Below are positions 1 through 64,000 of a DNA stretch of 64,000 nt, in pieces. The stretch covers positions 992,001 to 1,056,000 of the forward strand of contig CANLVO010000001.1 in assembly GCA_947494645.1 (NCBI GenBank). The letters are read 5' to 3'. Origin of the DNA: an uncultured Litoreibacter sp. (GTDB taxonomy: Bacteria > Pseudomonadota > Alphaproteobacteria > Rhodobacterales > Rhodobacteraceae). The notes beneath the pieces were generated by a model. It was not told where the DNA came from. It made no database searches and saw nothing but the letters and a program-made list of their open reading frames with translations. Made by a program: the position numbers and the translations under genes. How positions within the stretch are numbered: position 1 is the stretch's first letter; each line of letters opens with the position of its first letter.

Positions 1-140
1 TGATCCAGGGCTATGTCGTAGGCCGCGCGTTGGAGACCACGGAAGAAGACCTGATGAACACCGTCTTCCCGCATCCGACCCTGTCGGAGATGATGCATGA
101 AAGCGTGCTGGACGCATATGGGCGGGCAATCCACTTCTAG
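1..140 (+). CDS. lpdA: Dihydrolipoyl dehydrogenase, C-terminal fragment
   Basis: The window opens inside this gene. The visible 45 codons begin IQGYVVGRALETTEEDL and end in GRAIHF before a TAG stop. The run HPTLSEMMHESVLDA is the classic C-terminal interface segment of pyridine nucleotide-disulfide oxidoreductases of the Lpd type. Its His-Pro pair (HPT) supplies the His that acts as general base in the partner subunit. The enzyme reoxidises dihydrolipoamide as E3 of 2-oxoacid dehydrogenase complexes. Which complex this copy serves cannot be seen, because the rest of the gene lies upstream. Confidence 0.85.
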   Translation, partial: IQGYVVGRALETTEEDLMNTVFPHPTLSEMMHESVLDAYGRAIHF

Positions 141-170
141 GACATTGCGCCGACTATCGTCGTCGCCAAG

Positions 171-190
171 GCGGGGGGCCTGCCCCCCGT
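171..190. repeat. GC-rich hairpin downstream of lpdA
   Basis: GGGGGGC and GCCCCCC form a perfect 7-bp stem with a 2-base loop, extended by one more C-G pair. There is no T-run on either side, so this is not a standard intrinsic terminator. A similar G-rich hairpin stands after the PRC-barrel gene near 33,640. Confidence 0.5.
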
Positions 191-200
191 CGCTGACGCG

Positions 201-232
201 ACTCCCCCCGGGATATTTTTGAACATGGGAAG
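201..232 (+). repeat. 32-bp dispersed intergenic motif, copy 1
   Basis: This begins ACTCCCC, contains GGGATATTT and ends AACATGGGAAG. It matches 26 of 32 positions of the segment at 13258-13289, and both copies lie just beyond a strong GC-rich inverted repeat. The copy overlaps the possible ATG at 225 of the MFS gene, so that ATG may belong to the repeat rather than be a true start. Confidence 0.6.
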
Positions 233-233
233 T

Positions 234-1373
234 ATGAGCGCACCTCAACGGACCAACTGGCTGCTGGTGTTCATGCTGCTTTTGGCGGGGCTGTTCGCGG
301 CGGCGCAGTTCGGCAAGCTGACGCTGACCCTGCAGGTGCTGCGCGAGACCTACCCGAGCGGCGGCGCATTCGTGCCGGTGCTGATTTCCATCGTTGGGAT
401 CGTGGGCATCGTCCTGGGCGCAGTTGCAGGCTCTGTCGTGGCCCGCGTCGGGGTGACGCGGTCGATCATCGGGGCGTTACTTGCGGGCGGGGCGCTGTCT
501 TTGCTGCAGGCGATGATCCCGCCAATGGCTGCCTTTGCGTTTCTGCGCGTGCTCGAAGGGATCGCACATCTGGCGATTGTCGTGGCCACGCCCACCTTGA
601 TGGCCAGCATTTCCAGTGACGCCGACAGGCCGTTTGTGATGGGCATCTGGGCTGCGTTCTTCGGGATATCCATGGCGATCCTTGCGGCGATCCTGCCCTG
701 GGTGTTGGGACAAGGCGGCCTGCCGCTGGTCTTGGTCGGGCATGGCGCGGGGATGCTGATCATGGCGGCGTTGCTTTATCCGCTTTTGCCGAAGAGGCGT
801 ATCAGTGAACCCGTAAAGGTTTCCTACTGGGCGGAGCACCGGGTGATCTATACCACGCCGCGGCTGCTGATCCCCGGGGCGGGGTTCGTGTGGTACACGA
901 TCCTCTACATTGCGCTGCTGGCGGTGCTGCCGATTGCGTTGGCCTTGCCCGTTTGGGTGATCACCGCGCTGCCGCTTATCTCCATCGCGGGGACGCTTTG
1001 GGGCGGGATGCTGGCCAAGCGCGTCGCCCCTGACATCCTCGTCGCCGTGGGGTTTGCGCTGACGGCTTTGGCCACCGGGCTGGTTTGGGTCCTGTCGCCT
1101 GCGCTTTGGCCTCTCTTTGTGCTGTTCTTCGTGATGGCGCTGATCCCTGCGGGCTCTTTTGCCTCCATCCCGCATTTCAACGCCACAGCCACTGACCGGG
1201 CGCGGGCCACAGGCGGCATAGCGCAGCTGGGCAATGTGGGTACCACTTTGGGCACGCCGATCTTTGTGTTGGCGCTGGATGGCGGCGGGTTGGCGCTGAT
1301 CTGCGCGATCCTGACAGCCTTTTGCTTGCTGGGTCTGGGCGCGACCCGCGCGCTGGCGGCGCGGATCAAATAA
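234..1373 (+). CDS. MFS transporter
   Basis: The 379-residue product is almost wholly hydrophobic with about 12 predicted membrane helices, and its length and composition fit the major facilitator superfamily (CynX/NimT-like small MFS). After the first helix pair, the stretch GSVVARVGVTR resembles the loop 2-3 region of the family. The substrate cannot be told from sequence. Three in-frame starts exist: TTG 219, ATG 225 and ATG 234. I chose 234 because the upstream ATG lies in a dispersed repeat and homologues I recall begin near MSAPxRTNW. No operon partner is evident. Confidence 0.75.
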   Translation: MSAPQRTNWLLVFMLLLAGLFAAAQFGKLTLTLQVLRETYPSGGAFVPVLISIVGIVGIVLGAVAGSVVARVGVTRSIIGALLAGGALSLLQAMIPPMAAFAFLRVLEGIAHLAIVVATPTLMASISSDADRPFVMGIWAAFFGISMAILAAILPWVLGQGGLPLVLVGHGAGMLIMAALLYPLLPKRRISEPVKVSYWAEHRVIYTTPRLLIPGAGFVWYTILYIALLAVLPIALALPVWVITALPLISIAGTLWGGMLAKRVAPDILVAVGFALTALATGLVWVLSPALWPLFVLFFVMALIPAGSFASIPHFNATATDRARATGGIAQLGNVGTTLGTPIFVLALDGGGLALICAILTAFCLLGLGATRALAARIK

Positions 1374-1383
1374 ATCTGTGGAT

Positions 1384-1398
1384 GTTCTCTTTACGTTC
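1384..1398 (+). promoter_or_regulatory. SOS (LexA) box upstream of uvrA
   Basis: GTTC-tctttac-GTTC matches the alphaproteobacterial LexA site GTTC-N7-GTTC exactly. It lies 66 bases before the uvrA ATG, inside the short gap after the MFS gene, where a promoter would be expected. uvrA is a classical SOS gene, which supports the call. Confidence 0.85.
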
Positions 1399-1464
1399 TG
1401 TTAACCCGGTGGCATTCCCCGCAAGGAAGGCTATCTCTGGCGGGATTGCTGTTTGGGGTGGACC

Positions 1465-4374
1465 ATGGCCGAGCTGAAAAACATCGAAGTACGCGGCGCG
1501 CGCGAGCATAATCTCAAGAATATCGACGTCGACATTCCGCGCGACCAGCTGGTGGTGATCACCGGGCTGTCGGGCTCTGGCAAGTCCTCGCTGGCCTTTG
1601 ACACGATCTATGCCGAGGGGCAGCGTCGCTACGTGGAATCGCTGTCTGCTTATGCGCGGCAATTCCTCGACATGATGGAAAAGCCGGATGTGGATCATAT
1701 CGCGGGGCTGTCGCCTGCGATCTCGATTGAGCAGAAGACCACCTCGAAGAACCCCCGCTCTACCGTGGGTACCGTCACCGAGATTTATGACTATATGCGG
1801 CTGCTCTATGCCCGCGTTGGCACGCCCTATTCGCCTGCCACCGGCAAGCCCATCGAGGCGCAGCAGGTCCAAGATATGGTCGACCGCACGATGGCCATGG
1901 AGGACGGCACGCGCGGCTATTTGCTGGCTCCGATCGTGCGCGACCGCAAGGGCGAATACCGCAAGGAGTTCGCAGAACTGGCCAAGCAGGGCTTTCAGCG
2001 GGTCAAGGTGGATGGGGAGTTCTACGAGCTGGACGCACCGCCCACGCTGGACAAGAAGTTTCGTCATGACATCGACGTGGTGGTGGACCGGATCGTGGTG
2101 CGCGAGGGGTTAGAGACCCGGCTGGCGGACAGTTTCCGCACCGCGCTGGACCTGGCCGACGGCATTGCCATTCTGGAAATTGCCCAGAAGGCGGACGAGG
2201 AAGGTGAACCGGAACGTTTTACATTCTCCGAGAAATTCGCCTGCCCGACATCGGGCTTCACCATCCCCGAGATCGAGCCGCGGCTGTTTTCCTTCAACGC
2301 GCCCTTCGGGGCCTGCCCAAGCTGCGACGGGCTGGGGGTAGAGCTGTTCTTCGACGAACGTCTGGTGGTGCCGGATGCGACACTGAAGCTTTATGACGGT
2401 GCGCTGGCGCCGTGGCGCAAGGGCAAGTCACCTTACTTTTTGCAGACCATCGAAGCGATTGCGAAACATTACGAGTTTGACAAGAACACACCTTGGAAGG
2501 ACCTCGACGCGCATGTGAAGCAGGTCTTCCTCTATGGCTCCGGCGATGATGAAATCCCGTTCCGCTACGATGAGGGCGGGCGCGTTTACCAAGTCACGCG
2601 CAGCTTTGAAGGGGTGATCCCCAACATGGAGCGGCGCTACCGCGAAACCGACAGCTCGTGGATCCGCGAAGAGTTCGAGCGCTACCAGAACAACCGCCCC
2701 TGCGGGACCTGTGAAGGCTACCGTCTGAAGCAGGAGGCGCTGGCGGTGAAGATCGGGCCGGCCTCAAAGCCTGACGCGCTGCTGCATGTGGGCCAAGTGG
2801 TGCAGATGTCGATCCGCGAGGCGTTCGAGTGGTGCGAAAGCGTGCCGCAGAACCTGACCAAGCAGAAGAACGAGATCGCCAAAGCCATCCTCAAGGAAAT
2901 TCGCGAGCGGCTGGGCTTCCTGAACAATGTGGGGCTCGAATATCTGACGCTGTCGCGCAATTCCGGAACGCTGTCCGGTGGGGAGTCGCAGCGTATCCGG
3001 CTGGCCTCTCAAATTGGCTCGGGGCTGACGGGTGTGCTCTACGTGCTCGACGAGCCCTCTATCGGGTTGCATCAACGCGACAATGGCAGGCTGCTGACGA
3101 CGCTGAAGAACCTGCGTGACCAAGGCAACACGGTGATCGTTGTCGAGCATGACGAGGAGGCCATTCGCGAGGCCGACTACGTCTTCGACATTGGCCCGGG
3201 CGCAGGTGTGCATGGTGGCGAAATCACCGCCAAAGGCACACCGGATGAGGTGGCGGGCAACCCCAACTCGATCACCGGGCAATACCTGACCGGCAAGCGT
3301 GAGATCGCGGTGCCGGCCAAGCGGCGCAAGGGCAATGGCAAGAAGCTGACGGTCAAGAAGGCGACCGGCAACAACCTGCAAAACGTCACGGCTGATTTTC
3401 CGCTGGGCCAGTTTGTCTGCGTCACCGGCGTCTCAGGCGGCGGCAAGTCCACGTTGACCATTGAGACGCTGTTCAAGACTGCCTCCATGCGGCTGAACGG
3501 CGCGCGGCAGACGCCTGCGCCATGCGAGACGATCCAAGGGCTGGAACAGCTCGACAAGGTGATCGACATTGACCAGCGGCCCATCGGGCGCACGCCGCGC
3601 TCGAACCCGGCCACGTATACCGGGGCCTTCACCCCGATCCGCGAATGGTTCGCCGGGCTGCCAGAGGCCAAGGCCCGCGGCTACAAGCCCGGGCGGTTCA
3701 GCTTCAACGTCAAGGGCGGGCGCTGCGAGGCCTGTCAGGGCGACGGCGTCATCAAGATCGAGATGCACTTCCTGCCCGATGTTTATGTCACCTGCGAGAC
3801 CTGCAACGGCGCGCGCTACAACCGCGAAACGCTGGAGGTGAAGTTCAAAGGCAAGTCCATCGCCGACGTGCTGGATATGACCGTCGAAGATGGGCAGGAG
3901 TTCTTCAAGGCCGTGCCGTCGATCCGTTCCAAAATGGACGCGCTGATGCGGGTGGGCTTGGGCTACATCAAGGTGGGTCAGCAGGCCACGACGCTCTCAG
4001 GCGGTGAGGCGCAGCGCGTCAAGCTGTCCAAGGAGCTTGCCAAATCCTCCACCGGCAAGACGCTTTACATTCTGGATGAGCCGACCACCGGCTTGCATTT
4101 CGAAGACGTGCGCAAGTTGCTCGAAGTGCTCCACGAGCTGGTCGACCAAGGCAACAGCTGCATCGTGATCGAGCACAACCTCGACGTGATCAAAACCGCC
4201 GATCACATCATCGACATTGGTCCCGAGGGTGGCGATGGCGGCGGCAAGATCGTCGCCAAAGGCACGCCCGAGCAAGTGGCTAAGGTCGAGGGCTCCTATA
4301 CCGGGCACTACCTCAAGGACATGCTGACGCCAAAAACGGCGAAGAAGCCCAAGAAGAAGATCGCGGCAGAGTAG
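1465..4374 (+). CDS. uvrA: Excinuclease ABC subunit A
   Basis: This 969-residue protein is the damage-recognition ATPase of nucleotide excision repair and works with UvrB. It shows a first Walker A (GLSGSGKSS, about residues 34-42), a zinc-finger region with CPTSG and CPSCDGLG, and two ABC signatures (LSGGESQR and LSGGEAQR). Each signature is followed by a Walker B ([18 protein letters not shown]). The second Walker A is GVSGGGKST, and a second zinc finger has CEACQGDG and [10 protein letters not shown]. Length is normal for UvrA. I use the ATG giving [17 protein letters not shown], not the upstream TTG 12 bases earlier. An SOS box upstream implies LexA control. Confidence 0.98.
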
Positions 4375-4388
4375 GTGGGACGCGGGGG

Positions 4389-4814
4389 TTAACCCCCTGC
4401 GATTTCCACCACGTTCAGGATCACCCGGCTTTCATTATCGACAGAGATCACCCGATTGCCGATCTGGTAATATGTGGCGGCCTCCAGCGGCGGCAGGTCG
4501 ACGGCGGCGGGGTTCACCATCGCAGGCATGGCGCTTTCAAAGCGCTGGCCGGGCATCAGAATAACCGGATGGCGCAAGGAGCCATCGGTGACGCTGCCCC
4601 GGCTGGCGCAATGGCCGGCCTTACGAACTTGCCCGGGCGCACAGACCCGGCTGACGGTGCCTTTGACACGGGCAGCGCGGGGTTTGGCGGCTTTCGCGGC
4701 AACCTTCTGTTTGACTTGCGGCTTGGCACTTTGGGCCATCACGGGGGTCGTCACAGAACCGGCAAGCGCCACGGAGGTCGCAAGAGCGGACAGAAGAAGT
4801 TTGGGGGTGAGCAT
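4389..4814 (-). CDS. Secreted protein of unknown function
   Basis: The 141-residue product starts with a signal peptide (MLTPKLLLSALATSVALAG, cleavage near VMAQS). A Lys/Ala-rich basic stretch follows, then a small domain with two cysteines (SRVCAPGQVRKAGHC). The C-terminus, with YYQIGNRVISVD, resembles the tail of small RcnB-like periplasmic proteins, though I cannot assign a family. The start is the ATG with AAGGAG 7 bases upstream; a longer reading frame from 4922 lacks a signal peptide at its end. The gene converges on uvrA, and a GGGGGTTAACCCCC palindrome lies at its stop. Confidence 0.8.
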   Translation of the reverse strand: MLTPKLLLSALATSVALAGSVTTPVMAQSAKPQVKQKVAAKAAKPRAARVKGTVSRVCAPGQVRKAGHCASRGSVTDGSLRHPVILMPGQRFESAMPAMVNPAAVDLPPLEAATYYQIGNRVISVDNESRVILNVVEIAGG

Positions 4815-4994
4815 GGCAGTCTCCTTACACTCGTCAAAACGCCCGAACCAACCGCGCAGCGCAGGAGGGCTGGGTGAAACGTCAGCGTGCTGCAGATTCA
4901 AAACGCGGGCGCGCTGGTTCATTCGAAGTTAGTATATCACAGGCGCAGAACAAGCGCACGTCGCTCGTTTCTGAGGGCCTTGGCGAGTTCTGGA

Positions 4995-6206
4995 TCAGTC
5001 GACCAGCCGCGTCTCGATCTCTGCGGCGCTTTCCAGCGTTTTATGGACGGGGCAGCGGTCAGCAATCTCTAGCAGGCGGGCGCGTTGTTCCTCGTCCAGA
5101 TCGCCTTCGATATGGATTTCGCGCACGAAGCGGTCGATCTTTGAGTGGCCGCCATCGGCGTCCTGCGCATGCATGGCATCGTGTTTGACGTCCACCCAGA
5201 CATGGGTCATCGGCCATTTCTTGCGCCGCGCATACATCCGGATCGTCATCGAGGTACATGCCCCCAGACCGGCCGACAGGAAACCGTAGGGCGTCATTCC
5301 CTTATCCGTGCCGCCATAGGCCACCGGCTCGTCGGCCTGCATGTGAAACTTATGGCCCAGATTGATGTCTTGCAGGTACCCGTTGGGGTCTGCTTCGCGC
5401 ACCCGCAACACGCCTTCAGGCGCGCCAATGGGCGGCGCAGGCGGGCGCAGGTCGAGATATTTGGACGACCAGGCGGCGATCACGTCGGCGGCGTATTCGG
5501 CATCTGCCTCGCGGGTGATCAGGTGGTCGGCATCACATAACGTGATGAAGCTCTTGGGGTGCTTGGCATGGACGAAAATCTGCGTGGCGTTTTCCACGCC
5601 CACGGTCTGGTCAAGGGGCGCGTGCAGCACGAGAAGGGATTTGTTCAGGTGGCGCAATGCCTCTTCAAGGCGGCTTTGCGCGACGTCTTCCAGAAAACCT
5701 GCGCCGATCTTGATCGGGCGACCGCCCAATTGCACTTCGGCAGCCCCTTTGGATTTGATCTCTTCGACCGCGCCGCCGAAGTTATGGGTGACATGTTCTG
5801 GGTCAAACGGCGCGCCAATAGTCACCACCGCGCGGGCTTGAGGCACATGTTCGGCAGCCGCGATAATCGCGGCCCCGCCCAGCGAATGGCCGATCAACAG
5901 CTCCGGCCCCATGTCGCGCTTTGCCAGTTCGGCCGCAGCAAGCGACAGGTCCTCGACATTCGAGCTGAATGTGGTGTTCGCGAACTCGCCGGAGGAATGA
6001 CCCAAGCCCGTGAAGTCGAACCGCAGCACCGCGATGCCCATATTGGCCAGCCGGGACGCGATGCGCCGGGCCGCCGGAATGTCTTTCGAGCACGTAAAGC
6101 AATGCGCAAAAAGCGCCGTGGCCAGAATTGGACCCTCAGGCAGGTCCAGTCGCGCAGCAAGTTCGTCGCCGGAATGTCCGGTGAAGGTGAATCGTTCGGT
6201 GGCCAT
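4995..6206 (-). CDS. Alpha/beta hydrolase-OsmC fusion protein
   Basis: The 403-residue protein has two domains. Residues 1-250 are an alpha/beta hydrolase with a GHSLGG nucleophile elbow (Ser108) and His228 in DADH as a plausible triad member. Residues about 265-403 are an OsmC/Ohr-like domain with the paired redox cysteines Cys317 (GLGACTSM) and Cys385 (CPVHKT). OsmC proteins reduce organic hydroperoxides. The hydrolase half may release or deliver a substrate, which is inference. The same fusion is common in proteobacteria. It lies just downstream of dddP on the same strand, with about 120 bp between. Confidence 0.9.
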   Translation of the reverse strand: MATERFTFTGHSGDELAARLDLPEGPILATALFAHCFTCSKDIPAARRIASRLANMGIAVLRFDFTGLGHSSGEFANTTFSSNVEDLSLAAAELAKRDMGPELLIGHSLGGAAIIAAAEHVPQARAVVTIGAPFDPEHVTHNFGGAVEEIKSKGAAEVQLGGRPIKIGAGFLEDVAQSRLEEALRHLNKSLLVLHAPLDQTVGVENATQIFVHAKHPKSFITLCDADHLITREADAEYAADVIAAWSSKYLDLRPPAPPIGAPEGVLRVREADPNGYLQDINLGHKFHMQADEPVAYGGTDKGMTPYGFLSAGLGACTSMTIRMYARRKKWPMTHVWVDVKHDAMHAQDADGGHSKIDRFVREIHIEGDLDEEQRARLLEIADRCPVHKTLESAAEIETRLVD

Positions 6207-6330
6207 CTACTTCAATCCTTTGTTGGCACCAACGATGGGGGCATCACGCCAGCATAGCAACGCGGAGGGGCTCAAAGTCACGAGATGGTGAGCAGGATTT
6301 AACGCCCGTGATCCCCCATCTTTCAGACGC

Positions 6331-7671
6331 TTAGCCGCCCATGAGCCTGTGGTCGAACGGGTATTTGGTCAGATTTTCATAGCCGTCCTCGGTGATGATC
6401 ACCTGATCTTCCAGCTTGATGGAGAAGTCGCCGCCGACCTCACCCACCAACGCCTCGACGCAGATCGCCATGCCGGGTTGCAGCTCATGATCAAACGCCC
6501 CCTCGACATATTTGTCGGGGTAGGCGACCAGCGGCCACTCGTCACACAGCCCGACACCGTGCATCAGACAGCCGTATTTCTGGTCTTGGTATTTCTCGTG
6601 CAGCACATGGGTGTTCATCGTCAGATCGCGGATCGCCACGCCGGGTTTCAGCATCTCCATATTGGTCTGGATATGTTCCACGCTGTGCTTCATCGCCTCG
6701 ATCATGTCGGGCCGCGGGGCGGCGTCGCCGATCCACCATGTCCGCGAGATGTCGCAACAAATGCCGTACGCACCGATCAGGTCGGTATCAAAGGCCAGAA
6801 TTTCGTTGTCCTGGCAAATCCGCGGGCCGCATTCCTGGAACCACGGGTTGGTGCGTTGGCCAGAGGCCAGCAGCCGGGTCTCGATCCATTCGCCGCCGCG
6901 CTTGATGTTCTCGGCATGCAGCACGGCCCAGACGTCATCTTCCGACACAGTGCCTCCGGGGATTTGGCTGCGGGCAAAATCCTCCATCTCGTACATCGCC
7001 ATTTCGCAAGAGTGGCAGGAGGCGCGCATGGCCAGTATTTCATCCGGTCCCTTGATGGCGCGGGCATGCTCGGTCAGGTCCTCGCCCTCATGAACCTCGA
7101 ACCCCGCAGCTTCCAACGCCCGCAGGCCCGAGATCATGATCTTGTCCACTGCTAGCCGCCGGTTGCCACCGCCATGCTCTTTCAACAGGTCATCCACCTG
7201 CGCGGCAAACCCTGAGGCCGCTGCCTGCGTCTTGTCGCCTGTCGCAAAGTAAAACATCGACGCACCAGACCGACGTTCGCGCACCAGCGGGTTGAACTCG
7301 CTCAGAAACGGCGCGTTCTTGTAGTCCCAGATCACCATATATCCATCCGCGCAAACCAGCGTGGCGCGGAACGGGTTATGGGTGTTCCACAGCTGCATAT
7401 TGGTGCTGTCGGTGGCGTAGCGAATGTTGAGCGGGTCGAACATCAACAGCCCACCCATATCGTTTTTGACCACTTGGCCCACCAGCCGGTCGAGCCGGTA
7501 TTGTCGCATCCGCTCCAGATTGGGCAGGGAGAGCCCGGCCTTTTCCCATTCAGCATAGGCCAGCAGCGTCGGCCCGATTTCCATCCGGTCATTGTCATTG
7601 GCCAGCCCGTCTCCCAGATGGCTGCCTTTAGACGGATCGATCTTGCGCGTATCGCGATAATGCTGGTTCAT
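6331..7671 (-). CDS. dddP: DMSP lyase DddP (M24 metallopeptidase fold)
   Basis: DddP cleaves dimethylsulfoniopropionate to dimethyl sulfide and acrylate. The product has 446 residues, the usual DddP length. Its numbering matches the published Roseobacter enzyme: metal ligands Asp295, Asp297, Asp307, His371, Glu406 and Glu421, the proposed catalytic Asp377, and Tyr366 are all present. Family runs such as NIRYATDSTNMQLWNTHNPF and YGCLMHGVGLCDEWPLVAYP separate it from ordinary Xaa-Pro dipeptidases. The enzyme is presumed cytosolic, as no signal peptide is seen. It is divergent from the DUF3445 gene. No DMSP transporter or acrylate gene is adjacent. Confidence 0.95.
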   Translation of the reverse strand: MNQHYRDTRKIDPSKGSHLGDGLANDNDRMEIGPTLLAYAEWEKAGLSLPNLERMRQYRLDRLVGQVVKNDMGGLLMFDPLNIRYATDSTNMQLWNTHNPFRATLVCADGYMVIWDYKNAPFLSEFNPLVRERRSGASMFYFATGDKTQAAASGFAAQVDDLLKEHGGGNRRLAVDKIMISGLRALEAAGFEVHEGEDLTEHARAIKGPDEILAMRASCHSCEMAMYEMEDFARSQIPGGTVSEDDVWAVLHAENIKRGGEWIETRLLASGQRTNPWFQECGPRICQDNEILAFDTDLIGAYGICCDISRTWWIGDAAPRPDMIEAMKHSVEHIQTNMEMLKPGVAIRDLTMNTHVLHEKYQDQKYGCLMHGVGLCDEWPLVAYPDKYVEGAFDHELQPGMAICVEALVGEVGGDFSIKLEDQVIITEDGYENLTKYPFDHRLMGG

Positions 7672-7761
7672 AACTGGCCTCCCGATACGGTTCAGGATGG
7701 AAGCGCGATGTCGCCCGTGCTACCCAGAAAACGGCATGAAACGCGTCGCAAAGAGGGCAAA

Positions 7762-8571
7762 TTGACAGTTTTCGAACAAAAGCCTGCGATCTGCCAAGCA
7801 GTGCTGCCGGACGCGCCATGGCTGAGCCCAGCTACCCGCAAGCTGCCCGGCGTGCAGCCTTTGGACATGGCGCACTGGCTGATTGTTGACGATGCCTATG
7901 CCGGGCAAATGCGTGAACGTGCCCGGTTGTTGGCGCATCAGCGGGAGGACGTGCTGGCCTGCCAAGAAGCTGCGCTGCCCGCCGTGGTCGAGCTTTATGA
8001 CATGGTGCTGGCGCATGTGGCAGATGATCCGCGCTTTCAGTTTGACGGCGCGACTTGCACCCGCCCGGACGGGGCGGTCGTGCCACTCGACCGCAACGCG
8101 CCGCTTGAAACCTTGGGCCACCTCATCGCCGATGACCTGTGCATCATGCAAAAGCGCGGCGCAGAGCACGTGCTGACGGCGGCGCTCTTGTGTTTTCCGG
8201 CCAGCTGGTCCCTGAAGGAGAAATTCGGCCATCCGCTGAGCACCATCCATGCCCCGGTTGACAGCTATGACCCGGATATCGCGCGCCGTGTGCAGCGCCT
8301 GTTTGATGCGGTCAAGCCGGGCAAGCCGCTATGGCGGGCCAACGCGCTGTCCTATGCCAATCCCAGCCTTTATCAGCCCCGCAGCATGCAGGCCCCACGC
8401 GGGCCCGAGACCCGGGGCAGGTACCTCCGCTCTGAGCGGCAATGTATCCTGCGGCTGCCTGAGACGGGTGCGGTGGTGTTCTCCATCCACACGCGGCAAG
8501 TTGAAATGTCGAACCTTACCGCCGTGCAACTGGCCGGGCTGGACGACCACCCGCTGTTTCAGGTGCCGTAG
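7762..8571 (+). CDS. DUF3445 protein, heme-dependent oxidative N-demethylase alpha-like
   Basis: The 269-residue product carries DUF3445 runs: RKLPGVQPLDMAHWLIVDD near the N-terminus and CFPASWSLKEKFGHPLSTIH in the middle. Known members are the heme-binding subunit of oxidative N-demethylases and the roseobacter dimethylamine monooxygenase. Whether this lone copy acts on methylated amines is unproven, since the partner reductase and ferredoxin-like subunits are absent here. I take TTG 7762 (AGAGG just upstream), because homologues begin about ten residues before ICQxxLPxAPWL. ATG 7708 would add 18 residues and leave only 36 bp to dddP. Confidence 0.8.
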   Translation: MTVFEQKPAICQAVLPDAPWLSPATRKLPGVQPLDMAHWLIVDDAYAGQMRERARLLAHQREDVLACQEAALPAVVELYDMVLAHVADDPRFQFDGATCTRPDGAVVPLDRNAPLETLGHLIADDLCIMQKRGAEHVLTAALLCFPASWSLKEKFGHPLSTIHAPVDSYDPDIARRVQRLFDAVKPGKPLWRANALSYANPSLYQPRSMQAPRGPETRGRYLRSERQCILRLPETGAVVFSIHTRQVEMSNLTAVQLAGLDDHPLFQVP

Positions 8572-8684
8572 GGTAAGCCGTGGAAAAGTCGCACAAAATC
8601 GCCGGGTCATATCAAGAGGCTGGCCATAAGGTTAGGGGATCGTTAGCTTCCTTGGCATAACAAATCCAAAAAGGATGACAGGCC

Positions 8685-9173
8685 ATGGCTCAGAAACGCG
8701 CAACAGCAACCCGCAAAACGGTGACAGCGAAAGCCCCGTCATCGCGCGCGGCAGCCACGCCCAAGCGGTCCACGACAAAGGCAGCAATCCGCAAACCTGT
8801 GGCCGCAGCTAAGCCAAAAGCGCTGAGACCTGCCAAGCCCCCGAAAGCGACCAAGGCCACGAAACCAGCGGCCAAGTCTGAAAATATCGAGCTGTCAAAA
8901 CGCCAGCTTCTCGACCGGATCGTCACCGAAAGCGGTATGAAAAAGGGCGACGCCCGCACCGCGCTTGATGCGGTTCTTGCCGGGCTGCGCAACGCGCTGG
9001 CCGATGGTCACGACATCTCTGCCGCGCCTCTGGGCAAGGTCAGGCTGGTGCGCAAAAAAGACACCCCCAATGGCGAGTTGGCCGTGCTGCGGGTGAAGCT
9101 GAAAGATCCCAAGAAAATGGCGGCGAATAAGGCAGTCAATCAAGCGGTTGCAGAGGGCAGTGAACCCGGCTAA
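8685..9173 (+). CDS. HU-family DNA-binding protein with H1-like basic tail
   Basis: The first about 65 residues are a low-complexity Lys/Ala/Pro/Thr tail resembling histone H1. Residues about 70-150 form an HU/IHF-type fold (KRQLLDRIVTESGMKKGDA, then the beta-arm region LGKVRLVRKKDTPNGELAVLRVKLKDP). Such proteins probably bind or compact the nucleoid. The ATG follows an AAAGGATGACAGGCC leader with AAGGA. The gene stands alone between the DUF3445 gene and a tRNA. Confidence 0.85.
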   Translation: MAQKRATATRKTVTAKAPSSRAAATPKRSTTKAAIRKPVAAAKPKALRPAKPPKATKATKPAAKSENIELSKRQLLDRIVTESGMKKGDARTALDAVLAGLRNALADGHDISAAPLGKVRLVRKKDTPNGELAVLRVKLKDPKKMAANKAVNQAVAEGSEPG

Positions 9174-9186
9174 ATCACCGCCCAAT

Positions 9187-9261
9187 GGGTGATTAGCTCA
9201 GTGGTAGAGCGCTTCGTTCACATCGAAGATGTCAGGAGTTCAAATCTCTTATCACCCACCA
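9187..9261 (+). tRNA. tRNA-Val (CAC)
   Basis: A complete cloverleaf can be drawn: acceptor GGGTGAT/ATCACCC, D-loop AGCTCAGTGGTAGAGC, anticodon stem CTTCG/CGAAG around the loop TTCACAT, and T-arm AGGAGTTCAAATCTCTT. The anticodon is CAC (Val, GTG). Discriminator A and an encoded CCA complete it. It lies 12 bases after the HU-like gene. Confidence 0.95.
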
Positions 9262-9281
9262 TTATCCCGTCTTCGCAGGAC

Positions 9282-10967
9282 TTAAGGCGATAAGCTGATC
9301 GCCTGATTGGTGTAGTCGAAAAACGGCGCGCAGCCAGCGTCGCAATCGCGGCTGACAATCGCATCACCGCCTTCGCGGTACAGCATCTTGCCGCTGGGAA
9401 ACACCACCACATTGGGCCCTTCGGCAAACAGGCTATCCGAGATCGCGGTGTCGCTTTGCGGCAGCCCGAACGCCTCCAATATGGTCGGAAACACATCGAC
9501 GGTTGAGGCCAACTTGTCGACCGCACGCGCCTCGAAGTCAGCATGGCAGACCAGCATCGGGATATGTCCACCTTTCAATTGATCGCCGCCCGTATGCAGG
9601 TAGCTCGGGTGATCCGAGGTCACGATGAACAGGCTGTCGCCCGCCTCAAAGGCCTCTTGTTGCTGAGCAAACAGCTCGGCAATGGTCTGATCAACCTCAT
9701 GCATTGTGGCCATGTAGTCGGAGACGATATCCGACCCCGTTTCCAGCCCAAATATTTCAGCCGTTTCAGCCTTGTAGCCGCGAAACGGTCCATGTGACTG
9801 CACGTTGAAGAAGTAGTAAAAACTGCGCTCCGAGCCAGCAACCGCCGCGTTCATCGTATCCAAAGCGAATTGGCGTTCGTTATTCTCTGCGCCGGGTTCA
9901 AGGAAGGTGGCATTCACGTTCTCAAGCTGAGCGTAAGCGTAGTTGCGCCCGTAAAAGCCGATCGTGTTGTTATGGGCGAAATACGAGCTGATCCCGTTCT
10001 CCTCCAGCACATCATAGATCGTCTTCATCGTGCTGAAATCCGTGCTGCGGATCGATTGCAGCTTGGAGGAGGGCAGGCGGCCCGTGGCCACGGAATACTC
10101 CGAATCCGCAGAGCCGCCGACGCTTTTGACGGTGTAGTAGTTGCTGTACTCAAGGCAGGCACTGGATTTCAGCTGCGACGTGAAGGGCATCACGGCTTTG
10201 TCGTTCAAAGTGGTGTCGATGGCTTCACGATCAAACGACTCGATCTGGATCAGAAACACACGGTCCACAGGCCTTTGGAGCGCCGCGACGGACGTCGCCG
10301 CTGTTGGAATGTCGCCGTAGGCAATTTGCGTCAGCTTGCCCGGATAGGCCGTTTCGGCGGCCAGAAAACCCGAAGAAAAGCTGAACCAATCGCGGGCAGA
10401 CAGATACACAAATGTGGGCAGACCGAAGCGTTTGATGACCGAACCATTGCCCAGGCGCTTTGTCTCGGCCGGCGTCTCGTAGATGGCGGCGCTTGCGCCG
10501 AACAGCAATACTGGCAGCAACAAAAGGGCGAGTGTCGCGCGGTGCAGTTTTTGGTGGGGCAGCAAGGTGAAAAACAGAGCGGCGAGGACCAGTATCACCA
10601 CCTCGCGCAGGCCAAACACCTGGCGGAAATAATGCCCCAGTACCCCCGCCATATCGGGCGCGTTGGCAGCACCCAGCGCATAGATCTCGGGCACAAACCC
10701 GAAATAGGCATAGTAAGACGTCAGGAAAAATACATAGGCGAAGGTCGCAATCAGCACCGCATAGCCCAAAACCCTAAGCGCCAGCCAGCGAGACTGGGCA
10801 AAAAAGACGGGGATCAGCAGCAGTAGAAAGTAGACGCTGGCCACGCCCATCTTGGCCACCTGCACCCATGCGGGCACGATGGGGATAAACGCAAATAGTC
10901 GGCTGTAAAGGACAAAGCCCAATGCGTAGATGCACAGCACAAGCAGCCCGGATTTAGCGATGGTCAA
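9282..10967 (-). CDS. LtaS-like sulfatase-fold membrane enzyme
   Basis: The 561-residue protein has about five membrane helices in residues 1-165 and a periplasmic alkaline-phosphatase-superfamily domain after about residue 230. Metal-site motifs are QIESFD (Glu243) and VTSDHPSYLHTGG. The nucleophile segment is VGGSADSEYSVATG, where LtaS has GKTSDSE, so Ser286 takes the place of the catalytic Thr. No sulfatase C/S-x-P-x-R modification motif is seen. It most likely transfers or removes a phospho-head group (glycerophosphate or similar) on an envelope glycan or lipid. The TTG start has AGAGG 9 bases upstream; the next Met is residue 40. Confidence 0.8.
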   Translation of the reverse strand: MTIAKSGLLVLCIYALGFVLYSRLFAFIPIVPAWVQVAKMGVASVYFLLLLIPVFFAQSRWLALRVLGYAVLIATFAYVFFLTSYYAYFGFVPEIYALGAANAPDMAGVLGHYFRQVFGLREVVILVLAALFFTLLPHQKLHRATLALLLLPVLLFGASAAIYETPAETKRLGNGSVIKRFGLPTFVYLSARDWFSFSSGFLAAETAYPGKLTQIAYGDIPTAATSVAALQRPVDRVFLIQIESFDREAIDTTLNDKAVMPFTSQLKSSACLEYSNYYTVKSVGGSADSEYSVATGRLPSSKLQSIRSTDFSTMKTIYDVLEENGISSYFAHNNTIGFYGRNYAYAQLENVNATFLEPGAENNERQFALDTMNAAVAGSERSFYYFFNVQSHGPFRGYKAETAEIFGLETGSDIVSDYMATMHEVDQTIAELFAQQQEAFEAGDSLFIVTSDHPSYLHTGGDQLKGGHIPMLVCHADFEARAVDKLASTVDVFPTILEAFGLPQSDTAISDSLFAEGPNVVVFPSGKMLYREGGDAIVSRDCDAGCAPFFDYTNQAISLSP

Positions 10968-11209
10968 CGTATGAGCCTCTTTTCATGCGCCGTTAGGGTC
11001 GGCAGTCTTTTTCCTGAAACAGGTTTACTCGATACGCAGCCGCGGCACACAGGCTGTATCGGCAGCAAGGCCCCAACTCTCGGCCATTGTCACCTTATTG
11101 TCGCGCGTGACGCGGGCCCTGTATCTTACGCGTTTGCGGCGAGAAATTGACGCCTTGGTGTTTTGCTGTAGAGAGAGGCACAAAAGAGACCCTTTGGGAG
11201 GATAAACCT

Positions 11210-12211
11210 ATGATCGCTGTTGGACTTTTGGGCGCTGGACGCATTGGGCAGGTCCATGCACCAAATATCGCGAACCATCCCGGCAGCAAATTGGCCGCCG
11301 TGTCTGACTTTGTGCCTGAGGCGGCCGCGGACCTCGCGGCAAAATTCGGTGCCGAGGCGCGCAGCACCGAGGATATTATTGCCGACCCCGCCATTGACGC
11401 GGTCCTGATTGCCACATCGACCGACACCCATGCCGATTTGATCGAGGCCGCAACCTCAGCGGGCAAGGCCGTGCTCTGTGAAAAGCCGGTGGATCTGTCG
11501 CTGGAACGCGCACGCGCCTGTGCCGCTGTGGCGAAAGCCAACGGGCAACCCGTTATGGTCGCCTTCAACCGAAGATTTGATCCCAATTTCAACGCGATGA
11601 AGGCCGCTCTTGATGCAGGCCAGATCGGCAAGCCCGAGCTGCTCAGCATCACGTCTTTTGATCCTGCGCCTCCACCTTTGGCCTATGTTAAGGTTTCGGG
11701 CGGGCTGTTTCGCGACATGATGATCCATGATTTTGACATGGCCAATTTCATGATGGGCGCGCTGCCAGACACCATCCATGCCGTGGGCAGCTCGATCATT
11801 GATACCAGCATTGGTGAGGCAGGTGACGTGGACACCGCAGCTGCGACGCTGAGCTATAGCGACGGGCGTATTGCGGTGATCAAGAATTCCCGACGTGCCG
11901 CACATGGCTACGACCAGCGGGTCGAACTTTTGGGCTCAGAAGGGCTGTTGCAGGCACAGAACATGCTGGAAAACACTGTTGTTAAGTCCAATGGCACAGG
12001 CGTGATCGGAGCGAAGCCCACGTATTTTTTCCTTGAGCGCTATGCCGCCGCTTATGTCGCGGAGTGGGACAGCTTCGTCACTGCGCTGCGTGACGGAACG
12101 GCGATGCCTGCGACGTTGGACGACGGCGTGGCGTCGCTGGCCATGGGCGAGGCCGCGACACGGTCCTGCCAGACCGGCCAGCCCGTGGCCCTTGCCGACG
12201 TGGCGGGCTAG
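11210..12211 (+). CDS. iolG: Gfo/Idh/MocA oxidoreductase, probable inositol 2-dehydrogenase
   Basis: The 333-residue protein starts with a Rossmann dinucleotide motif (GLLGAGRIGQVHA). It also has the family EKP motif (CEKPVDLS, catalytic Lys) and the catalytic-site run DMMIHDFDMA. Closest in feel are myo-inositol 2-dehydrogenases that make scyllo-inosose with NAD. No other iol gene is in the window, so the substrate could be another polyol or sugar. The ATG has a strong GGGAGG 8 bases upstream. The upstream 63 bases of open frame are not counted as coding. Confidence 0.75.
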   Translation: MIAVGLLGAGRIGQVHAPNIANHPGSKLAAVSDFVPEAAADLAAKFGAEARSTEDIIADPAIDAVLIATSTDTHADLIEAATSAGKAVLCEKPVDLSLERARACAAVAKANGQPVMVAFNRRFDPNFNAMKAALDAGQIGKPELLSITSFDPAPPPLAYVKVSGGLFRDMMIHDFDMANFMMGALPDTIHAVGSSIIDTSIGEAGDVDTAAATLSYSDGRIAVIKNSRRAAHGYDQRVELLGSEGLLQAQNMLENTVVKSNGTGVIGAKPTYFFLERYAAAYVAEWDSFVTALRDGTAMPATLDDGVASLAMGEAATRSCQTGQPVALADVAG

Positions 12212-12216
12212 GGGCT

Positions 12217-12780
12217 GTGCTGCCCGTCCTCTATGTGCTGCGCCACGGAGAGACGGAGTGGAATGTGCAGAGCCGTTTGCAGGGCTGGCAGGATTCGCCT
12301 TTGACCGCCAAAGGCCGGGCGCAGGCCGCCCGACAACGCGATATCTTGCGCACCGCACTCTCTGGCGATGAGGACTGGGTCACCAGCCCCTTGGGGCGGG
12401 CGGTGCACACGGCCCAGATTGCGGGCGGCGGGGATCAGATCGCGCAGGACGCGCGCCTTCGCGAGATCGACATGGGCGCATGGACCGGGCTGAGCACCGC
12501 CGAGATTGCGCAGGAGCGGCCTGATCTTGAAGGCTTCGCCCGCTATAGCGCGATCCCGAGTGGTGAAACGCTCGAAGACGTGATCCGCCGCGTTGAGGCG
12601 TTTCTGGCTGATTGTACCGGGGCGGGGGGAGGGCCAATAGTGGTGATCACCCATGGCATCACCTCACGGATTCTGCGCTGTCTGGCGACCGGGCAGCCTG
12701 CGGACCGCTTCCTGCAGATCGGTGGCGGGCAGGGGGTTGTTTACCGGATTGAGGGTGACGTGCAAAACTTGCTCAGCTAG
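12217..12780 (+). CDS. Histidine phosphatase family protein
   Basis: The 187-residue product carries the RHG motif at its N-terminus (VLRHGETEWN) with the phosphorylated His. The second catalytic His lies in VITHGITSR, with the acid Glu in LREIDMGAWTG. This is the phosphoglycerate-mutase-like (dPGM/CobC/SixA) superfamily; the substrate is not predictable. The GTG start is 5 bases after the iolG-like stop, so the two are probably cotranscribed. Confidence 0.85.
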   Translation: MLPVLYVLRHGETEWNVQSRLQGWQDSPLTAKGRAQAARQRDILRTALSGDEDWVTSPLGRAVHTAQIAGGGDQIAQDARLREIDMGAWTGLSTAEIAQERPDLEGFARYSAIPSGETLEDVIRRVEAFLADCTGAGGGPIVVITHGITSRILRCLATGQPADRFLQIGGGQGVVYRIEGDVQNLLS

Positions 12781-12823
12781 GGCTTGCCCTTTGTCCCTTT
12801 CGTGCAGTAAGACACGCGCATCC

Positions 12824-12899
<76 letters not shown>

Positions 12900-13050
12900 C
12901 CTTCCCCGCCTCTCTGTTTGCTTGTGCCGCCGCTGCTTTGCGTTTCTGTGTGAGGGCCAAGTTTTTCCCTTTGTGTGCTTTATCGCGCTTGACGGGGGGC
13001 AGGCTGGGCCATAATACAGCCAAACATTCGCGCAAGCGGATGCGCAATGG

Positions 13051-13127
13051 GCGGTTGTAGCTCAGTTGGTTAGAGTACCGGCCTGTCACGCCGGGGGTCG
13101 CGGGTTCGAGCCCCGTCAACCGCGCCA
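13051..13127 (+). tRNA. tRNA-Asp (GTC)
   Basis: Acceptor GCGGTTG/CAACCGC, D-arm AGCTCAGTTGGTTAGAGT and anticodon loop CTGTCAC give anticodon GTC (Asp). The T-loop is GGGTTCGAGCCC. Discriminator G, which is usual for tRNA-Asp, and an encoded CCA follow. An intrinsic terminator lies directly downstream. Confidence 0.97.
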
Positions 13128-13137
13128 CCATTGCCTG

Positions 13138-13165
13138 AAAAAGCCTCGCTCCGCGGGGCTTTTTT
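13138..13165 (+). terminator. Intrinsic terminator after tRNA-Asp
   Basis: AGCCTCGC and GCGGGGCT pair over 8 bp (one G-T) with a TCC loop, followed by six T. An A-run on the left side means it could also stop leftward transcription from the mmsB operon. Confidence 0.85.
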
Positions 13166-13224
13166 CGTTTGCGGGCCATGTGTGATCCAAACGGGCCTTC
13201 GGCACTCGTTTTATTGCGCTCTTT

Positions 13225-13243
13225 GAGGGCGTTTCACGCCCTC
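13225..13243. repeat. Inverted repeat between tRNA-Asp and mmsB
   Basis: GAGGGCG and CGCCCTC form a perfect 7-bp stem with a 5-base loop. It sits 15 bases from copy 2 of the 32-bp intergenic motif, mirroring the hairpin-plus-motif layout near position 180. No T-run follows on either strand. Confidence 0.5.
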
Positions 13244-13257
13244 AGCCGCGCGGGCAA

Positions 13258-13289
13258 ACTCCCCAGAGGATATTTGCAAACATGGGAAG
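13258..13289 (+). repeat. 32-bp dispersed intergenic motif, copy 2
   Basis: It begins ACTCCCC, contains AGGATATTT and ends AACATGGGAAG, with 26 of 32 bases the same as copy 1 at 201-232. Here it lies 2 bases beyond the mmsB stop codon on the opposite strand, so its CATGGG is not a start codon. Confidence 0.6.
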
Positions 13290-13291
13290 CC

Positions 13292-14164
13292 CTAGCCGCG
13301 TCGGCGCGAGACAAAGCGGGGCAACATGGCGGAGAAATCCTTGCCTGCGCCGTCTTCCTCTTCGACGAAGCTTTGATAGAGCGCGGTTGCGGCCTGACCC
13401 AATGGAGTGTCAGCATCCGCGGCCTCTGCGGCTTGCTGGCTGAGGCGCAGGTCCTTCAACATCAGGTCGGCGGCAAAGCCGGGCGTGTAGTCATTATCCG
13501 CTGGGCTTTGCGGGCCCACGCCCGGGGCCGGGCAATAGGCGTTCATGCTCCATGAATAGCCAGAAGACGTCGAGACCACGTCGAACATCTTCTGGCGGTC
13601 GAGCCCGAGCTTGTCCGCCAGCGCAAAGGCTTCGCAGGTGCCGATCATCGTGACGCCGAGGATCATGTTGTTGCAAATCTTGGCGGCCTGACCATTCCCT
13701 GACGGACCGCAATGGACCGCCTTCTGCCCCATGATGTCAAAGAGCGGCGCAACCTTGGCAAAGCCCGCCTCTGTGCCGCCCGCCATGAAGGTCAGCGTGC
13801 CGGCTGCAGCCCCACCGATCCCGCCTGAAACCGGAGCGTCGACCGCCAGCAGACCCGCACCTTGCGCAATCTCGGCCACATCACGGGCGCTTTGCACATC
13901 GACCGTGGAGCAATCAAGCAGCGCCGCGCCAGGCGACATCTGCGCGATGATCTCGCCTGCGACGGCGCGCAGGATCGTGCCATTGGGCAGCATGGTGACC
14001 ACCACCTCGGCACCTTGCGCCGCTTGGGCCGCATCTGATGCTTTCGCGACACCCTCGGGGCAGGGGGCGGTCAGATCAAAACCCGCAACCTCATGGCCCG
14101 CCGCGACCAGATTGGCGGCCATCGGAGCCCCCATGTTTCCCAAACCGATAAACCCGATTTTCAT
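13292..14164 (-). CDS. mmsB: 3-hydroxyisobutyrate dehydrogenase
   Basis: The 290-residue enzyme oxidises 3-hydroxyisobutyrate to methylmalonate semialdehyde with NAD in valine degradation. The N-terminus has the NAD motif GFIGLGNMGAPMAANL; DAPVSGGIGGA is the substrate-binding signature; and the catalytic Lys lies in GNGQAAKICNNM. Length is typical. The ATG overlaps the stop of the upstream hydrolase gene in an ATGA, which fixes the start against a longer open frame. It is the last gene of the three-gene valine operon; the product is used by MmsA about 3 kb upstream on the same strand. Confidence 0.93.
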   Translation of the reverse strand: MKIGFIGLGNMGAPMAANLVAAGHEVAGFDLTAPCPEGVAKASDAAQAAQGAEVVVTMLPNGTILRAVAGEIIAQMSPGAALLDCSTVDVQSARDVAEIAQGAGLLAVDAPVSGGIGGAAAGTLTFMAGGTEAGFAKVAPLFDIMGQKAVHCGPSGNGQAAKICNNMILGVTMIGTCEAFALADKLGLDRQKMFDVVSTSSGYSWSMNAYCPAPGVGPQSPADNDYTPGFAADLMLKDLRLSQQAAEAADADTPLGQAATALYQSFVEEEDGAGKDFSAMLPRFVSRRRG

Positions 14165-15198
14165 GGCATGTCCTTCCAATTCAGGGCATCGATGCCCAGC
14201 GGGGCCAGCATGTCGCAGACCTGGTCTCTTGTCACCTCTGCCGGGCCGCTTTGTGCCCATTTCGGCTGCCGGTCACGGTCGATGATCGCGGCGCGGATGC
14301 CTTCGATGAAATCGCCCTGTGCCATGGCACGGTAGGTGTAGCGAAACTCAAGATCGAGGGCGGGTCGGATCTGGGTCTCGCCGTCAAGCGTGTTGAGAAT
14401 ATCGAGGCAGCAGGCCATCGCCATGGGCGCGTTTCGGGACATGGCTTTCAAAGTGTCGCGGGCGAAGTCGCTGCCATCTTCCGCGAGGCTGTCCGCGATA
14501 GCTTGCAGGGAGGGGTTCGAAAAATGCCGGCTGATGTGCGCCTGTAAGCCGAGCAGGGTGCCTTGCGGAAGTGGCGTTGCCATGCGGCTGACCAAGTCCA
14601 AATCGCCTTGGATCAGGGCGCTTTTCAGGCTGTTCCAGTTGGCCTCAGGCACGAAATGGTCCGCAAAGCCCGCATAAAGCGCATCCGCCGCGCCCATGCG
14701 AAACCCGGTGAGGCCCAGATAGGCACCCGTGACGCCGGGCGCGCGGGCCAGCATCAGCGAGCCGCCTACATCCGGGACCAGCCCGATGCCGCACTCGGGC
14801 ATCGCGATTTGGCTGCTCTCGCCAACGATGCGGTGTGATCCATGGCAGCCGACGCCTACGCCGCCGCCCATGGTGAAGCCTTGCAGGAAGCTAACCACGG
14901 GCTTGGGGTATTCAAAGATCTTGGCGTTCAACCGGTATTCGTCGCGCCAGAATTGGCGGCCATAGGCATAATCGCCGCGCAGGCCGGAGGCGTACATCTC
15001 GGCTATATCGCCACCTGCACAGAAGGCTTTGTCACCCTCCGCATCAATGATGACCAACGCGACGTCCGCCGCGCGCCAGCGGTCAAGCGCGGCTTCGATC
15101 TCGAGCACCATGTCATAGGTCAGCGCGTTGAGAGCCCCGGGGCGGGCCAGCGTGATGCGACCCGCGCGACCCTCTTCCCGGATGGAGATATCGCTCAT
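14161..15198 (-). CDS. 3-hydroxyisobutyryl-CoA hydrolase (enoyl-CoA hydratase/isomerase family)
   Basis: The 345-residue crotonase-fold protein has the oxyanion-hole segment KAFCAGGDIAEMY and the second glycine-rich motif QGFTMGGGVGVGCHGSHRI. The following catalytic run is MPECGIGLVPDVGGS. Its length and the long C-terminal extension fit 3-hydroxyisobutyryl-CoA hydrolase rather than the shorter enoyl-CoA hydratases, and the neighbours confirm a valine role. It frees 3-hydroxyisobutyrate from CoA for MmsB. It overlaps genes on both sides by 4 bases, showing tight coupling. Confidence 0.88.
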   Translation of the reverse strand: MSDISIREEGRAGRITLARPGALNALTYDMVLEIEAALDRWRAADVALVIIDAEGDKAFCAGGDIAEMYASGLRGDYAYGRQFWRDEYRLNAKIFEYPKPVVSFLQGFTMGGGVGVGCHGSHRIVGESSQIAMPECGIGLVPDVGGSLMLARAPGVTGAYLGLTGFRMGAADALYAGFADHFVPEANWNSLKSALIQGDLDLVSRMATPLPQGTLLGLQAHISRHFSNPSLQAIADSLAEDGSDFARDTLKAMSRNAPMAMACCLDILNTLDGETQIRPALDLEFRYTYRAMAQGDFIEGIRAAIIDRDRQPKWAQSGPAEVTRDQVCDMLAPLGIDALNWKDMP

Positions 15199-16337
15199 CG
15201 TGCCGCCAGCATGTCGCGGGCAATGATGACCCGCATGATCTCGTTTGTGCCCTCGAGAATTTCATGAACGCGAAGGTCACGGACAAGTTTCTCAATGCCG
15301 TAGTCTGCCAGATAGCCGTAGCCGCCATGCAGCTGCAGACAGCCATTGACGACCTTCGATCCGGTCTCAGTGACGAACTTCTTGGCCATCGCGCAGTGAC
15401 GCATCGCGTCGGGTGCGCCTTGGTCCAGCTTCCAAGCTGCTTGGCGCAATAAAGCCCGGGCGGCTTGCAGCTCGATCTCCATATCGGCGAGGCGGAATTG
15501 CAGGGCCTGGAACTGGTCAATGGGTTTGCCGAAGGCCTTGCGCTCGGCCATGTAATCAAGCGTTTTGGACAGGGCCGCGGTGGCCGCACCAAGCGAACTG
15601 GCGGCAATGTTGAGCCTGCCGCCATTGAGGCCCTTCATCGCATAAGTGAAACCCTGACCTTCTTCTCCGATCAGATTACCGGCCGGAATGTTGCAATTGT
15701 CCAACTGAACTTGGCGTGTCGGTTGGGCGCGCCAGCCCATCTTGTCTTCCAACCCGCCAAAACTCAGCCCCTCTGTGCCGTCTTCCACAAACAGAGCCGA
15801 GACGCCTTTCGGGCCGTCCTCACCCGTGCGGGCCATCACGATATAGGCGTCCGAATAGCCGCCACCGGAGATAAACGCCTTGGTCCCGGTCAGCGCGAAG
15901 CCTTCATTGGTGCGCGCGGCGCGGGTCTTCAAGGCGGCGGCGTCCGAGCCCGACCCGGGTTCTGTCAAACAATAAGACAGGAAGGTGTTCATGCCCACTG
16001 CGTCTGGTAGCACGCGGGCCTTCAACGCGTCGTCGCCGAACGTGTCGATCATTGCCGCGCACATGTTGTGGATCGACAGAAACGCCGCGACCGAGGGGCA
16101 GGCCATCGACAGGGCCTCGAAGACCAGCGTGGCGTCGAGGCGGCTAAGCCCGGAGCCGCCGCTGTCTTCGCTGACATAAAGCGCGCCGAATCCCAGCTCT
16201 GCCAGATCACGCCACAGCTCTTTGGGGATGGTCTCGTCTTTCTCCCATTGCAGGGCGTGGGGCGCGATATGGTCCTGACCAAACGCATGCGCCATGTCGA
16301 AAATTGCGGTCTGCTCCTCCGAAAGTGCAAAATCCAT
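15195..16337 (-). CDS. Acyl-CoA dehydrogenase, probable isobutyryl-CoA dehydrogenase
   Basis: The 380-residue flavoprotein has the family signatures CLTEPGSGSDAAALKT (FAD/substrate loop) and QLHGGYGYLADYGIEKLVRD. The catalytic Glu lies in HEILEGTNEIMR. It should oxidise isobutyryl-CoA to methacrylyl-CoA using electron-transfer flavoprotein. Substrate choice is inferred from the neighbours. No separate enoyl-CoA hydratase for the methacrylyl-CoA step is present here, so that step must be done by another locus. The operon promoter should lie in the AT-richer stretch just upstream. Confidence 0.88.
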   Translation of the reverse strand: MDFALSEEQTAIFDMAHAFGQDHIAPHALQWEKDETIPKELWRDLAELGFGALYVSEDSGGSGLSRLDATLVFEALSMACPSVAAFLSIHNMCAAMIDTFGDDALKARVLPDAVGMNTFLSYCLTEPGSGSDAAALKTRAARTNEGFALTGTKAFISGGGYSDAYIVMARTGEDGPKGVSALFVEDGTEGLSFGGLEDKMGWRAQPTRQVQLDNCNIPAGNLIGEEGQGFTYAMKGLNGGRLNIAASSLGAATAALSKTLDYMAERKAFGKPIDQFQALQFRLADMEIELQAARALLRQAAWKLDQGAPDAMRHCAMAKKFVTETGSKVVNGCLQLHGGYGYLADYGIEKLVRDLRVHEILEGTNEIMRVIIARDMLAAR

Positions 16338-16442
16338 CTTGGCCGCCTCCCTCTTTGCGAAACCATGTAATTGAACGTTTGTTTAATTGTGGGATCAAAC
16401 GCGCGGCGATGCAACAGAAAATGGCGCAGCGCGGCTCACATC

Positions 16443-16472
16443 AAAAAAGGCAGGCCCGAAAGCCTGCCTTTT
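16443..16472. terminator. Bidirectional intrinsic terminator
   Basis: GGCAGGC and GCCTGCC form a 7-bp stem with a 6-base loop, with an A6 run on the left and T4 on the right. On the minus strand this ends the L,D-transpeptidase transcript just after its stop. Confidence 0.85.
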
Positions 16473-16495
16473 GAAATTATCAATGCGGGTTGAGG

Positions 16496-17080
16496 TTAGA
16501 CCAAACGCACCTGCGTTCCGACGGGGGTGATCGAGAACAGCTCGGCAATCTGCTCGTTGTAAAGCCCAATGCAGCCCGATGACGACCGACGGCCGATCTT
16601 GCGCGTGTCATGCGTGCCGTGGATCAGGTAGGCAGGCCAGTCGAGATACATCGCATGTGTGCCCAGCGGGTTGTCAGGCCCGGCTTCCATGAAGGCGGGT
16701 AGGGACGGGTCACGGGCGCGCATGTTGGCGGTGGGGGTCCAGGTTGGCCCCTCGCGCTTGCGCACGATCTTGGTGTAGCCGCGCCGGGTCAATTCGTCGG
16801 TTTTGGGCACGGAGGTTGCGAAGACCCGGTAATCGGTGCCAGTGGCATCCCAGAAATGCAACGCGCGCGACTTGGTGTCGGCGACAATCGTGGCCACGCC
16901 CAATGTCGAGAAATGGTCGCGCCAGTTCTGGCTGCGGAAGCTCGACGCATTGCGCCGCACACCGCCGCCGGTGGCCGGGATCTGGGCATCGGCCTCGAAA
17001 TCCTGCGCGCGCAGCACGGTGGGCGCAAACAAGGCGGCCCCGCCTGTCAGAATCAGGGTGCGTCTGGTGGGTTTGGTCAT
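16496..17080 (-). CDS. L,D-transpeptidase (YkuD family), Tat-type signal
   Basis: The 194-residue protein has an N-terminal twin-arginine-like leader (TRRTLILTGGAALFAPTVLRAQ), then a YkuD domain. The catalytic signature is complete: HGTHDTRKIGRRSSSGCIGL with His154 and Cys170. Such enzymes form 3-3 peptidoglycan cross-links or attach proteins to the wall, in the periplasm. It interrupts the valine genes, lying between the dehydrogenase operon and mmsA on the same strand, but has its own terminator downstream. Confidence 0.92.
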   Translation of the reverse strand: MTKPTRRTLILTGGAALFAPTVLRAQDFEADAQIPATGGGVRRNASSFRSQNWRDHFSTLGVATIVADTKSRALHFWDATGTDYRVFATSVPKTDELTRRGYTKIVRKREGPTWTPTANMRARDPSLPAFMEAGPDNPLGTHAMYLDWPAYLIHGTHDTRKIGRRSSSGCIGLYNEQIAELFSITPVGTQVRLV

Positions 17081-17213
17081 GCGTACACTCCTAGAAGGGA
17101 CGAAATTAAGTCCGCTTTATACCTTGCGCCGGGCCATACGATAAGGGGACAATCTGCGCAATTGCCCCCTCTCACAGCTTTGTGTTTCGGCCAAAACAGG
17201 CCGGTAAGTGGTG

Positions 17214-18713
17214 CTATTCCATCACGGGGATCGAGAACTCGCCGCCTTCTTTCAGCCCGGAGGGCCAACGCGAGGTCACCGTTTTGGTCCGCGTATAGAA
17301 CTTGAAGGCGTCCGGTCCGTGCTGGTTCAGGTCGCCAAAGACCGACTTTTTCCAGCCACCAAACGTGTGATAGGCCAAAGGCACAGGGATCGGGACATTC
17401 ACCCCGACCATGCCGACATTCACACGGTTGGCAAAGTCACGCGCCGTGTCGCCGTCGCGGGTGAAGATCGCGGTGCCGTTGCCGTACTCATGGTCCATCG
17501 CCAGCTTCAAACCGTCCTCATAGGTATCAACGCGCACGGTCGACAGCACGGGGCCGAAGATCTCGTGCTTGTAGATGTCCATGTCAGGCGTGACGTTGTC
17601 AAAGAGGTGCGGCCCCACGAAGAACCCGTCCTCATAGCCCTGCAATTTGAAATCGCGCCCGTCCACGGCCAGTGTGGCGCCTTGGTCAATGCCGGTTTGC
17701 ACCAGACGTTCGATATTCGCCTTGGCCGCCGCGGTTACGACGGGGCCGTAATCCACGTCATCACCCGATGTGTATGGCCCGACCTTTAGCGTCTCTACCT
17801 TGGGCACCAGCTTTTCCAGCAAGCGGTCCGCGGTGCCGTCGCCCACGGCCACAGCCACCGAGATCGCCATGCAGCGCTCGCCCGCCGCCCCGTAGCCTGC
17901 GCCCACCAAAGCGTCTGCCGCTTGGGTCATGTCCGCATCAGGCATGATGATCATGTGGTTCTTGGCGCCGCCAAAACACTGCACCCGTTTGCCGTTGGCG
18001 CAGCCCTCGGCATAAATATAGGCCGCAATCGGGGTGGAGCCCACAAAGCCCACCGACTGGATCACCTCGTTTTGCAAAATGGCGTCAACGGCTTCCTTGT
18101 CGCCATTGACGACCTGCAGAATGCCTTTCGGTGCACCGGCTTCTTCCATCAGCTCGGCCAGCATCAGCGGGACAGACGGGTCGCGCTCGGATGGCTTGAG
18201 GATAAACGCATTGCCGCAGACAATCGCGGGCGCAAACATCCACATTGGGATCATGGCGGGGAAGTTGAAAGGCGTGATACCCGCTGTCACACCCAAGGCC
18301 TGACGCATGGAATACATGTCAATGCCGGGGCCTGCGCTGTCGGTGAAATCACCTTTCAACATCTGCGGCGCACCGATGCAGTATTCGACCACCTCAAGCC
18401 CCCGGATCACGTCGCCCTTGGCATCCGGCAGGGTTTTGCCATGCTCGCGGCTCAGCGCCTCGGCCAGCTTGTCCATGTCGCGGTGCAGCAGGTCGACAAA
18501 CTTCATCATCACCCGTGCCCGGCGCTGAGGGTTCACCGCGGCCCACGCAGGCTGCGCGGCTTCGGCGGCGGCAACCGCCTGATCCATCTCGGCAACGCTG
18601 GCCAGTGGGCATTTGGCCTGCACCTCGCCTGTGGCGGGGTTGTAGACATCGGCAAAACGGCCCGACGTGCCTTTGACATGCGCCCCGTTGATGTAATGGG
18701 TCAGCTCTTGCAT
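17214..18713 (-). CDS. mmsA: Methylmalonate-semialdehyde dehydrogenase (CoA-acylating)
   Basis: The 499-residue aldehyde dehydrogenase converts methylmalonate semialdehyde to propionyl-CoA and CO2, completing valine catabolism. Family-specific runs are YNPATGEVQAKCPLASVAEM at the N-terminus, ITPFNFPAMIPMWM, and the catalytic Cys in GAAGERCMAISVAV. Length matches MmsA. It is divergent from a LysR-type regulator with a 103-bp shared intergenic region, suggesting that protein controls it. Confidence 0.96.
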   Translation of the reverse strand: MQELTHYINGAHVKGTSGRFADVYNPATGEVQAKCPLASVAEMDQAVAAAEAAQPAWAAVNPQRRARVMMKFVDLLHRDMDKLAEALSREHGKTLPDAKGDVIRGLEVVEYCIGAPQMLKGDFTDSAGPGIDMYSMRQALGVTAGITPFNFPAMIPMWMFAPAIVCGNAFILKPSERDPSVPLMLAELMEEAGAPKGILQVVNGDKEAVDAILQNEVIQSVGFVGSTPIAAYIYAEGCANGKRVQCFGGAKNHMIIMPDADMTQAADALVGAGYGAAGERCMAISVAVAVGDGTADRLLEKLVPKVETLKVGPYTSGDDVDYGPVVTAAAKANIERLVQTGIDQGATLAVDGRDFKLQGYEDGFFVGPHLFDNVTPDMDIYKHEIFGPVLSTVRVDTYEDGLKLAMDHEYGNGTAIFTRDGDTARDFANRVNVGMVGVNVPIPVPLAYHTFGGWKKSVFGDLNQHGPDAFKFYTRTKTVTSRWPSGLKEGGEFSIPVME

Positions 18714-18793
18714 GGAATTCTCCCTGAATTTGCGTTGTCCGCATCTTAATCTTGCAATTTCGTCGGATAAAGCGCCAGTTTGCCAAAATCATT

Positions 18794-18807
18794 TTGCAAT
18801 AATGCAA
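18794..18807. promoter_or_regulatory. Candidate LysR operator between mmsA and its regulator
   Basis: TTGCA-ATAA-TGCAA is a perfect 5-bp dyad, and part of it (TTGCAAT) recurs about 45 bases closer to mmsA. It sits just before the regulator's ribosome binding site. LysR proteins usually bind such dyads in the divergent intergenic region and autoregulate. Binding is inferred. Confidence 0.45.
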
Positions 18808-18816
18808 AGGACGCCG

Positions 18817-19716
18817 ATGTCTGATCCGAAATGGGACGACTTGAGGGTCTTCCTCGCCGTCGCCCGCGAAGAAAGCCTGTCTGGCGCAGGCAGAATGCTG
18901 AAACTCGACCCCGCCACCGTCGGCCGCCGCATCGCTCGTCTTGAGGGTGATCTCTCCGCGCCGCTTTTTGTCAAATCCCCGCAAGGCTACGTTCTGACCC
19001 CGTCCGGGCAGCGTCTGCTCGACAAGGCCGCGACCATGGAAAGCGCCATGATGGGCCTGCGCGACGAGGTCACAGGCAGCGGCGGGGCATTGAGCGGCCA
19101 AATCAGGCTCGGCGCGCCTGATGGAGCTGCGAATTACCTGCTGCCGCAGGTGTGCTCTGCCATCTGTGCGGATCACCCCGGGTTGGAGGTCCAGCTTGTC
19201 GCCCTGCCACGTGTGTTCAATCTGTCCAAACGCGAGGCCGATATGGCTGTCACGGTATCGCCCCCGGCAACAGGCCGCTTGACGGTGCAAAAGCTGGGCG
19301 ATTACCGCCTGCATCTGGCCGCCAGCCGCGCGTATCTTGACCGTGCCGGGCGGCCCGGATCCATTGAAGACCTGACATCCCACAAGATCATCGGCTATAT
19401 CGCCGATCTGATCTTCGACAAGGAGCTCGACTACCTCTCTGCCATCGGCTCGCCACGGGTGGATTTCGCGTCAAACTCTGTCTCTGTGCAGCTCAATTGG
19501 GCACGCAGCGGGGCGGGGGTGGTGATCGCGCATGACTTCGCGTTGCCCTCCGCGCCTGATCTGGAAAAGCTGCTGACCGACGCCGTGTCGCTGACCCGCA
19601 GCTTCTATCTGGTACGCCACGCAGATGACCGCAAGACCGCCAGATTAAGCCGGTTTGCCGAAGAATTGGCCGGGCGTCTTCCAGCCGAGATCGCACGTCT
19701 GGAAAGCCTGACTTGA
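18817..19716 (+). CDS. LysR-family transcriptional regulator
   Basis: The 299-residue protein has an N-terminal winged helix (DDLRVFLAVAREESLSGAG, then DPATVGRRIARLEGDL) and a LysR effector-binding domain after about residue 90. I chose the ATG 5 bases after AAAGGA, giving MSDPKWDDLRVFL. An ATG 15 bases earlier is possible. Divergent placement against mmsA suggests it senses a valine breakdown intermediate and controls mmsA, which is inference. Confidence 0.9.
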   Translation: MSDPKWDDLRVFLAVAREESLSGAGRMLKLDPATVGRRIARLEGDLSAPLFVKSPQGYVLTPSGQRLLDKAATMESAMMGLRDEVTGSGGALSGQIRLGAPDGAANYLLPQVCSAICADHPGLEVQLVALPRVFNLSKREADMAVTVSPPATGRLTVQKLGDYRLHLAASRAYLDRAGRPGSIEDLTSHKIIGYIADLIFDKELDYLSAIGSPRVDFASNSVSVQLNWARSGAGVVIAHDFALPSAPDLEKLLTDAVSLTRSFYLVRHADDRKTARLSRFAEELAGRLPAEIARLESLT

Positions 19717-19798
19717 CCAAAGCGCGGCGCGAACGCCAATTTTGTGCTATAGATAACGTCTCTGTGAACTTGATTTTCGAAATAAGGGGGAGGCCGCG

Positions 19799-20233
19799 AT
19801 GCGTGTCAGCCAAATTCTCAAAGCGAAACCTGGAGCCGGGGTTGTCACCATCCCGCCGCAAGCCTCGGTCGCGGACGCAGCCAATCTGTTGTCGCAAAAA
19901 CGGATCGGCTCGGTGGTTGTCACCACGGATGGCAGCAATGCCGAAGGGATACTGTCAGAGCGCGATATTGTGCGCGAGCTGGGCAAGCGCGGGGCAGGGT
20001 GCCTGAACGATCTGGTTTCCGACATGATGACCCGCGACCCCGTCACCTGCACCAGCTCAGACACGGCCGATGCCGTCTTGTCGCGCATGACCGAAGGGCG
20101 GTTTCGTCACATGCCGGTGGTCGAGGAGGGCAAGATGATCGGCCTGATCACCATTGGCGACGTCGTGAAATCGCGCCTGACCGAGCTGGCGATGGAGAAA
20201 GACGCGCTGGAAGGCATGATCATGGGGCATTAG
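19799..20233 (+). CDS. Tandem CBS-domain protein
   Basis: The 144-residue protein is two CBS motifs and little else. The first is around VSQILKAKPGAGVVTIPPQASVAD with GILSERDIVREL, the second around VSDMMTRDPVTCTSSDTADAV with GLITIGDVVKSRL. Stand-alone CBS pairs bind adenine nucleotides or related ligands and modulate partner proteins; no partner is obvious here. A GGGGGAGG run lies 6 bases before the ATG. It follows the LysR gene by about 80 bases. Confidence 0.9.
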   Translation: MRVSQILKAKPGAGVVTIPPQASVADAANLLSQKRIGSVVVTTDGSNAEGILSERDIVRELGKRGAGCLNDLVSDMMTRDPVTCTSSDTADAVLSRMTEGRFRHMPVVEEGKMIGLITIGDVVKSRLTELAMEKDALEGMIMGH

Positions 20234-20275
20234 CCTCGCACCACGACCTGACGGCCAAATGGAAAGGGAACACTC

Positions 20276-20713
20276 ATGAGCAAATCAGGAGGATGCCTGT
20301 GCGGCGCGGTGCGCTATGACATCGCTTCGGAGCTCTCGCAGATCGGTGCATGCCATTGCGAGATGTGCAGACGCTGGAGCGGCGGGGTCTACATGGCCGT
20401 CAAAGCCGCCGGGGCCGACGTCACCCTGACCGGGACGGAGCATATCGGCGCGTACAAGTCCTCCGACTGGGCGGAGCGGGGCTTTTGCAAGACCTGCGGC
20501 TCCAGCCTGTATTACCGCGTCACGCTCGACGGGCCGCATAAAGACACCTACCACTTTGCTTCCGGCACGCTGGATGACCATGAAGGGCTGACGCTGACAG
20601 AGCAGCTGTTCATCGATCTCAAGCCCGCGGGCTACGGCTTCACGCAAAAGACCCATGATATGACCGCCGCCCAGATCGAAGAAATGTTCGCGGGAATCGC
20701 AGAGCAATCCTAG
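20276..20713 (+). CDS. GFA-family zinc protein (glutathione-dependent formaldehyde-activating-like)
   Basis: The 145-residue product has the Zn-binding pattern of the GFA/CENP-V fold: CLCGAVRYD near the N-terminus, CHCEMCRRWSG, and FCKTCGSSLYYR. A true formaldehyde-activating role is doubtful for most members, so only the fold is supported. It starts 42 bases after the CBS gene and is probably cotranscribed. Confidence 0.88.
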   Translation: MSKSGGCLCGAVRYDIASELSQIGACHCEMCRRWSGGVYMAVKAAGADVTLTGTEHIGAYKSSDWAERGFCKTCGSSLYYRVTLDGPHKDTYHFASGTLDDHEGLTLTEQLFIDLKPAGYGFTQKTHDMTAAQIEEMFAGIAEQS

Positions 20714-20814
20714 CCCAAAGCACAGCGCGGCCCCTAACCAGGCCCCGCATTTTCGGCCTTGAAACGCCGCGCTCAATACTGTTGCGTGGCAGGGCTTAAC
20801 GAAAGGCCTGCACT

Positions 20815-21306
20815 ATGCGCACAGGATTATACCCCGGCACATTTGACCCAATCACATTGGGCCACTCAGATATCATCCGCCGCGCCTGCAGCCTTGTGGA
20901 CCGGCTGGTCATCGGCGTGGCGATCAACCGCGACAAGGGTCCCCTGTTTACGCTCGAAGAACGTGTCGCCATGATCGAGGCCGAATGCGCCGCGCTGTCC
21001 AAACAAACCGGCTGCGAGATCGTCGTTCATCCGTTCGAAAACCTGCTCATTCATTGCGCCCGCGACGTTGGCGCCAGCGTCATCGTGCGCGGTCTGCGCG
21101 CCGTGGCTGACTTTGAGTATGAATACCAGATGGTCGGCATGAACCGGGCCATGGATGACAGCATCGAGACGGTGTTTCTAATGGCAGAGGCCGAGCATCA
21201 GGCCATCGCTTCCAAGCTGGTCAAGGAGATCGCGCGTCTGGGCGGCGACATCTCCGGCTTTGTCACCCCCGCCGTGGCCAAGCATCTGGCGGGCAAGTTC
21301 GGCTAA
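20815..21306 (+). CDS. coaD: Phosphopantetheine adenylyltransferase
   Basis: The 163-residue enzyme transfers AMP to 4'-phosphopantetheine in the fourth step of coenzyme A synthesis. The nucleotidyltransferase motif is in YPGTFDPITLGHSDIIRRA (T/HxGH form). Family runs RDVGASVIVRGLRAVADFEYE and MNRAMDDSIETVFLMAEAEH follow, with the substrate-binding SSKLVKEIA region at the end. Length is typical of hexameric CoaD. It heads a group with two cyclophilin genes. Confidence 0.97.
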   Translation: MRTGLYPGTFDPITLGHSDIIRRACSLVDRLVIGVAINRDKGPLFTLEERVAMIEAECAALSKQTGCEIVVHPFENLLIHCARDVGASVIVRGLRAVADFEYEYQMVGMNRAMDDSIETVFLMAEAEHQAIASKLVKEIARLGGDISGFVTPAVAKHLAGKFG

Positions 21307-21374
21307 ACCGCTTTCCCTCCGCGCCCAGCCGCACTAAATACGCTCGCAAGCACCAATCCCAAAAGGAGGCCCCC

Positions 21375-21881
21375 ATGGCCGAGATCAAAGATCCAGAGAA
21401 CACCATCCTCATCGAGCTCAAAGACGGCACTGTCACCATCGAGCTTCTGCCTGACGTCGCCCCCAAACATGCCGAGCGGATGAAAACCCTCGCGCGCGCT
21501 GGGGCCTATGACAACGTGGCCTTCCACCGGGTGATCGACGGCTTCATGGCGCAGACCGGCGACGTGGCCAACGGCAACATGGAAAAAGACTTCAACATCC
21601 GCATGGCAGGCACCGGCGGCTCCGAGCATCCCGACCTGCCTGCTGAATTTTCCTCCCTGCCACATGATCGCGGCACCATCGGGGCGGCCCGTTCGGCAAA
21701 CCCAGACAGTGCGAACTCGCAATTCTTCATCAACTTCTCCGACAACGCCTTCCTGAACGGCCAGTACACCGTCTATGGTCGCGTGACCTCCGGGATGGAG
21801 CATGTTGACGCCATCGCCCGCGGCGAGCCGCCGATGAACCCCGACCGCATGATCTCCGTCAAGGTGGCTGCTGATGCTTAA
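21375..21881 (+). CDS. Cytoplasmic cyclophilin-type peptidyl-prolyl isomerase
   Basis: The 168-residue protein has no signal peptide and a cyclophilin core: NVAFHRVIDGFMAQTGD with the catalytic-loop Arg, then NSQFFINFSDNAFLNGQYTVYGRV. It catalyses cis-trans isomerisation of Xaa-Pro bonds in the cytosol. AAAGGAGG stands 7 bases before the ATG. Its end overlaps the start of a second cyclophilin gene by 8 bases. Confidence 0.93.
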   Translation: MAEIKDPENTILIELKDGTVTIELLPDVAPKHAERMKTLARAGAYDNVAFHRVIDGFMAQTGDVANGNMEKDFNIRMAGTGGSEHPDLPAEFSSLPHDRGTIGAARSANPDSANSQFFINFSDNAFLNGQYTVYGRVTSGMEHVDAIARGEPPMNPDRMISVKVAADA

Positions 21882-22416
21882 ATCCGCACTCGCACTGGCC
21901 TTGATGACCGGTTCTGCTTTCGCGACCGGGCTGACCATCGACGTGGCGGGCAAAGGCACCGTCACCATCGACCTTCTCGAAGATGTCGCGCCGCTCCACG
22001 TCAAGCAAATCACCGACATCGCAGCCGGTGGCGGCTATAATGGCGTCGTCTTCCACCGCGTCATTGACGGCTTTATGGCCCAAACCGGCGACGTCGAATT
22101 TGGTCGCGCCGAGGGCGATCTGAGCCGCGCCGGCACGGGTGGCTCTCAATTCGACGACCTGCCAGCCGAGTTCTCCGACATCAACTATGATCGTGGGGTT
22201 GTGGGCATGGCGCGGGCGCAAAGCCCGAACTCCGCCAACTCGCAATTCTTCATCATGTTTGACGAGGGCAGCTTCCTGAACGGCCAATACACTGTGGTAG
22301 GCCGCGTGACCGAAGGTATGGAAGTCGTCGACGCGATCACACGCGGCGACGGCAATAACGGCGCTTTCGTAAACGCTCAGCAGGACGTCATGGAAAACGT
22401 CACTGTCACCGACTAG
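21874..22416 (+). CDS. Exported cyclophilin-type peptidyl-prolyl isomerase
   Basis: The 180-residue product is a close paralogue of the gene it overlaps but begins with a signal peptide (MLKSALALALMTGSAFATG). The cyclophilin motifs VVFHRVIDGFMAQTGD and NSQFFIMFDEGSFLNGQYTV are intact. It probably serves protein folding in the periplasm. Together the two genes give a matched cytoplasmic and periplasmic pair made from one translationally coupled transcript. Confidence 0.92.
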   Translation: MLKSALALALMTGSAFATGLTIDVAGKGTVTIDLLEDVAPLHVKQITDIAAGGGYNGVVFHRVIDGFMAQTGDVEFGRAEGDLSRAGTGGSQFDDLPAEFSDINYDRGVVGMARAQSPNSANSQFFIMFDEGSFLNGQYTVVGRVTEGMEVVDAITRGDGNNGAFVNAQQDVMENVTVTD

Positions 22417-22500
22417 CAGCCGTTCAATCCACCGTGAGGGGGGCTGACGCCACCCGATTTTGCGGGCCATGATACGCCGACCATCAAGGGGGAGGCAGTC

Positions 22501-23454
22501 ATGGCCCGTTTTCTTTGCATCATCGCCTGTCTTTTGGCGCTGCCCGCGCTTGCGCAAGGCCAGTTTTCCAGAGCGCAGTGGCCCAATACCGACTTCGGCA
22601 AAACCACGGTCGATCTGAACTCGATCCGCTCCGGCGGTCCCGGCAAGGACGGCATCCCGGCCATAGACAACCCGCAATTCATCAAAGTCGCCGACGAGAC
22701 CCGGCTGGCCGACCGCGAGCCCGTCATCGCGCTGGAGCTTGGCGGCCCGCCCCGCGCCTACCCAATTCGCTACTTCATGGTCCACGAGATCGTAAACGAC
22801 GTGGTCAACGGCATCCCCGTCGCCGTCACCTTCTGCCCGCTTTGCAACTCCGCGATGGTGCTTGACGCCCGGGTGAATGGCACGCCACACAGCTTTGGCG
22901 TGTCGGGCAACCTGCGCAACTCCGATATGGTGATGTATGACCGCCAGACCGAAAGCTGGTGGCAGCAGGCCGTGGGCGAGGGGATCGTTGGAAAACACGC
23001 AGGAAAAGAGCTGAAACAGCTGCCCAGCTGGATGGAAAGCTGGGCCGATTTCAAGGCCCGCAACCCCGAAGGCATCGTGCTGAACGCCCCACGCCGCAAC
23101 GCCAATTACGGCTACAACCCGTATGTGAATTACGACAGCGCCGCCCGGCCGTTCCTCTACAGCGGCGAGCTGCCGCCCAATGGCATCGACCCGATGGAGC
23201 GCGTGATCCGTGTCGGCAGCACCGCGTGGCCCATGACCCGCATCGCGGCGCAGAAGAAGATCACAGAAGACGGCGTGACGCTGACCCATGAAGGGCAGCA
23301 GGCCTCGGCGCTGGACACGGGCAATATCGGCAAGGGCCGTGCAGTCTCAACCATCCGGGTGCGCGACGCGCAGGGCAGGGATATCCCTCACGATGTGATG
23401 TTCGCCTTCGCCTTTCACGCCTTCTTCCCGGACGGCACCTGGCGCACGAACTGA
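22501..23454 (+). CDS. DUF3179 domain-containing exported protein
   Basis: The 317-residue protein starts with a signal peptide (MARFLCIIACLLALPALAQG). The DUF3179 core follows, with IDNPQFIKVADE, AYPIRYFMVHEIVND and VTFCPLCNSAMVLD (a CPLC motif that may bind metal or form a disulfide). The biochemical role of DUF3179 is unknown to me. Its last 40 bases overlap the end of the convergent GNAT-like gene. Confidence 0.88.
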   Translation: MARFLCIIACLLALPALAQGQFSRAQWPNTDFGKTTVDLNSIRSGGPGKDGIPAIDNPQFIKVADETRLADREPVIALELGGPPRAYPIRYFMVHEIVNDVVNGIPVAVTFCPLCNSAMVLDARVNGTPHSFGVSGNLRNSDMVMYDRQTESWWQQAVGEGIVGKHAGKELKQLPSWMESWADFKARNPEGIVLNAPRRNANYGYNPYVNYDSAARPFLYSGELPPNGIDPMERVIRVGSTAWPMTRIAAQKKITEDGVTLTHEGQQASALDTGNIGKGRAVSTIRVRDAQGRDIPHDVMFAFAFHAFFPDGTWRTN

Positions 23455-24245
23455 CGCCGCAGCCCTGCGAGGCCGGGCACCGACACCCATGTGCCGCCAA
23501 GCGGGCGCGCATTTGCCCCCGTCCCCAGTTTGAACTGCGCCAGGCCGGGTGCCGCGACGCGGTCAACCGTCCCGAGATCCAGCCGCGCAACCCCGCACTG
23601 CGCAAAATGCGCCGCCGCCCGCCACAGCATCGCGCGATGCGCCTCAAGCCTGCGCCCCAATGGCGTTGCGTACGAGATATGATATGTCGCCACATCGCCA
23701 TGGCGCAGGAACACCATACCCGCCACCAAAGCGCCCTTGGCCCGCGCCTCGATCAGCAACGTGTCCTGCGGGTGCAGCGTGGCCCAGGCCCGCGTTAGCC
23801 ACAGTGGCAAGGCTCTGTACCGCCGCTCCCGCGCCTGCCGTTGCTCGGCCATCAGCAGCCAATGATCGCCGCTATCAGGCATAGGGGACAGCGACAATTT
23901 CAGCCCCGCCGCGCGGTCCAGAGCATGACGCCAAGTCTTGCGCAGACCGGCCCGCAGGTCCGGTGTTGTGATCTCCCATTCCGCGACCTGCACCGGCGGG
24001 CGCAACTGCACAAATCCATGGCGGCGCATCTCATCGTTCATCGGATGATCGGGGGTAAACAGGCGCAACGTACGAGCAGGGGCCTCGGCCTCCAACATCG
24101 GCGCGCCTCCGCGGGAGACCAGCCCGATGCGAAACGGACCCGCCCGGCGCAACAGCATCAGCCCCGCGTCGCAGGTCAGAACCTCGCGCCCTCCAGCGCG
24201 CAGGCAATCGGCGAAATGAGAGTGTTGTTGTAAAGGCCGCAGCAT
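23415..24245 (-). CDS. GNAT/FemAB-like acetyltransferase
   Basis: The 276-residue product has a weak GNAT-type C-terminal half (ALVAGMVFLRHGDVATYHISYATPLGRRLEAHRAMLW) of the kind seen in FemAB-like peptidyl or lipid acyltransferases. The N-terminal half is unassigned. Arginine and leucine content is high but codon use matches the neighbours. It ends inside the DUF3179 gene's coding end (40-bp convergent overlap) and starts close to the tyrS stop on the same strand. Assignment to a substrate is not possible. Confidence 0.65.
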   Translation of the reverse strand: MLRPLQQHSHFADCLRAGGREVLTCDAGLMLLRRAGPFRIGLVSRGGAPMLEAEAPARTLRLFTPDHPMNDEMRRHGFVQLRPPVQVAEWEITTPDLRAGLRKTWRHALDRAAGLKLSLSPMPDSGDHWLLMAEQRQARERRYRALPLWLTRAWATLHPQDTLLIEARAKGALVAGMVFLRHGDVATYHISYATPLGRRLEAHRAMLWRAAAHFAQCGVARLDLGTVDRVAAPGLAQFKLGTGANARPLGGTWVSVPGLAGLRRQFVRQVPSGKKA

Positions 24246-24280
24246 CCGCGCAGCCTTCGTCAGACATGGTTAAGGGGGCG

Positions 24281-25531
24281 TTAAGCCAGCTTGACCAACG
24301 CGTGGCGCTTCTTGCCCGCGCTCAGCTTGATTGGCTCTGCCAGATCGCCCGGCGTCATGAACAGACCCGCATCGTTCAAATCCGCGTCGTTCAACTTGGC
24401 CCCACCTTCGGCAATCAAACGCTTCGCGTCCTTGCCCGATTTGGCCAGCCCAGAGCGAACGATCAACTGCACGATGGAAATCCCTTCGCCCAGCTCATCA
24501 GCGCTCAGAGACAAGGTCGGCAAATCGTCCCCCGTGCCGCCCTTCTCGAACACCTCACGCGCCGTGGCCTCCGCCGCCTCTGCGGCCTCCCGGCCATGCA
24601 GAAGGGCCGTCACTTCACCCGCCAGCACGATCTTGGCGTCGTTGATCTCTTGGCCTTCCAGCGCACCCAGCCGCTCGCATTCCTCCACCGACAACTCGGT
24701 ATAGAGCTTCAGGAAGCGGCCCACATCCGCATCCGTGGTGTTCCGCCAGAACTGCCAGAACTGGTAGGGGGAAACCAAATCCGCGTTCAGCCACACAGCA
24801 CCGTCCTGAGACTTGCCCATCTTCTTGCCGTCGCTCGTGGTCAGCAAGGGCGAGGTCAACCCGAACACCTGATCATCGAGAATGCGCCGCGTCAGGTCGA
24901 TCCCGTTGACGATGTTGCCCCACTGGTCCGAGCCGCCCATCTGCATCAGGCAGCCGTAACGGCGGTGCAGCTCCATGAAATCATAGGCCTGCAGGATCAT
25001 GTAGTTGAACTCGAGGAAAGACAGCGACTGCTCCCGGTCCAGCCGCGATTTGACGCTCTCGAAAGACAACATCCGGTTGACCGAGAAATGCCGCCCCACG
25101 TCGCGCAGAAACTCAAGGTAGTTCAGCCCGTCCAGCCATTCGGCGTTGTTCACCATCACCGCATCCGAGGCCGCGTCGCCAAACGAAACATAATGCGAAA
25201 ACACCTGCTTAATGCCGTCAATATTGCTGTCGATTTGCTCAGCGGTCAGCAAGGGCCGCTCATCTGCACGAAACGACGGATCGCCCACCTTGGTGGTCCC
25301 GCCGCCCATCAGAACGATCGGCTTGTGCCCGGTCTTCTGCAACCACCGCAGCATCATGATCTGGATCAGCGAGCCCACATGCAGCGAGGTCGCCGTCGCG
25401 TCAAACCCGATATAGGCCGGTACCACGCCTGCGACCAAAGCCTCGTCCAACCCTTGCAGGTCGGTGCAGTCAGCCATGAAGCCGCGCGCGACCATCACGT
25501 TCAGGAATTCTGATTTGGGGTGGTAAGCCAT
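24281..25531 (-). CDS. tyrS: Tyrosyl-tRNA synthetase
   Basis: This 416-residue class I synthetase charges tRNA-Tyr. The HIGH-type motif appears as TSLHVGS after YIGFDATA, and the KMSKS motif as KKMGKS. The binding pocket run [15 protein letters not shown] is conserved, and a C-terminal S4-like RNA-binding segment ([22 protein letters not shown]) is present. Length is normal. It is divergent from anmK with 59 bases between. Confidence 0.97.
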
Positions 25532-25590
25532 GGGGTTTCCGTCCAGTATTTTTGCAACGGTATAGGGTTTGGCAGGACGAAGGGGAAGCG

Positions 25591-26703
25591 TTGAAAATCT
25601 CGGACCCCATCTGGGCCCTCGGGGCCATGTCGGGCACCTCTCTGGACGGGGTCGATGCCGCCATGCTGCGCACTGATGGCCACACCATATCCGAGTTCGG
25701 CCCCACTGCGTTCCGCCCCTACAGCGATGCGGAGCAAGCCCATCTTCGCGCGGCGCTTGGCCAGTGGCCGGGTGGCGCTGACGTGGCGCAGGCTAGCGAG
25801 GTGGTCGAGACCGCCCATGCCTCGTTGCTCACGCGCTTCTCGGACGCCCAGCTCGTGGGTTTCCACGGCCAGACACTGGCGCATGATCCATATGGCGAAC
25901 AAGGCGCCCCGCGCACGCATCAGGCTGGAGACGGCGCTTTGATGGCCGAGCTGTTGGGCAAACCCGTCATCTGGGATTTTCGCAGCACGAATGTCGAGAT
26001 GGGCGGGCAGGGCGCGCCGCTGGCCCCGTTTTTCCACTTCGCCTGCGCGAGGTTCATCGCGGCCACCACCCCGGTGGCTTTCCTGAATATGGGCGGCGTC
26101 GGCAACCTCACCTATGTCGACCCCAGCCGCGCCGCGCCAGAGGCCGAGGGGGCCCTCATGGCCTTCGACACTGGCCCCGCCAATGCGCCGATCAATGACC
26201 TGATGCGCGCGCGCCGAAACCTGCCTTATGACAAGAACGGCGCATGCGCCGCACAGGGCAAAGCCGATGCCGGGATCGTTCAGATATTCTTAACCGATCC
26301 CTACTTCCTGAAGATGCCGCCCAAGTCGCTGGATCGCGACAGTTTCGCGCAATTGCCAACCCTCGTTGAAGCCCTGCCGGACGCGGACGCCGCCGCCACG
26401 CTGACCGCCTGCGCCAGTGCCGCCGTCGCCCGCAGCCTTGAGCATTTGCCGGACCAGCCTCAAACCATCTATGTCACCGGCGGCGGGCGCAAAAACGGGG
26501 CGCTGATGACTGCGCTGCGAAGCGATATCAACGCCCAAGTCATCGACATCGACGAGACCGGCCTCGACGGCGACATGCTCGAGGCGCAAGCCTTTGCTTT
26601 TCTCGCCGTCCGTGTCGCGCGCGGCCTGCCAACCAGCGCGCCCTCAACCACCGGCGTGGCCGCCAGCGTCGGTGGCGGGCGACTGTCGCACCCGCAAAAT
26701 TAG
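25591..26703 (+). CDS. anmK: Anhydro-N-acetylmuramic acid kinase
   Basis: The 370-residue kinase opens and phosphorylates 1,6-anhydro-MurNAc during peptidoglycan recycling. Motifs are [16 protein letters not shown] at the N-terminus, [37 protein letters not shown], and the adenosine site [13 protein letters not shown]. The start is a TTG with AAGGGGA 6 bases upstream. It gives the exact usual length of the family; an earlier TTG at 25552 would add 13 atypical residues. Confidence 0.95.
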
Positions 26704-26714
26704 CGCAGGGCGCG

Positions 26715-26740
26715 GGAACCACGTGGCCTGAAACGGCGTT
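26715..26740 (+). promoter_or_regulatory. EcfG-type promoter for DUF2945-topoisomerase IB
   Basis: GGAAC, 17 bases, then CGTT is an exact match to the alphaproteobacterial EcfG consensus. The start codon lies 26 bases after the -10 element, leaving a short leader. Few such exact matches are expected by chance at this distance from a start. Confidence 0.75.
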
Positions 26741-26765
26741 TGATCCTGAAACATCGGAGATCACT

Positions 26766-26981
26766 ATGGCCAACTACACGCAAGGCGACCGCGTCGAATG
26801 GGACTGGGGCAATGGCACCGGCTCAGGCACGGTCGAGAAAACCTACACCAAGAAGATCACCCGCAAGCTGCAAGGCAGCGAGGTCACCCGCAACGGCTCT
26901 GACGACGACCCCGCGCTCTATATCGAGCAAAAGGATGGCGACGGCGTGCTCAAGCTGGCGTCCGAGGTGCGCAAAGCGTGA
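26766..26981 (+). CDS. DUF2945 (HVA1-type TUDOR-like) small protein
   Basis: The 71-residue soluble protein matches the DUF2945 pattern: GDRVEWDWGNGTGSGTVEKTYTKK followed by RNGSDDDPALYIEQKDGD. The fold is a small beta barrel related to TUDOR domains; function is unknown. An EcfG-type promoter precedes it and its stop overlaps the next gene's GTG start (GTGA). It is therefore linked to the topoisomerase both by transcription and by translation. Confidence 0.88.
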   Translation: MANYTQGDRVEWDWGNGTGSGTVEKTYTKKITRKLQGSEVTRNGSDDDPALYIEQKDGDGVLKLASEVRKA

Positions 26982-27955
26982 ACGCACCTGAGGGGCTGGT
27001 CTACTACCTTGATGACCAGCCGGGCATAACGCGGCGCAGACGCGGGCGCGGCTATCAGTATCTCGCCCCGGATGGCACGTCCATTGATGCGGGGCCCGAG
27101 CGCGAACGTCTCAACGCATTGGCCGTCCCGCCTGCCTATAAAGACGTCTGGATGTCGCCGCTTGCCAATGGGCACTTGCAGGCCACCGGCCGCGATGCCC
27201 GCCGCCGCAAGCAATACCGCTATCACGATGAATGGGCGCAGGCGCAATCCGAAACGAAGTTTGCGCAGCTGGCCGAGTTCGGCGCGGTCCTGCCGCGCAT
27301 TCGTCGCCGGGTGAAGCGGGACCTGCAATCAGAAGTGGGCGCTTTGCCGTTCACGCTGGCAGCCGCCACCGCGCTGATCGACCGGGCCTCCATCCGGGTC
27401 GGCAACCCTGACTACACTGCAGAGAATGGCAGTTACGGCGCGCTGACGCTGCGCAACAGGCACGTCACGCTGGACGGCAACCGCATCCGGCTGCGCTACA
27501 CCGCCAAGGGCGGGCGCAAGGTCCGCAAACAGCTGGCTGACCGCAGCCTGGCGCGGGTGCTGCAAAAGGCGGGCGACTTGCCGGGGGCAGAGCTGCTCAG
27601 CTGGATCGACGAGGACGGCACCCCCCACGCGCTGACATCCGGGCGGCTCAACGGCTTTCTGGCAGAGGCCTCCGGCACAGACGGCATCACCGCCAAAACC
27701 TTTCGCACTTGGGCGGGCACCGTCGCGGCCTTCGGCGTGGCCGAGCAGGGCAACGCCACCATCAAATCCATGGCGCAAGCGGCAGCCCAGCGCCTCCACA
27801 ACACAGAGACGGTCGCGCGCAACAGCTACATCCACCCCGCCGTGACAGCGCTTGCCGGCGAGGACGCCTTGGACCTAAGCGAGGCCACCCGCAAAGCCGA
27901 CCTGTCCATGATCGAGGCGCGACTGCTTCACTACCTCGACAGGGCCGACACATAA
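26978..27955 (+). CDS. DNA topoisomerase IB (poxvirus-like)
   Basis: The 325-residue enzyme relaxes DNA by nicking one strand through a 3'-phosphotyrosine. It has the N-terminal topo IB domain (RRRRGRGYQYLAPDG, VPPAYKDVWMSP, QYRYHDEW). Catalytic residues include Arg140 in IRVGN, Arg243 in KTFRTWAGT and Tyr284 in NSYIHP. The GTG start overlaps the DUF2945 stop. Bacterial topo IB is accessory and often stress-linked; the EcfG-type promoter upstream places it in the general stress response by inference. Confidence 0.93.
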   Translation: MNAPEGLVYYLDDQPGITRRRRGRGYQYLAPDGTSIDAGPERERLNALAVPPAYKDVWMSPLANGHLQATGRDARRRKQYRYHDEWAQAQSETKFAQLAEFGAVLPRIRRRVKRDLQSEVGALPFTLAAATALIDRASIRVGNPDYTAENGSYGALTLRNRHVTLDGNRIRLRYTAKGGRKVRKQLADRSLARVLQKAGDLPGAELLSWIDEDGTPHALTSGRLNGFLAEASGTDGITAKTFRTWAGTVAAFGVAEQGNATIKSMAQAAAQRLHNTETVARNSYIHPAVTALAGEDALDLSEATRKADLSMIEARLLHYLDRADT

Positions 27956-28177
27956 GCGCAAGCCAACCCGCCAATTTAAGAAACGATAACAGGTGCTTAC
28001 CCCGCGTTGTTTCCATCGCCAGATCAATGTGGCGTCTCACGCATTTGTGAGGCGGCAAACGGCCCATCTAAACACTGCATCTCCTTGACAGGTTAGGCCC
28101 CCCGGCGCGTAGTTGCCTTAATGTTGGCGCATTTCGGTTTGCCAGCAGCGTATCTACATAACGAGTTAGGAATAACG

Positions 28178-28885
28178 ATGACTTCCAAGACACTGAAGCT
28201 GGCCGGCGTGGCCGCAGCTGTGAGCATGGCGCTCACGTCTGGGGCGCTCGCAAGCACAGCGTATTTCGGCGATTACGCCGCCACCAGCACAACCACCCGG
28301 ACCACTGATCACGCGTTCTGGTTCCAAAGTGCGCCGTTTGGCGGCGACCGTGAATGGCAATTCCAAGGCGGCCAGGGCGCTTTCTCTGTAGGGGCCGATG
28401 GTGACAGCACCGTGGCCAGCCTCACCGGCACAATCGTGCAGAACGGCAGCCCGGAAAACATGTTCAGCGTCAGCGCGATGTTCGATCTGGCAGACGGCCC
28501 GAATGACGCGGACCGCAAATGCGGTGGCAGCTGTGACGACTATGACAGCTGGTCCTTCTTCGACTTCGCAGCCGTGACCCTGTCGGGCACAGGCGGGATC
28601 GTCGATGGCCTCGAAGTGGCCCTGTCCACGCTTCCGGGCGCGCCGCTGGCGCAGCTGGGCTTTGGCGCGAATGACAAAGACGAGGGCTTCGGTTTCTCGA
28701 CATGGTTCGAATGGGAAGTCACCGCGAACACAGGGTCATATGACGGCGTCAGCATTGGCGACACAGGCCGTGGCGACATCAACATCCAGCTGGCACCTGT
28801 GCCACTGCCTGCAGGCGGCTTGCTGCTGCTGAGCGGTCTGGCTGGCATGGGCGTCATGCGCCGCCGCCGCAAGACCGCAGCCTAG
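28178..28885 (+). CDS. VPLPA-CTERM sorted exported protein
   Basis: The 235-residue product has a signal peptide (MTSKTLKLAGVAAAVSMAL, cleavage near GALA-S) and a C-terminal VPLPAGGLLLLSGLAG membrane anchor ending in RRRRK. This is the VPLPA-CTERM variant of the PEP-CTERM signal read by exosortases, so the protein is likely processed and placed at the cell surface or in exopolysaccharide. The body has a CGGSCDD cysteine pair and is otherwise unassigned. I use ATG 28178 with TTAGGA 7 bases upstream. No exosortase gene lies in this window. Confidence 0.88.
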   Translation: MTSKTLKLAGVAAAVSMALTSGALASTAYFGDYAATSTTTRTTDHAFWFQSAPFGGDREWQFQGGQGAFSVGADGDSTVASLTGTIVQNGSPENMFSVSAMFDLADGPNDADRKCGGSCDDYDSWSFFDFAAVTLSGTGGIVDGLEVALSTLPGAPLAQLGFGANDKDEGFGFSTWFEWEVTANTGSYDGVSIGDTGRGDINIQLAPVPLPAGGLLLLSGLAGMGVMRRRRKTAA

Positions 28886-28906
28886 TTCAGGCACCATAGA
28901 ACGAGG

Positions 28907-28936
28907 AAAGGCGACCCAAGGGGGTCGCCTTTTTTT
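28907..28936 (+). terminator. Intrinsic terminator after the VPLPA-CTERM gene
   Basis: GGCGACCC and GGGTCGCC form an 8-bp stem with a 4-base loop, then T7. It ends the rightward transcript and stands between it and the convergent eno gene. Confidence 0.9.
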
Positions 28937-28956
28937 GTCCGGCAGTGCGGCGCGGC

Positions 28957-30252
<1,296 letters not shown>

Positions 30253-30302
30253 TCAGGTTGCCGTTGGGGCCGGGTATAAGAGGGACCGCCGCGCGGGGCA
30301 AG

Positions 30303-31733
30303 TTAGTGACGCTGTGCCAACTCCCAGCCACGCGCGAGGTCGCTTTGAAACGCGTCCCGTGCTCGCACGGCAACCTCTGGATCCTGCGCCCTCAGCAAAT
30401 AGGACGGGTGATACGTAACCAGTACCGCTACCCCGTCCGCCTTGTGCTCCACCCGTCCACGGCGGTCTTTCAGCGGCGCAGCGCTGCCCGTCAACGCAAA
30501 CGCCGCCGAGGCGCCCATCGCGATGATCACGCGCGGGCTGACATGGCGGATTTCCTCTTCCAGCCAAGGCTTGCAGGCGACGATCTCCGTCCGGTTCGGG
30601 CTTTGATGGATACGCCGTCGCCCACGCGCGACGTATTTGAAATGCTTCACCGCGTTGGTCACATAGGCCTGACCCCGGTCAATACCGGCGCTTTTGGCAA
30701 TCTCGTCAAAAAGCTGTCCTGCCGGGCCAATAAACGGACGCCCTTGCAGGTCCTCCATATCCCCCGGCTGCTCGCCCACGATCATCAACCGGGCGCTCGT
30801 CGGGCCCTCACCATGCACCGCTTGAGTGGCGTTACAATGCAGCGGGCAGCGCGTGCATTTGTCGACCTCCGCCACCAAGGCGGCCGTGTCGCGCGTCCAG
30901 GACGAGGCAAACCGCGCCTGCTGCGCCTGCGCCTGTTTGACCCGCGCAGGCGGCAGCGTGGGTGCAGCCTCAGCCATCGCGCGGGCGCGGGCAGGGGCCT
31001 CGGCAATCAATTCAGAAATCGCCGCCGCCTCCGGCATGTTCTTCCAGTACTTCTTCGGCATCTCCGAGGTCATGGCTTTGATCTTCAGCCGCGCCGGATT
31101 GAAGATGTTTTGAAAGTAGGTCACCCACAGTTGCTCATTGGCGTCCTCGGGCAGATCCGGGCGCGGGCAGTCCTCGACAAATCGCAACGCGCCATCTTCA
31201 AACACCGCAGAGACGTCCGGCGTGTAAATCCGCCAATCCATGTCGCCAAACCGCCGGGCAAAGAACTGCGCGGTCGGCTCAACCGTGTGATGCGTGGGCT
31301 CAAACCACGCGGCAAAAGACCGCCGCTGCGCGTCCGGGTCGCCGATCTCGCGAAACCGGACAAAGGCCTTCATCTTGTGCTGGCAGCGATGCACGTTCTT
31401 CTCCATCCGGCGCAGGGCGGCAAGGTCACGGTCGCCGCGGTCCGCCATCAGATGCGGCGCGTCGCGCAGCCGCCAGAGAAACGCGTAGAGCTTGGCAAAC
31501 CGGGCGGGGTCGCTGTGCCAGACCACGCTGTTGGCCATCGAAACGAACCCTTTTGGCACCGTGACCTCTCGCGCCTCGCCGCGCAGTTCGCCGCCGCCAA
31601 ACAGGTCTGGTGCCGTCTCCGTGTCGCCCCAGATCAGCGCCTCGGGCGGGACATTGCGCTGCAGGAACCCCCGCGCCGCGTCGCGCCACGCCTCCGCCAC
31701 GCCGATGCGCGGCATCTTCACAAAATGGCTCAC
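30303..31733 (-). CDS. udgX: DUF4130-UdgX fusion, covalent uracil-DNA glycosylase
   Basis: The 476-residue protein joins a DUF4130 domain (about residues 80-240) to a UdgX-type uracil-DNA glycosylase (about 285-476). The glycosylase has Cys293 and Cys296 of an iron-sulfur site, GEQPGDMEDLQGRPF (from 320), Cys387 and YHPS (441-444). It also has the UdgX-specific loop RRRIHQSP. His376 in that loop equals mycobacterial UdgX His109, which bonds covalently to the abasic sugar after uracil removal. The GTG start overlaps the stop of the radical SAM gene (GTGA), so the two proteins are made together. An SOS box before the operon implies LexA control. Confidence 0.93.
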   Translation of the reverse strand: MSHFVKMPRIGVAEAWRDAARGFLQRNVPPEALIWGDTETAPDLFGGGELRGEAREVTVPKGFVSMANSVVWHSDPARFAKLYAFLWRLRDAPHLMADRGDRDLAALRRMEKNVHRCQHKMKAFVRFREIGDPDAQRRSFAAWFEPTHHTVEPTAQFFARRFGDMDWRIYTPDVSAVFEDGALRFVEDCPRPDLPEDANEQLWVTYFQNIFNPARLKIKAMTSEMPKKYWKNMPEAAAISELIAEAPARARAMAEAAPTLPPARVKQAQAQQARFASSWTRDTAALVAEVDKCTRCPLHCNATQAVHGEGPTSARLMIVGEQPGDMEDLQGRPFIGPAGQLFDEIAKSAGIDRGQAYVTNAVKHFKYVARGRRRIHQSPNRTEIVACKPWLEEEIRHVSPRVIIAMGASAAFALTGSAAPLKDRRGRVEHKADGVAVLVTYHPSYLLRAQDPEVAVRARDAFQSDLARGWELAQRH

Positions 31734-32965
31734 AGCAAAGAAAGCTGCTCAGGCGGCGGCGCGAACCGTGCGCGCAAATCCGCGCTGTCCGTCAGCGCCC
31801 CCGGCGTCCAGCCGCCCGCCGTCACAAAGGCCCGCGCCTTTTTCATCGACCCGCCCATCCGGGTGATGTCCTCGTAGCGCACATGCCGGTGCCGCCGCGT
31901 GCTCAAAATCCGCCCGACGGTCTTGGTGCCAAAACCCGGCACACGCAGCAGCATCTCCCGGCTGGCGCGGTTCACATCCAGCGGAAACAGCTCCCGGTGC
32001 TGCAAGGCCCAGGCCAGCTTCGGGTCAATCTCCAGATCCAGATTGCCGTCCGGCGTGACAGACGTGATCTCGCCCAGCTCAAAACCGTAAAACCGCAGCA
32101 GCCAATCGGCCTGATACAGCCGATGCTCGCGCTGCAAGGGCGGGCTGATCAGCGGCAATTTGGCAGAGCTGTCCGGGATCGGCGAAAACGCCGAGTAATA
32201 CACCCGCTTCAGTTTGTAGCCCGAATAAAGCCGGGTGGACTGCCCCAAAATAGTGGCGTCGTTCGACCCATCCGCCCCGACGATCATCTGCGTCGATTGC
32301 CCCGCAGGCGCAAAGCGCGGCGGGCGTTTGCCGGTAAAGCTGCGATCCTTCGCCTCTTGCTTGCGCAGCCTGACATCCGCCATGGCCTTGCGAATTTGAG
32401 ATGGGTCTTTCTCGGGCGCGTGCTGGGCCACGGCGGCATCCGTGGGCAGCTCTACATTTATCGACAATCGGTCGGCCAGCAATCCAGCTTCCGCAATTAA
32501 CTCCGGGGCCGCGTCGGGGATGGTTTTCAGGTGGATATAGCCGCGAAAATTCTCTTCCTTGCGCAGCCGCCGGGCGATCTGAACCATGTCCGACATCGTG
32601 GCATCCGGGGAACGGATCACCCCAGACGACAAAAACAGCCCCTCAATGTAATTCCGTCGGTAAAAGTCGATCGTCAGCTTGACCACCTCATCCACCGAGA
32701 ACCGTGCGCGCGCCACATTCGATGACACCCGGTTCACGCAGTAAGTGCAGTCATAGATACAGAAATTCGTCATCAGAATTTTCAGCAAACTGATGCACCG
32801 CCCGTCCGGCGCATAGGCGTGACAAATCCCTGACCCCTCGTTTGAGCCCAGCGATTTACCCACCCGCGAGTCGCGTTTGGTCGAGCCTGACGAGGCGCAG
32901 GACGCATCATATTTCGCCGCATCGCTCAGAATGGCGAGCTTCTTCTCTGTCGAATATTGGACCAT
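31730..32965 (-). CDS. Radical SAM protein linked to uracil-DNA glycosylase
   Basis: The 411-residue protein has a radical SAM cluster motif CIYDCTYC (Cys69, Cys73, Cys76) after LKILMTNF. A helix-hairpin-helix-like region comes near the C-terminus (VNRASREMLLRVPGFGTKTVGRIL), which suggests DNA binding. It matches the family annotated as putative DNA modification/repair radical SAM protein, typically encoded beside a UDG-family protein. The reaction is unknown. Its ATG lies 3 bases from a consensus LexA box. It is the first gene of the operon. Confidence 0.92.
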   Translation of the reverse strand: MVQYSTEKKLAILSDAAKYDASCASSGSTKRDSRVGKSLGSNEGSGICHAYAPDGRCISLLKILMTNFCIYDCTYCVNRVSSNVARARFSVDEVVKLTIDFYRRNYIEGLFLSSGVIRSPDATMSDMVQIARRLRKEENFRGYIHLKTIPDAAPELIAEAGLLADRLSINVELPTDAAVAQHAPEKDPSQIRKAMADVRLRKQEAKDRSFTGKRPPRFAPAGQSTQMIVGADGSNDATILGQSTRLYSGYKLKRVYYSAFSPIPDSSAKLPLISPPLQREHRLYQADWLLRFYGFELGEITSVTPDGNLDLEIDPKLAWALQHRELFPLDVNRASREMLLRVPGFGTKTVGRILSTRRHRHVRYEDITRMGGSMKKARAFVTAGGWTPGALTDSADLRARFAPPPEQLSLL

Positions 32966-32967
32966 AT

Positions 32968-32982
32968 GTTCATGCTACGTTC
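32968..32982 (-). promoter_or_regulatory. SOS (LexA) box at the radical SAM-udgX operon
   Basis: On the coding strand this reads GAAC-N7-GAAC, equal to GTTC-atgctac-GTTC on the plus strand. That is an exact alphaproteobacterial SOS box. It ends 3 bases before the ATG, so bound LexA would cover the start region and block transcription. The same motif stands before uvrA. Confidence 0.85.
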
Positions 32983-33063
32983 TTCACGTCGTTTGCGCAA
33001 TGTCATAGATTAATCGCGGGCGAAATTGTCGCGCCCACATCCCCATTTTGCGCAATTTTTTCG

Positions 33064-33089
33064 GGAACCGGATCGCAGCAATCCGTGTT
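33064..33089 (+). promoter_or_regulatory. EcfG-like promoter for the PRC-barrel gene
   Basis: GGAAC, 17 bases, then TGTT differs from the consensus at one -10 base. It is the same variant as at the phyR gene. The start codon is 51 bases downstream. Confidence 0.55.
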
Positions 33090-33139
33090 GTTTGGCCATG
33101 ATGCTGGGACACCAGCGTAACGCAACGAAAGGAGAAACC

Positions 33140-33610
33140 ATGACACGCTTTCTGACCACCGCCGCGACGGCACTCGCCTTGGGCACCGCTGCATTTGCCG
33201 GAGAGGTAAAGTCCTCTGCTGCTGACACAACGGTGGACAAGGAACTGCCGCTGACAACTGAAACCGCAGGCGTGACCGACCGTCCAATTCTGGAAAAACC
33301 TGAAGTTGAAATGGAAGGCTATGCCTCCGTCGAGATTGACGATCTGACGACCGAAGACCTGACAGGCGCTCGCGTCTATGGCCCCAATGACGAAGACGTG
33401 GGCGAGGTGAGCGAATTGATCATCACGGAGTCAGGCGAGCTTGACCGCGCCGTCATCGATGTAGGTGGGTTCCTGGGCATTGGCGAGCACCCGGTCGCCG
33501 TGACCATGGACGAGATCGAGATCATCCGCGCCGACAATGGCGATGACCTGCGCGTCTATATCGACAGCACACAAAGCACGCTAGAGCAGCAGCCAGAGTA
33601 CCAAGGCTAA
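33140..33610 (+). CDS. Exported PRC-barrel domain protein
   Basis: The 156-residue product has a signal peptide (MTRFLTTAATALALGTAAFAGE) and a PRC-barrel core (TGARVYGPNDEDVGEVSELII...GELDRAVIDVGGFLGIGEHPVAV). Similar alphaproteobacterial PRC-barrel proteins are secreted and often stress-induced; the ligand is unknown. The ATG follows AAAGGAG by 6 bases; an upstream extension of the open frame lacks this. A near-consensus EcfG promoter supports stress control. Confidence 0.9.
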   Translation: MTRFLTTAATALALGTAAFAGEVKSSAADTTVDKELPLTTETAGVTDRPILEKPEVEMEGYASVEIDDLTTEDLTGARVYGPNDEDVGEVSELIITESGELDRAVIDVGGFLGIGEHPVAVTMDEIEIIRADNGDDLRVYIDSTQSTLEQQPEYQG

Positions 33611-33632
33611 CGCTCGAGACTATCCCGGGGGC

Positions 33633-33648
33633 GGGCAGGGGCCTGCCC
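33633..33648. repeat. G-rich hairpin between PRC-barrel and STAS genes
   Basis: GGGCAGG and CCTGCCC pair perfectly around a 2-base loop. The CCTGCCCCC arm resembles the hairpin at 171-190. It has no T-run. Confidence 0.45.
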
Positions 33649-33684
33649 CCGACCCATGAGGCCACGAACACAGGAGACAAAGAC

Positions 33685-34089
33685 ATGAAGACCTTTGAGC
33701 ACACGAGCATTACCGAAATCCCGACGGACGGCGCGAACGTCCACGCCTTTAAAATCACCGGCCACCTCGATGATGATGCGTCCGAAGAGCTGGCCGAGCA
33801 TATGAACAGTGTTTTTGACAGTGGCGAAGAGGTCAACATGCTGCTGGACCTCACCGCCTTCACCGGCAGTGACTGGGACGCCATGTTCGACGGCGACGTT
33901 CTGGAATCGCGCTACCGCGCCCTGAAGCACGTGAAACGCTATGCCGTCATCGGAGCGCCAGAGCGCGCCTCCAAGATGATCGGCATGATGGACAAAGTGA
34001 TCCCGGTTGAGGCCAAAGCGTTCGACAAAACCGACATGGACGCGGCATGGGCCTTTGTGGGGGCCAAACCACTATCCGCCGCGGCCTAA
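33685..34089 (+). CDS. SpoIIAA-like (STAS) protein
   Basis: The 134-residue protein has the alternating alpha/beta pattern of the SpoIIAA-like/DUF3478 family (KTFEHTSIT, FKITGHLDDDASEEL, LLDLTAFTGSDW, KRYAVIGAPERASKM). Members are cytosolic and of uncertain function; some bind nucleotides or lipids. It starts 75 bases after the PRC-barrel stop. An intrinsic terminator follows. Confidence 0.82.
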   Translation: MKTFEHTSITEIPTDGANVHAFKITGHLDDDASEELAEHMNSVFDSGEEVNMLLDLTAFTGSDWDAMFDGDVLESRYRALKHVKRYAVIGAPERASKMIGMMDKVIPVEAKAFDKTDMDAAWAFVGAKPLSAAA

Positions 34090-34112
34090 CCAGTCACTCA
34101 CCACTGAGAAAG

Positions 34113-34144
34113 CACCGCTCGCCCACTTGGCGGGCGGTGTTTTT
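34113..34144 (+). terminator. Intrinsic terminator after the STAS gene
   Basis: CACCG-c-TCGCC and GGCGGGCGGTG form a long imperfect stem around a 5-base loop, followed by T5. The convergent M56 gene ends just beyond it. Confidence 0.85.
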
Positions 34145-34156
34145 CTTGTTGACGAT

Positions 34157-35302
34157 CTACTGCCGCAGCCGCCCGAAGGTCGAAAGCTGGTTGATCGCCT
34201 CCAGCCGTTCCAGATTGACCACCGTCGACAGCATCAGCCGGTCATGGCTCCAGTCACCGGGGCTCTGTATGGCCATCGCGGTAAACATCACCGCCGCCAG
34301 CAAGGGCAACACCACTGCCGCGTAGACCAGGCGCGGGTAGCGCAACAGCCGTGCGTCAAACAGCTTGGTGATCCGCTGCTCCAGAAAGCTCATCTTGCCG
34401 TCCCGCAGCACAGACCGGTCCGCCGTCACCAACGTGACCTTCGGCACCGCTACCACAAAGGTCCGGTCGCGGCGCAGGGTCTGCTGACACACGCTCAGCA
34501 ACGTCTCGCAATAGTCGCGAATGGCGATCTTGCCCGCGGTCAGAACCTGCTGGTCACAGCTCAGCTCCCGCAGGTCTTCGACCTGCCGCTTCCACGCATG
34601 ATAAGCCGGGTTCAGGAAGAAGAACGGCTTCAGCACCTCCAGCACGATCTCCCACTCGATATCGCCTTGCCGCAAATGCTGGAACTCATGCGCGATGGAG
34701 ACCTGCATCTCGGCGGCGTTGGCCAACATGCCTGAAGGTATCACCACATAGTAGTTGCGCAGCCCACGGGTCGAGAAGGGCACAAGGCACCGGTCAGACA
34801 GCCGGATTTTCACCCGGCCAAACTGCCGCCACGCGTAGCTCGAAGACACGATCTTGTGCAGGCAAAACACCGAGAACCCAAGCCGCACGGTGCCAATGGC
34901 AATGCCGATCAGGAACGCGCCAATCGCGGCCATCGCGATCCAGCTGCCCGCTCGCATCACGTCGGTCGTAAACGTATCGCGCATCGACAAAAGCCGCTCG
35001 AACTCGCTGGCCTTCATCTCGAAGCCGCCATTGAGGTAATGCGCCACCACCATGTCAGACAGCGTCACGTTGAACCCCGGCCCCAGCAGCGAGTTTTGCA
35101 AGGCAGTCAGCCCGAGTATCAAAAAGGGAGAGAAGACAATCGCAAGAAACACGGTGTTCAAAAGTTTCAGTTGCGTTGTGTAGGCGTGCCTCAGCCCGGT
35201 GCGGTCAAGCGCCAGACGGGCGATGCGCCAAAGCGCGAAAACGACGACAAACAGGATATTGGCATTGAGAAAAGCGTCTAGGACAGCGTCACCCGGTATC
35301 AT
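34157..35302 (-). CDS. M56 (BlaR1/MecR1-like) membrane metalloprotease
   Basis: The 381-residue protein has several membrane helices (near residues 12-32, 48-70, 118-140 and 308-326) and a zinc protease motif HEFQH (His205-His209) followed by an acidic ligand region (LRELSCDQ). Unlike BlaR1, it has no C-terminal penicillin-binding sensor domain; the end is short and polar. It is expected to be a signal-activated protease that cleaves its repressor. It overlaps the BlaI-type gene by 14 bases. Confidence 0.9.
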   Translation of the reverse strand: MIPGDAVLDAFLNANILFVVVFALWRIARLALDRTGLRHAYTTQLKLLNTVFLAIVFSPFLILGLTALQNSLLGPGFNVTLSDMVVAHYLNGGFEMKASEFERLLSMRDTFTTDVMRAGSWIAMAAIGAFLIGIAIGTVRLGFSVFCLHKIVSSSYAWRQFGRVKIRLSDRCLVPFSTRGLRNYYVVIPSGMLANAAEMQVSIAHEFQHLRQGDIEWEIVLEVLKPFFFLNPAYHAWKRQVEDLRELSCDQQVLTAGKIAIRDYCETLLSVCQQTLRRDRTFVVAVPKVTLVTADRSVLRDGKMSFLEQRITKLFDARLLRYPRLVYAAVVLPLLAAVMFTAMAIQSPGDWSHDRLMLSTVVNLERLEAINQLSTFGRLRQ

Positions 35303-35684
35303 TTTTCAACCTCCGATCCACAAGTGCCCGGATTTGCCCCAACGCCTCTTCGCTTAAATCCACGTCGTCAACCAACCGCGCCACCAGCGAGGCCGGTGCG
35401 TCGTCAAACAGTTTCATCGAGAGGTCTTTCAGTGAGCGGGTCTGATACGCGTCCTTGGCCAGCAGCGGTCTGAAGATATGGCGCTTGCCATCCTTGCGGC
35501 TGCTGACAAAGTTCTTCTGTTCCAAAATACGCAGAATGGTGGCGGCCGAGGTATAGGCCAGATTGCGGTCTTCAGGCAGCTGGTCCAGCACGTCACGCAC
35601 CGTCCCTTCTTCCAAGGCCCAAAGCTGGGTCATGAATTCCAGCTCGACTTCCGTCAGTAGATCACTTTTCTTCTTCTGTCTCAT
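35289..35684 (-). CDS. BlaI/MecI/CopY-family transcriptional repressor
   Basis: The 131-residue protein has the winged-helix repressor pattern (ELEFMTQLWALEEGTVRDVLDQLP, then AYTSAATILRILEQKNFVS and the wing RKDGKRHIFRPLL). Such repressors are inactivated by proteolysis through a membrane M56 partner, which is the next gene. A CATTCGCGAATG palindrome lies 8 bases before the ATG as a possible operator. No beta-lactamase or copper gene is next to the pair, so the controlled gene is unknown. Confidence 0.93.
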   Translation of the reverse strand: MRQKKKSDLLTEVELEFMTQLWALEEGTVRDVLDQLPEDRNLAYTSAATILRILEQKNFVSSRKDGKRHIFRPLLAKDAYQTRSLKDLSMKLFDDAPASLVARLVDDVDLSEEALGQIRALVDRRLKNDTG

Positions 35685-35691
35685 ACCGTCC

Positions 35692-35703
35692 CATTCGCGA
35701 ATG
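35692..35703. promoter_or_regulatory. 12-bp palindrome upstream of the BlaI-like gene
   Basis: CATTCGCGAATG is a perfect dyad, 8 bases upstream of the repressor start and within its probable leader. It could be an autoregulatory operator. It does not match the classical TACA/TGTA BlaI dyad, so the call is tentative. Confidence 0.35.
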
Positions 35704-35764
35704 CTCGCTCACTCTTTATGGAGGAGGAGTTAATACTAAAAATTTCGTAACTCAAAACGGAATC

Positions 35765-36043
35765 TCACACTTTCCAAAAACAAAACACACCCCAAGCAAG
35801 GCTGATCGCCAGCGGCCACCACAGCGGCTCGCCAATGAACCCGAGCCACGCGAGGAAAATGTAGGCCGAGCCCAGCATGGTCAGAAACAACCGGTCGCCA
35901 CGTGTTGTGGTCAGACCCAAAGCACCCTTGCGCTCTGACGTGCCGGGTTTTTTGATTTCGATCACCGTGATGATCGCCATGGCCGTGAACAGCCCGATGA
36001 AAAACAAACCTGTGGGCCAGGTCCAGGCCATCCAGCTCAGCAT
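35765..36043 (-). CDS. DUF2160 small membrane protein of the glycerol operon
   Basis: The 92-residue product has about three membrane helices (WPTGLFFIGLFTAMAIITVIE, FLTMLGSAYIFLAWLGFI, WWPLAISLAWGVFCFWKV). DUF2160 proteins occur in rhizobial and roseobacter glycerol uptake operons, where one is called GlpU as I recall. It may help assembly or act with glycerol kinase. The ATG lies 1 base after the glpQ stop, and it is the last gene of the operon. Confidence 0.85.
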   Translation of the reverse strand: MLSWMAWTWPTGLFFIGLFTAMAIITVIEIKKPGTSERKGALGLTTTRGDRLFLTMLGSAYIFLAWLGFIGEPLWWPLAISLAWGVFCFWKV

Positions 36044-36044
36044 A

Positions 36045-36842
36045 TCAAACTCTCCCCAGGGCGAAGCCCTTCGCGATGTAGTTGCGCACAAAGTAAATCA
36101 CGATCGCGCCGGGGATGATCGTCAACGTCCCGGCGGCGGCCAATAGGCCCAATTCATAGCCCGCCGAGGACGCCGTCTTGGTCATCGTCGCGGCAATTGG
36201 TTTCGCGGCCACGGCGGTCAGCGTCTTGGCCAAGAGCAGCTCCACCCATGAGAACATGAAGCAGAAGAACGCAGCCACGCCCACGCCCGCTTTGATCGTC
36301 GGCAGGAAGATCGTCACAAAGAAGCGCGGGAAGGAGTAGCCGTCCACATAAGCCGTCTCGTCCAGCTCCTTCGGCACGCCGCCCATGAAGCCCTCCAAAA
36401 TCCACACCGCCAGCGGGATGTTGAACAGGCAATGGGCCAGCGCCACGGCCAGATGCGTGTCAAACAGCCCGACCGAGGAATAAAGCTGGAAGAACGGCAG
36501 CGCGAACACCGCCGCCGGGGCCATCCGGTTGGTCAGCAGCCAGAAGAACAGCGTCTTGTCGCCAAGGAAGCTATAGCGCGAGAACGCATAGGCGGCGGGC
36601 AGGGCGACCGTGATCGAAATCACCGTGTTCAGCGACACGTAGATGATCGAGTTGATGTAGCCCCAGTACCAGCTTGGGTCGGTGAAGATGACCTTGTAAT
36701 TCTCCAGCGTGAAGGTCTGCGGGAACAGAGAAAAGCCCGACAGGATCTCGTTCGTCGTCTTGAAGCTCATCGCCACCAGCCAGTAGATCGGCAGCATCAG
36801 GAACAAGATATAGAGGATTGGTATGATGGACCTTTTGCTCAT
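36045..36842 (-). CDS. glpQ: Glycerol ABC transporter permease GlpQ
   Basis: The 265-residue permease has about six membrane helices. It carries the MalG-type EAA loop (DETAYVDGYSFPRFFVTIFLPTIKAG) that contacts the ATPase. The ATG overlaps the glpP stop (ATGA); a longer open frame upstream lacks a plausible beginning. With GlpP it forms the inner-membrane channel for glycerol. Confidence 0.88.
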   Translation of the reverse strand: MSKRSIIPILYILFLMLPIYWLVAMSFKTTNEILSGFSLFPQTFTLENYKVIFTDPSWYWGYINSIIYVSLNTVISITVALPAAYAFSRYSFLGDKTLFFWLLTNRMAPAAVFALPFFQLYSSVGLFDTHLAVALAHCLFNIPLAVWILEGFMGGVPKELDETAYVDGYSFPRFFVTIFLPTIKAGVGVAAFFCFMFSWVELLLAKTLTAVAAKPIAATMTKTASSAGYELGLLAAAGTLTIIPGAIVIYFVRNYIAKGFALGRV

Positions 36843-37702
36843 TTCGCATCGTCCTTGGTCATGAGTGTGTAGAAGAGCCACGAGACCAGCAACGTGATCG
36901 CGAAGTAGATGAGGGACATCGCCGCTGCGGGGCCTAGATCAAACTGACCCAGCGCGATTTTGACGAGGTCAATCGACAGAAGCGTGGTCGAGTTGCCCGG
37001 CCCCCCGCCTGTCAGCACAAACGGCTCGGTGTAGATGTTGAAGCTGTCCATAAAGCGCAACAAAATCGCGATGGTCAGCACCGTTTTCATCTTCGGCAGT
37101 TGGATGTAGCGGAAGACTTTCCACGGGCTCGCCCCGTCGATCTTGGCGGCTTGGTAATACGCATCCGGGATCGACACGAGGCCCGCATAGCTGAGCAGCA
37201 CCACCAGCGACGTCCAGTGCCAGACATCCATCACGATGATTGTCACCCACGCCGCCACGGGGCTGCGGGTCATGTTGTACTCGATGCCCAGCGTATTGTT
37301 GATGAAGTACCCCAGAAGGCCGATGTCGGGCAGGGTGAAGATGTTCCACATCGCGCCCACCACGTTCCACGGGATCAGCATCGGCAATGCCATGGTCACC
37401 AGACAGACCGGCACCCAAATGCCCTTCTTGGGCATCGACAGCGCAATGATGATGCCCAGCGGCACCTCGATGATCAGGATCAGGAAGGTAAACAGGAACT
37501 GGCGCCCCAACGCGTCATGGAACCGGTCCGAGCGCAGGATTTGTTCAAACCAGCTGAGCCCCTCCCAGAAGAACAGGTTGTCGCCAAAGGTCTCTTGGAC
37601 GGAGTAGTTGACCACCGTCATGATCGGGATCAGCGCATTGAACGCGACCAGCAACAACACCGGCAGCACAAAGAACCACGCCTTTTGATTTTCGGTTTTC
37701 AT
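36839..37702 (-). CDS. glpP: Glycerol ABC transporter permease GlpP
   Basis: The 287-residue permease has six predicted helices and the MalF-type EAA loop (DAYYQAAKIDGASPWKVFRYIQLPKM). It starts with a short cytosolic MKTENQK segment before the first helix. Its start overlaps the glpT stop by 4 bases and its end overlaps glpQ by 4 bases, so translation of the channel subunits is coupled. Confidence 0.88.
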   Translation of the reverse strand: MKTENQKAWFFVLPVLLLVAFNALIPIMTVVNYSVQETFGDNLFFWEGLSWFEQILRSDRFHDALGRQFLFTFLILIIEVPLGIIIALSMPKKGIWVPVCLVTMALPMLIPWNVVGAMWNIFTLPDIGLLGYFINNTLGIEYNMTRSPVAAWVTIIVMDVWHWTSLVVLLSYAGLVSIPDAYYQAAKIDGASPWKVFRYIQLPKMKTVLTIAILLRFMDSFNIYTEPFVLTGGGPGNSTTLLSIDLVKIALGQFDLGPAAAMSLIYFAITLLVSWLFYTLMTKDDAK

Positions 37703-38784
37703 GATGCCACCGCCCCGTCAGTCTCAATTGAAAGCCAGCCGTCTCGATAAAGCCGCGTCTGATCTGGTCGAAACGCCAGATGCACGGCGTCGCCTTGCCC
37801 CGGAGCCTCCCCGTCAATCACCGCCTTAACGGGCGTGTCGCCCACCATGGCCTCAACCACAGAATGCCGACCAATATCCGAGACCTTGCGCACCCGCGCA
37901 GGCAGGCCCGTTGCGCCAATCGACACAAATTCCGGCCTGATGCCCACTTGCGTGGCGCCGCCTTGGCCCGTGACTTTTCCTTCAACAGCAATCTCTTGCC
38001 CCTCAAAGCTGACACGGCCACCGGCTTCCGTGGCATCCAGCACATTCATTCCCGGTGAGCCGATGAAATGCCCCACGAATGTATGTTGAGGACGCTCGAA
38101 CAGCTCAACCGGCGTGCCGATCTGCACAACCTCGCCGTCCTGCATCACCACCACTTGGTCGGCAAAGGTCAGCGCCTCGGTCTGGTCATGGGTCACGTAA
38201 ATCATCGTGGCTTTCACCCGCTGATGCAGCTCTTTCAGCTTGCTGCGCAGCTTCCACTTCAGATGCGGGTCGATCACCGTCAACGGCTCGTCAAACATCA
38301 CGACATTCACGTCGTCACGCACCAACCCGCGCCCCATCGAAATCTTCTGCTTGTTGTCAGGCGACAAATGCGAGGCGCGAATATCCAGCAGCTCGACAAC
38401 CTCTAGCATCGCGGCAATCTCCGCCACGCGCTCCGTGATCCGCGCCTCGGCCACGCCGCGATTGCGCAGCGGAAAGGCCAGATTGTCACGCACGGTCATC
38501 GTGTCGTAGATCACCGGGAACTGGAACACCTGCGCAATGTTGCGCTGATCCGGCGGCAGGTCGGTCACATCCACATCATCAAACAGAATGCGCCCCTCCG
38601 AGGGCGTCAGCAGCCCCGAAATGATGTTCAGCAAAGTCGACTTGCCGCAGCCCGACGGCCCCAGCAGCGCATAGGCCCCGCCATCCTGCCAATCCAGATC
38701 AATTTCCTTCAGCGCATAATCCTCAGCGCCTTTTGGAGAAGGCAGGTAGGAATGGCGCAGGTTCTTCAAAGTAATTTTCGCCAC
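37699..38784 (-). CDS. glpT: Glycerol ABC transporter ATP-binding protein GlpT
   Basis: The 361-residue ATPase has an intact Walker A (GPSGCGKST, residues 42-50), Q-loop (VFQFPVIYD), Walker B (Asp165-Glu166) and H-loop His199 (YVTHDQTEA). The ABC signature is degenerate: LSPDNKQK (140-147) replaces LSGGQ, and the D-loop is VIDP. A C-terminal TOBE-like domain follows residue 235. The GTG start lies 1 base after the glpS stop. It is expected to pair with GlpS, whose signature is intact. Confidence 0.9.
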   Translation of the reverse strand: MAKITLKNLRHSYLPSPKGAEDYALKEIDLDWQDGGAYALLGPSGCGKSTLLNIISGLLTPSEGRILFDDVDVTDLPPDQRNIAQVFQFPVIYDTMTVRDNLAFPLRNRGVAEARITERVAEIAAMLEVVELLDIRASHLSPDNKQKISMGRGLVRDDVNVVMFDEPLTVIDPHLKWKLRSKLKELHQRVKATMIYVTHDQTEALTFADQVVVMQDGEVVQIGTPVELFERPQHTFVGHFIGSPGMNVLDATEAGGRVSFEGQEIAVEGKVTGQGGATQVGIRPEFVSIGATGLPARVRKVSDIGRHSVVEAMVGDTPVKAVIDGEAPGQGDAVHLAFRPDQTRLYRDGWLSIETDGAVAS

Positions 38785-38785
38785 G

Positions 38786-39850
38786 TTAAGCCACCAATTT
38801 TCCGTCAGGGGTAAAGTAGAAACACTGAGAAGCATCCATGTAGAACGCGTGCTCTTCACCGATCTCGTAAGGGTGCACGCCGTGTGCCAACGACACCCAA
38901 CCGTCATCGCCCATCTGGAAATGCGCGCTGGATTCCGATCCCGACAGCTCTGTGACCTGCACCGTGCCATTCAACGCCACAGCACCCGGCCCGGCTTGCA
39001 CCGGGGTCACGTGATGCGGGCGCACCGCGACGGTATAAACCCCGTCCGGCAAATCCGCCGCGACGCCGCTCATGGTCCAGCTCACACCCGTTCTCAGCCG
39101 CGCCTCGGACCCCGCCTTCACGATCTCCGCCGAATTGATCGGCGGGTCGGAGAACACCCGCGCTGCCGTCAGGTTCTCGGGCTTGCGGTAAATCTCAGCC
39201 GTGGTGCCAAATTGCGTGACCACCCCGTCATCCATCAAGGCGGTCTTGCCGCCCAAAAGCAGCGCTTCTTCAGGCTCCGACGTGGCGTAGACCACCACCG
39301 CGCCGCGCCCTGCAAACAGTTCCGGCAACTGCTCACGCAGCTCCTCGCGCAGCTTGTAGTCCAGATTGGCCAGCGGCTCGTCCAGAAACACCGCGCGGCT
39401 TTCTTTGGCAATGGCGCGGGCAAGCGCGCAGCGCTGCTGTTGGCCGCCTGATAGCTCCTGCGGGCGGCGCTTCAGCATCGGCTCAAGCTGCAAAATCTTC
39501 GCAGCCTCCGCCACGCGGTCGTCAATTTCGGATTTCGCCATGCCTGCAACCCGCAAGGGGGAGGCAATATTGTCATACACGCTCATCTGCGGGTAGTTCA
39601 CAAAGAACTGGTGCACCAGCGATATGTTGCGCTTCTGGGTCGACAGCTTCGACACGTCCACCCCGTCCATGAAAATCTGGCCCGACGCCAGCGGGTCCAG
39701 CCCCGCCATCAGCTTGATCAGCGATGTCTTGCCCGATCCGGTCTGGCCCAGAAGCACGTTGAAATGCCCCGTCTCCAGCACCAGCGATGTCGGCTTGATA
39801 TGGGTGATGCCGCGCGTCACCTTGCTCGCGGCCTTCAGCTCGAGTGTCAT
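38786..39850 (-). CDS. glpS: Glycerol ABC transporter ATP-binding protein GlpS
   Basis: The 354-residue ATPase has Walker A GQTGSGKTS (35-43), Q-loop HQFFVNYPQ, an intact signature LSGGQQQR (133-140) and Walker B FLDEP. The H-loop is YATSEPEEA, with Ser191 where the switch His is expected. A C-terminal regulatory TOBE-like region is present. Together with GlpT it would form a heterodimer with one complete and one degenerate ATP site. glpT follows after 1 base. Confidence 0.9.
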   Translation of the reverse strand: MTLELKAASKVTRGITHIKPTSLVLETGHFNVLLGQTGSGKTSLIKLMAGLDPLASGQIFMDGVDVSKLSTQKRNISLVHQFFVNYPQMSVYDNIASPLRVAGMAKSEIDDRVAEAAKILQLEPMLKRRPQELSGGQQQRCALARAIAKESRAVFLDEPLANLDYKLREELREQLPELFAGRGAVVVYATSEPEEALLLGGKTALMDDGVVTQFGTTAEIYRKPENLTAARVFSDPPINSAEIVKAGSEARLRTGVSWTMSGVAADLPDGVYTVAVRPHHVTPVQAGPGAVALNGTVQVTELSGSESSAHFQMGDDGWVSLAHGVHPYEIGEEHAFYMDASQCFYFTPDGKLVA

Positions 39851-39868
39851 GTTCCGTAACCCTTGGTG

Positions 39869-39956
39869 CCCGCGTCACGCGGGAAAATTGGTTATGACCG
39901 GGGCAAAAGTTGGCTCAAAGCCCCGGCCAAAGTCGGCCCCTTCACAGGAAGGGACC
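39869..39956 (-). repeat. Three consecutive hairpins between glpV and glpS
   Basis: In transcript order these are: GGTCCCTTC/GAAGGGGCC with a 4-base loop (39935-39956), CCGGGGC/GCCCCGG with a 15-base loop (39898-39926), and CCCGCG/CGCGGG with a 3-base loop (39869-39883). None has a T-run. They sit in the 117-base gap after the binding-protein gene, where such structures often protect the upstream mRNA and lower downstream expression. Confidence 0.6.
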
Positions 39957-39967
39957 AACGGGGAGGT

Positions 39968-41701
39968 TTACTGGTTCCAGCGGGCCACAAGCTCGTCGTA
40001 GTTGACGGTCTCACCTTGTGGTTTTTCGTTGTCCAGTTTCGCCTTGGCGCCACCTTTGCCAAGCCATTCAGAGGCGTCTTTTTCCTCGTTCAGGCGTGGG
40101 CCGCAGCCGCCATAGACATCAGCGGCCTCATCGGCTTGCTGCATCCGGGCCATGGTGATGTCCATCTCCTCGGCCAGACGGTCCATCGCTTCCTGTGGCG
40201 TAAAGGCGCCAGAGTTCACGTCACCGATCTGCTGCCACCAGATTTGGGCGAGCTTCGGATAGTCCGGCACGTTGATGCCGGTTGGCGACCATGCCACGCG
40301 GTCAGGGGAGCGGTAGAACTCGACCAAACCACCCAGCTTCGGCGCACGTTCCGTAAACGACTCGTGGTTGACGGAGCTGTCACGCGTGAAGGTCAGACCC
40401 ACATGGGACTTCTTCACGTCGACGGTCTTCGAGGTCACGAACTGAGCGTAAAGCCACGCGGCCTGCGCACGATCAGAGGGCGTGGACTTCAGGAAGGTCC
40501 AGGACCCCACATCCTGATAGCCAACCTTCTGGCCTTCTTCCCAGTATGGGCCATGCGGGGAGGGAGCCATGCGCCACAACGGATTGCCGTCATCATCCAC
40601 CGTATTGTTGCCTTCCGACTTAGGCTTCACCATGTCGGCGGTAAAGGCGGTGTACCAGAAGATTTGCTGGGCCACGTTGCCTTGGCTCAAAGCCGGCAGG
40701 GACTGGTAGAAGTCGTAAGACGCAGCCGCAGGTGGTGCGTAGTTGCGCAGCCACTCATCCCATTTGCGGATCGCATAGACCGCTGCCGGGCCGTTCGCAG
40801 CACCACCACGGGTGACGGAAGCGCCAGCCGGGTTGCACGAGCCCGCTTCCATGCGGATGCCCCATTCGTCGATAGGCACGCCGTTCGGCTCACCCTTCGA
40901 CCCGGTGCCCGCCATGGACAGCCACGCATCGGTCATCCGCCAACCCAGATCCGGCGCGCGTTTGCCATAATCCATGTGGCCGAAGATCTCCACGCCGTCG
41001 ATCTCTTTGACATCCTTGGAGAAGAACTCCGCAATGTCTTCATAGGCCGACCAGTTCACTGGCACGCCCAGATCATAGCCGTATTTGGCTTTGAACGCGT
41101 CCTTGTTGGCTTGGTCGTCAAACCAGTCCTTGCGGAACCAGTACAGGTTCGCAAATTGCTGGTCTGGCAGTTGGTACAGATCGCCATCCGGCCCGGTGGT
41201 GAACTGGATCCCCATGAAGTCTTCAAGGTCCAGCGTGGGCGATGTTGTCCCCGCCCAGTCACCTGCCATCTGGTCTGTCAGGTTGTAGGCCAGTTGCAGG
41301 CGCGAATGCGTCCCGATCAGGTCACTATCGTTGACGTAGCCATCATAGAGGTTCCGCTTGGTCTGCATCTGTGTCTGCACAGCCTGCACAACTTCGCCCT
41401 CACCAAGGATTTGGTGATTGACCTTGATGCCGGTGATTTCCTCAAAGGCTTTGGTCAGAACTTCCGACTCGTAGCCATGCGTCGGGATACCTTCCGACAA
41501 CACGTTGATCTCCATGCCGGAATACGGTGCTGCGGCGTCGATGAACCACTGCATCTCGGACATTTGCTCGTCTTTCGACAAGGTCGATGGTTGGAATTCT
41601 GAATCAATCCATTTTTGAGCTGCTGCCGCGTCGGCAAAAGCAGTTCCATGCCCCGCGATGACGGCCATAGCCGCAGTCGCGGAGAGCAGATACTTGCGCA
41701 T
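39968..41701 (-). CDS. glpV: Glycerol ABC transporter substrate-binding protein GlpV
   Basis: The 577-residue protein starts with a signal peptide (MRKYLLSATAAMAVIAGHGTAFA) and is longer than most sugar-binding proteins, as in the glycerol-specific group. Runs such as MEINVLSEGIPTHGYESEVL and YQLPDQQFANLYWFRKDWFD fit the ABC extracellular-binding family 1 type. GGAGGAG precedes the ATG. It is the first gene of the operon. No glpD, glpK or glpR is nearby, so glycerol is assigned from the glpSTPQ set and recalled homology. Confidence 0.87.
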   Translation of the reverse strand: MRKYLLSATAAMAVIAGHGTAFADAAAAQKWIDSEFQPSTLSKDEQMSEMQWFIDAAAPYSGMEINVLSEGIPTHGYESEVLTKAFEEITGIKVNHQILGEGEVVQAVQTQMQTKRNLYDGYVNDSDLIGTHSRLQLAYNLTDQMAGDWAGTTSPTLDLEDFMGIQFTTGPDGDLYQLPDQQFANLYWFRKDWFDDQANKDAFKAKYGYDLGVPVNWSAYEDIAEFFSKDVKEIDGVEIFGHMDYGKRAPDLGWRMTDAWLSMAGTGSKGEPNGVPIDEWGIRMEAGSCNPAGASVTRGGAANGPAAVYAIRKWDEWLRNYAPPAAASYDFYQSLPALSQGNVAQQIFWYTAFTADMVKPKSEGNNTVDDDGNPLWRMAPSPHGPYWEEGQKVGYQDVGSWTFLKSTPSDRAQAAWLYAQFVTSKTVDVKKSHVGLTFTRDSSVNHESFTERAPKLGGLVEFYRSPDRVAWSPTGINVPDYPKLAQIWWQQIGDVNSGAFTPQEAMDRLAEEMDITMARMQQADEAADVYGGCGPRLNEEKDASEWLGKGGAKAKLDNEKPQGETVNYDELVARWNQ

Positions 41702-42041
41702 CTTGTCTCCTCCCTAGATTTTTCTGTGAGCCGGTTTTCGCCGACTGCCCCAAGCTAGGCTCAGCAAACCGAGGCTGTCAAACTAAAAAGTTAGTAGAAT
41801 AAATGAACACATAAAATCAGAAGGTTAGGGTGGATCATGGCTTTCGGAATCAACGTCCCGCAAACGAAAAATCCTGCGCCCCGTGTTCTTTTGGGTCCCC
41901 ATTCAAACACCAGCTGCCTCAGCGAGCAGACGACTTCCCACAGCGTTCCAGATCACGAAAACGTGCCGCGGGGCTCTGGGAACTTTTATCGCAGCCGCAG
42001 GTTTTCTCCCCATCACAGCCAAAAGCTGAAAGGACCTAAAA
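41702..42041. other. Intergenic region between glpV and a secreted-protein gene
   Basis: The 340 bases serve as divergent upstream region. The glpV side is AT-rich (around 41,770-41,820), as expected for its promoter. The right side has a weak EcfG-like match (GGAAC at 41979, 16 bases, GGTT). Short open frames of about 70 codons overlap here in two frames but have no ribosome site or recognisable protein, and I do not call them. Confidence 0.5.
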
Positions 42042-42527
42042 ATGACCACCAAGTTTAAATCCGCCCTCTGCGCCGCCGCTCTTTTGACCGGGAGCGCCGC
42101 ACTGGCCGTCACACCGATCGGAAACGTCAATGTCGATGTCGATCTCGACGCAATCCAGAACGCCAAAGCCGCGAATTACTGGACTGACATTGCCGACGAT
42201 CTGGAAAACGAAATCGTCGCCCGCTTGGCATCGCAAATCGAAGAGCAGGGGGCCTCGGTCTCTGTAGACATCGACGAGGTTTCGCTGGCCAACACTTTTG
42301 AAAGCACATTTGGCTGGGAAGAAAGCTACCTCATCGGCGACGTGTCCGTGTCGAACCTGCAAGACAATTCGGACCACGACTTCTACACGCTGAAAGTCAG
42401 CTTCCAGCAAGCGCAGGCCTTCTTCCCGGAGGGCGTTGATTTCAACAAGCTGACCTCCGACAGCCCGTATTACTATGAGAGCATGATCGACGCGTTCGCA
42501 AACAACGTCGTTGAAAAGCTGCAATAA
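42042..42527 (+). CDS. Exported protein of unknown function
   Basis: The 161-residue product has a signal peptide (MTTKFKSALCAAALLTGSAALAV). The acidic mature domain contains VNVDVDLDAIQNAKAANYW and SVDIDEVSLANTFEST. Residues after about 90 look like an alternating beta/alpha region (DHDFYTLKVSFQQAQAFFPEG). I recognise no family. GAAAGGA stands 9 bases before the ATG. A strong terminator follows, so it is monocistronic. A weak EcfG-like promoter is upstream. Confidence 0.8.
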   Translation: MTTKFKSALCAAALLTGSAALAVTPIGNVNVDVDLDAIQNAKAANYWTDIADDLENEIVARLASQIEEQGASVSVDIDEVSLANTFESTFGWEESYLIGDVSVSNLQDNSDHDFYTLKVSFQQAQAFFPEGVDFNKLTSDSPYYYESMIDAFANNVVEKLQ

Positions 42528-42550
42528 CAGCTTTGACGAGAGAACCTGAA

Positions 42551-42581
42551 ACCGCCCGGCTTTTGCCGGGCGGTCTTGTTT
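42551..42581 (+). terminator. Intrinsic terminator after the exported-protein gene
   Basis: ACCGCCCGGC and GCCGGGCGGT form a perfect 10-bp stem with a TTTT loop. A T-rich tail (CTTGTTT) follows. Confidence 0.85.
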
Positions 42582-42629
42582 GTGGGTGAGACAAAGCCCA
42601 GACTTGCACGACCCAACACGGAGACGGCC

Positions 42630-43451
42630 ATGACCGCGCCCCACGACGAACCAGACCACGGCTTATCCGAAGCCGCCACACTCTCCTCCAAGGAAATATT
42701 CGAGATCATCCGCGAGGAGGGCGACGAGGAGCTTGAACGCCCCAACCGCTCCCTGATGTGGTCGGGCATCGCCGCAGGGGTCATGATCTCGCTCTCCGTT
42801 CTGGGGGAGGCCATCTTCCGCACCTATCTGCCAGACGCGAAGTGGGCCTACCTCGTCGAGAACCTCGGCTATAGCCTCGGCTTTCTGGTGGTCATTCTGG
42901 GCCGCATGCAGCTCTTCACCGAAAACACCATCTCCACCGTGCTGCCCGTGATCAGCGACGCATCGCTCAGCAAATTCAACCGCATGGCCGTCCTGTGGGC
43001 CATCGTGCTGAGCGCCAATGTGGTCGGCGCCTTCCTGATTGCCACCGTCTTCGCCTACACCGCCGCCATCCCGTCGGAGCTTCTGCCCGCCATCGAAGAG
43101 CTGTCCCGCCACGCAACAGGCTTCGGCGCCTCCGAGGCCTTCCAGCGGGCCATTCCAGCAGGCGTACTGGTCGCGGCCATCGTCTGGATGCTGCCCAAAT
43201 CCGAAGGGTTCGCGCTCTTCGTCATCGTTATCTTCACATGGCTGATCGCCGCAGGCGATTTCACCCATATCGTTGCGGGCTCGGTCGAGATGGCCTTCCT
43301 GATGGTGCAGGGCCTGTTGCCTTTCACCGACGCGCTCTTCGGGTTCTTCCTGCCGGTGCTTCTTGGCAACATCGTCGGCGGCACGGTCATCTTCGCGCTG
43401 CTGGCCTTCGGGCAGGTGCGCAACGAGCTTGACGAGGATCTGCTCGATTAA
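42630..43451 (+). CDS. Formate/nitrite transporter family protein
   Basis: The 273-residue protein has a roughly 45-residue acidic cytosolic N-terminus and about six membrane helices of the FNT channel fold (SGIAAGVMISLSVLGEAIF, GRMQLFTENTISTVLPVI, FTHIVAGSVEMAFLM). This branch, with an extended N-terminus and LFTENTIST, is the YfdC-like group whose substrate is uncertain. The start is ATG 42630. Confidence 0.88.
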   Translation: MTAPHDEPDHGLSEAATLSSKEIFEIIREEGDEELERPNRSLMWSGIAAGVMISLSVLGEAIFRTYLPDAKWAYLVENLGYSLGFLVVILGRMQLFTENTISTVLPVISDASLSKFNRMAVLWAIVLSANVVGAFLIATVFAYTAAIPSELLPAIEELSRHATGFGASEAFQRAIPAGVLVAAIVWMLPKSEGFALFVIVIFTWLIAAGDFTHIVAGSVEMAFLMVQGLLPFTDALFGFFLPVLLGNIVGGTVIFALLAFGQVRNELDEDLLD

Positions 43452-43459
43452 ACTTCCGG

Positions 43460-43485
43460 GGAACCGATCCTGCATCCGCCGCGTT
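43460..43485 (+). promoter_or_regulatory. EcfG-type promoter for the PLDc_N-domain gene
   Basis: GGAAC, 17 bases, then CGTT matches the consensus exactly. It starts 9 bases after the stop of the preceding gene, and the start codon lies 40 bases downstream of the -10. Confidence 0.75.
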
Positions 43486-43525
43486 GGTTGGCAACGACAC
43501 ACAAAACTCAAAGGAGTGACGCAAC

Positions 43526-43714
43526 ATGGAATATGCAGGAATTGGCGGCTTTATCGTATTGGCCCTGAACATCTGGGCAATCGTCTCAATCATCGGCTCT
43601 GGCGCATCGACAGGCGCAAAAGTGGGCTGGACATTGCTGGTCTTGGTGCTGCCTATTGTAGGCTTCATCATCTGGCTCATCGCAGGGCCAAGGGCACGCG
43701 GCTCGCTCGCCTGA
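43526..43714 (+). CDS. Small PLDc_N-domain membrane protein
   Basis: The 62-residue protein has two helices: MEYAGIGGFIVLALNIWAIVSII and WTLLVLVLPIVGFIIWLIAGPR. This matches the phospholipase D-nuclease N-terminal domain as a free-standing small membrane protein. No catalytic part is present, so it is probably a membrane stress protein. AAAGGAG precedes the ATG by 8 bases. Confidence 0.85.
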   Translation: MEYAGIGGFIVLALNIWAIVSIIGSGASTGAKVGWTLLVLVLPIVGFIIWLIAGPRARGSLA

Positions 43715-43747
43715 ACGGCAGCCCACGCCTCATACGTTTTCTAACCG

Positions 43748-43778
43748 ACGGCCTGCGCATTTCGATGTCGCAGGCCGT
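43748..43778 (+). terminator. Stem-loop after the PLDc_N gene
   Basis: ACGGCCTGCG and CGCAGGCCGT form a perfect 10-bp stem with an 11-base loop. There is no T-run, so terminator function is only likely. It overlaps a TTG that could otherwise be read as the next gene's start. Confidence 0.5.
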
Positions 43779-43807
43779 TGGACGTCTTAACCAACCGAGT
43801 GCCCAAC

Positions 43808-44194
43808 GTGCCGACATCAAAGCTCCCTGACGACCCGTCCTCGGACGACCTGGCCGACACCCGAACCGCCTGGGCCGAAGACCGCACGCTGCTCGCCAAC
43901 GAGCGCACCTTCGCAGGCTGGATGCGCACCGGCATGGCCTGCGTCGCCCTCGCGCTGGGTCTCAAGGCGGTATTTGGCGACACGGATTACCCGGTCATCG
44001 CCAAGCTGGTCGCCGAGGTCTTCATCCTCTGCGCCATCCTCATCTTCTGGTCCGCCGCCCGCAAAAGCGGCAAGGCGCAGCATCGCATCGACAGCCACGA
44101 CGCCGAGGCGCAGCCCGTCACCGGCATGATCGTCATCGCGTCCATCCTGACGCTCGGCGCGGTGGCCACTGGCCTGATCCTCTGGCTGCTGTAG
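43808..44194 (+). CDS. DUF202 membrane protein
   Basis: The 128-residue product has the DUF202 signature WAEDRTLLANERTFAGWMRTG before three membrane helices. The function is unknown. No clear ribosome site picks the start. I chose GTG 43808, since TTG 43778 lies in a hairpin and GTG 43799 is equally weak. The next gene starts 11 bases after its stop. Confidence 0.85.
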   Translation: MPTSKLPDDPSSDDLADTRTAWAEDRTLLANERTFAGWMRTGMACVALALGLKAVFGDTDYPVIAKLVAEVFILCAILIFWSAARKSGKAQHRIDSHDAEAQPVTGMIVIASILTLGAVATGLILWLL

Positions 44195-44205
44195 GAGGGG
44201 CGCGC

Positions 44206-45171
44206 GTGATCTGGGTGCTTCAAACCGCGTTCTGGATCGGCTTCGCCGTTGTCCTTTTCACCACATTGGCGCCGCTGACAAACAGCGTGCAATGGTGGGT
44301 GCGGGGCTGGGACTTCCCGCGCATCCACATAGCCCTCGTGGCGCTCGCCCTCATGGTCCCCGCACTGCTCGTCGCGCGCACCGAGATGCTTGTCGCGGCC
44401 TGCGCGCTGTTGGTCTGCGCGGTCTATCAATTCATCCGCGTCTACCCCTACACATCTCTTGCCCCCACCGAAATCGCGCTGCGCGACGACATCCCCGAGG
44501 ACGCGCAGATCAATGTCATCTCCGCCAACGTCCTGATGGAAAACCGCGACCACGCCGCGCTCATCAACCTGCTGGAGCGCGAGGCCCCTGACATCGTCTT
44601 CCTGATGGAAACCGATCAGGTCTGGGCCGACGGGTTGGCAGACCATCTGGCAAGCTACAAGACCGTGGTCTCGCAACCGCAAGACAATCATTACGGGCTG
44701 ATCTTCGCGACCCATCTCGACGTCATCTCCGCCGAGGTCGTGCATCTGGCCGACGACGCCACACCCGCGCTGCTGGCAGAGCTGAACGGCCCAACGGGCG
44801 CGTTTTTCTTCGTGGGTCTGCATCCGCGCCCACCCGTGCCCGGCAACACCACCAAAGAGCGAGACGAGCAAATCAAACGCGCAGCCCTGATTGCCGACCG
44901 CAAGCGTTTGCCTGTCATTGCCATGGGCGATTTCAACGACGTCGCGTGGTCCTACAGCTCGCAGCGCTTCAAGGAATACGGGGAGTTTTACGACCCCCGG
45001 TTGGGCCGCACCATGCTGCCAAGTTTCGACGCCAATTCATGGATCATGCGCCTGCCTATTGATCAGCTTTACCTGACCGAAGGCTTTGATCTTGCGTCGT
45101 TTTCAAGGCTGGAGGCATTTGGCTCCGACCATTTTCCAATTCAGGCCCGGTTTGCCGTAAAGCCTAAGTAA
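44206..45171 (+). CDS. Endonuclease/exonuclease/phosphatase-fold membrane protein
   Basis: The 321-residue protein has two or three N-terminal helices (to about residue 75). An EEP domain follows, with SANVLMENRDH, the catalytic Glu of FLMETDQVW, GLHPRP, AMGDFNDVAW and GSDHFPIQA. It could be a phosphodiesterase or nuclease acting outside the cytosol. The GTG follows a strong AGGAGGGG by 7 bases. Confidence 0.9.
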   Translation: MIWVLQTAFWIGFAVVLFTTLAPLTNSVQWWVRGWDFPRIHIALVALALMVPALLVARTEMLVAACALLVCAVYQFIRVYPYTSLAPTEIALRDDIPEDAQINVISANVLMENRDHAALINLLEREAPDIVFLMETDQVWADGLADHLASYKTVVSQPQDNHYGLIFATHLDVISAEVVHLADDATPALLAELNGPTGAFFFVGLHPRPPVPGNTTKERDEQIKRAALIADRKRLPVIAMGDFNDVAWSYSSQRFKEYGEFYDPRLGRTMLPSFDANSWIMRLPIDQLYLTEGFDLASFSRLEAFGSDHFPIQARFAVKPK

Positions 45172-45194
45172 TCCGTCCCACAGTCCGTCTCTTG

Positions 45195-45219
45195 GGAACA
45201 ATCTTGCCGCCAGCAAGTT
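45195..45219 (+). promoter_or_regulatory. EcfG-like promoter for the MscS gene
   Basis: GGAAC, 16 bases, then AGTT differs from consensus at one base. It lies about 43 bases before ATG 45262, which is the normal distance. Confidence 0.45.
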
Positions 45220-45261
45220 GAGTCCCGACTGCAGTAAACTATGAGACACACCGGATTACCT

Positions 45262-46227
45262 ATGGAAACGCTTGAGCAAACCGCAACCACCGCGTGGGAC
45301 AGCCTGCGCTCGGTCTTCACCGCTGACGTGTATAACGGCAAATCCTTTGCCGATTACCTGACATTCGAAACGCTGATCTCGTTGGCCTCCAGCGCTATCG
45401 CTGCGGGCCTCATCATCCTGCTGGGCGTGATGCTGGCCGGGTTTCTGAAACGCCGCGTCCGCAAACTGGGCGAAAACCACAAAAGCCTCGACAACACGCT
45501 CTTCGGCTTTTTGGGCAACATCGTCCGCTACATCGTGTTGGCCTTCACAGCGCTTTTCGTTCTGAACACGTTCGGGGTGGAGACAACCTCCATCGTCGCC
45601 GTCATCGGTGCCGCCGGTCTGGCCATCGGTCTGGCGCTGCAAGGCACGCTGTCCAATATCGCCGCAGGCGTGATGATCATTCTCTTCCGTCCCCTCAAGG
45701 TCGGCGATTTCGTCAAGGTCAACGACGTCATGGGCACCGTGCGCGAGATCACACTGAACTACACAGAGATCGCTGATCTGGGCAATGTGCAGGTGGTGGT
45801 GCCAAACGCCGATGTCTGGGGCAACACGATCAAGAACTACTCCCGCTATCCAACCCGCCGCGCCGAATGGAGCTTCGGCGTCGGATATGGTGCCAACCTT
45901 GCGGATGCAGAAAAGATCATCCGCGACACCATCACCGCAGACGAGCGTAGCCATGCCGACCCTGAGCCCTTCATTCAGGTGAACAATCTTGGCGCAAGCA
46001 GCGTCGATTTTCTGGTCCGTGTCTGGTGCGATTCAGAAGAGTATTTCCAGTATCAGGCCGACATGAAACGCAAGGTCAAAGAAGCGCTGGATAACGCCGA
46101 AATCGACATTCCATTCCCGACGCGGACGCTTGTCGCCGACAAATCTCTGACGGACGCCATGCGTTCATCCGAAGACAGCGCGGCCAATACAGACGACGGC
46201 ACTGCGCATCAAATCGCCGCCGAATAA
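45262..46227 (+). CDS. MscS-type mechanosensitive channel
   Basis: The 321-residue protein has three N-terminal helices. The third is the Gly/Ala-rich pore helix (AVIGAAGLAIGLALQGTLSNIAAGV), followed by the beta domain (RPLKVGDFVKV, TLNYTEIADLGNVQVVVPNADV). It releases solutes on hypo-osmotic shock. ATG 45262 (weak CCGGA upstream) is preferred over ATG 45241, which has none; the difference is 7 residues. A perfect hairpin follows. Confidence 0.93.
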   Translation: METLEQTATTAWDSLRSVFTADVYNGKSFADYLTFETLISLASSAIAAGLIILLGVMLAGFLKRRVRKLGENHKSLDNTLFGFLGNIVRYIVLAFTALFVLNTFGVETTSIVAVIGAAGLAIGLALQGTLSNIAAGVMIILFRPLKVGDFVKVNDVMGTVREITLNYTEIADLGNVQVVVPNADVWGNTIKNYSRYPTRRAEWSFGVGYGANLADAEKIIRDTITADERSHADPEPFIQVNNLGASSVDFLVRVWCDSEEYFQYQADMKRKVKEALDNAEIDIPFPTRTLVADKSLTDAMRSSEDSAANTDDGTAHQIAAE

Positions 46228-46239
46228 CGTATCGCAACC

Positions 46240-46272
46240 GCCACCGCCTGCTCCAAAAGGCCAGGCGGTGGC
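46240..46272 (+). terminator. Stem-loop after the MscS gene
   Basis: GCCACCGCCTG and CAGGCGGTGGC form a perfect 11-bp stem with an 11-base loop. Only a weak T-containing tail follows, and the next start codon is 15 bases further, so it may attenuate rather than end transcription. Confidence 0.6.
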
Positions 46273-46287
46273 TATTTAGGAGCCTCC

Positions 46288-47337
46288 ATGGCCAACCTGT
46301 CGCTCAACCGGATCAGCATCGCGCTGATCGCCGTGATCCTCACCTTCACGTCGCTCAAATATGCGCAGAACATCTTTGCGCCAATGATGCTGGCCTTCGT
46401 GTTGGGGATCATCCTGTCGCCGGTCTGCGACTTCTGGGACCGCTTGGGCGCACCCCGCGCGGCCTCCGCCTTCGCCACGCTGATCATCGGCTTGGGCGCC
46501 GTGTTGACGTTGGGCTTCCTTTTGGAGCCTTCGGTGACCATGGCCATCAATCAGGCTCCGGTCATCTGGAGCGAGCTGAGCTTTGCGGTCAGCGAGGTCA
46601 AAACCATGCTGCGTGGCCTTGACGAGATCAGTGAGAACGTGGCGGAGGCGATTGATCCGCAAGCCGCGAACGCGGCGTCCTCCGGCACCTCCGTTTCTAT
46701 CCCGTCGGCAGCAGAGGCGGCCGTTATGGCCCCGCAATATCTGGCGCAAGTCATGGTGCTGATTGGCACGCTCTATTTCTTCCTGCTTGCCCGCACCGAC
46801 ATCTACACTTTCTTCGGGAAGACCTTCCCAAAGCTGGCGGAGGCCGACCTGTTTCTGGCCGAAAAACAGGTGGCCCGCTACTTCCTGACCGTCTCCATGA
46901 TCAATGCCTGTTTCGGGGTGATCGTAGGCGCCACCATGACCGTGCTCGGGATGCCGTCCCCGGTGTTCTGGGGCATCCTGGCCTTTCTGGTGAACTTCAT
47001 TCTTTATCTCGGCCCCGCAACCTTGGCCGTGGCGCTGCTGCTGACAGGCATCATCACCTTCGATGGGCCCTACAGCTTCTTGCCAGCAGCACTATACCTC
47101 GCGATGAACGCCACGGAGGGTCAGTTCGTCACACCGAGTCTCGTCGGCAAAAGCATGTCGGTCAACCCGCTGCTGGTCTTTTTGTCGCTGGTCTTCTGGC
47201 TGTGGCTTTGGGGCCCGCTCGGCGGCTTCATCGCCATCCCGTTCCTGATCTGGGCGCTGGCCGTGTCCAAGCCCATCCGGGCCGCGGCCACGTCTTCACC
47301 GCACACATCACCCGAAATGCAGCCTAGTAATCCGTAG
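46288..47337 (+). CDS. AI-2E family transporter
   Basis: The 349-residue protein has about seven or eight membrane helices and the family's core runs VKTMLRGLDEISENV, FPKLAEADLFLAEKQVARYF and the LVFLSLVFWLWLWGPLGGFIAIPFL C-terminal helix pair. Members (PerM/TqsA/YhhT group) include exporters and Na+/H+ antiporters, so the substrate is open. AGGAGCC stands before the ATG. Its last 14 bases overlap the end of the convergent histidine kinase gene. Confidence 0.92.
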   Translation: MANLSLNRISIALIAVILTFTSLKYAQNIFAPMMLAFVLGIILSPVCDFWDRLGAPRAASAFATLIIGLGAVLTLGFLLEPSVTMAINQAPVIWSELSFAVSEVKTMLRGLDEISENVAEAIDPQAANAASSGTSVSIPSAAEAAVMAPQYLAQVMVLIGTLYFFLLARTDIYTFFGKTFPKLAEADLFLAEKQVARYFLTVSMINACFGVIVGATMTVLGMPSPVFWGILAFLVNFILYLGPATLAVALLLTGIITFDGPYSFLPAALYLAMNATEGQFVTPSLVGKSMSVNPLLVFLSLVFWLWLWGPLGGFIAIPFLIWALAVSKPIRAAATSSPHTSPEMQPSNP

Positions 47338-49060
47338 CCTCATTGGTGAAGGACGCAATCTGGAAGGTCAGCACCATCGTGTAGCTGTCCTCCGTCTCCT
47401 GCGTCTCGATATCGCCACCCAATTGCAGCGTGAACGCATTGATCAGCTGCGCCCCCAGACCGGTGCTCTCTGCAGTAGTCTCCCCCGCAACCGAGTTGGC
47501 AAACCTGATCACGCAGCCCGTATCGCCTTGCGTCGTCAGAGACGCCTCGATCCAGCTGCGGCCCTCTTGGTCCGGGCCCAGATACTTCATCGCATTGGTC
47601 GTGGCCTCCGACATCAGCAGCGACAACGGCACCGCCTGATCGGGAAACAGCATGACGTCTTCAATATCGATCTCCGTACGCATCGCGTCGTCGCCATCGG
47701 CGGCAATCTCTAGCGACTTCTCGATAATCTCGCGCACCAGGTTGCCCGCATTGACCCGCCCGCCAGATTGCGACTGGTACAGGTCCCGGTGGATCGTAGC
47801 CAAGCTCAGCACGCGGTCTTGCAGCCGCCCGATCACTTCTTTTGTCTCAGGGCTCTGGGCCCGGCGTATCTGCATGTTCATGATCGACGAGATCAGCTGA
47901 AGGTTGTTCTTCACCCGGTGGTGCACTTCCTTCAGCAGCACGTTCTTGTCGCGCAGGTTGTTCTCCAGGTTGGCTTCGTCTTGCAAGATCACCCGCGCCA
48001 TCTCGTGAAAGTCATCCTCCATCTCCGCCAGCTCGACAGTGGGAATGGCCTCGTCGCGCTCCGTGGGTAGGGCGCGCGACTTGGCGAAGTCCCGCATCAA
48101 CCGGCCCAGCCTGCGCACGTGGCGGATCACCAGCCGGTGCACGGCAAACAGCGCCACGGCAAGGCTCACGACCCACATCAGCGCTGGAAAAATCCACGGC
48201 GGCAACTGGTTCAGATATCGCTGGGCGGCTTGCGTGTCCGTGGCCCAAACCCCGATGGTATAGACTGTCCCGTCAATGATCGGCACGATCGAGAAAATGC
48301 GCGGCTGCCCCTGTCGGTCTCTGCCGGAAAACGAATAGGCACCCTGGCTGATCAGCCCCACCAGATCGCTATCCCTTGGCGTATCGAGCAGCGCCTCGTC
48401 CAACGGCCCGCTGGCCGTCAGAATGTCCCCTTGCGCGTTGAAGGTGATGACATTCATCAGGTCGTCGAACTGCGCGTCCGTGTCCTGCTCGGTCAGCCGC
48501 TCATGCGGCACAGACACCGAAATCATCCCCTGAAACGCGCCCAGCTCGTAATAGGGCTCAGAGACAATGATCACCGATTTGCCGCTCAGCGGTGCCTCCT
48601 GGTTCACGGTCACATTGGCGCTTTCCGCGTCCATCATTGGCTGGAAATTGTCGAACCCGCTGAAGTCAAAAAGCTGCCCCGAGGAGGAGCATTCCATCAC
48701 CCCCGATTTGGGCAGCACGCCGATAAAGCTGAACCGGGAATTCGTCGCCAGAAACGCCCGCAGGTATTCTTCGCATTGCCCGGGTTCGTCCAGTTCCTGC
48801 TGCAGCGAGCCGAGCAGGCGCGCGGCCCCACGGGCCTGCTCAATCACGATCCGCTCCCCGAAGGAGGCCTTTTCCGTCCGCGTCAGCAGCAACAATTCGG
48901 CATTCTCACGGGCAATATCCGAGACCCGCTTGGTCTGATTCACCGCGATTAACCCGATGGGCAAAAGCGCCAGCGACAAGAGGCCAAGGATACGGAACGG
49001 AAGGCCGCCAAAGACCCGCGCACTATCGGATCTGTTCCGAGCGTTGTGTGGCGTCTTCAA
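47324..49060 (-). CDS. HisKA_2/HWE sensor histidine kinase of the general stress response
   Basis: The 578-residue kinase has helices at residues about 23-42 and 290-310. These enclose a periplasmic sensor region of about 250 residues with two cysteines (ECSSS and GQCEE). A HAMP-like linker leads to HisKA_2 with the phosphoacceptor in EVHHRVKNN (His380). The C-terminus is an HWE-type ATPase. The TTG start overlaps the ecfG stop (TTGA). A HisKA_2 kinase next to ecfG-nepR-phyR is probably the PhyR kinase of this strain. Confidence 0.92.
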   Translation of the reverse strand: MKTPHNARNRSDSARVFGGLPFRILGLLSLALLPIGLIAVNQTKRVSDIARENAELLLLTRTEKASFGERIVIEQARGAARLLGSLQQELDEPGQCEEYLRAFLATNSRFSFIGVLPKSGVMECSSSGQLFDFSGFDNFQPMMDAESANVTVNQEAPLSGKSVIIVSEPYYELGAFQGMISVSVPHERLTEQDTDAQFDDLMNVITFNAQGDILTASGPLDEALLDTPRDSDLVGLISQGAYSFSGRDRQGQPRIFSIVPIIDGTVYTIGVWATDTQAAQRYLNQLPPWIFPALMWVVSLAVALFAVHRLVIRHVRRLGRLMRDFAKSRALPTERDEAIPTVELAEMEDDFHEMARVILQDEANLENNLRDKNVLLKEVHHRVKNNLQLISSIMNMQIRRAQSPETKEVIGRLQDRVLSLATIHRDLYQSQSGGRVNAGNLVREIIEKSLEIAADGDDAMRTEIDIEDVMLFPDQAVPLSLLMSEATTNAMKYLGPDQEGRSWIEASLTTQGDTGCVIRFANSVAGETTAESTGLGAQLINAFTLQLGGDIETQETEDSYTMVLTFQIASFTNEATDY

Positions 49061-49614
49061 CGCGAGACGGGCCCGCTATCGGTTACGACCGCCATGGTCG
49101 CCTGATCTGTCAATTCCATTGGGGTCTCGTCGTTATGATCCAAAAGCTCCGCCAGATGCGCGCGGCCACGGTTGGCCCGGCTTTTGATGGTGCCAATCGC
49201 CACGCCGCACATCTCTGCGGCCTCTTCATAGGAGAATCCGCTCGCGCCCACCAGAACCAACGCCTCGCGTTGCTCGTCTGGCAATTGCTCGAACGCCACC
49301 TTGAAGTCAGCCATTTGCAAACGGCCGTCATGCTCGGGTTTGACCGACAGGGTCTCGGCGAACACGCCGTCCACGTCAGGCACCTCGCGCTTGGCCTTCC
49401 GGCGGCTCGAATAATAAGTGTTGCGCAAAATGGTAAACAGCCAGGCCCGCATGTTGGTGCCGACCTGAAACTTCTCGATATTGGTCCACGCTTTGACGAC
49501 GGTGTCTTGCACCATGTCGTCTGCAGTTGCGCCGTTGCGCGTGAGGCTCAGCGCAAAGGCCCGCAAGGCTGGCAAATGCGTTACCAGCTCGTCTCTGGGG
49601 TCAGAACTGCTCAT
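49057..49614 (-). CDS. ecfG: General stress ECF sigma factor
   Basis: The 185-residue protein has ECF sigma region 2 (LRAFALSLTRNGATADDMVQDTVVKAW, MRAWLFTILRN) and region 4 (LPDEQREALVLVGASGFSYEEAAEM, IGTIKSRANRGR). These are the EcfG-type family hallmarks. It directs RNA polymerase to GGAAC-N16/17-CGTT promoters. The anti-sigma gene nepR lies just upstream with a 4-base ATGA overlap, the usual order. Confidence 0.95.
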   Translation of the reverse strand: MSSSDPRDELVTHLPALRAFALSLTRNGATADDMVQDTVVKAWTNIEKFQVGTNMRAWLFTILRNTYYSSRRKAKREVPDVDGVFAETLSVKPEHDGRLQMADFKVAFEQLPDEQREALVLVGASGFSYEEAAEMCGVAIGTIKSRANRGRAHLAELLDHNDETPMELTDQATMAVVTDSGPVSR

Positions 49615-49775
49615 TTCTTTGAACTGCCCTGTGCGTCCTGCTCCTTGAGCTGGGACAAAAGGTCCTTGAAACGATCCGGCAATTCCTCTTGCACGAGGTC
49701 CGAATACAACCGTTTCAGGTTGTCATCTACAAGCGCCTCAAATCGTTGTTTCTTTTGGTTATTGTCTTCAGTCAT
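49611..49775 (-). CDS. nepR: Anti-sigma factor NepR
   Basis: This small open frame encodes 54 residues: a charged start, then LKRLYSDLVQEELPDRFKDLL. That is the core NepR motif of two helices that grip the EcfG region 2 and 4 surfaces. It ends with a Lys/Ser tail. The stop overlaps the ecfG start (ATGA). The gene lies behind an exact EcfG promoter, so sigma and anti-sigma are positively autoregulated. Phosphorylated PhyR sequesters NepR. Confidence 0.93.
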   Translation of the reverse strand: MTEDNNQKKQRFEALVDDNLKRLYSDLVQEELPDRFKDLLSQLKEQDAQGSSKK

Positions 49776-49818
49776 GCTCTACTACCAGTGTTTTGGTACG
49801 AAAAATTTTGGGACATTC

Positions 49819-49844
49819 GGAACCAAACGCCCATATTAGGTGTT
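49819..49844 (+). promoter_or_regulatory. EcfG-like promoter for phyR
   Basis: GGAAC, 17 bases, then TGTT has one -10 mismatch. The start codon of phyR is 36 bases further. It interleaves with the leftward nepR promoter. Confidence 0.65.
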
Positions 49845-49851
49845 GGGTTCC
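49826..49851 (-). promoter_or_regulatory. EcfG-type promoter for nepR-ecfG
   Basis: On the minus strand GGAAC (49851-49847), 17 bases, then CGTT (49829-49826) is an exact match. The nepR start is about 50 bases downstream. It overlaps the phyR promoter almost fully, so one bound polymerase should exclude the other. Confidence 0.8.
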
Positions 49852-49879
49852 ATAAAACATCAAAAAAAGGCCAAAGAAA

Positions 49880-50695
49880 ATGACGACAGCGAATGACGAT
49901 CTGGATTTCTCGGAACAGATCGGAATGGTTTTACCCTATCTGCGCCGTTACGCGCGGGCTTTGACGGGGTCGCAGAAAAGCGGCGACACCTACGCGGCTG
50001 CAACATTGGAAGCGATCTTGGAAGATCGTTCTGTCTTTGATGGGGGCATCCCGGTCCGGACAGGCCTGTTCAAATGTTTCCACACAATCTGGTCCAGTTC
50101 AGGCGCACCCATTGCCTCTCCCGAGACCGATTTGCAGGCCCGCGCCCAAGACTTGCTGGGCCGTCTGACAGCCAACACCCGCGAAGTGCTGCTTTTGCGC
50201 ACGATCGAGGATTTCAGCTTCACCGATATCGCCACCATCATCGGCGCGGACGTGGCGGAGGCCCGCAATCTTCTGGCCATCGCGCAGGAAGAAATGGCGC
50301 AGAACGTCTCTGGCAAGGTGCTGATCATCGAAGACGAGGCGATCATTTCGACCGACCTCACGGGCATCGTGACGGAACAAGGCCACACCGTAACCTCCGT
50401 CGCCCGCACGCGCGACGAGGCAGTGATCGCGGGCTCCAAAGAGCGTCCAGACCTGATCCTCGCCGACATCCAGCTGGCTGATAATTCATCGGGCATTGAT
50501 GCGGTGAATGACCTCTTGGCCGTTCTCGGCTCTGACCTGCCGGTCATCTTCATCACGGCATTCCCGGAACGCCTTCTGACAGGCGAACGCCCAGAGCCCG
50601 CCTTCCTGATTTCCAAGCCGTACCGCGAGGAACAGGTCCGTTCCGCTGTCAGCCAAGCCATGTTCTTCGCCTCGACTGAGACGCTAAAATCCTGA
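49880..50695 (+). CDS. phyR: General stress response regulator PhyR
   Basis: The 271-residue protein joins an N-terminal sigma-like domain (QIGMVLPYLRRYARALTG, then REVLLLRTIEDFSFTDIATIIGAD) to a C-terminal receiver (about 145-265). The receiver has acidic pair Glu151-Asp152, phosphoacceptor Asp196, Thr226 and Lys246. Phosphorylation frees the sigma-like domain to bind NepR and release EcfG. It is divergent from nepR-ecfG-kinase across 104 bases. Confidence 0.96.
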   Translation: MTTANDDLDFSEQIGMVLPYLRRYARALTGSQKSGDTYAAATLEAILEDRSVFDGGIPVRTGLFKCFHTIWSSSGAPIASPETDLQARAQDLLGRLTANTREVLLLRTIEDFSFTDIATIIGADVAEARNLLAIAQEEMAQNVSGKVLIIEDEAIISTDLTGIVTEQGHTVTSVARTRDEAVIAGSKERPDLILADIQLADNSSGIDAVNDLLAVLGSDLPVIFITAFPERLLTGERPEPAFLISKPYREEQVRSAVSQAMFFASTETLKS

Positions 50696-50720
50696 ACCAC
50701 AAACTCAGTAACACATAAGA

Positions 50721-50756
50721 AAAGGGCCGCCGATCACATTGATCGCGGCCCTTTTT
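50721..50756. terminator. Bidirectional intrinsic terminator between phyR and DUF1328
   Basis: GGGCCGC and GCGGCCC enclose a second GATC/GATC pairing with a bulged C. A-runs and T-runs flank it, so it can stop both convergent transcripts. Confidence 0.88.
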
Positions 50757-50774
50757 CCGTTATCCGCCTTCATG

Positions 50775-50939
50775 TCAGTTATTGCGGAACGCGCGCAGAA
50801 GCAGCGTGCCGAGAAACAGCGCAATGAAGATGAAGAACAAAAGCTGTGCGATCCCGGCCGACGCGCTCGCAATGCCGCCAAAGCCAAATACGGCGGCGAT
50901 GAGGGCGACGACTAAGAAGACAAGTGCCCAGTGTAACAT
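50775..50939 (-). CDS. DUF1328 (UPF0391) small membrane protein
   Basis: The 54-residue protein is two helices ([24 protein letters not shown] and [20 protein letters not shown]), the DUF1328 pattern. Such proteins (YtjA-like) are widespread and stress-induced, with no known activity. I use the ATG giving MLHWALVF with AAGGAA 7 bases upstream. The longer open frame upstream shares no such homology. A near-consensus EcfG promoter lies about 55-75 bases upstream. Confidence 0.92.
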
Positions 50940-50991
50940 GATGTAATTCCTTTCGATTTCGGTCTTGAGGCTGGCTGGTGTCTGCAAGCTC

Positions 50992-51016
50992 AACCCCGCG
51001 CGTCTCAAACTGTTCC
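50992..51016 (-). promoter_or_regulatory. EcfG-like promoter for DUF1328
   Basis: On the minus strand GGAAC, 16 bases, then GGTT has one mismatch. It lies back to back with the rightward promoter of the DUF883 gene. Confidence 0.5.
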
Positions 51017-51039
51017 AAGAAACATCGTTCAACTTATTT

Positions 51040-51065
51040 GGAACCTTCGTGACGCCCCACACGTT
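51040..51065 (+). promoter_or_regulatory. EcfG-type promoter for DUF883 and following gene
   Basis: GGAAC, 17 bases, then CGTT is exact. ATG 51107 is 42 bases further. Confidence 0.78.
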
Positions 51066-51106
51066 GGGAGGTGAACCGAAACGCAAGAACAAAGGACCAA
51101 ACAGAC

Positions 51107-51445
51107 ATGGCACGTAAACTCGCAGAAGTAACCACCGCCCCAAGCACCGACGATCTTTCCGAGCAGGTCGCAACACTCCGCAAGGACGTGGGCGCACTGA
51201 CTGAACTGCTTGGCGAATTTGGCAAAGCACAGGGTGAGCAACTCACCAAAGCGGCCAAGCAGAAAATCGACACCATCAGCGCCGAAAGCAAAGCCCGCGC
51301 CTCAGCCGCTGCAGACACAGCCAGCGCGCAGTTCTCGCAAGCACAGGCACAAGCCAATGACTTCGTGAAGACCCAGCCCGCAACGGCTCTGGGCATCGCG
51401 GCAGGCTTCGGCTTTCTTGTGGGCTTCATGAGCGGCCGCAAATAA
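51107..51445 (+). CDS. DUF883 (ElaB/YqjD-like) protein
   Basis: The 112-residue protein has a long amphipathic helix of coiled-coil type ([24 protein letters not shown] and an Ala/Gln-rich stretch). A C-terminal membrane helix follows ([22 protein letters not shown]). ElaB/YqjD proteins are tail-anchored, stress-induced and in E. coli bind ribosomes; whether this one does is unknown. The start is the ATG after AAAGGA. It overlaps the next gene by 1 base (TAATG). Confidence 0.88.
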
Positions 51446-51798
51446 TGCTGGGCAGCTTAAAAAGCAAAGCGGCCAAAACCGCCAAGCGCGCAGGTCTCCT
51501 CACAGGAGGCCTGCTCGCCATGACTGTTGGCGCCGCGTTTCTCACTGTGGCCGCGTGGATCTACCTCGCAGCTGTCACCGACACGCTCACCGCAGCCTTG
51601 GTGATCGGCGGTGCCTATAGCGGCATCGGCTTGCTTTTGGCAGGGATGGCCTCAACCGGATCGTCGCAAGACACCGAGGCAGAGGCCGCGCACCACGCCG
51701 CACAGCAAAGCCACACGGCAGGGGAGCAACCCCCGCTGGTTCAGGCCTTCTTGGTCGGAATGCAGGCAGGCGCTAACGCGACAGCAAGCCGGCGTTGA
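51445..51798 (+). CDS. Holin-X/DUF1469-like membrane protein
   Basis: The 117-residue product has two adjacent helices (AGLLTGGLLAMTVGAAFLTVAAWIYL and LVIGGAYSGIGLLLAGM) and a polar C-terminal tail. This fits the phage-holin-like (holin-X) small proteins that often follow DUF883 genes. There is no phage context. It is translationally coupled to the DUF883 gene. Its last 26 bases overlap the end of the convergent receiver-like gene. Confidence 0.75.
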   Translation: MLGSLKSKAAKTAKRAGLLTGGLLAMTVGAAFLTVAAWIYLAAVTDTLTAALVIGGAYSGIGLLLAGMASTGSSQDTEAEAAHHAAQQSHTAGEQPPLVQAFLVGMQAGANATASRR

Positions 51799-52132
51799 TC
51801 AAAGCCTCGGTCAGCGACTCGTTGGTGAAGGGCAGGGCGAGCGGAACCCACCCGCGGGACATAATGTCCTGCACGGTCTCGGACTGGCCAAAGTAGGACA
51901 CGATCACCTTGCCGTTCTTCGCCTCGATGATCTCGGGCAGGTCGGTCGTGCTGAACGCCTTCGGCGGCATCCCGATCATCGCCGCGGTGATCTCGGGCAG
52001 GCGGGCAATGTGCTCACGTGCCTGCGCCAAGGTGGTGCTGCTTTCGATGCCCGCGTCAGGCCATCGGTCCCGGACCATGCCGACAAGGTCCAGAAGGACC
52101 ACCGGGTCAGATGCAACGATCAGAAATGTCAT
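51773..52132 (-). CDS. Pseudo-receiver-like protein
   Basis: The 119-residue product has an alpha/beta pattern like a response-regulator receiver (MTFLIVASDPVVLLDLVGM, then REHIARLPEITAAMIGM and KVIVSYFG). The phosphoacceptor position carries no Asp (AAMIGMPP) and the conserved Lys is a Leu in ALPF. It would therefore not be phosphorylated in the usual way. The ATG at 52132 is preferred over GTG 52168. It lies beside the general stress genes. The family assignment is by eye. Confidence 0.6.
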   Translation of the reverse strand: MTFLIVASDPVVLLDLVGMVRDRWPDAGIESSTTLAQAREHIARLPEITAAMIGMPPKAFSTTDLPEIIEAKNGKVIVSYFGQSETVQDIMSRGWVPLALPFTNESLTEALINAGLLSR

Positions 52133-52227
52133 GCCGTGCCCAACCCCAATGCGTTCGAAGAACTGCACTAATCTTAGCCAGCCGAATGTGATACCGCATT
52201 AATCTATGACATAGGGAGCATCATTTA

Positions 52228-52956
52228 ATGTCCACCAAATGCTCAAACTGCCCATTGCGCCGCAAAGACCTCTTCATCCCCATGTCGCAGGACGATGTGG
52301 CCTTTATGGACAGGTTCAAAGTGGGTGAGCTGGTCATTGATCCCGGCACCCCGATCCTGATGGAAGGGTCCAACAGCCCCCAGCTCTACACCGCGTTACA
52401 CGGCATGGGGCTGCGACATAAGACACTCCAAAACGGCCAGCGGCAGGTGCTGAATTTTGTCTTCCCCGGCGACTTCATCGGACTTCAGGCGGGCATCCTG
52501 GGCGAAATGGGCCACTCGGTGGACGCCACAACCCGCATGACGCTCTGCGTCTTTGACCGTTCCGAGTTCTGGAACTTCTTCAAACACCACCCCGAACGCG
52601 CTTTCGATCTGACCTGGCTCGCCGCCATGGAGGAGCACTTCCTCGGCGACGCCCTCGCCACGGTCGGACAGCGCACCGCATTTCAGGCCATCTCATGGGC
52701 GCTCCTACGTCTTTTTCAACGCGCCGACGCGCTCGGCCTCGCCCAAAACGGCGTCGTCCGCTTTCCGTTCCGCCAACGCGACCTCGCCGACGCGCTGGGC
52801 CTGTCGCTGGTGCACACCAACAAGACCCTGCGCCAGTTGCGCGAGCGCCAACTGGCCCATTGGGTGAACGGCGCGCTAACCATCTCGGACCTCGAAGCGC
52901 TCGCTGAACAGGCAGAAATCACGCTCGAGGACCCGGCTAAGCGACCGCTGATCTAG
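52228..52956 (+). CDS. Crp/Fnr-family transcriptional regulator
   Basis: The 242-residue protein has a cyclic-nucleotide-binding-like barrel (about residues 20-135) and a C-terminal winged helix (DLADALGLSLVHTNKTLRQLRERQL). The N-terminus has CSNCPLRRKD (Cys5, Cys8), but the later Fnr cysteines are missing, with only Cys108 elsewhere. A 4Fe-4S switch is thus unlikely. The run ALHGMGLRHKTLQNGQRQVLNFVFPGDFIGLQA is typical of the roseobacter group. Target genes are unknown. Confidence 0.9.
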   Translation: MSTKCSNCPLRRKDLFIPMSQDDVAFMDRFKVGELVIDPGTPILMEGSNSPQLYTALHGMGLRHKTLQNGQRQVLNFVFPGDFIGLQAGILGEMGHSVDATTRMTLCVFDRSEFWNFFKHHPERAFDLTWLAAMEEHFLGDALATVGQRTAFQAISWALLRLFQRADALGLAQNGVVRFPFRQRDLADALGLSLVHTNKTLRQLRERQLAHWVNGALTISDLEALAEQAEITLEDPAKRPLI

Positions 52957-53012
52957 CCCGCCCCCACGATGCCTCGCCTTGCAACCCGGTCGCAACCTGC
53001 GACTATGGCCGC

Positions 53013-54038
53013 ATGAGCAAAACCACATCGACGCAGGAAGATCAGACCAAGGCGCAAGAGCGCCGCGCCAAGGGTGAGTTCGTCCGTGGCGTCAGCGGTT
53101 TCCGCCACGCCATTGGTGACGCCGACTTTCCACCGGAGCCCGGTCGCTACCACCTGTTCGTGGCGCTGAACTGCCCGTGGTGTCACCGCGTCACCTTGGC
53201 TCGCAACGCCCTCGGCCTGCAAAACGCTATCACCTTGGACGTGGCCTTCCCCAACCGCACCGGGGATGACGACCCCGAAGGCCCCAACCTGTGGGAATTC
53301 GCGCCGGACCGCATCGCCAGCCTGACAAACGCGCCGCTGCCCGAATGCACACCCGAGACCGCGACTGGCAAGTCCTTCCGCCTGAGCAAGGACATCTACC
53401 GCGCCGAAGGCTCGGACGAGCAATCCGTGCCAATCCTTTACGACAAACGGACCTCCCGCATCGTCAACAACGAAAGCGCGGAGATCATCCGCATGCTCGA
53501 CACCCACGCGGACCCCCTGGGCAGCACCACACCAACCTCCAAGCGCCCTAGGCTCTACCCCGACGATCCCGAAATCCGCCAGAATATCGAGGAGCTGAAC
53601 ACCCTGATCTACACCACCATTAACAATGGCGCCTACAAGGCCGGGTTTTCTTCCGATCAAGCCATCTACGCCAAAGCGTTCGAGGCCTATTTCGACACGC
53701 TCTCCACCCTCGAGGCCCGGCTGTCAGACGGCCGTCCTTTCCTGACCGGCCAACAGTTCACCGAAGCCGATCTGCGCCTCTTCCCCACGCTCTACCGCCA
53801 CGACCCGGTCTACTACCTGCGCATGAAGCTCAACGGGGCCCGCATCCTTGACTACCCGCATCTCTGGGGCTGGCTCTGCCGCACCTATGCGCTCAGCGGC
53901 GTGGCCGATGCAGGCTCGCTTATCCACTGCCGCCAAGGCTATTTCGGGCGCAGCTGGAACGGGGTCGTCCCCCTGGGCCCCATAACTCCAATGAGCTACC
54001 CGGACGCCTACAACCACCCCGACCTTGCGCGCACATGA
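53013..54038 (+). CDS. Glutathionyl-hydroquinone reductase (GST Xi-class)
   Basis: The 341-residue protein has the reductase motif NCPWCHR (Cys54 and Cys57; Cys54 is catalytic in this class) within an N-terminal thioredoxin-like fold. An all-alpha C-terminal GST domain follows (FTEADLRLFPTLYRHDPVYY, NGARILDYPHLWGW). It reduces glutathionyl-hydroquinones or related conjugates. The length matches the YqjG/ECM4 group. It starts shortly after the Crp gene but may have its own promoter. Confidence 0.93.
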   Translation: MSKTTSTQEDQTKAQERRAKGEFVRGVSGFRHAIGDADFPPEPGRYHLFVALNCPWCHRVTLARNALGLQNAITLDVAFPNRTGDDDPEGPNLWEFAPDRIASLTNAPLPECTPETATGKSFRLSKDIYRAEGSDEQSVPILYDKRTSRIVNNESAEIIRMLDTHADPLGSTTPTSKRPRLYPDDPEIRQNIEELNTLIYTTINNGAYKAGFSSDQAIYAKAFEAYFDTLSTLEARLSDGRPFLTGQQFTEADLRLFPTLYRHDPVYYLRMKLNGARILDYPHLWGWLCRTYALSGVADAGSLIHCRQGYFGRSWNGVVPLGPITPMSYPDAYNHPDLART

Positions 54039-54117
54039 GCCAGCCGCCATTTGAGTTCTCGGCCAAAGCCAGTCAGACTTGGGCCAAGCCAGCACTGCAA
54101 AAGAAGGAATGACCCAG

Positions 54118-54435
54118 ATGAAACGAACCGCCCTCACGCTTTTCTTCACCATCTTCGCGTCCAGTGCTTTCGCCGACCTGATCGTCATCAATGACCGCTA
54201 CATGGTCGCCAAGGATGACGTGCGCGGCTATTTCTACCGCGACCGGGACAAGCTGACCGTCTTCGATATCCGCTGGAGCGACTGGTCCACGCAATACCGC
54301 TGCCAAGACCAATATGACCGCACCCGCGTCACCGCCGCGTCGCTCAACTTCGTCCTGCAAATGAAAGAAGCGCAATCCATGGACTTCGCCACGTTCCTCG
54401 AAGGCGAAGGCTTCACTGACTGTAAGAAATTCTGA
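54118..54435 (+). CDS. Small exported protein of unknown function
   Basis: The 105-residue product has a signal peptide (MKRTALTLFFTIFASSAFA). The mature part has two cysteines (YRCQDQY and TDCKKF) that could form a disulfide. The run DDVRGYFYRDRDKLTVFDIRWSDWSTQY is conserved-looking but I do not know the family. I chose the ATG with GAAGGA 9 bases upstream over two earlier ATGs. Confidence 0.75.
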   Translation: MKRTALTLFFTIFASSAFADLIVINDRYMVAKDDVRGYFYRDRDKLTVFDIRWSDWSTQYRCQDQYDRTRVTAASLNFVLQMKEAQSMDFATFLEGEGFTDCKKF

Positions 54436-54501
54436 GCGCGCCGTCCGTCAGTAGAAATACCGCATATGGCTAACCCCGTGCTTCCCGCCTAAGCTCGCGC
54501 C

Positions 54502-55470
54502 ATGGATCAAAAGAACCTTAAGACCCTCGCCGCCTATGACGTGATCTCCGGGCAAACGGCCCCTGTCTCAGAAGCGTGGCCCGAACCAAAGCCCAAGTCC
54601 AAGGCAGGTTATCGCTGGCTCCATCTCGATATCAACGACCCTGCGACCCGGCCTTGGGCCGCCGACCATATGCCCGATATCGCGGCCCGCGCCCTGTTGC
54701 AAAGTGAGACCCGGCCACGTTGCGAGCGGATAAAGGACGGCCTGATCCTGAACCTGCGCGGCGTGAACCTGAACCCCGACTCCGATCCCGAAGATATGGT
54801 GTCGCTCAGACTGTGGGTCACACAAGACGCGATCATCTCTGCCCGCATACGTAAAGTTTGGGCCATCGACACGATCCGCCAGTCAGCAGAGCAGGGGACA
54901 GCCCCCGCCACACAAGGCGCATTTCTGGCAGAGCTGGTCTATGGCCTCACCAGCCGGATCGAAAAAATCTCTCTCGGGCTGGAAGAACAAACCGACGAGC
55001 TAGAGGAAACCGTCTCCCAAGGGCAACGTCTGGCCTCTGGTCAACTCAGCCGCATCCGCCAAGCCGTCATCAAGATGCGCCGCTTCATCAACCCGCAGCG
55101 CGAGGCCGTCACCGCACTCGCCGCGCTGAACGATTGGATCATCGCCCCCGACGAGCTGGCTCTGATCGGCGAAAGCGCCAACCGCACCCGCCGCGTGGTC
55201 GAGGAACTCGACGCCACCCGTGAAAGGCTCTCCGCGCTGCAAGACCATATTGACGCGGAACGCGCCCATGCGCTGGGCCGCAACAGCTATGTTCTGTCCG
55301 TCGTCGCCGCCATCTTCCTTCCGCTCGGATTTCTGACCGGACTTTTCGGCGTGAACGTCGCAGGCATGCCCGGAATGTCGGAGCCCTCCGCCTTCTGGAT
55401 CCTCACCGCCGTCTCGGCACTTCTGGGCGTCGGATTATTCCTGATCTTCAAATTCTCGAAATGGCTCTAG
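54502..55470 (+). CDS. zntB: CorA-family divalent cation transporter, ZntB type
   Basis: The 322-residue protein has a large cytosolic N-terminal domain with long helices (ERLSALQDHIDAERAHALGRN). Two C-terminal helices flank the selectivity motif GVNVAGMPG, which is the ZntB form rather than the CorA GMN. ZntB is a zinc transporter (with reported proton-coupled import), so the transported ion is presumably Zn2+. It is monocistronic. Confidence 0.88.
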   Translation: MDQKNLKTLAAYDVISGQTAPVSEAWPEPKPKSKAGYRWLHLDINDPATRPWAADHMPDIAARALLQSETRPRCERIKDGLILNLRGVNLNPDSDPEDMVSLRLWVTQDAIISARIRKVWAIDTIRQSAEQGTAPATQGAFLAELVYGLTSRIEKISLGLEEQTDELEETVSQGQRLASGQLSRIRQAVIKMRRFINPQREAVTALAALNDWIIAPDELALIGESANRTRRVVEELDATRERLSALQDHIDAERAHALGRNSYVLSVVAAIFLPLGFLTGLFGVNVAGMPGMSEPSAFWILTAVSALLGVGLFLIFKFSKWL

Positions 55471-55595
55471 GGGTGATCTCGGCATGAGAGCGACCCGGTC
55501 GCGTATTCCGGTGACTGTTCTCGGCCGCCGTAGAACTGACCCGACCGCACCCCGTCGCCAGTCCTTTCCAGAAGGTTAAAAAATCCGGCCTCGAG

Positions 55596-55607
55596 TTTTG
55601 TACAAAA
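55596..55607. promoter_or_regulatory. 12-bp palindrome TTTTGTACAAAA, copy A
   Basis: This is a perfect dyad, repeated exactly 41 bases downstream. Both copies are followed by a GTTT-type run and GGCC. It is a candidate operator for an unknown regulator. Confidence 0.55.
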
Positions 55608-55636
55608 TTGGTTTTGGCCCTGAAAAAGTGACCCCA

Positions 55637-55648
55637 TTTTGTACAAAA
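55637..55648. promoter_or_regulatory. 12-bp palindrome TTTTGTACAAAA, copy B
   Basis: This is the same perfect dyad as copy A, 41 bases further (about four helical turns), so both would face the same side of DNA. It lies about 170 bases upstream of the secreted-protein gene. Confidence 0.55.
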
Positions 55649-55819
55649 CGCGTTTGGCCTGCAAAATTCATGGTAAATGAGAAGTTAATAAAGTCTTTGA
55701 TTTGAGAGGCTTGCACGGCGCTTCCCGTCTTTCTCGAAAATAATTGAAATTCGTTTGAACCATTCCCTGACCCCGTCCGACCTACTTGTATCGAAACCAA
55801 GTAATCAAGGACCTCTGTC

Positions 55820-56170
55820 ATGAAAACCTTCACAAAAATCGTTATCGCAGCGGCACTTAGCGTGACCGCAACCTCTTCTTTCGGCGCCGAGCGCATGGGC
55901 AAATGCATCTCCCATGACGGCAACGTCTTCGACTGCATCATCGCCGTCCCAGACCATCAAGCCAAAGCAAAGCGCATCCTGAACGGCGGCCACGCTGACG
56001 AACGCTCCGCTTCTTTTTCCGGCTCAACCACCCCCTCAACCCCCACTTCTCCCGGTGGCGGAGGCGGAATTTATGAAGCAGGGCCTGGACTTGGCGGATT
56101 TGACTTCGGTGGCCCCGGCGGCGTCGACCTCGGTGGCATCGATCTCGGCATCGAAGCCCCACGCTTCTAA
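55820..56170 (+). CDS. Small secreted CX9C protein, paralogue A
   Basis: The 116-residue product has a signal peptide (MKTFTKIVIAAALSVTATSSFGA) and a core with CISHDGNVFDC (CX9C). An H-x-A-KAKRIL segment follows, then a Gly/Pro/Thr-rich tail. The core matches the next gene (CIS..G.V..C, then KAK.IL.G). No family is known to me. The function could be surface or envelope binding through a disulfide-linked head, which is speculation. Confidence 0.75.
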   Translation: MKTFTKIVIAAALSVTATSSFGAERMGKCISHDGNVFDCIIAVPDHQAKAKRILNGGHADERSASFSGSTTPSTPTSPGGGGGIYEAGPGLGGFDFGGPGGVDLGGIDLGIEAPRF

Positions 56171-56257
56171 TGCCCCTCTGCTGGCGGCACGATCCTCCCC
56201 GTGTCGTCAGCCCTTCCAACCACAACAAAACACACTGAAAACAAAAGGATACACATC

Positions 56258-56530
56258 ATGAAACTCTTCAACATCGCATTGATCACAACCGGCATCGTCC
56301 TGGTTGCAGCCACCGGCAACGCCCAACAGCTGCGCGTCGTAGACTGCATCTCCCCAACCGGCGAAGTCATGCAATGCATGGCCCCCGAAGCCGCGCACAT
56401 GACCAAAGCCAAGGCCATTCTGGCCGGTCAGGATGAGAATGACGCGCTGGCATCTGGCACGTCCAAGCCGTCCGGCCCGTCGAGCCCACCACCTGTTCCA
56501 GAAGGTCTGGGTTTCTCCTCGGGCAGCTAA
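56258..56530 (+). CDS. Small secreted CX9C protein, paralogue B
   Basis: The 90-residue product has a signal peptide (MKLFNIALITTGIVLVAATGNAQ), then CISPTGEVMQC (CX9C) and HMTKAKAILAGQ. It ends in a Pro/Ser-rich tail (SGPSSPPPVPEG). It is a diverged tandem copy of the preceding gene. The start is the ATG after AAAAGGA. A terminator follows both genes, so they form a short operon. Confidence 0.75.
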   Translation: MKLFNIALITTGIVLVAATGNAQQLRVVDCISPTGEVMQCMAPEAAHMTKAKAILAGQDENDALASGTSKPSGPSSPPPVPEGLGFSSGS

Positions 56531-56550
56531 GCAAAACCCCAGCGAACCCC

Positions 56551-56581
56551 AAACGCCTCGACATTCAGTCGGGGCGTTTTT
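56551..56581 (+). terminator. Intrinsic terminator after the secreted-protein pair
   Basis: AAACGCCTCGAC and GTCGGGGCGTTT form a stem with one T-G pair around a 5-base loop, and it is followed by T-rich sequence. The convergent mur-type gene ends 10 bases beyond. Confidence 0.88.
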
Positions 56582-56590
56582 CTGTTTGTT

Positions 56591-57007
56591 TTAAGTGTCT
56601 TCTGGGAGTTTCACACCGTAAAGCTCGAGGCGATGACCCTTCAGTTGATACCCCAGCCGCTTGGCAATGCGCTCCTGCAACTCTTCGATTTCCGGGTCAA
56701 CAAACTCGATGATTTCGCCGCTCTGCAGGTCAATGAGATGATCGTGATGGTCGCGTTCAGCATCCTCATACCGCGCCCGACCATCGCCAAACTCGAGCCG
56801 TTCTAACAGTCCGGATTCCTCGAAGAGTTTCACCGTCCGGTAGACCGTCGCAATCGAAATGCTCGCGTCCCGCGCCACCGCGCGGGCGTGCAATTGCTCA
56901 ACGTCAGGATGATCCTGCGCCTGTTCGAGGATCTCAGCAATTACAACCCTCTGCCCAGTCATCCGCAGCCCCTTTTCGGCGGCGCGTTCGATCAATGTGT
57001 CCGCCAT
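56591..57007 (-). CDS. Fur-family regulator, Mur-type
   Basis: The 138-residue protein has the Fur winged helix (RMTGQRVVIAEILEQAQDHPDVEQLHARAV, ISIATVYRTVKLFEESGLLERL) and the metal-site run RDHHDHLIDLQSGEIIEFV. It has no cysteine at all, so the structural CxxC zinc site of enterobacterial Fur is absent. That is usual for the alphaproteobacterial Mur (manganese-responsive) or Fur. Target genes are not adjacent. Confidence 0.9.
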   Translation of the reverse strand: MADTLIERAAEKGLRMTGQRVVIAEILEQAQDHPDVEQLHARAVARDASISIATVYRTVKLFEESGLLERLEFGDGRARYEDAERDHHDHLIDLQSGEIIEFVDPEIEELQERIAKRLGYQLKGHRLELYGVKLPEDT

Positions 57008-57292
57008 GGGCCCTCCAAACTTACTGCGTGGTATTTAAGCCAAATCCACAGGGGCACTCCACCCGAAAAAAGGTCTAAGGCATTGACTTATTGCGCCCAA
57101 GAGCGCATCTGAGCGCCAAGACGACGCCAAACGTGCCGCGTGAGGGTTTTGCAAAACCCGATGCACAGCGTCGCACCACGTTCCCAATTTCACGCGAAAG
57201 GGTCCGGCGGAGCATTCGGCTCTGCGACCTTAGAAACGCGACCGATGCCCTTTAAAATAGGGCTCGTTCCACATGTCTTGAAAGGACATGAC

Positions 57293-58603
57293 TTGAATAA
57301 ATTTGAAGCACTGGGCGTGAGCCCAAAGCTCTCCGCGAAGCTGACGGAAAACAAAATTGAAACCCCAACCCCGATACAGGAAGAGGCGATCCCGATCATC
57401 CTGACCGGTCGCGATGTGATGGGTCTGGCACAAACTGGTACTGGCAAAACCTTGGCATTTGGCCTGCCGATCATCCACAACCTGATCAAAATCGGCACCA
57501 AGCCGGACCCCAAAACCGTCCGCGCGTTGATACTCGCGCCGACGCGGGAGTTGGCGAAGCAAATTCAGGACAACCTGAAGATGTTTCAGGGTGGTGGACA
57601 CCTGAAGATCAACATGGTTGTCGGCGGTTTGTCGATGAACACCCAGCGCAAGGCGCTGGAACGCGGCACGGACATTCTGGTCGCCACGCCCGGTCGGCTC
57701 ATTGATCTGCTGGAGCAAAAGGCAGTGACTTTGAAAGATGCGGAATACCTTGTGCTCGACGAGGCGGACCAGATGCTCGACATGGGCTTCATCCATGCCT
57801 TGCGCCAGATCGCCAAGCTGTTGCCTGAGAAACGCCAAACGCTACTGTTCTCAGCAACCATGCCCAAGCTCATGGAAGAGCTGGCCGCGACTTACCTCGA
57901 TCACCCGCGCAAAGTGCAAGTTGCTCCGCCGGGCAAAACGGCTGACAAAATCACTCAGTCGGTTCATTTTGTCGCCAAAGCGGCCAAGAACGATCTGCTG
58001 GCAGAGCTGCTTGATAAACACCGTAACGAGCTGGCGCTTGTCTTCTCTCGCACAAAACATGGCGCCGAAAAGCTGAAGAAGCTCTTGGAAAAGAAAGGTT
58101 TTGCTGCGGCGTCTATCCACGGCAACAAATCGCAAAACCAGCGTGACCGCGCATTGAAAGCTTTCAAGGATGGCGAAGTGCGTATCCTGGTTGCGACAGA
58201 TGTTGCGGCCCGCGGGATCGACATCCCGGACGTGGCTTTTGTCTATAATTTTGATTTGCCGAATGTGCCGGAAAATTACGTACACAGGATCGGACGGACG
58301 GCGCGGGCTGGTAAAGAGGGCGAGGCGATTGCGTTCTGTGCGCCCGACGAGATGTCCGAGATGAAAGACATTGAGAAACTTCTGAAGATACAAATCCCCG
58401 TTGCAGGTGGTCGTCGGTGGTCACCGGCCGAGGAAGAAGACAAGCCCAAGCGGGGCGGCGGCGGAGGCCGTGGTCGCGGTGGGCCAAAAGGTGGCGGGCG
58501 TCGCGGCCAAGCTGGCAAGCCGAAGGGCGATGCACCAAGCGGTCCGCCCAAGCGCAAGCGCAACCGGCGTCGTCGGGGGCAGGGGCCCAAGATGGCCGCT
58601 TGA
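57293..58603 (+). CDS. DEAD-box RNA helicase, RhlE-like
   Basis: The 436-residue protein has the DEAD-box motifs in order: Q motif (TPTPIQEEAIP), I (AQTGTGKT), Ia (APTRELAKQI), II (DEAD), III (SAT), V (ARGIDIPDV) and VI (HRIGRTARAG). A Gly/Arg/Lys-rich tail follows that can bind RNA. The start is TTG 57293, with AAAGGA 6 bases upstream and an N-terminus (MNKFEALG) typical of RhlE. ATG 57245 is an alternative. Upstream lies a 285-base gap with no clear gene. Confidence 0.92.
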   Translation: MNKFEALGVSPKLSAKLTENKIETPTPIQEEAIPIILTGRDVMGLAQTGTGKTLAFGLPIIHNLIKIGTKPDPKTVRALILAPTRELAKQIQDNLKMFQGGGHLKINMVVGGLSMNTQRKALERGTDILVATPGRLIDLLEQKAVTLKDAEYLVLDEADQMLDMGFIHALRQIAKLLPEKRQTLLFSATMPKLMEELAATYLDHPRKVQVAPPGKTADKITQSVHFVAKAAKNDLLAELLDKHRNELALVFSRTKHGAEKLKKLLEKKGFAAASIHGNKSQNQRDRALKAFKDGEVRILVATDVAARGIDIPDVAFVYNFDLPNVPENYVHRIGRTARAGKEGEAIAFCAPDEMSEMKDIEKLLKIQIPVAGGRRWSPAEEEDKPKRGGGGGRGRGGPKGGGRRGQAGKPKGDAPSGPPKRKRNRRRRGQGPKMAA

Positions 58604-58616
58604 GGCAAGTGACAAA

Positions 58617-58644
58617 AAAGGGCGGCCCGCTGGGGTCGCCCTTT
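58617..58644. terminator. Intrinsic terminator between the helicase and DUF533 genes
   Basis: AAAGGGCG and CGCCCTTT pair around an inner GC stem, with an A-run on the left and T-rich sequence on the right. Both convergent transcripts may end here. Confidence 0.82.
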
Positions 58645-58668
58645 CTCATTCTGGTGGTCTAAGGACCG

Positions 58669-59376
58669 TTAGCTATAAAGACGCTGGACGCCAAAACTGT
58701 CGTGAATTTCATTCACTGTCGCCTGACCAATGCCCAGCGATGTGGCCAAGGTATGAAGGTATTTCGCTTCTTCAGGATGGTCCGGCTCAATCGCCATCAG
58801 TGACATGGAGTAGACCTGTGTCTCCATGCCTTTGGGTGTCTCTTCTGCGATTTGGCGCGCGTTCACTGGCGCGTCCATTGCGGCGCGGACGAATTCCATG
58901 TCTTCCGGTGTCGCGTCCTCGCCAATGGTCGCCATGAGTGTCTGACGCTCGTTGGCGTCGATCTCGCCGTCGCAACGCGCAGCCATCACCATAGCACGGA
59001 TCATCAGGCCTGCATTGTCCTCTGCAGGTGGCTCTTCGGCAGGTGCATCTCGGCTTAGAAGGTCTTCGAGTGTCTGTGCTTTCTCCGGTTGCCCCGAACG
59101 GCCCGCGGCCAAGCCACCCAACAATCCGCCAAGCCCACCGAGCGACCCACCGCCGCCGGCGCCTGCGCCAAGGCTGCCCATAATGTCACTCAGCCCACCC
59201 GGCAGACCACCCGTCGAGGCTCCGCCGGCTTGCGTATCAATCCGGGTACCAGTGCCAGCGCCATCAGGCTTCTTGCCAGCCAGCTTGCCCAGCCCGCCGG
59301 ATTTGGTGACGGCTTGCATGCCTTTGGCCACAGCGACCCCGAGGACGACCTTCGTCAGCATTCTTCCAAGTGACAT
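58669..59376 (-). CDS. DUF533 (TerB-like) protein
   Basis: The 235-residue protein has a Gly-rich middle (GAGAGGGGSLGGLGGLLGG, about residues 70-90) after a short N-terminal segment. The C-terminal half is TerB-like (AGLMIRAMVMAARCDGEIDANERQTLM and DPEEAKYLHTLATSLGI-type pattern). DUF533 proteins are associated with the membrane or tellurite families but lack a proven role. Confidence 0.85.
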   Translation of the reverse strand: MSLGRMLTKVVLGVAVAKGMQAVTKSGGLGKLAGKKPDGAGTGTRIDTQAGGASTGGLPGGLSDIMGSLGAGAGGGGSLGGLGGLLGGLAAGRSGQPEKAQTLEDLLSRDAPAEEPPAEDNAGLMIRAMVMAARCDGEIDANERQTLMATIGEDATPEDMEFVRAAMDAPVNARQIAEETPKGMETQVYSMSLMAIEPDHPEEAKYLHTLATSLGIGQATVNEIHDSFGVQRLYS

Positions 59377-59495
59377 AATGTACTCCCTTATGTTCTGCGT
59401 TTCAGTCTAGAGCGATCTTTCGAAGGGGAACAGCAGGTTTCCAAGCTCATTGATCCCTTCGGTGCTTTATGGCTGAGACTTAAGCTTGTTCAGCT

Positions 59496-60743
59496 TCACA
59501 TCAACTCCGGTTCACGACCTAGCCGTTTGGCGAGGGGGGCAATGGTGAGACCTTGAATGATGATCGAGAAGATCACCACCACGTAAGTCGCGGTCAGGAT
59601 CGTGGCCTTCCATTCGCCATCCGGCAAGGAGAGGGCAAGTGCAACGGAGATGCCGCCTTTCAACCCGCCCCATGTCATGATCGGTATCACCCCTTTGGAA
59701 AACTCGCGGAAGGGACGCAGGATCAGAACCGGTATGGCGACAGCGGCCAGACGGGCGAGCAGGGCAAGCACGATGGCCAAGAGGCCAGCTGTGACCGCAT
59801 CGGCGGAGAAGGCAACAGCAAACACTTCGAACCCGATCATCAGGAACAGCACGGCGTTCAGGATCTCATCGATTAGCTTCCAGAAGGCGTCGACATAGTC
59901 TTGCGTCTCGTCCGACATGGCATGTTGCGTTCCGATATCGCCAATCAAAAGGCCCGCGCAAACTGCCATGATCGGCGCAGACACATGAAGGTAGACCGCA
60001 AGCGCGTAGCCGCCAAAGGCCAGTGCAAGGGTGATCAGAACCTCAAGCGAGTAGTCATTGATGCGACGCATCACGCGGAAGGTCAGGTAGCCCAATCCAA
60101 TACCCAAAGCTGCGCCGCCAACGGCCTCTTGGAAGAACAGCTGAGCGGCTCCTGAGAGACCGCCGCCATGGTCGTCTCCATGCGGGAAGGCGATGCCGAC
60201 GAGCACCAGAAAGACCACGTAGCCGACACCGTCATTGAACAGGCTCTCACCCGCAATCTTGGTTTCCATCGACTTCTTCAGGTTCGCTTCCCGCAGCACA
60301 CCCAAAACAGCCACGGGATCGGTTGGCGAGATCAGCGCCCCAAAGACAAGCGCCACAAGCAGGGGCATGCCGGTGATCCAACTGAAACCCACGCCCGCGA
60401 TCACAGTCGACAGCGCGACACCCATTGTCGCCATCAGGGCGACCAGCCGCCATTGGTCGCGCAAGTCGTTCAGCTTGACATGCAGGGCGCCCGCAAAGAG
60501 CAGCAGGCCCAACATGCCCTCAAGCAGTGCCTCCGAAAAGTCGATTCCCGTGACGACGCCGCGTACCGTGTCGGCCATGCCGAGGGCAGGAAACATGAAG
60601 TCCGCTGCCATCACCCCCAGAGAGGCCACAAGTGCTACGATCAATATGCCGATGGAGGAGGGAAGTTTGAGGAACCAGTAGTTCAAGGTTCCAAAGACCG
60701 CCGCCAACACAATCAGGAGCGACGCAATTTGTAAAAGATCCAC
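59496..60743 (-). CDS. Cation:proton antiporter (NhaP/CPA1 type)
   Basis: The 415-residue protein has about 12-13 membrane helices. It carries the ion-binding run SPTDPVAVLGVLRE, then AGESLFNDGVGYVVF and the TWGGLKGGISVALALSLP motif. It exchanges Na+ or K+ for protons across the inner membrane. It is monocistronic, lying between DUF533 and selO on the same strand. Confidence 0.93.
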   Translation of the reverse strand: MDLLQIASLLIVLAAVFGTLNYWFLKLPSSIGILIVALVASLGVMAADFMFPALGMADTVRGVVTGIDFSEALLEGMLGLLLFAGALHVKLNDLRDQWRLVALMATMGVALSTVIAGVGFSWITGMPLLVALVFGALISPTDPVAVLGVLREANLKKSMETKIAGESLFNDGVGYVVFLVLVGIAFPHGDDHGGGLSGAAQLFFQEAVGGAALGIGLGYLTFRVMRRINDYSLEVLITLALAFGGYALAVYLHVSAPIMAVCAGLLIGDIGTQHAMSDETQDYVDAFWKLIDEILNAVLFLMIGFEVFAVAFSADAVTAGLLAIVLALLARLAAVAIPVLILRPFREFSKGVIPIMTWGGLKGGISVALALSLPDGEWKATILTATYVVVIFSIIIQGLTIAPLAKRLGREPELM

Positions 60744-60784
60744 TCTGTCCCCCTCAGGATCGTTTCGGGCAGCTTAGCTTGCTT

Positions 60785-62212
60785 CTAGGTTCCGCAAAAG
60801 GTCTGACGTACCAGTTCTTGCTCTGTCGGAGGGGCTTGCAGGTCTTCTTGGCCGGGTTGGTTTGAATAGGGCCGCGTCAGCACGTCACACAACCTGTGAA
60901 AACGCGAAAGATCACCCGAGACGGCCTCCGTTATCGCCAGCTCAATCTGGTGATTGCGAGGGATATAAGCGGGGTTCGCGTCGTTCAGCGCCTGCATATC
61001 GGGGTTTCGAGCCGTCCAGCCTTCGGCCCAGGTGTCAAAAACGGTCGGGTCTACAAATTGCTCCCGCGCCGTGCCGTCAGCAAGACCTCGAAAAGTCAGG
61101 GTGAAGTCAGCCTGATTTTCAGCCATCGCGGTGAGCAGGTCTTGCACCAAAGTGATCTCTGCCTCGCCGCCAGTTTTAAGGCCCAGTTTGGCGAAGAACA
61201 CTCGTTTCCAGGCGTCTGTGTAGAGCGAACTGAATTCTTGTAGTGCCTCTTGTGCGACTTTCACTGCGTCGTCCATGTCTCTGTTTATAAGGGGTAAAAG
61301 AGACGATGCGAGTTGCGCTAGGTTCCAAACCAGTATCTCGGGTTGAGCACCATAGGCATAGCGTCCGTGCTGATCGATGGACGAAAAGACCTTGCGCGGG
61401 TCATAGGCGTCCATAAAGGCGCAGGGTCCATAATCAATCGTCAGACCGCCAATATGGCAGTTATCGGTGTTCATCACCCCGTGGATAAAGCCAAGCCCCA
61501 TCCATTTGGCGACCAGCTCTGCCTGCGCGGCGATGACAGCTTTCAGAAAGCCTAGAGCGTCATCTTTTGCCAAATCCGAGTAGTGCCGCGTGATTGCGAA
61601 ATCCAACAATGCGCGGAGCCCCTCGACGTCTTGTTGCGAGGCGAAATACTGGAAGGTGCCAACGCGTACATGGCTAGAGGCAGCGCGTGTCAGGATTGCA
61701 CCTGGCATGCGGTCTTCGCGCAGAACGATCTCGCCCGTGCTGACCGCCGCCAGCGCGCGTGTCGTAGGCACGCCAAGCGCGTGCATTGCTTCGCTCACCA
61801 CATATTCGCGTATGACCGGGCCCAGCCACGCGCGGCCATCGCCCATCCGCGAATAGGGCGTGGGGCCGGAGCCTTTCAACTGAATGTCCCAATGGGCGTT
61901 ACCGGGGCCGTCGACCTCGCCTAGCAATAACGCGCGTCCGTCACCGAGGCGGGGCGACCAGCCACCAAATTGATGGCCCGCATAGACTTGCGCCAAGGGG
62001 TCTGCACCGGGGGGCATCACGTTTCCAGACAGCATCTGTATCCCCGCCTCAGAGGCCAGCCAGTCGGCGTCTAGCCCCATCTGAGCGGCCAAATCCGCGT
62101 TCAGCCGAATAAGTGTAGGGCCGGCCACCGGAGTTGCCTGCATTTTGGTATAGAACCGCGGCGGCAGTGTTGCGTAGCTGTTGGTGAATTGGGGCGAGGC
62201 AGGCGAGGTCAC
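60785..62212 (-). CDS. selO: Protein adenylyltransferase SelO
   Basis: The 475-residue pseudokinase-fold enzyme transfers AMP to protein Ser/Thr/Tyr. Runs include KGSGPTPYSRMGDGRAWLGPVIRE and the catalytic segment GVMNTDNCHIGGLTIDYGPCAF. Asp250, Asn251 and Asp260 correspond to the active-site residues of Pseudomonas SelO. No selenocysteine is used here, as in most bacterial forms. Its ATG overlaps the nucleoside hydrolase stop by 4 bases. Confidence 0.95.
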   Translation of the reverse strand: MTSPASPQFTNSYATLPPRFYTKMQATPVAGPTLIRLNADLAAQMGLDADWLASEAGIQMLSGNVMPPGADPLAQVYAGHQFGGWSPRLGDGRALLLGEVDGPGNAHWDIQLKGSGPTPYSRMGDGRAWLGPVIREYVVSEAMHALGVPTTRALAAVSTGEIVLREDRMPGAILTRAASSHVRVGTFQYFASQQDVEGLRALLDFAITRHYSDLAKDDALGFLKAVIAAQAELVAKWMGLGFIHGVMNTDNCHIGGLTIDYGPCAFMDAYDPRKVFSSIDQHGRYAYGAQPEILVWNLAQLASSLLPLINRDMDDAVKVAQEALQEFSSLYTDAWKRVFFAKLGLKTGGEAEITLVQDLLTAMAENQADFTLTFRGLADGTAREQFVDPTVFDTWAEGWTARNPDMQALNDANPAYIPRNHQIELAITEAVSGDLSRFHRLCDVLTRPYSNQPGQEDLQAPPTEQELVRQTFCGT

Positions 62213-63147
62213 AACCGCCCAATCCGGTCAGTAAGGAGAGCGAAGAAGCCGTCCGCATTTACGTCGCCCATGAAGAGCGCGTTTGGCGCGCGATCAGTCA
62301 CGCGCCACCAATCCGCGACGGTCATGCCAAGGGTCAGCTCTGAGTTGGTTTCAACCATCACATTGACCTCGCGCCCTTCGAAAAGCTCCGGCTTCAGAAG
62401 GTAGGCGATAACACATGGGTCGTGCAGTGGCGCGCCCTCAGAGCCGTACTTCTCCTTATCGAAGCGTTCGAAGAAATCTGTCCATTCGGCGACCATTCGA
62501 CCGGGTTCAGTTCCCAACGCACGAAACGCCTCGACACGCGGGCGCGTGGTCAGCGCTTTATGGGTAACATCGAGCGGCATGACGACAATCCGAATGCCGG
62601 ATTTGAAAACAATATCAGCGGCCTCAGGGTCGACATAGATGTTGAATTCCGCCGCGGGTGTGATGTTGCCAACCTGAAAGTAAGCGCCCCCCATCAGGAC
62701 GATCTCTTGCACCCGGCTTATGATATCCGGTGCACGACTGAACGCGGTTGCAATGTTGGTCAATGGCCCCAATGGGCAGAGCGTAACCGTGCCCGCGGGC
62801 TCGGCCCGCAAGGTCTCGATGATGAAATCGACCGCGTGGCCGTCCTGCAAAGCCATCTTGGGGGTCGGCAATTGCGGGCCGTCCAAGCCAGTTTTGCCGT
62901 GCACATGTTCAGCAGTCACAAGCTTGCGGGACAGCGGTGCTTCGCAGCCAGCAAAGACCTTAACGTCGGTCCGCCCCGCCAACTCGCATACAATCAGCGC
63001 ATTTTTCGTTGTGAGTGGTAAAGGCACATTGCCTGCGACGGCGGTGATCCCCAAAACCTCGAGTTCTGGTGAACCAAGTGCCAAAAGAACGGCCACTGCG
63101 TCGTCTTGCCCGGGGTCCGTGTCGATGATGATCTTGCGCGCAGTCAC
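62209..63147 (-). CDS. Nucleoside hydrolase
   Basis: The 312-residue enzyme carries the calcium-binding N-terminal motif DTDPGQDDAVAV. The PLGPLTN and VLMGGAYFQVGNITPAAEFNIYVDPEAADIV runs are the ribonucleoside hydrolase family pattern. It cleaves the N-glycosidic bond of nucleosides for salvage. It overlaps selO and the CorC-like gene by 4 bases each. Confidence 0.93.
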   Translation of the reverse strand: MTARKIIIDTDPGQDDAVAVLLALGSPELEVLGITAVAGNVPLPLTTKNALIVCELAGRTDVKVFAGCEAPLSRKLVTAEHVHGKTGLDGPQLPTPKMALQDGHAVDFIIETLRAEPAGTVTLCPLGPLTNIATAFSRAPDIISRVQEIVLMGGAYFQVGNITPAAEFNIYVDPEAADIVFKSGIRIVVMPLDVTHKALTTRPRVEAFRALGTEPGRMVAEWTDFFERFDKEKYGSEGAPLHDPCVIAYLLKPELFEGREVNVMVETNSELTLGMTVADWWRVTDRAPNALFMGDVNADGFFALLTDRIGRL

Positions 63148-64000
63148 AGCGGTCGGACCTTCAAGCTCGTAATTCGGTTCTCTGTTTTCTGCGTAACTTC
63201 AAAGCGATACCCGTGAAAGCTAAACTGCTGCCCTTCATTGGGGATTGATTGCGCCTCGTGGATTACAAGGCCAGCAACGGTATTGGCTTCCTCGTCCGGC
63301 AGGTTCCAGTCCAACTGGCGGTTCAGGTCGCGAATGGTCATGGCTCCATCGATTTGGTAGGCACCATCCGCGCCGGGTTCGGGGGCTTGCTCGTCGCCGA
63401 TGTCGAACTCGTCGGTGATCTCGCCAACGATTTCTTCCAAAATGTCTTCGAGCGTGATCAGGCCTTGGAGGCCACCATATTCGTCCACAACCATCGCAAA
63501 ATGGGTGCTTTGAGCCAGAAACTGGCGCATTTGCTCTTCGAGCGTTGTGGTCTCGGGCACGAAATACGGTTTGCGCATCACTTGGGACACATCAAACCCT
63601 TTGAGGGTGCCGGTAATCCCGTCTGGCGAACGAAGCGCCTTGTCGACGGCCCGAAGCAGGTCTTTGGCATGGAGAACGCCGATGATGTTCTCCTGATCTT
63701 CGCGGTAGATCGGAAGGCGCGTGTATGCGGACTTCAGGGCCTGTTCGATAATGTCCTCGGGGCTGTCATCGCCATTGATCATCTCGATCTCGGAGCGGTG
63801 TAGCATAATCTCTTCAACGTCACGCTCGGCGAGGTCCAATGCGCCAAGCAGGCGATCACGTTGTTCTTTTTCGACGACCCCCTCTTGGTGGCCCAACTCC
63901 AGCGCACCGGCAATTTCCTCATGAACGGACAGGATTTGGCTGTCGGGATCAGTTTCCACCCCAAACACTTTGAGCATCCCACGCACCAGGGCACGCACAA
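63144..64000 (-). CDS. HlyC/CorC-family CBS-domain protein, partial
   Basis: About 284 residues lie in the window and the reading frame runs off its end, so the N-terminus is not seen. A CBS pair (LHRSEIEMINGDDSPEDIIEQ with GVLHAKDLLRAVDK; then MRKPYFVPETTTLEEQM with GLITLEDILEEIVGEI) is followed by a CorC_HlyC domain (DLNRQLDWNLPDEEANTVAGLV). Some members have an N-terminal membrane domain and are linked to Mg2+/Co2+ efflux or 16S rRNA processing (YbeX/CorC). The unseen start would decide between these. Confidence 0.9.
   Translation of the reverse strand, partial: VRALVRGMLKVFGVETDPDSQILSVHEEIAGALELGHQEGVVEKEQRDRLLGALDLAERDVEEIMLHRSEIEMINGDDSPEDIIEQALKSAYTRLPIYREDQENIIGVLHAKDLLRAVDKALRSPDGITGTLKGFDVSQVMRKPYFVPETTTLEEQMRQFLAQSTHFAMVVDEYGGLQGLITLEDILEEIVGEITDEFDIGDEQAPEPGADGAYQIDGAMTIRDLNRQLDWNLPDEEANTVAGLVIHEAQSIPNEGQQFSFHGYRFEVTQKTENRITSLKVRPL

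Follow-up and report, generated by a model that had tools for sequence, protein, structure and literature searches.

A radical SAM and DUF4130-UdgX operon of an uncultured Litoreibacter sp. belongs to an already known and widespread SOS repair module

The window, a stretch of 64,000 nucleotides from an uncultured Litoreibacter sp. (Rhodobacteraceae), contains a two-gene operon on the minus strand, on which all features described below are located. The first gene (31730–32965) encodes a 411-aa radical SAM protein of the TIGR03916 family (rSAM_link_UDG; NCBIfam score 572.1 bits, cut-off 343.5), which we take to be the same family as COG4277. The second gene (30303–31733) starts with a GTG codon and encodes a 476-aa protein with a DUF4130 and a UdgX domain. 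The four-base overlap of the two genes proposed in the initial annotation is present (31730–31733), as are the CxxxCxxC motif of the first protein and the RRRIHQSP loop of the second, whose histidine is residue 376. The operon turns out to represent an SOS repair module that is already known and shared by many bacteria.

The radical SAM domain of the first protein (PF04055) scores 39.6 bits with a cut-off of 29.5, and its SAM-cluster motif CIYDCTYC (Cys69, Cys73 and Cys76; 32738–32761) is found in all 109 of 109 relatives. The best match to the sequences of solved structures reached an E-value of only 0.14. The AlphaFold2 model (pLDDT 84.7) matches radical SAM enzymes in Foldseek (best E 6.2e-8), including the radical SAM barrels of biotin synthase, HydE and ThiH. 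The motif and the modelled barrel place the protein in the radical SAM superfamily, for which reductive cleavage of SAM would be the expected reaction. The N-terminal stretch includes Cys23, Cys48-His49 and Cys57 (32795–32899) as candidate ligands of an auxiliary Fe-S cluster; the presence of such a cluster is suggested by the three cysteines, each conserved in 108 of the 109 relatives. Cluster geometry was not taken from the model because residues 21–37 and 41–57 have pLDDT below 50. A helix-hairpin-helix-like (HhH-like) region scores below the cut-offs of both Pfam HHH (17.5 bits, cut-off 24) and HHH_3 (16.7 bits, cut-off 27). To our knowledge, no chemistry has been established for either TIGR03916 or DUF4130.

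The N-terminal DUF4130 domain of the second protein (31014–31733) scores 196.5 bits with TIGR03915 (cut-off 112.25) and 129.7 bits with PF13566. Its fold had no PDB match at E < 1e-3; a DHH-phosphatase-like fold was considered on weak hits and not accepted (best E 0.025, TM 0.32). The C-terminal UdgX domain (30303–31013; TIGR03914, 313.7 bits, cut-off 189.95) contains the motifs GEQPG, TNAVK, RRRIH with His376, and HPSYLLR. We know of no settled physiological role for UdgX. The domain aligns with structures of Mycobacterium smegmatis UdgX (6IOD and others) at E 7e-51 and matches the eleven active-site positions reported for that enzyme (PMC10359453, PMC10776899), in agreement with the UdgX type assigned in the initial annotation. 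Based on its score, the GEQPG and HPS motifs, and the Arg and His of the R-loop, the second protein belongs to the UdgX type, and His376 is predicted to form the crosslink. The crosslinking histidine is retained in 71 of 72 UDG-type domains from 80 named loci (an unselected count). The solved M. smegmatis chains consist of the UdgX domain alone (~205–229 aa), whereas here the domain is fused behind DUF4130 and encoded downstream of a radical SAM gene.

A LexA (SOS) box of the alphaproteobacterial direct-repeat type, GAACGTAGCATGAAC, is located at 32968–32982 (GTTC-N7-GTTC, which reads GAAC-N7-GAAC on the forward strand). The box is exact, as annotated initially, but it precedes the ATG at 32965 by two bases rather than three. 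A probable −35 element, TTGCGC (32995–33000), begins 18 bases before the box, and a probable −10 element, TAGCAT (32972–32977), is situated inside it after a 17-base spacer. The operon promoter is probably leaderless, with transcription beginning at about the start codon. In the 69 orthologous loci whose forward box is exact, the box core has the consensus TATAxT at the same place; TTG is present at the −35 offset in 24 of them, and the start codon follows the box by exactly two bases in 30.

The exact pattern alone was rejected as evidence, as its 63 copies in the genome are fewer than the 137 copies of a reversed control pattern; the significance of the box was decided by its conservation before orthologous genes. 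Scored with a matrix built from 19 orthologous boxes, the 15-mer of the operon ranks seventh among the 63 copies. The top-scoring copy falls within the radC frame or at its beginning (L046), hence the regulon cannot be delimited by score alone. Further exact boxes precede recA, uvrA, lexA, a pcrA/uvrD-type helicase gene, pdeM and imuA. A gene for a PA0069-family radical SAM protein, presumably of the SplB-like kind (COG1533), also has its own SOS box in this genome.

The initial annotation had called for a search for the same box before orthologues in other Rhodobacteraceae; an exact box precedes 20 of 21 orthologous genes in the family, including the gene studied here. Exact boxes were found before 75 of the 80 named orthologous loci versus 5 of 1810 control stretches, and exact boxes also precede 23 of 27 further loci. 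In several distant loci the alpha-type box is replaced by E. coli- or Firmicute-type boxes: perfect E. coli-type boxes are found in Caballeronia and Cupriavidus, an exact CTGT-N8-ACAG at L174 and L177, and Firmicute-type sites at L144 and L149. No recognisable box was found at L128 (Stenotrophomonas), L142 (Parabacteroides), L148 (Acinetobacter), L151 and L170. The conserved box, the promoter geometry and the lineage-dependent box type in several loci support the proposed membership in the LexA regulon, and SOS control of the operon is strongly supported by these sequence features.

Damage-induced control, initially put forward as the novel aspect of this operon, had already been published. 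A COG1573-COG4277 operon in Bacteroidetes is named as SOS-regulated in PMC8565304, which also cites work on Verrucomicrobia and Alphaproteobacteria in which a UDG repair system is under SOS regulation. That operon likewise has two genes, for a UDG (COG1573) and COG4277, under LexA; in contrast to the reading given below, PMC8565304 interprets it as UDG-based base excision repair, and the words "clamp" and "UdgX" are absent from its main text. LexA control was also predicted for CAC3343-CAC3344 of Clostridium acetobutylicum (PMC3828012), a two-gene operon in which CAC3343 shares the family name of the radical SAM protein described here, whereas CAC3344 is described there as a protein of unknown function, with UdgX unmentioned in that description.

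The co-occurrence of the domains was analysed in 299 proteobacterial genomes using profile cut-offs. DUF4130 is present in 53 of 53 genomes with the radical SAM protein (phi 0.97) and UdgX scores above its cut-off in 40 of them, all these counts being inflated by relatedness of the genomes. The remaining 13 have DUF4130 without UdgX, 12 genomes have UdgX without the radical SAM protein, and the latter is missing from 3 of 56 DUF4130 genomes. At the level of individual loci, DUF4130-only partners were identified at 7 of the 80 named loci; six of these loci have a box of the alpha type, in one case with a mismatch. UdgX is missing at L180 and L181, both from the same family as our genome and both with exact boxes. 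In L075, the UdgX domain has lost its catalytic residues, while the radical SAM gene, DUF4130 and an exact box are retained. The radical SAM and DUF4130 genes are usually adjacent; other genes intervene in, for example, L118, L127, L178 and L179. Locus L066 was left out of the protein counts since its open frame is broken at 235 aa, and two loci, L097 (whose UDG domain is cut) and L110, run into a contig edge. The steady core of the module thus seems to be the radical SAM protein with DUF4130, UdgX being optional.

The C-terminus of the radical SAM protein contains QLSLL (31733–31747), a relaxed match to the QLxLF or QL[S/D]LF consensus of beta-sliding-clamp-binding motifs (PMC4549789, PMC12309361). 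Using a relaxed pattern that was defined after the tails had been inspected, we found such a motif within the last 30 residues of 101 of 109 relatives versus 4 of 618 other ORF ends. The canonical QL[SD]LF is present in only 32 of the 109, and the motif in the window itself ends in LL. Residues 407–411 have pLDDT below 50 in the model. A QLxLF-type motif in an exposed tail predicts that the protein is a beta-clamp client. The motif was found in none of 70 UdgX proteins. We did not find a clamp tail of TIGR03916 in the literature, which is weak evidence since the searches did not combine radical SAM proteins with the clamp; the word "clamp" is absent from the main text of PMC8565304 and from PMC3765255 and PMC10776899.

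Genes of the translesion mutasome adjoin the pair in a subset of loci. The 4-kb flanks contain imuA/imuB and/or dnaE2 in 12 of the 80 named loci (counted as loci, not as independent arrangements on a tree), and in eight of the 12 dnaE2 follows downstream in the same orientation; no imu gene was found near the pair in the other 68 loci or in the window. The dnaE2 gene is within 2.5 kb in 8 of the 53 radical SAM genomes, and DUF4130 adjoins imuA-imuB in all three DUF4130 genomes that lack the radical SAM protein. DnaE2 was not above cut-off in 8 of the 53 genomes, and the stretches from Parabacteroides, Pusillibacter, Acetoanaerobium and Acinetobacter gave no match to ImuA or ImuB; the link is therefore not universal. 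ImuA and ImuB were called from tblastn comparisons among the loci, from their position next to dnaE2 and, for two ImuB proteins, from Pfam IMS domains. The NCBIfam ImuA model proved too strict as a detector, with no match in L047 and L103 and scores far under the cut-off in L090, L124 and L184. The association is partly anticipated in print, since DUF4130 has been termed mutagenesis-related in PMC3765255.

We propose, with a probability of about 0.5, that the operon encodes an SOS-inducible, clamp-docked system for processing DNA lesions that works with the ImuA-ImuB-DnaE2 mutasome, with UdgX as an option. In the undamaged cell, LexA would occupy the box over the −10 element and the start of the probably leaderless promoter, keeping both genes off; RecA-triggered cleavage of LexA would turn them on along with recA, uvrA and imuA. 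The radical SAM protein would dock on the beta clamp via its C-terminal tail and touch DNA through its HhH-like region, and together with DUF4130 it could use radical chemistry to act on a lesion or modified base in stalled DNA or in DNA copied by translesion synthesis. The UdgX domain fused to DUF4130 would remove uracil and cap the site by a His376-deoxyribose bond, protecting it from breakage. Computation shows the box with its conservation and its changes of type, as well as the linkages and the motifs; LexA and clamp binding, the auxiliary cluster, crosslinking, cooperation with the mutasome and the substrate are inferred. Like the pair, the mutasome genes are SOS-boxed, and they are physically linked to it in part of the loci, whereas neither protein of the pair is a polymerase component by sequence. 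The steady TIGR03916-DUF4130 unit, the clamp-type tail and the imu linkage direct attention to intermediates of translesion synthesis in the presence of clamp and mutasome, and to udgX-negative backgrounds. More tentatively, we speculate that TIGR03916 is an unrecognised radical enzyme of the SOS mutasome, docked on the clamp, with an auxiliary Fe-S cluster on Cys23, Cys48 and Cys57. Together with DUF4130 it might process the damaged template in place of or before synthesis by ImuB-DnaE2, with UdgX as an add-on that caps the uracils or AP sites of that intermediate.

Mutasome-independent, SplB-like repair in which a photolesion, or an oxidised or saturated pyrimidine, is reversed directly appears unlikely. 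The radical SAM fold, the HhH-like region and SOS control would suit it; SplB is a radical SAM enzyme of DNA repair, SplB (COG1533) is SOS-regulated according to PMC8565304, and PMC3765255 mentions SplB-like partners of DUF4130 and thymine modification. On the other hand, the protein described here differs from SplB in three extra invariant N-terminal cysteines, the HhH-like region and the clamp-type tail. The spore-photoproduct-lyase family is absent from the 15 NCBIfam matches with E-values up to 1, although the library may contain no such model, and the PA0069-family gene, presumably SplB-like, carries an SOS box of its own here.

Maturases that modify proteins are common among radical SAM enzymes, and the radical SAM protein could accordingly modify DUF4130 post-translationally, leaving DUF4130 as the enzyme that meets DNA. 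The invariable genome-level co-occurrence and usual adjacency of the two would fit, but the clamp-type tail and HhH-like region of the radical SAM protein itself point to DNA, and its absence from three DUF4130 genomes also argues against maturation, which we regard as less likely again.

Release or editing of the UdgX-DNA adduct by the radical SAM protein, as suggested in the initial annotation, is very improbable despite the overlapping genes, the frequent presence of UdgX and its conserved histidine, because the radical SAM protein stays with DUF4130 where UdgX is absent (13 genomes; DUF4130-only loci, most of which keep the box) or dead (L075), and UdgX for its part is found without it in 12 genomes.

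The radical SAM gene (minus strand, 31730-32965; 411 aa) and the following gene (minus strand, 30303-31733; 476 aa) overlap by 4 bases, as stated in the initial annotation. According to profile searches, the second protein is a fusion of a DUF4130 part (TIGR03915, 196.5 bits vs a cut-off of 112.25) and a UdgX part (TIGR03914, 313.7 bits vs 189.95), which NCBIfam already holds as two distinct models. The structure search gave no accepted fold match for DUF4130. Structures of Mycobacterium smegmatis UdgX align to the UdgX domain (E 7e-51), and all eleven positions discussed in PMC10359453 and PMC10776899 are matched. The R-loop histidine of UdgX type, also noted initially, is residue 376 and is predicted to form the crosslink. 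Among the 72 of 80 named loci with a tblastn match to this domain, R107 is kept in 72, the crosslinking His, E52 and N91 in 71 each, Q53 in 70 and D59 in 68; H178 and R184 are kept in all 70 matches extending that far. The sole departure at the crosslinking His, E52 and N91 is the Acetobacter nitrogenifigens locus, L075.

The alphaproteobacterial SOS box before the radical SAM gene (GAAC-N7-GAAC, 32968-32982) cannot be judged in isolation, since the exact pattern has 63 copies in this genome and its reversed control 137. By a matrix built from 19 orthologous boxes, it ranks 7 of the 63 sites. The strongest evidence is conservation. In a sample of 120 genomes of the family Rhodobacteraceae, 21 carry the radical SAM gene, and 20 of these genes, the present one included, have an exact box no more than about 50 bases from where the match begins; the remaining gene has a one-mismatch box. 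In the zone from 150 bases upstream of the start to 10 bases downstream of it, 75 of the 80 named loci have an exact box and three a one-mismatch box; the two loci with neither carry the titles Stenotrophomonas and Acidovorax. Of 1810 random stretches of 160 bases from the same loci, 5 contain an exact and 134 a one-mismatch box; one-mismatch boxes being this common by chance, only exact ones were counted. A phylum-wide draw gave exact boxes in 23 of 27 new loci; the other four all lie outside the class, and two of them have an exact CTGT-N8-ACAG. Perfect E. coli-type boxes precede the Caballeronia and Cupriavidus genes, Firmicute-type sites were found in Pusillibacter (ahead of a small ORF lying upstream) and in a faecal phage-labelled scaffold, and the Acidovorax and Acetoanaerobium loci have imperfect sites. 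No recognisable box was found in Parabacteroides, the Acinetobacter contig or Stenotrophomonas. These lineage-specific sites before orthologues indicate that in several lineages LexA control was kept while the LexA motif changed.

The assignment of the pair to the LexA regulon thus holds on conservation before orthologues. The novelty attributed to its damage-induced control does not, since SOS control of this pair is already in print, in PMC8565304 (COG1573-COG4277, citing work on Verrucomicrobia and Caulobacter) and PMC3828012 (predicted for CAC3343-CAC3344). In an Acinetobacter, expression of the radical SAM gene rises on desiccation (PMC13130816). PMC3765255 describes DUF4130 as an enzyme with a predicted role in mutagenesis and with links to UDGs and to radical SAM proteins of the SplB-like kind. 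Membership of the locus in a known, uncharacterised SOS family is well supported.

Promoter anatomy was analysed in 69 named loci, those whose exact box is in forward orientation and no more than 60 bases away. The majority box centre is TATAxT, in 24 loci a TTG begins 18 bases ahead of the box, and in 30 a start codon follows the box by precisely 2 bases. The implied -35/-10 spacer is 17 bases, with the -10 inside the box. By these offsets, the window has a probable -35 TTGCGC (33000-32995) and a probable -10 TAGCAT within the box (32977-32972), both on the minus strand, as is the ATG at 32965. We infer a leaderless transcript that would be blocked directly by LexA.

Neighbouring genes were checked at 25 of the 63 genomic box sites, several of which are intragenic. 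Exact boxes precede recA, a pcrA/uvrD-type helicase gene, pdeM, imuA (named by tblastn), lexA (about 45 bases upstream) and, at window positions 1384-1398, uvrA (54 bases before it). An exact, high-scoring box also lies between a PA0069-family radical SAM gene, which it precedes, and a divergent corrinoid-protein gene (L035, G000:C1:958076-960090). The best-scoring box of the genome falls within the radC reading frame or at its beginning (L046, G000:C2:434893-436907).

Co-occurrence was studied in 299 proteobacterial genomes, including this one, of which 53 have the radical SAM protein, 56 DUF4130 and 52 UdgX over cut-off. DUF4130 is present in all 53 radical SAM genomes (phi 0.97), UdgX in 40; 12 UdgX genomes are without radical SAM. 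A complete-looking UdgX domain is near the radical SAM gene in 70 of the 80 named loci. In seven (L077, L084, L087, L088, L123, L125 and L131) the downstream gene is of DUF4130 type and has no UDG domain, with UdgX over cut-off elsewhere in the genome for L123 only, absence being weak for three of the seven genomes because they are MAGs. Six of these loci, among them L077 with one mismatch, keep the alpha-type box. In L097 the contig end truncates the UDG domain, and L110 stops before it could be seen. Two genomes of the own family (L180, L181) have radical SAM, DUF4130 and exact boxes, with no UdgX over cut-off. In L075 the DUF4130-UdgX protein encoded after the radical SAM gene (about 5233 onward) has a UDG domain that no longer shows motif A, the Asn of TNAV, the R-loop His or the HPS motif; the radical SAM gene, DUF4130 and the SOS box are all intact. 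An annotated TIGR03915 protein adjoins the radical SAM gene in Parabacteroides and Pusillibacter, and a 'probable DNA metabolism protein' does so in an Acinetobacter phage-labelled contig; no UDG was seen in the stretches around these three genes. Ten phage-labelled records contain the radical SAM gene (e.g. L149); eight are unannotated faecal scaffolds, and some may actually be bacterial DNA.

UdgX is thus optional to the module, and this speaks against an enzyme reserved for UdgX adducts. The initial proposal that the radical SAM protein modifies or releases the UdgX-DNA adduct is disfavoured, 13 of the 53 radical SAM genomes having no UdgX over cut-off and L075 a UdgX domain without its catalytic residues.

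The most useful new lead is a radical SAM-DUF4130 unit, predicted to dock on the sliding clamp and likely tied to the ImuABC mutasome. imuA/imuB and/or dnaE2 were found inside the 4-kb flanks of 12 of the 80 named loci and not in those of the other 68; relatedness inflates this and the following counts, and most loci, including the window, are unlinked. The order imuA-imuB-[radical SAM]-[DUF4130-UdgX]-dnaE2, all on one strand, is shared by L103, L106, L109, L111, L117, L119 and L121, seven loci whose titles read Erythrobacter, Erythrobacteraceae, Alteraurantiacibacter or Sphingomonadales; dnaE2 of L103 and L106 is confirmed by NF004225 over cut-off. imuA-imuB lie upstream in L097 and L110, where the stretch then ends, and L113 has dnaE2 downstream only. 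Each of the nine colinear-type loci that include imuA carries two boxes, one ahead of imuA and another ahead of the radical SAM gene. The radical SAM and imu operons are divergent in Henriciella (L090) and Methylopila (L124). In the phylum draw, with 1.5-kb flanks only, imuA or imuB likewise adjoins the pair, in L160 and in L162-L166. DnaE2 is present in 45 of the 53 radical SAM genomes vs 69 of the 246 others, with dnaE2 nearby, within 2.5 kb, in eight of the 53. DUF4130 directly adjoins imuA-imuB in all three genomes that have it without radical SAM (L183, L184 and L185), two of them also with UdgX. Since colinear and divergent arrangements occur in different orders, a functional tie to the mutasome is likely, judging from gene neighbourhood.

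QLSLL forms the C-terminus of the radical SAM protein. A relaxed QLxLF-type pattern, written after the tails were inspected, matches the last 30 residues of 101 of 109 proteins (the window protein, 19/20 family, 73/79 named-locus and 8/9 distant proteins), compared with shuffled-tail means of 0.4, 1.7 and 0.4 for the latter three sets. As background, the pattern occurs at the ends of 4 of 618 other long ORFs and in 6 of 952 30-mers from internal positions. The canonical QL[SD]LF tail is present in 32 of the 109, and the tail Gln is kept in 108. The eight non-matching tails are similar to the pattern: QLSLAL and QMALAL (twice each), QFELF, QGLLF, QRSLF and QLSFF. Residues 407-411 are unstructured in the AlphaFold2 model. 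The QLxLF-type consensus is documented in clamp binders in PMC4549789 and PMC12309361. In a literature search that was thin on both topics, neither this tail nor the N-terminal Cys triad was met.

Each of Cys23, Cys48, His49 and Cys57 is conserved in 108 of the 109 proteins. Such a three-Cys N-terminal site ahead of the SAM cluster is reminiscent of lipoyl synthase and MiaB with their auxiliary clusters. Around these cysteines the AlphaFold2 model has low confidence; the remainder is a radical SAM barrel, nearest in Foldseek to biotin synthase and HydE. The lone exception to the conservation of these residues is a distant Gemmatirosa protein (L145:2393-3595; 39% identity), which is without the three N-terminal Cys and still has a QLSLW tail; no DUF4130 gene was seen beside its gene on inspection by eye. 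In four loci a hemerythrin gene (PF01814) lies between the radical SAM and DUF4130-UdgX genes (L118:5277-5765, L127:5598-6212, L178:1932-2522 and L179:2006-2428), accompanied in L178 and L179 by other genes; its product possibly protects an oxygen-sensitive cluster.
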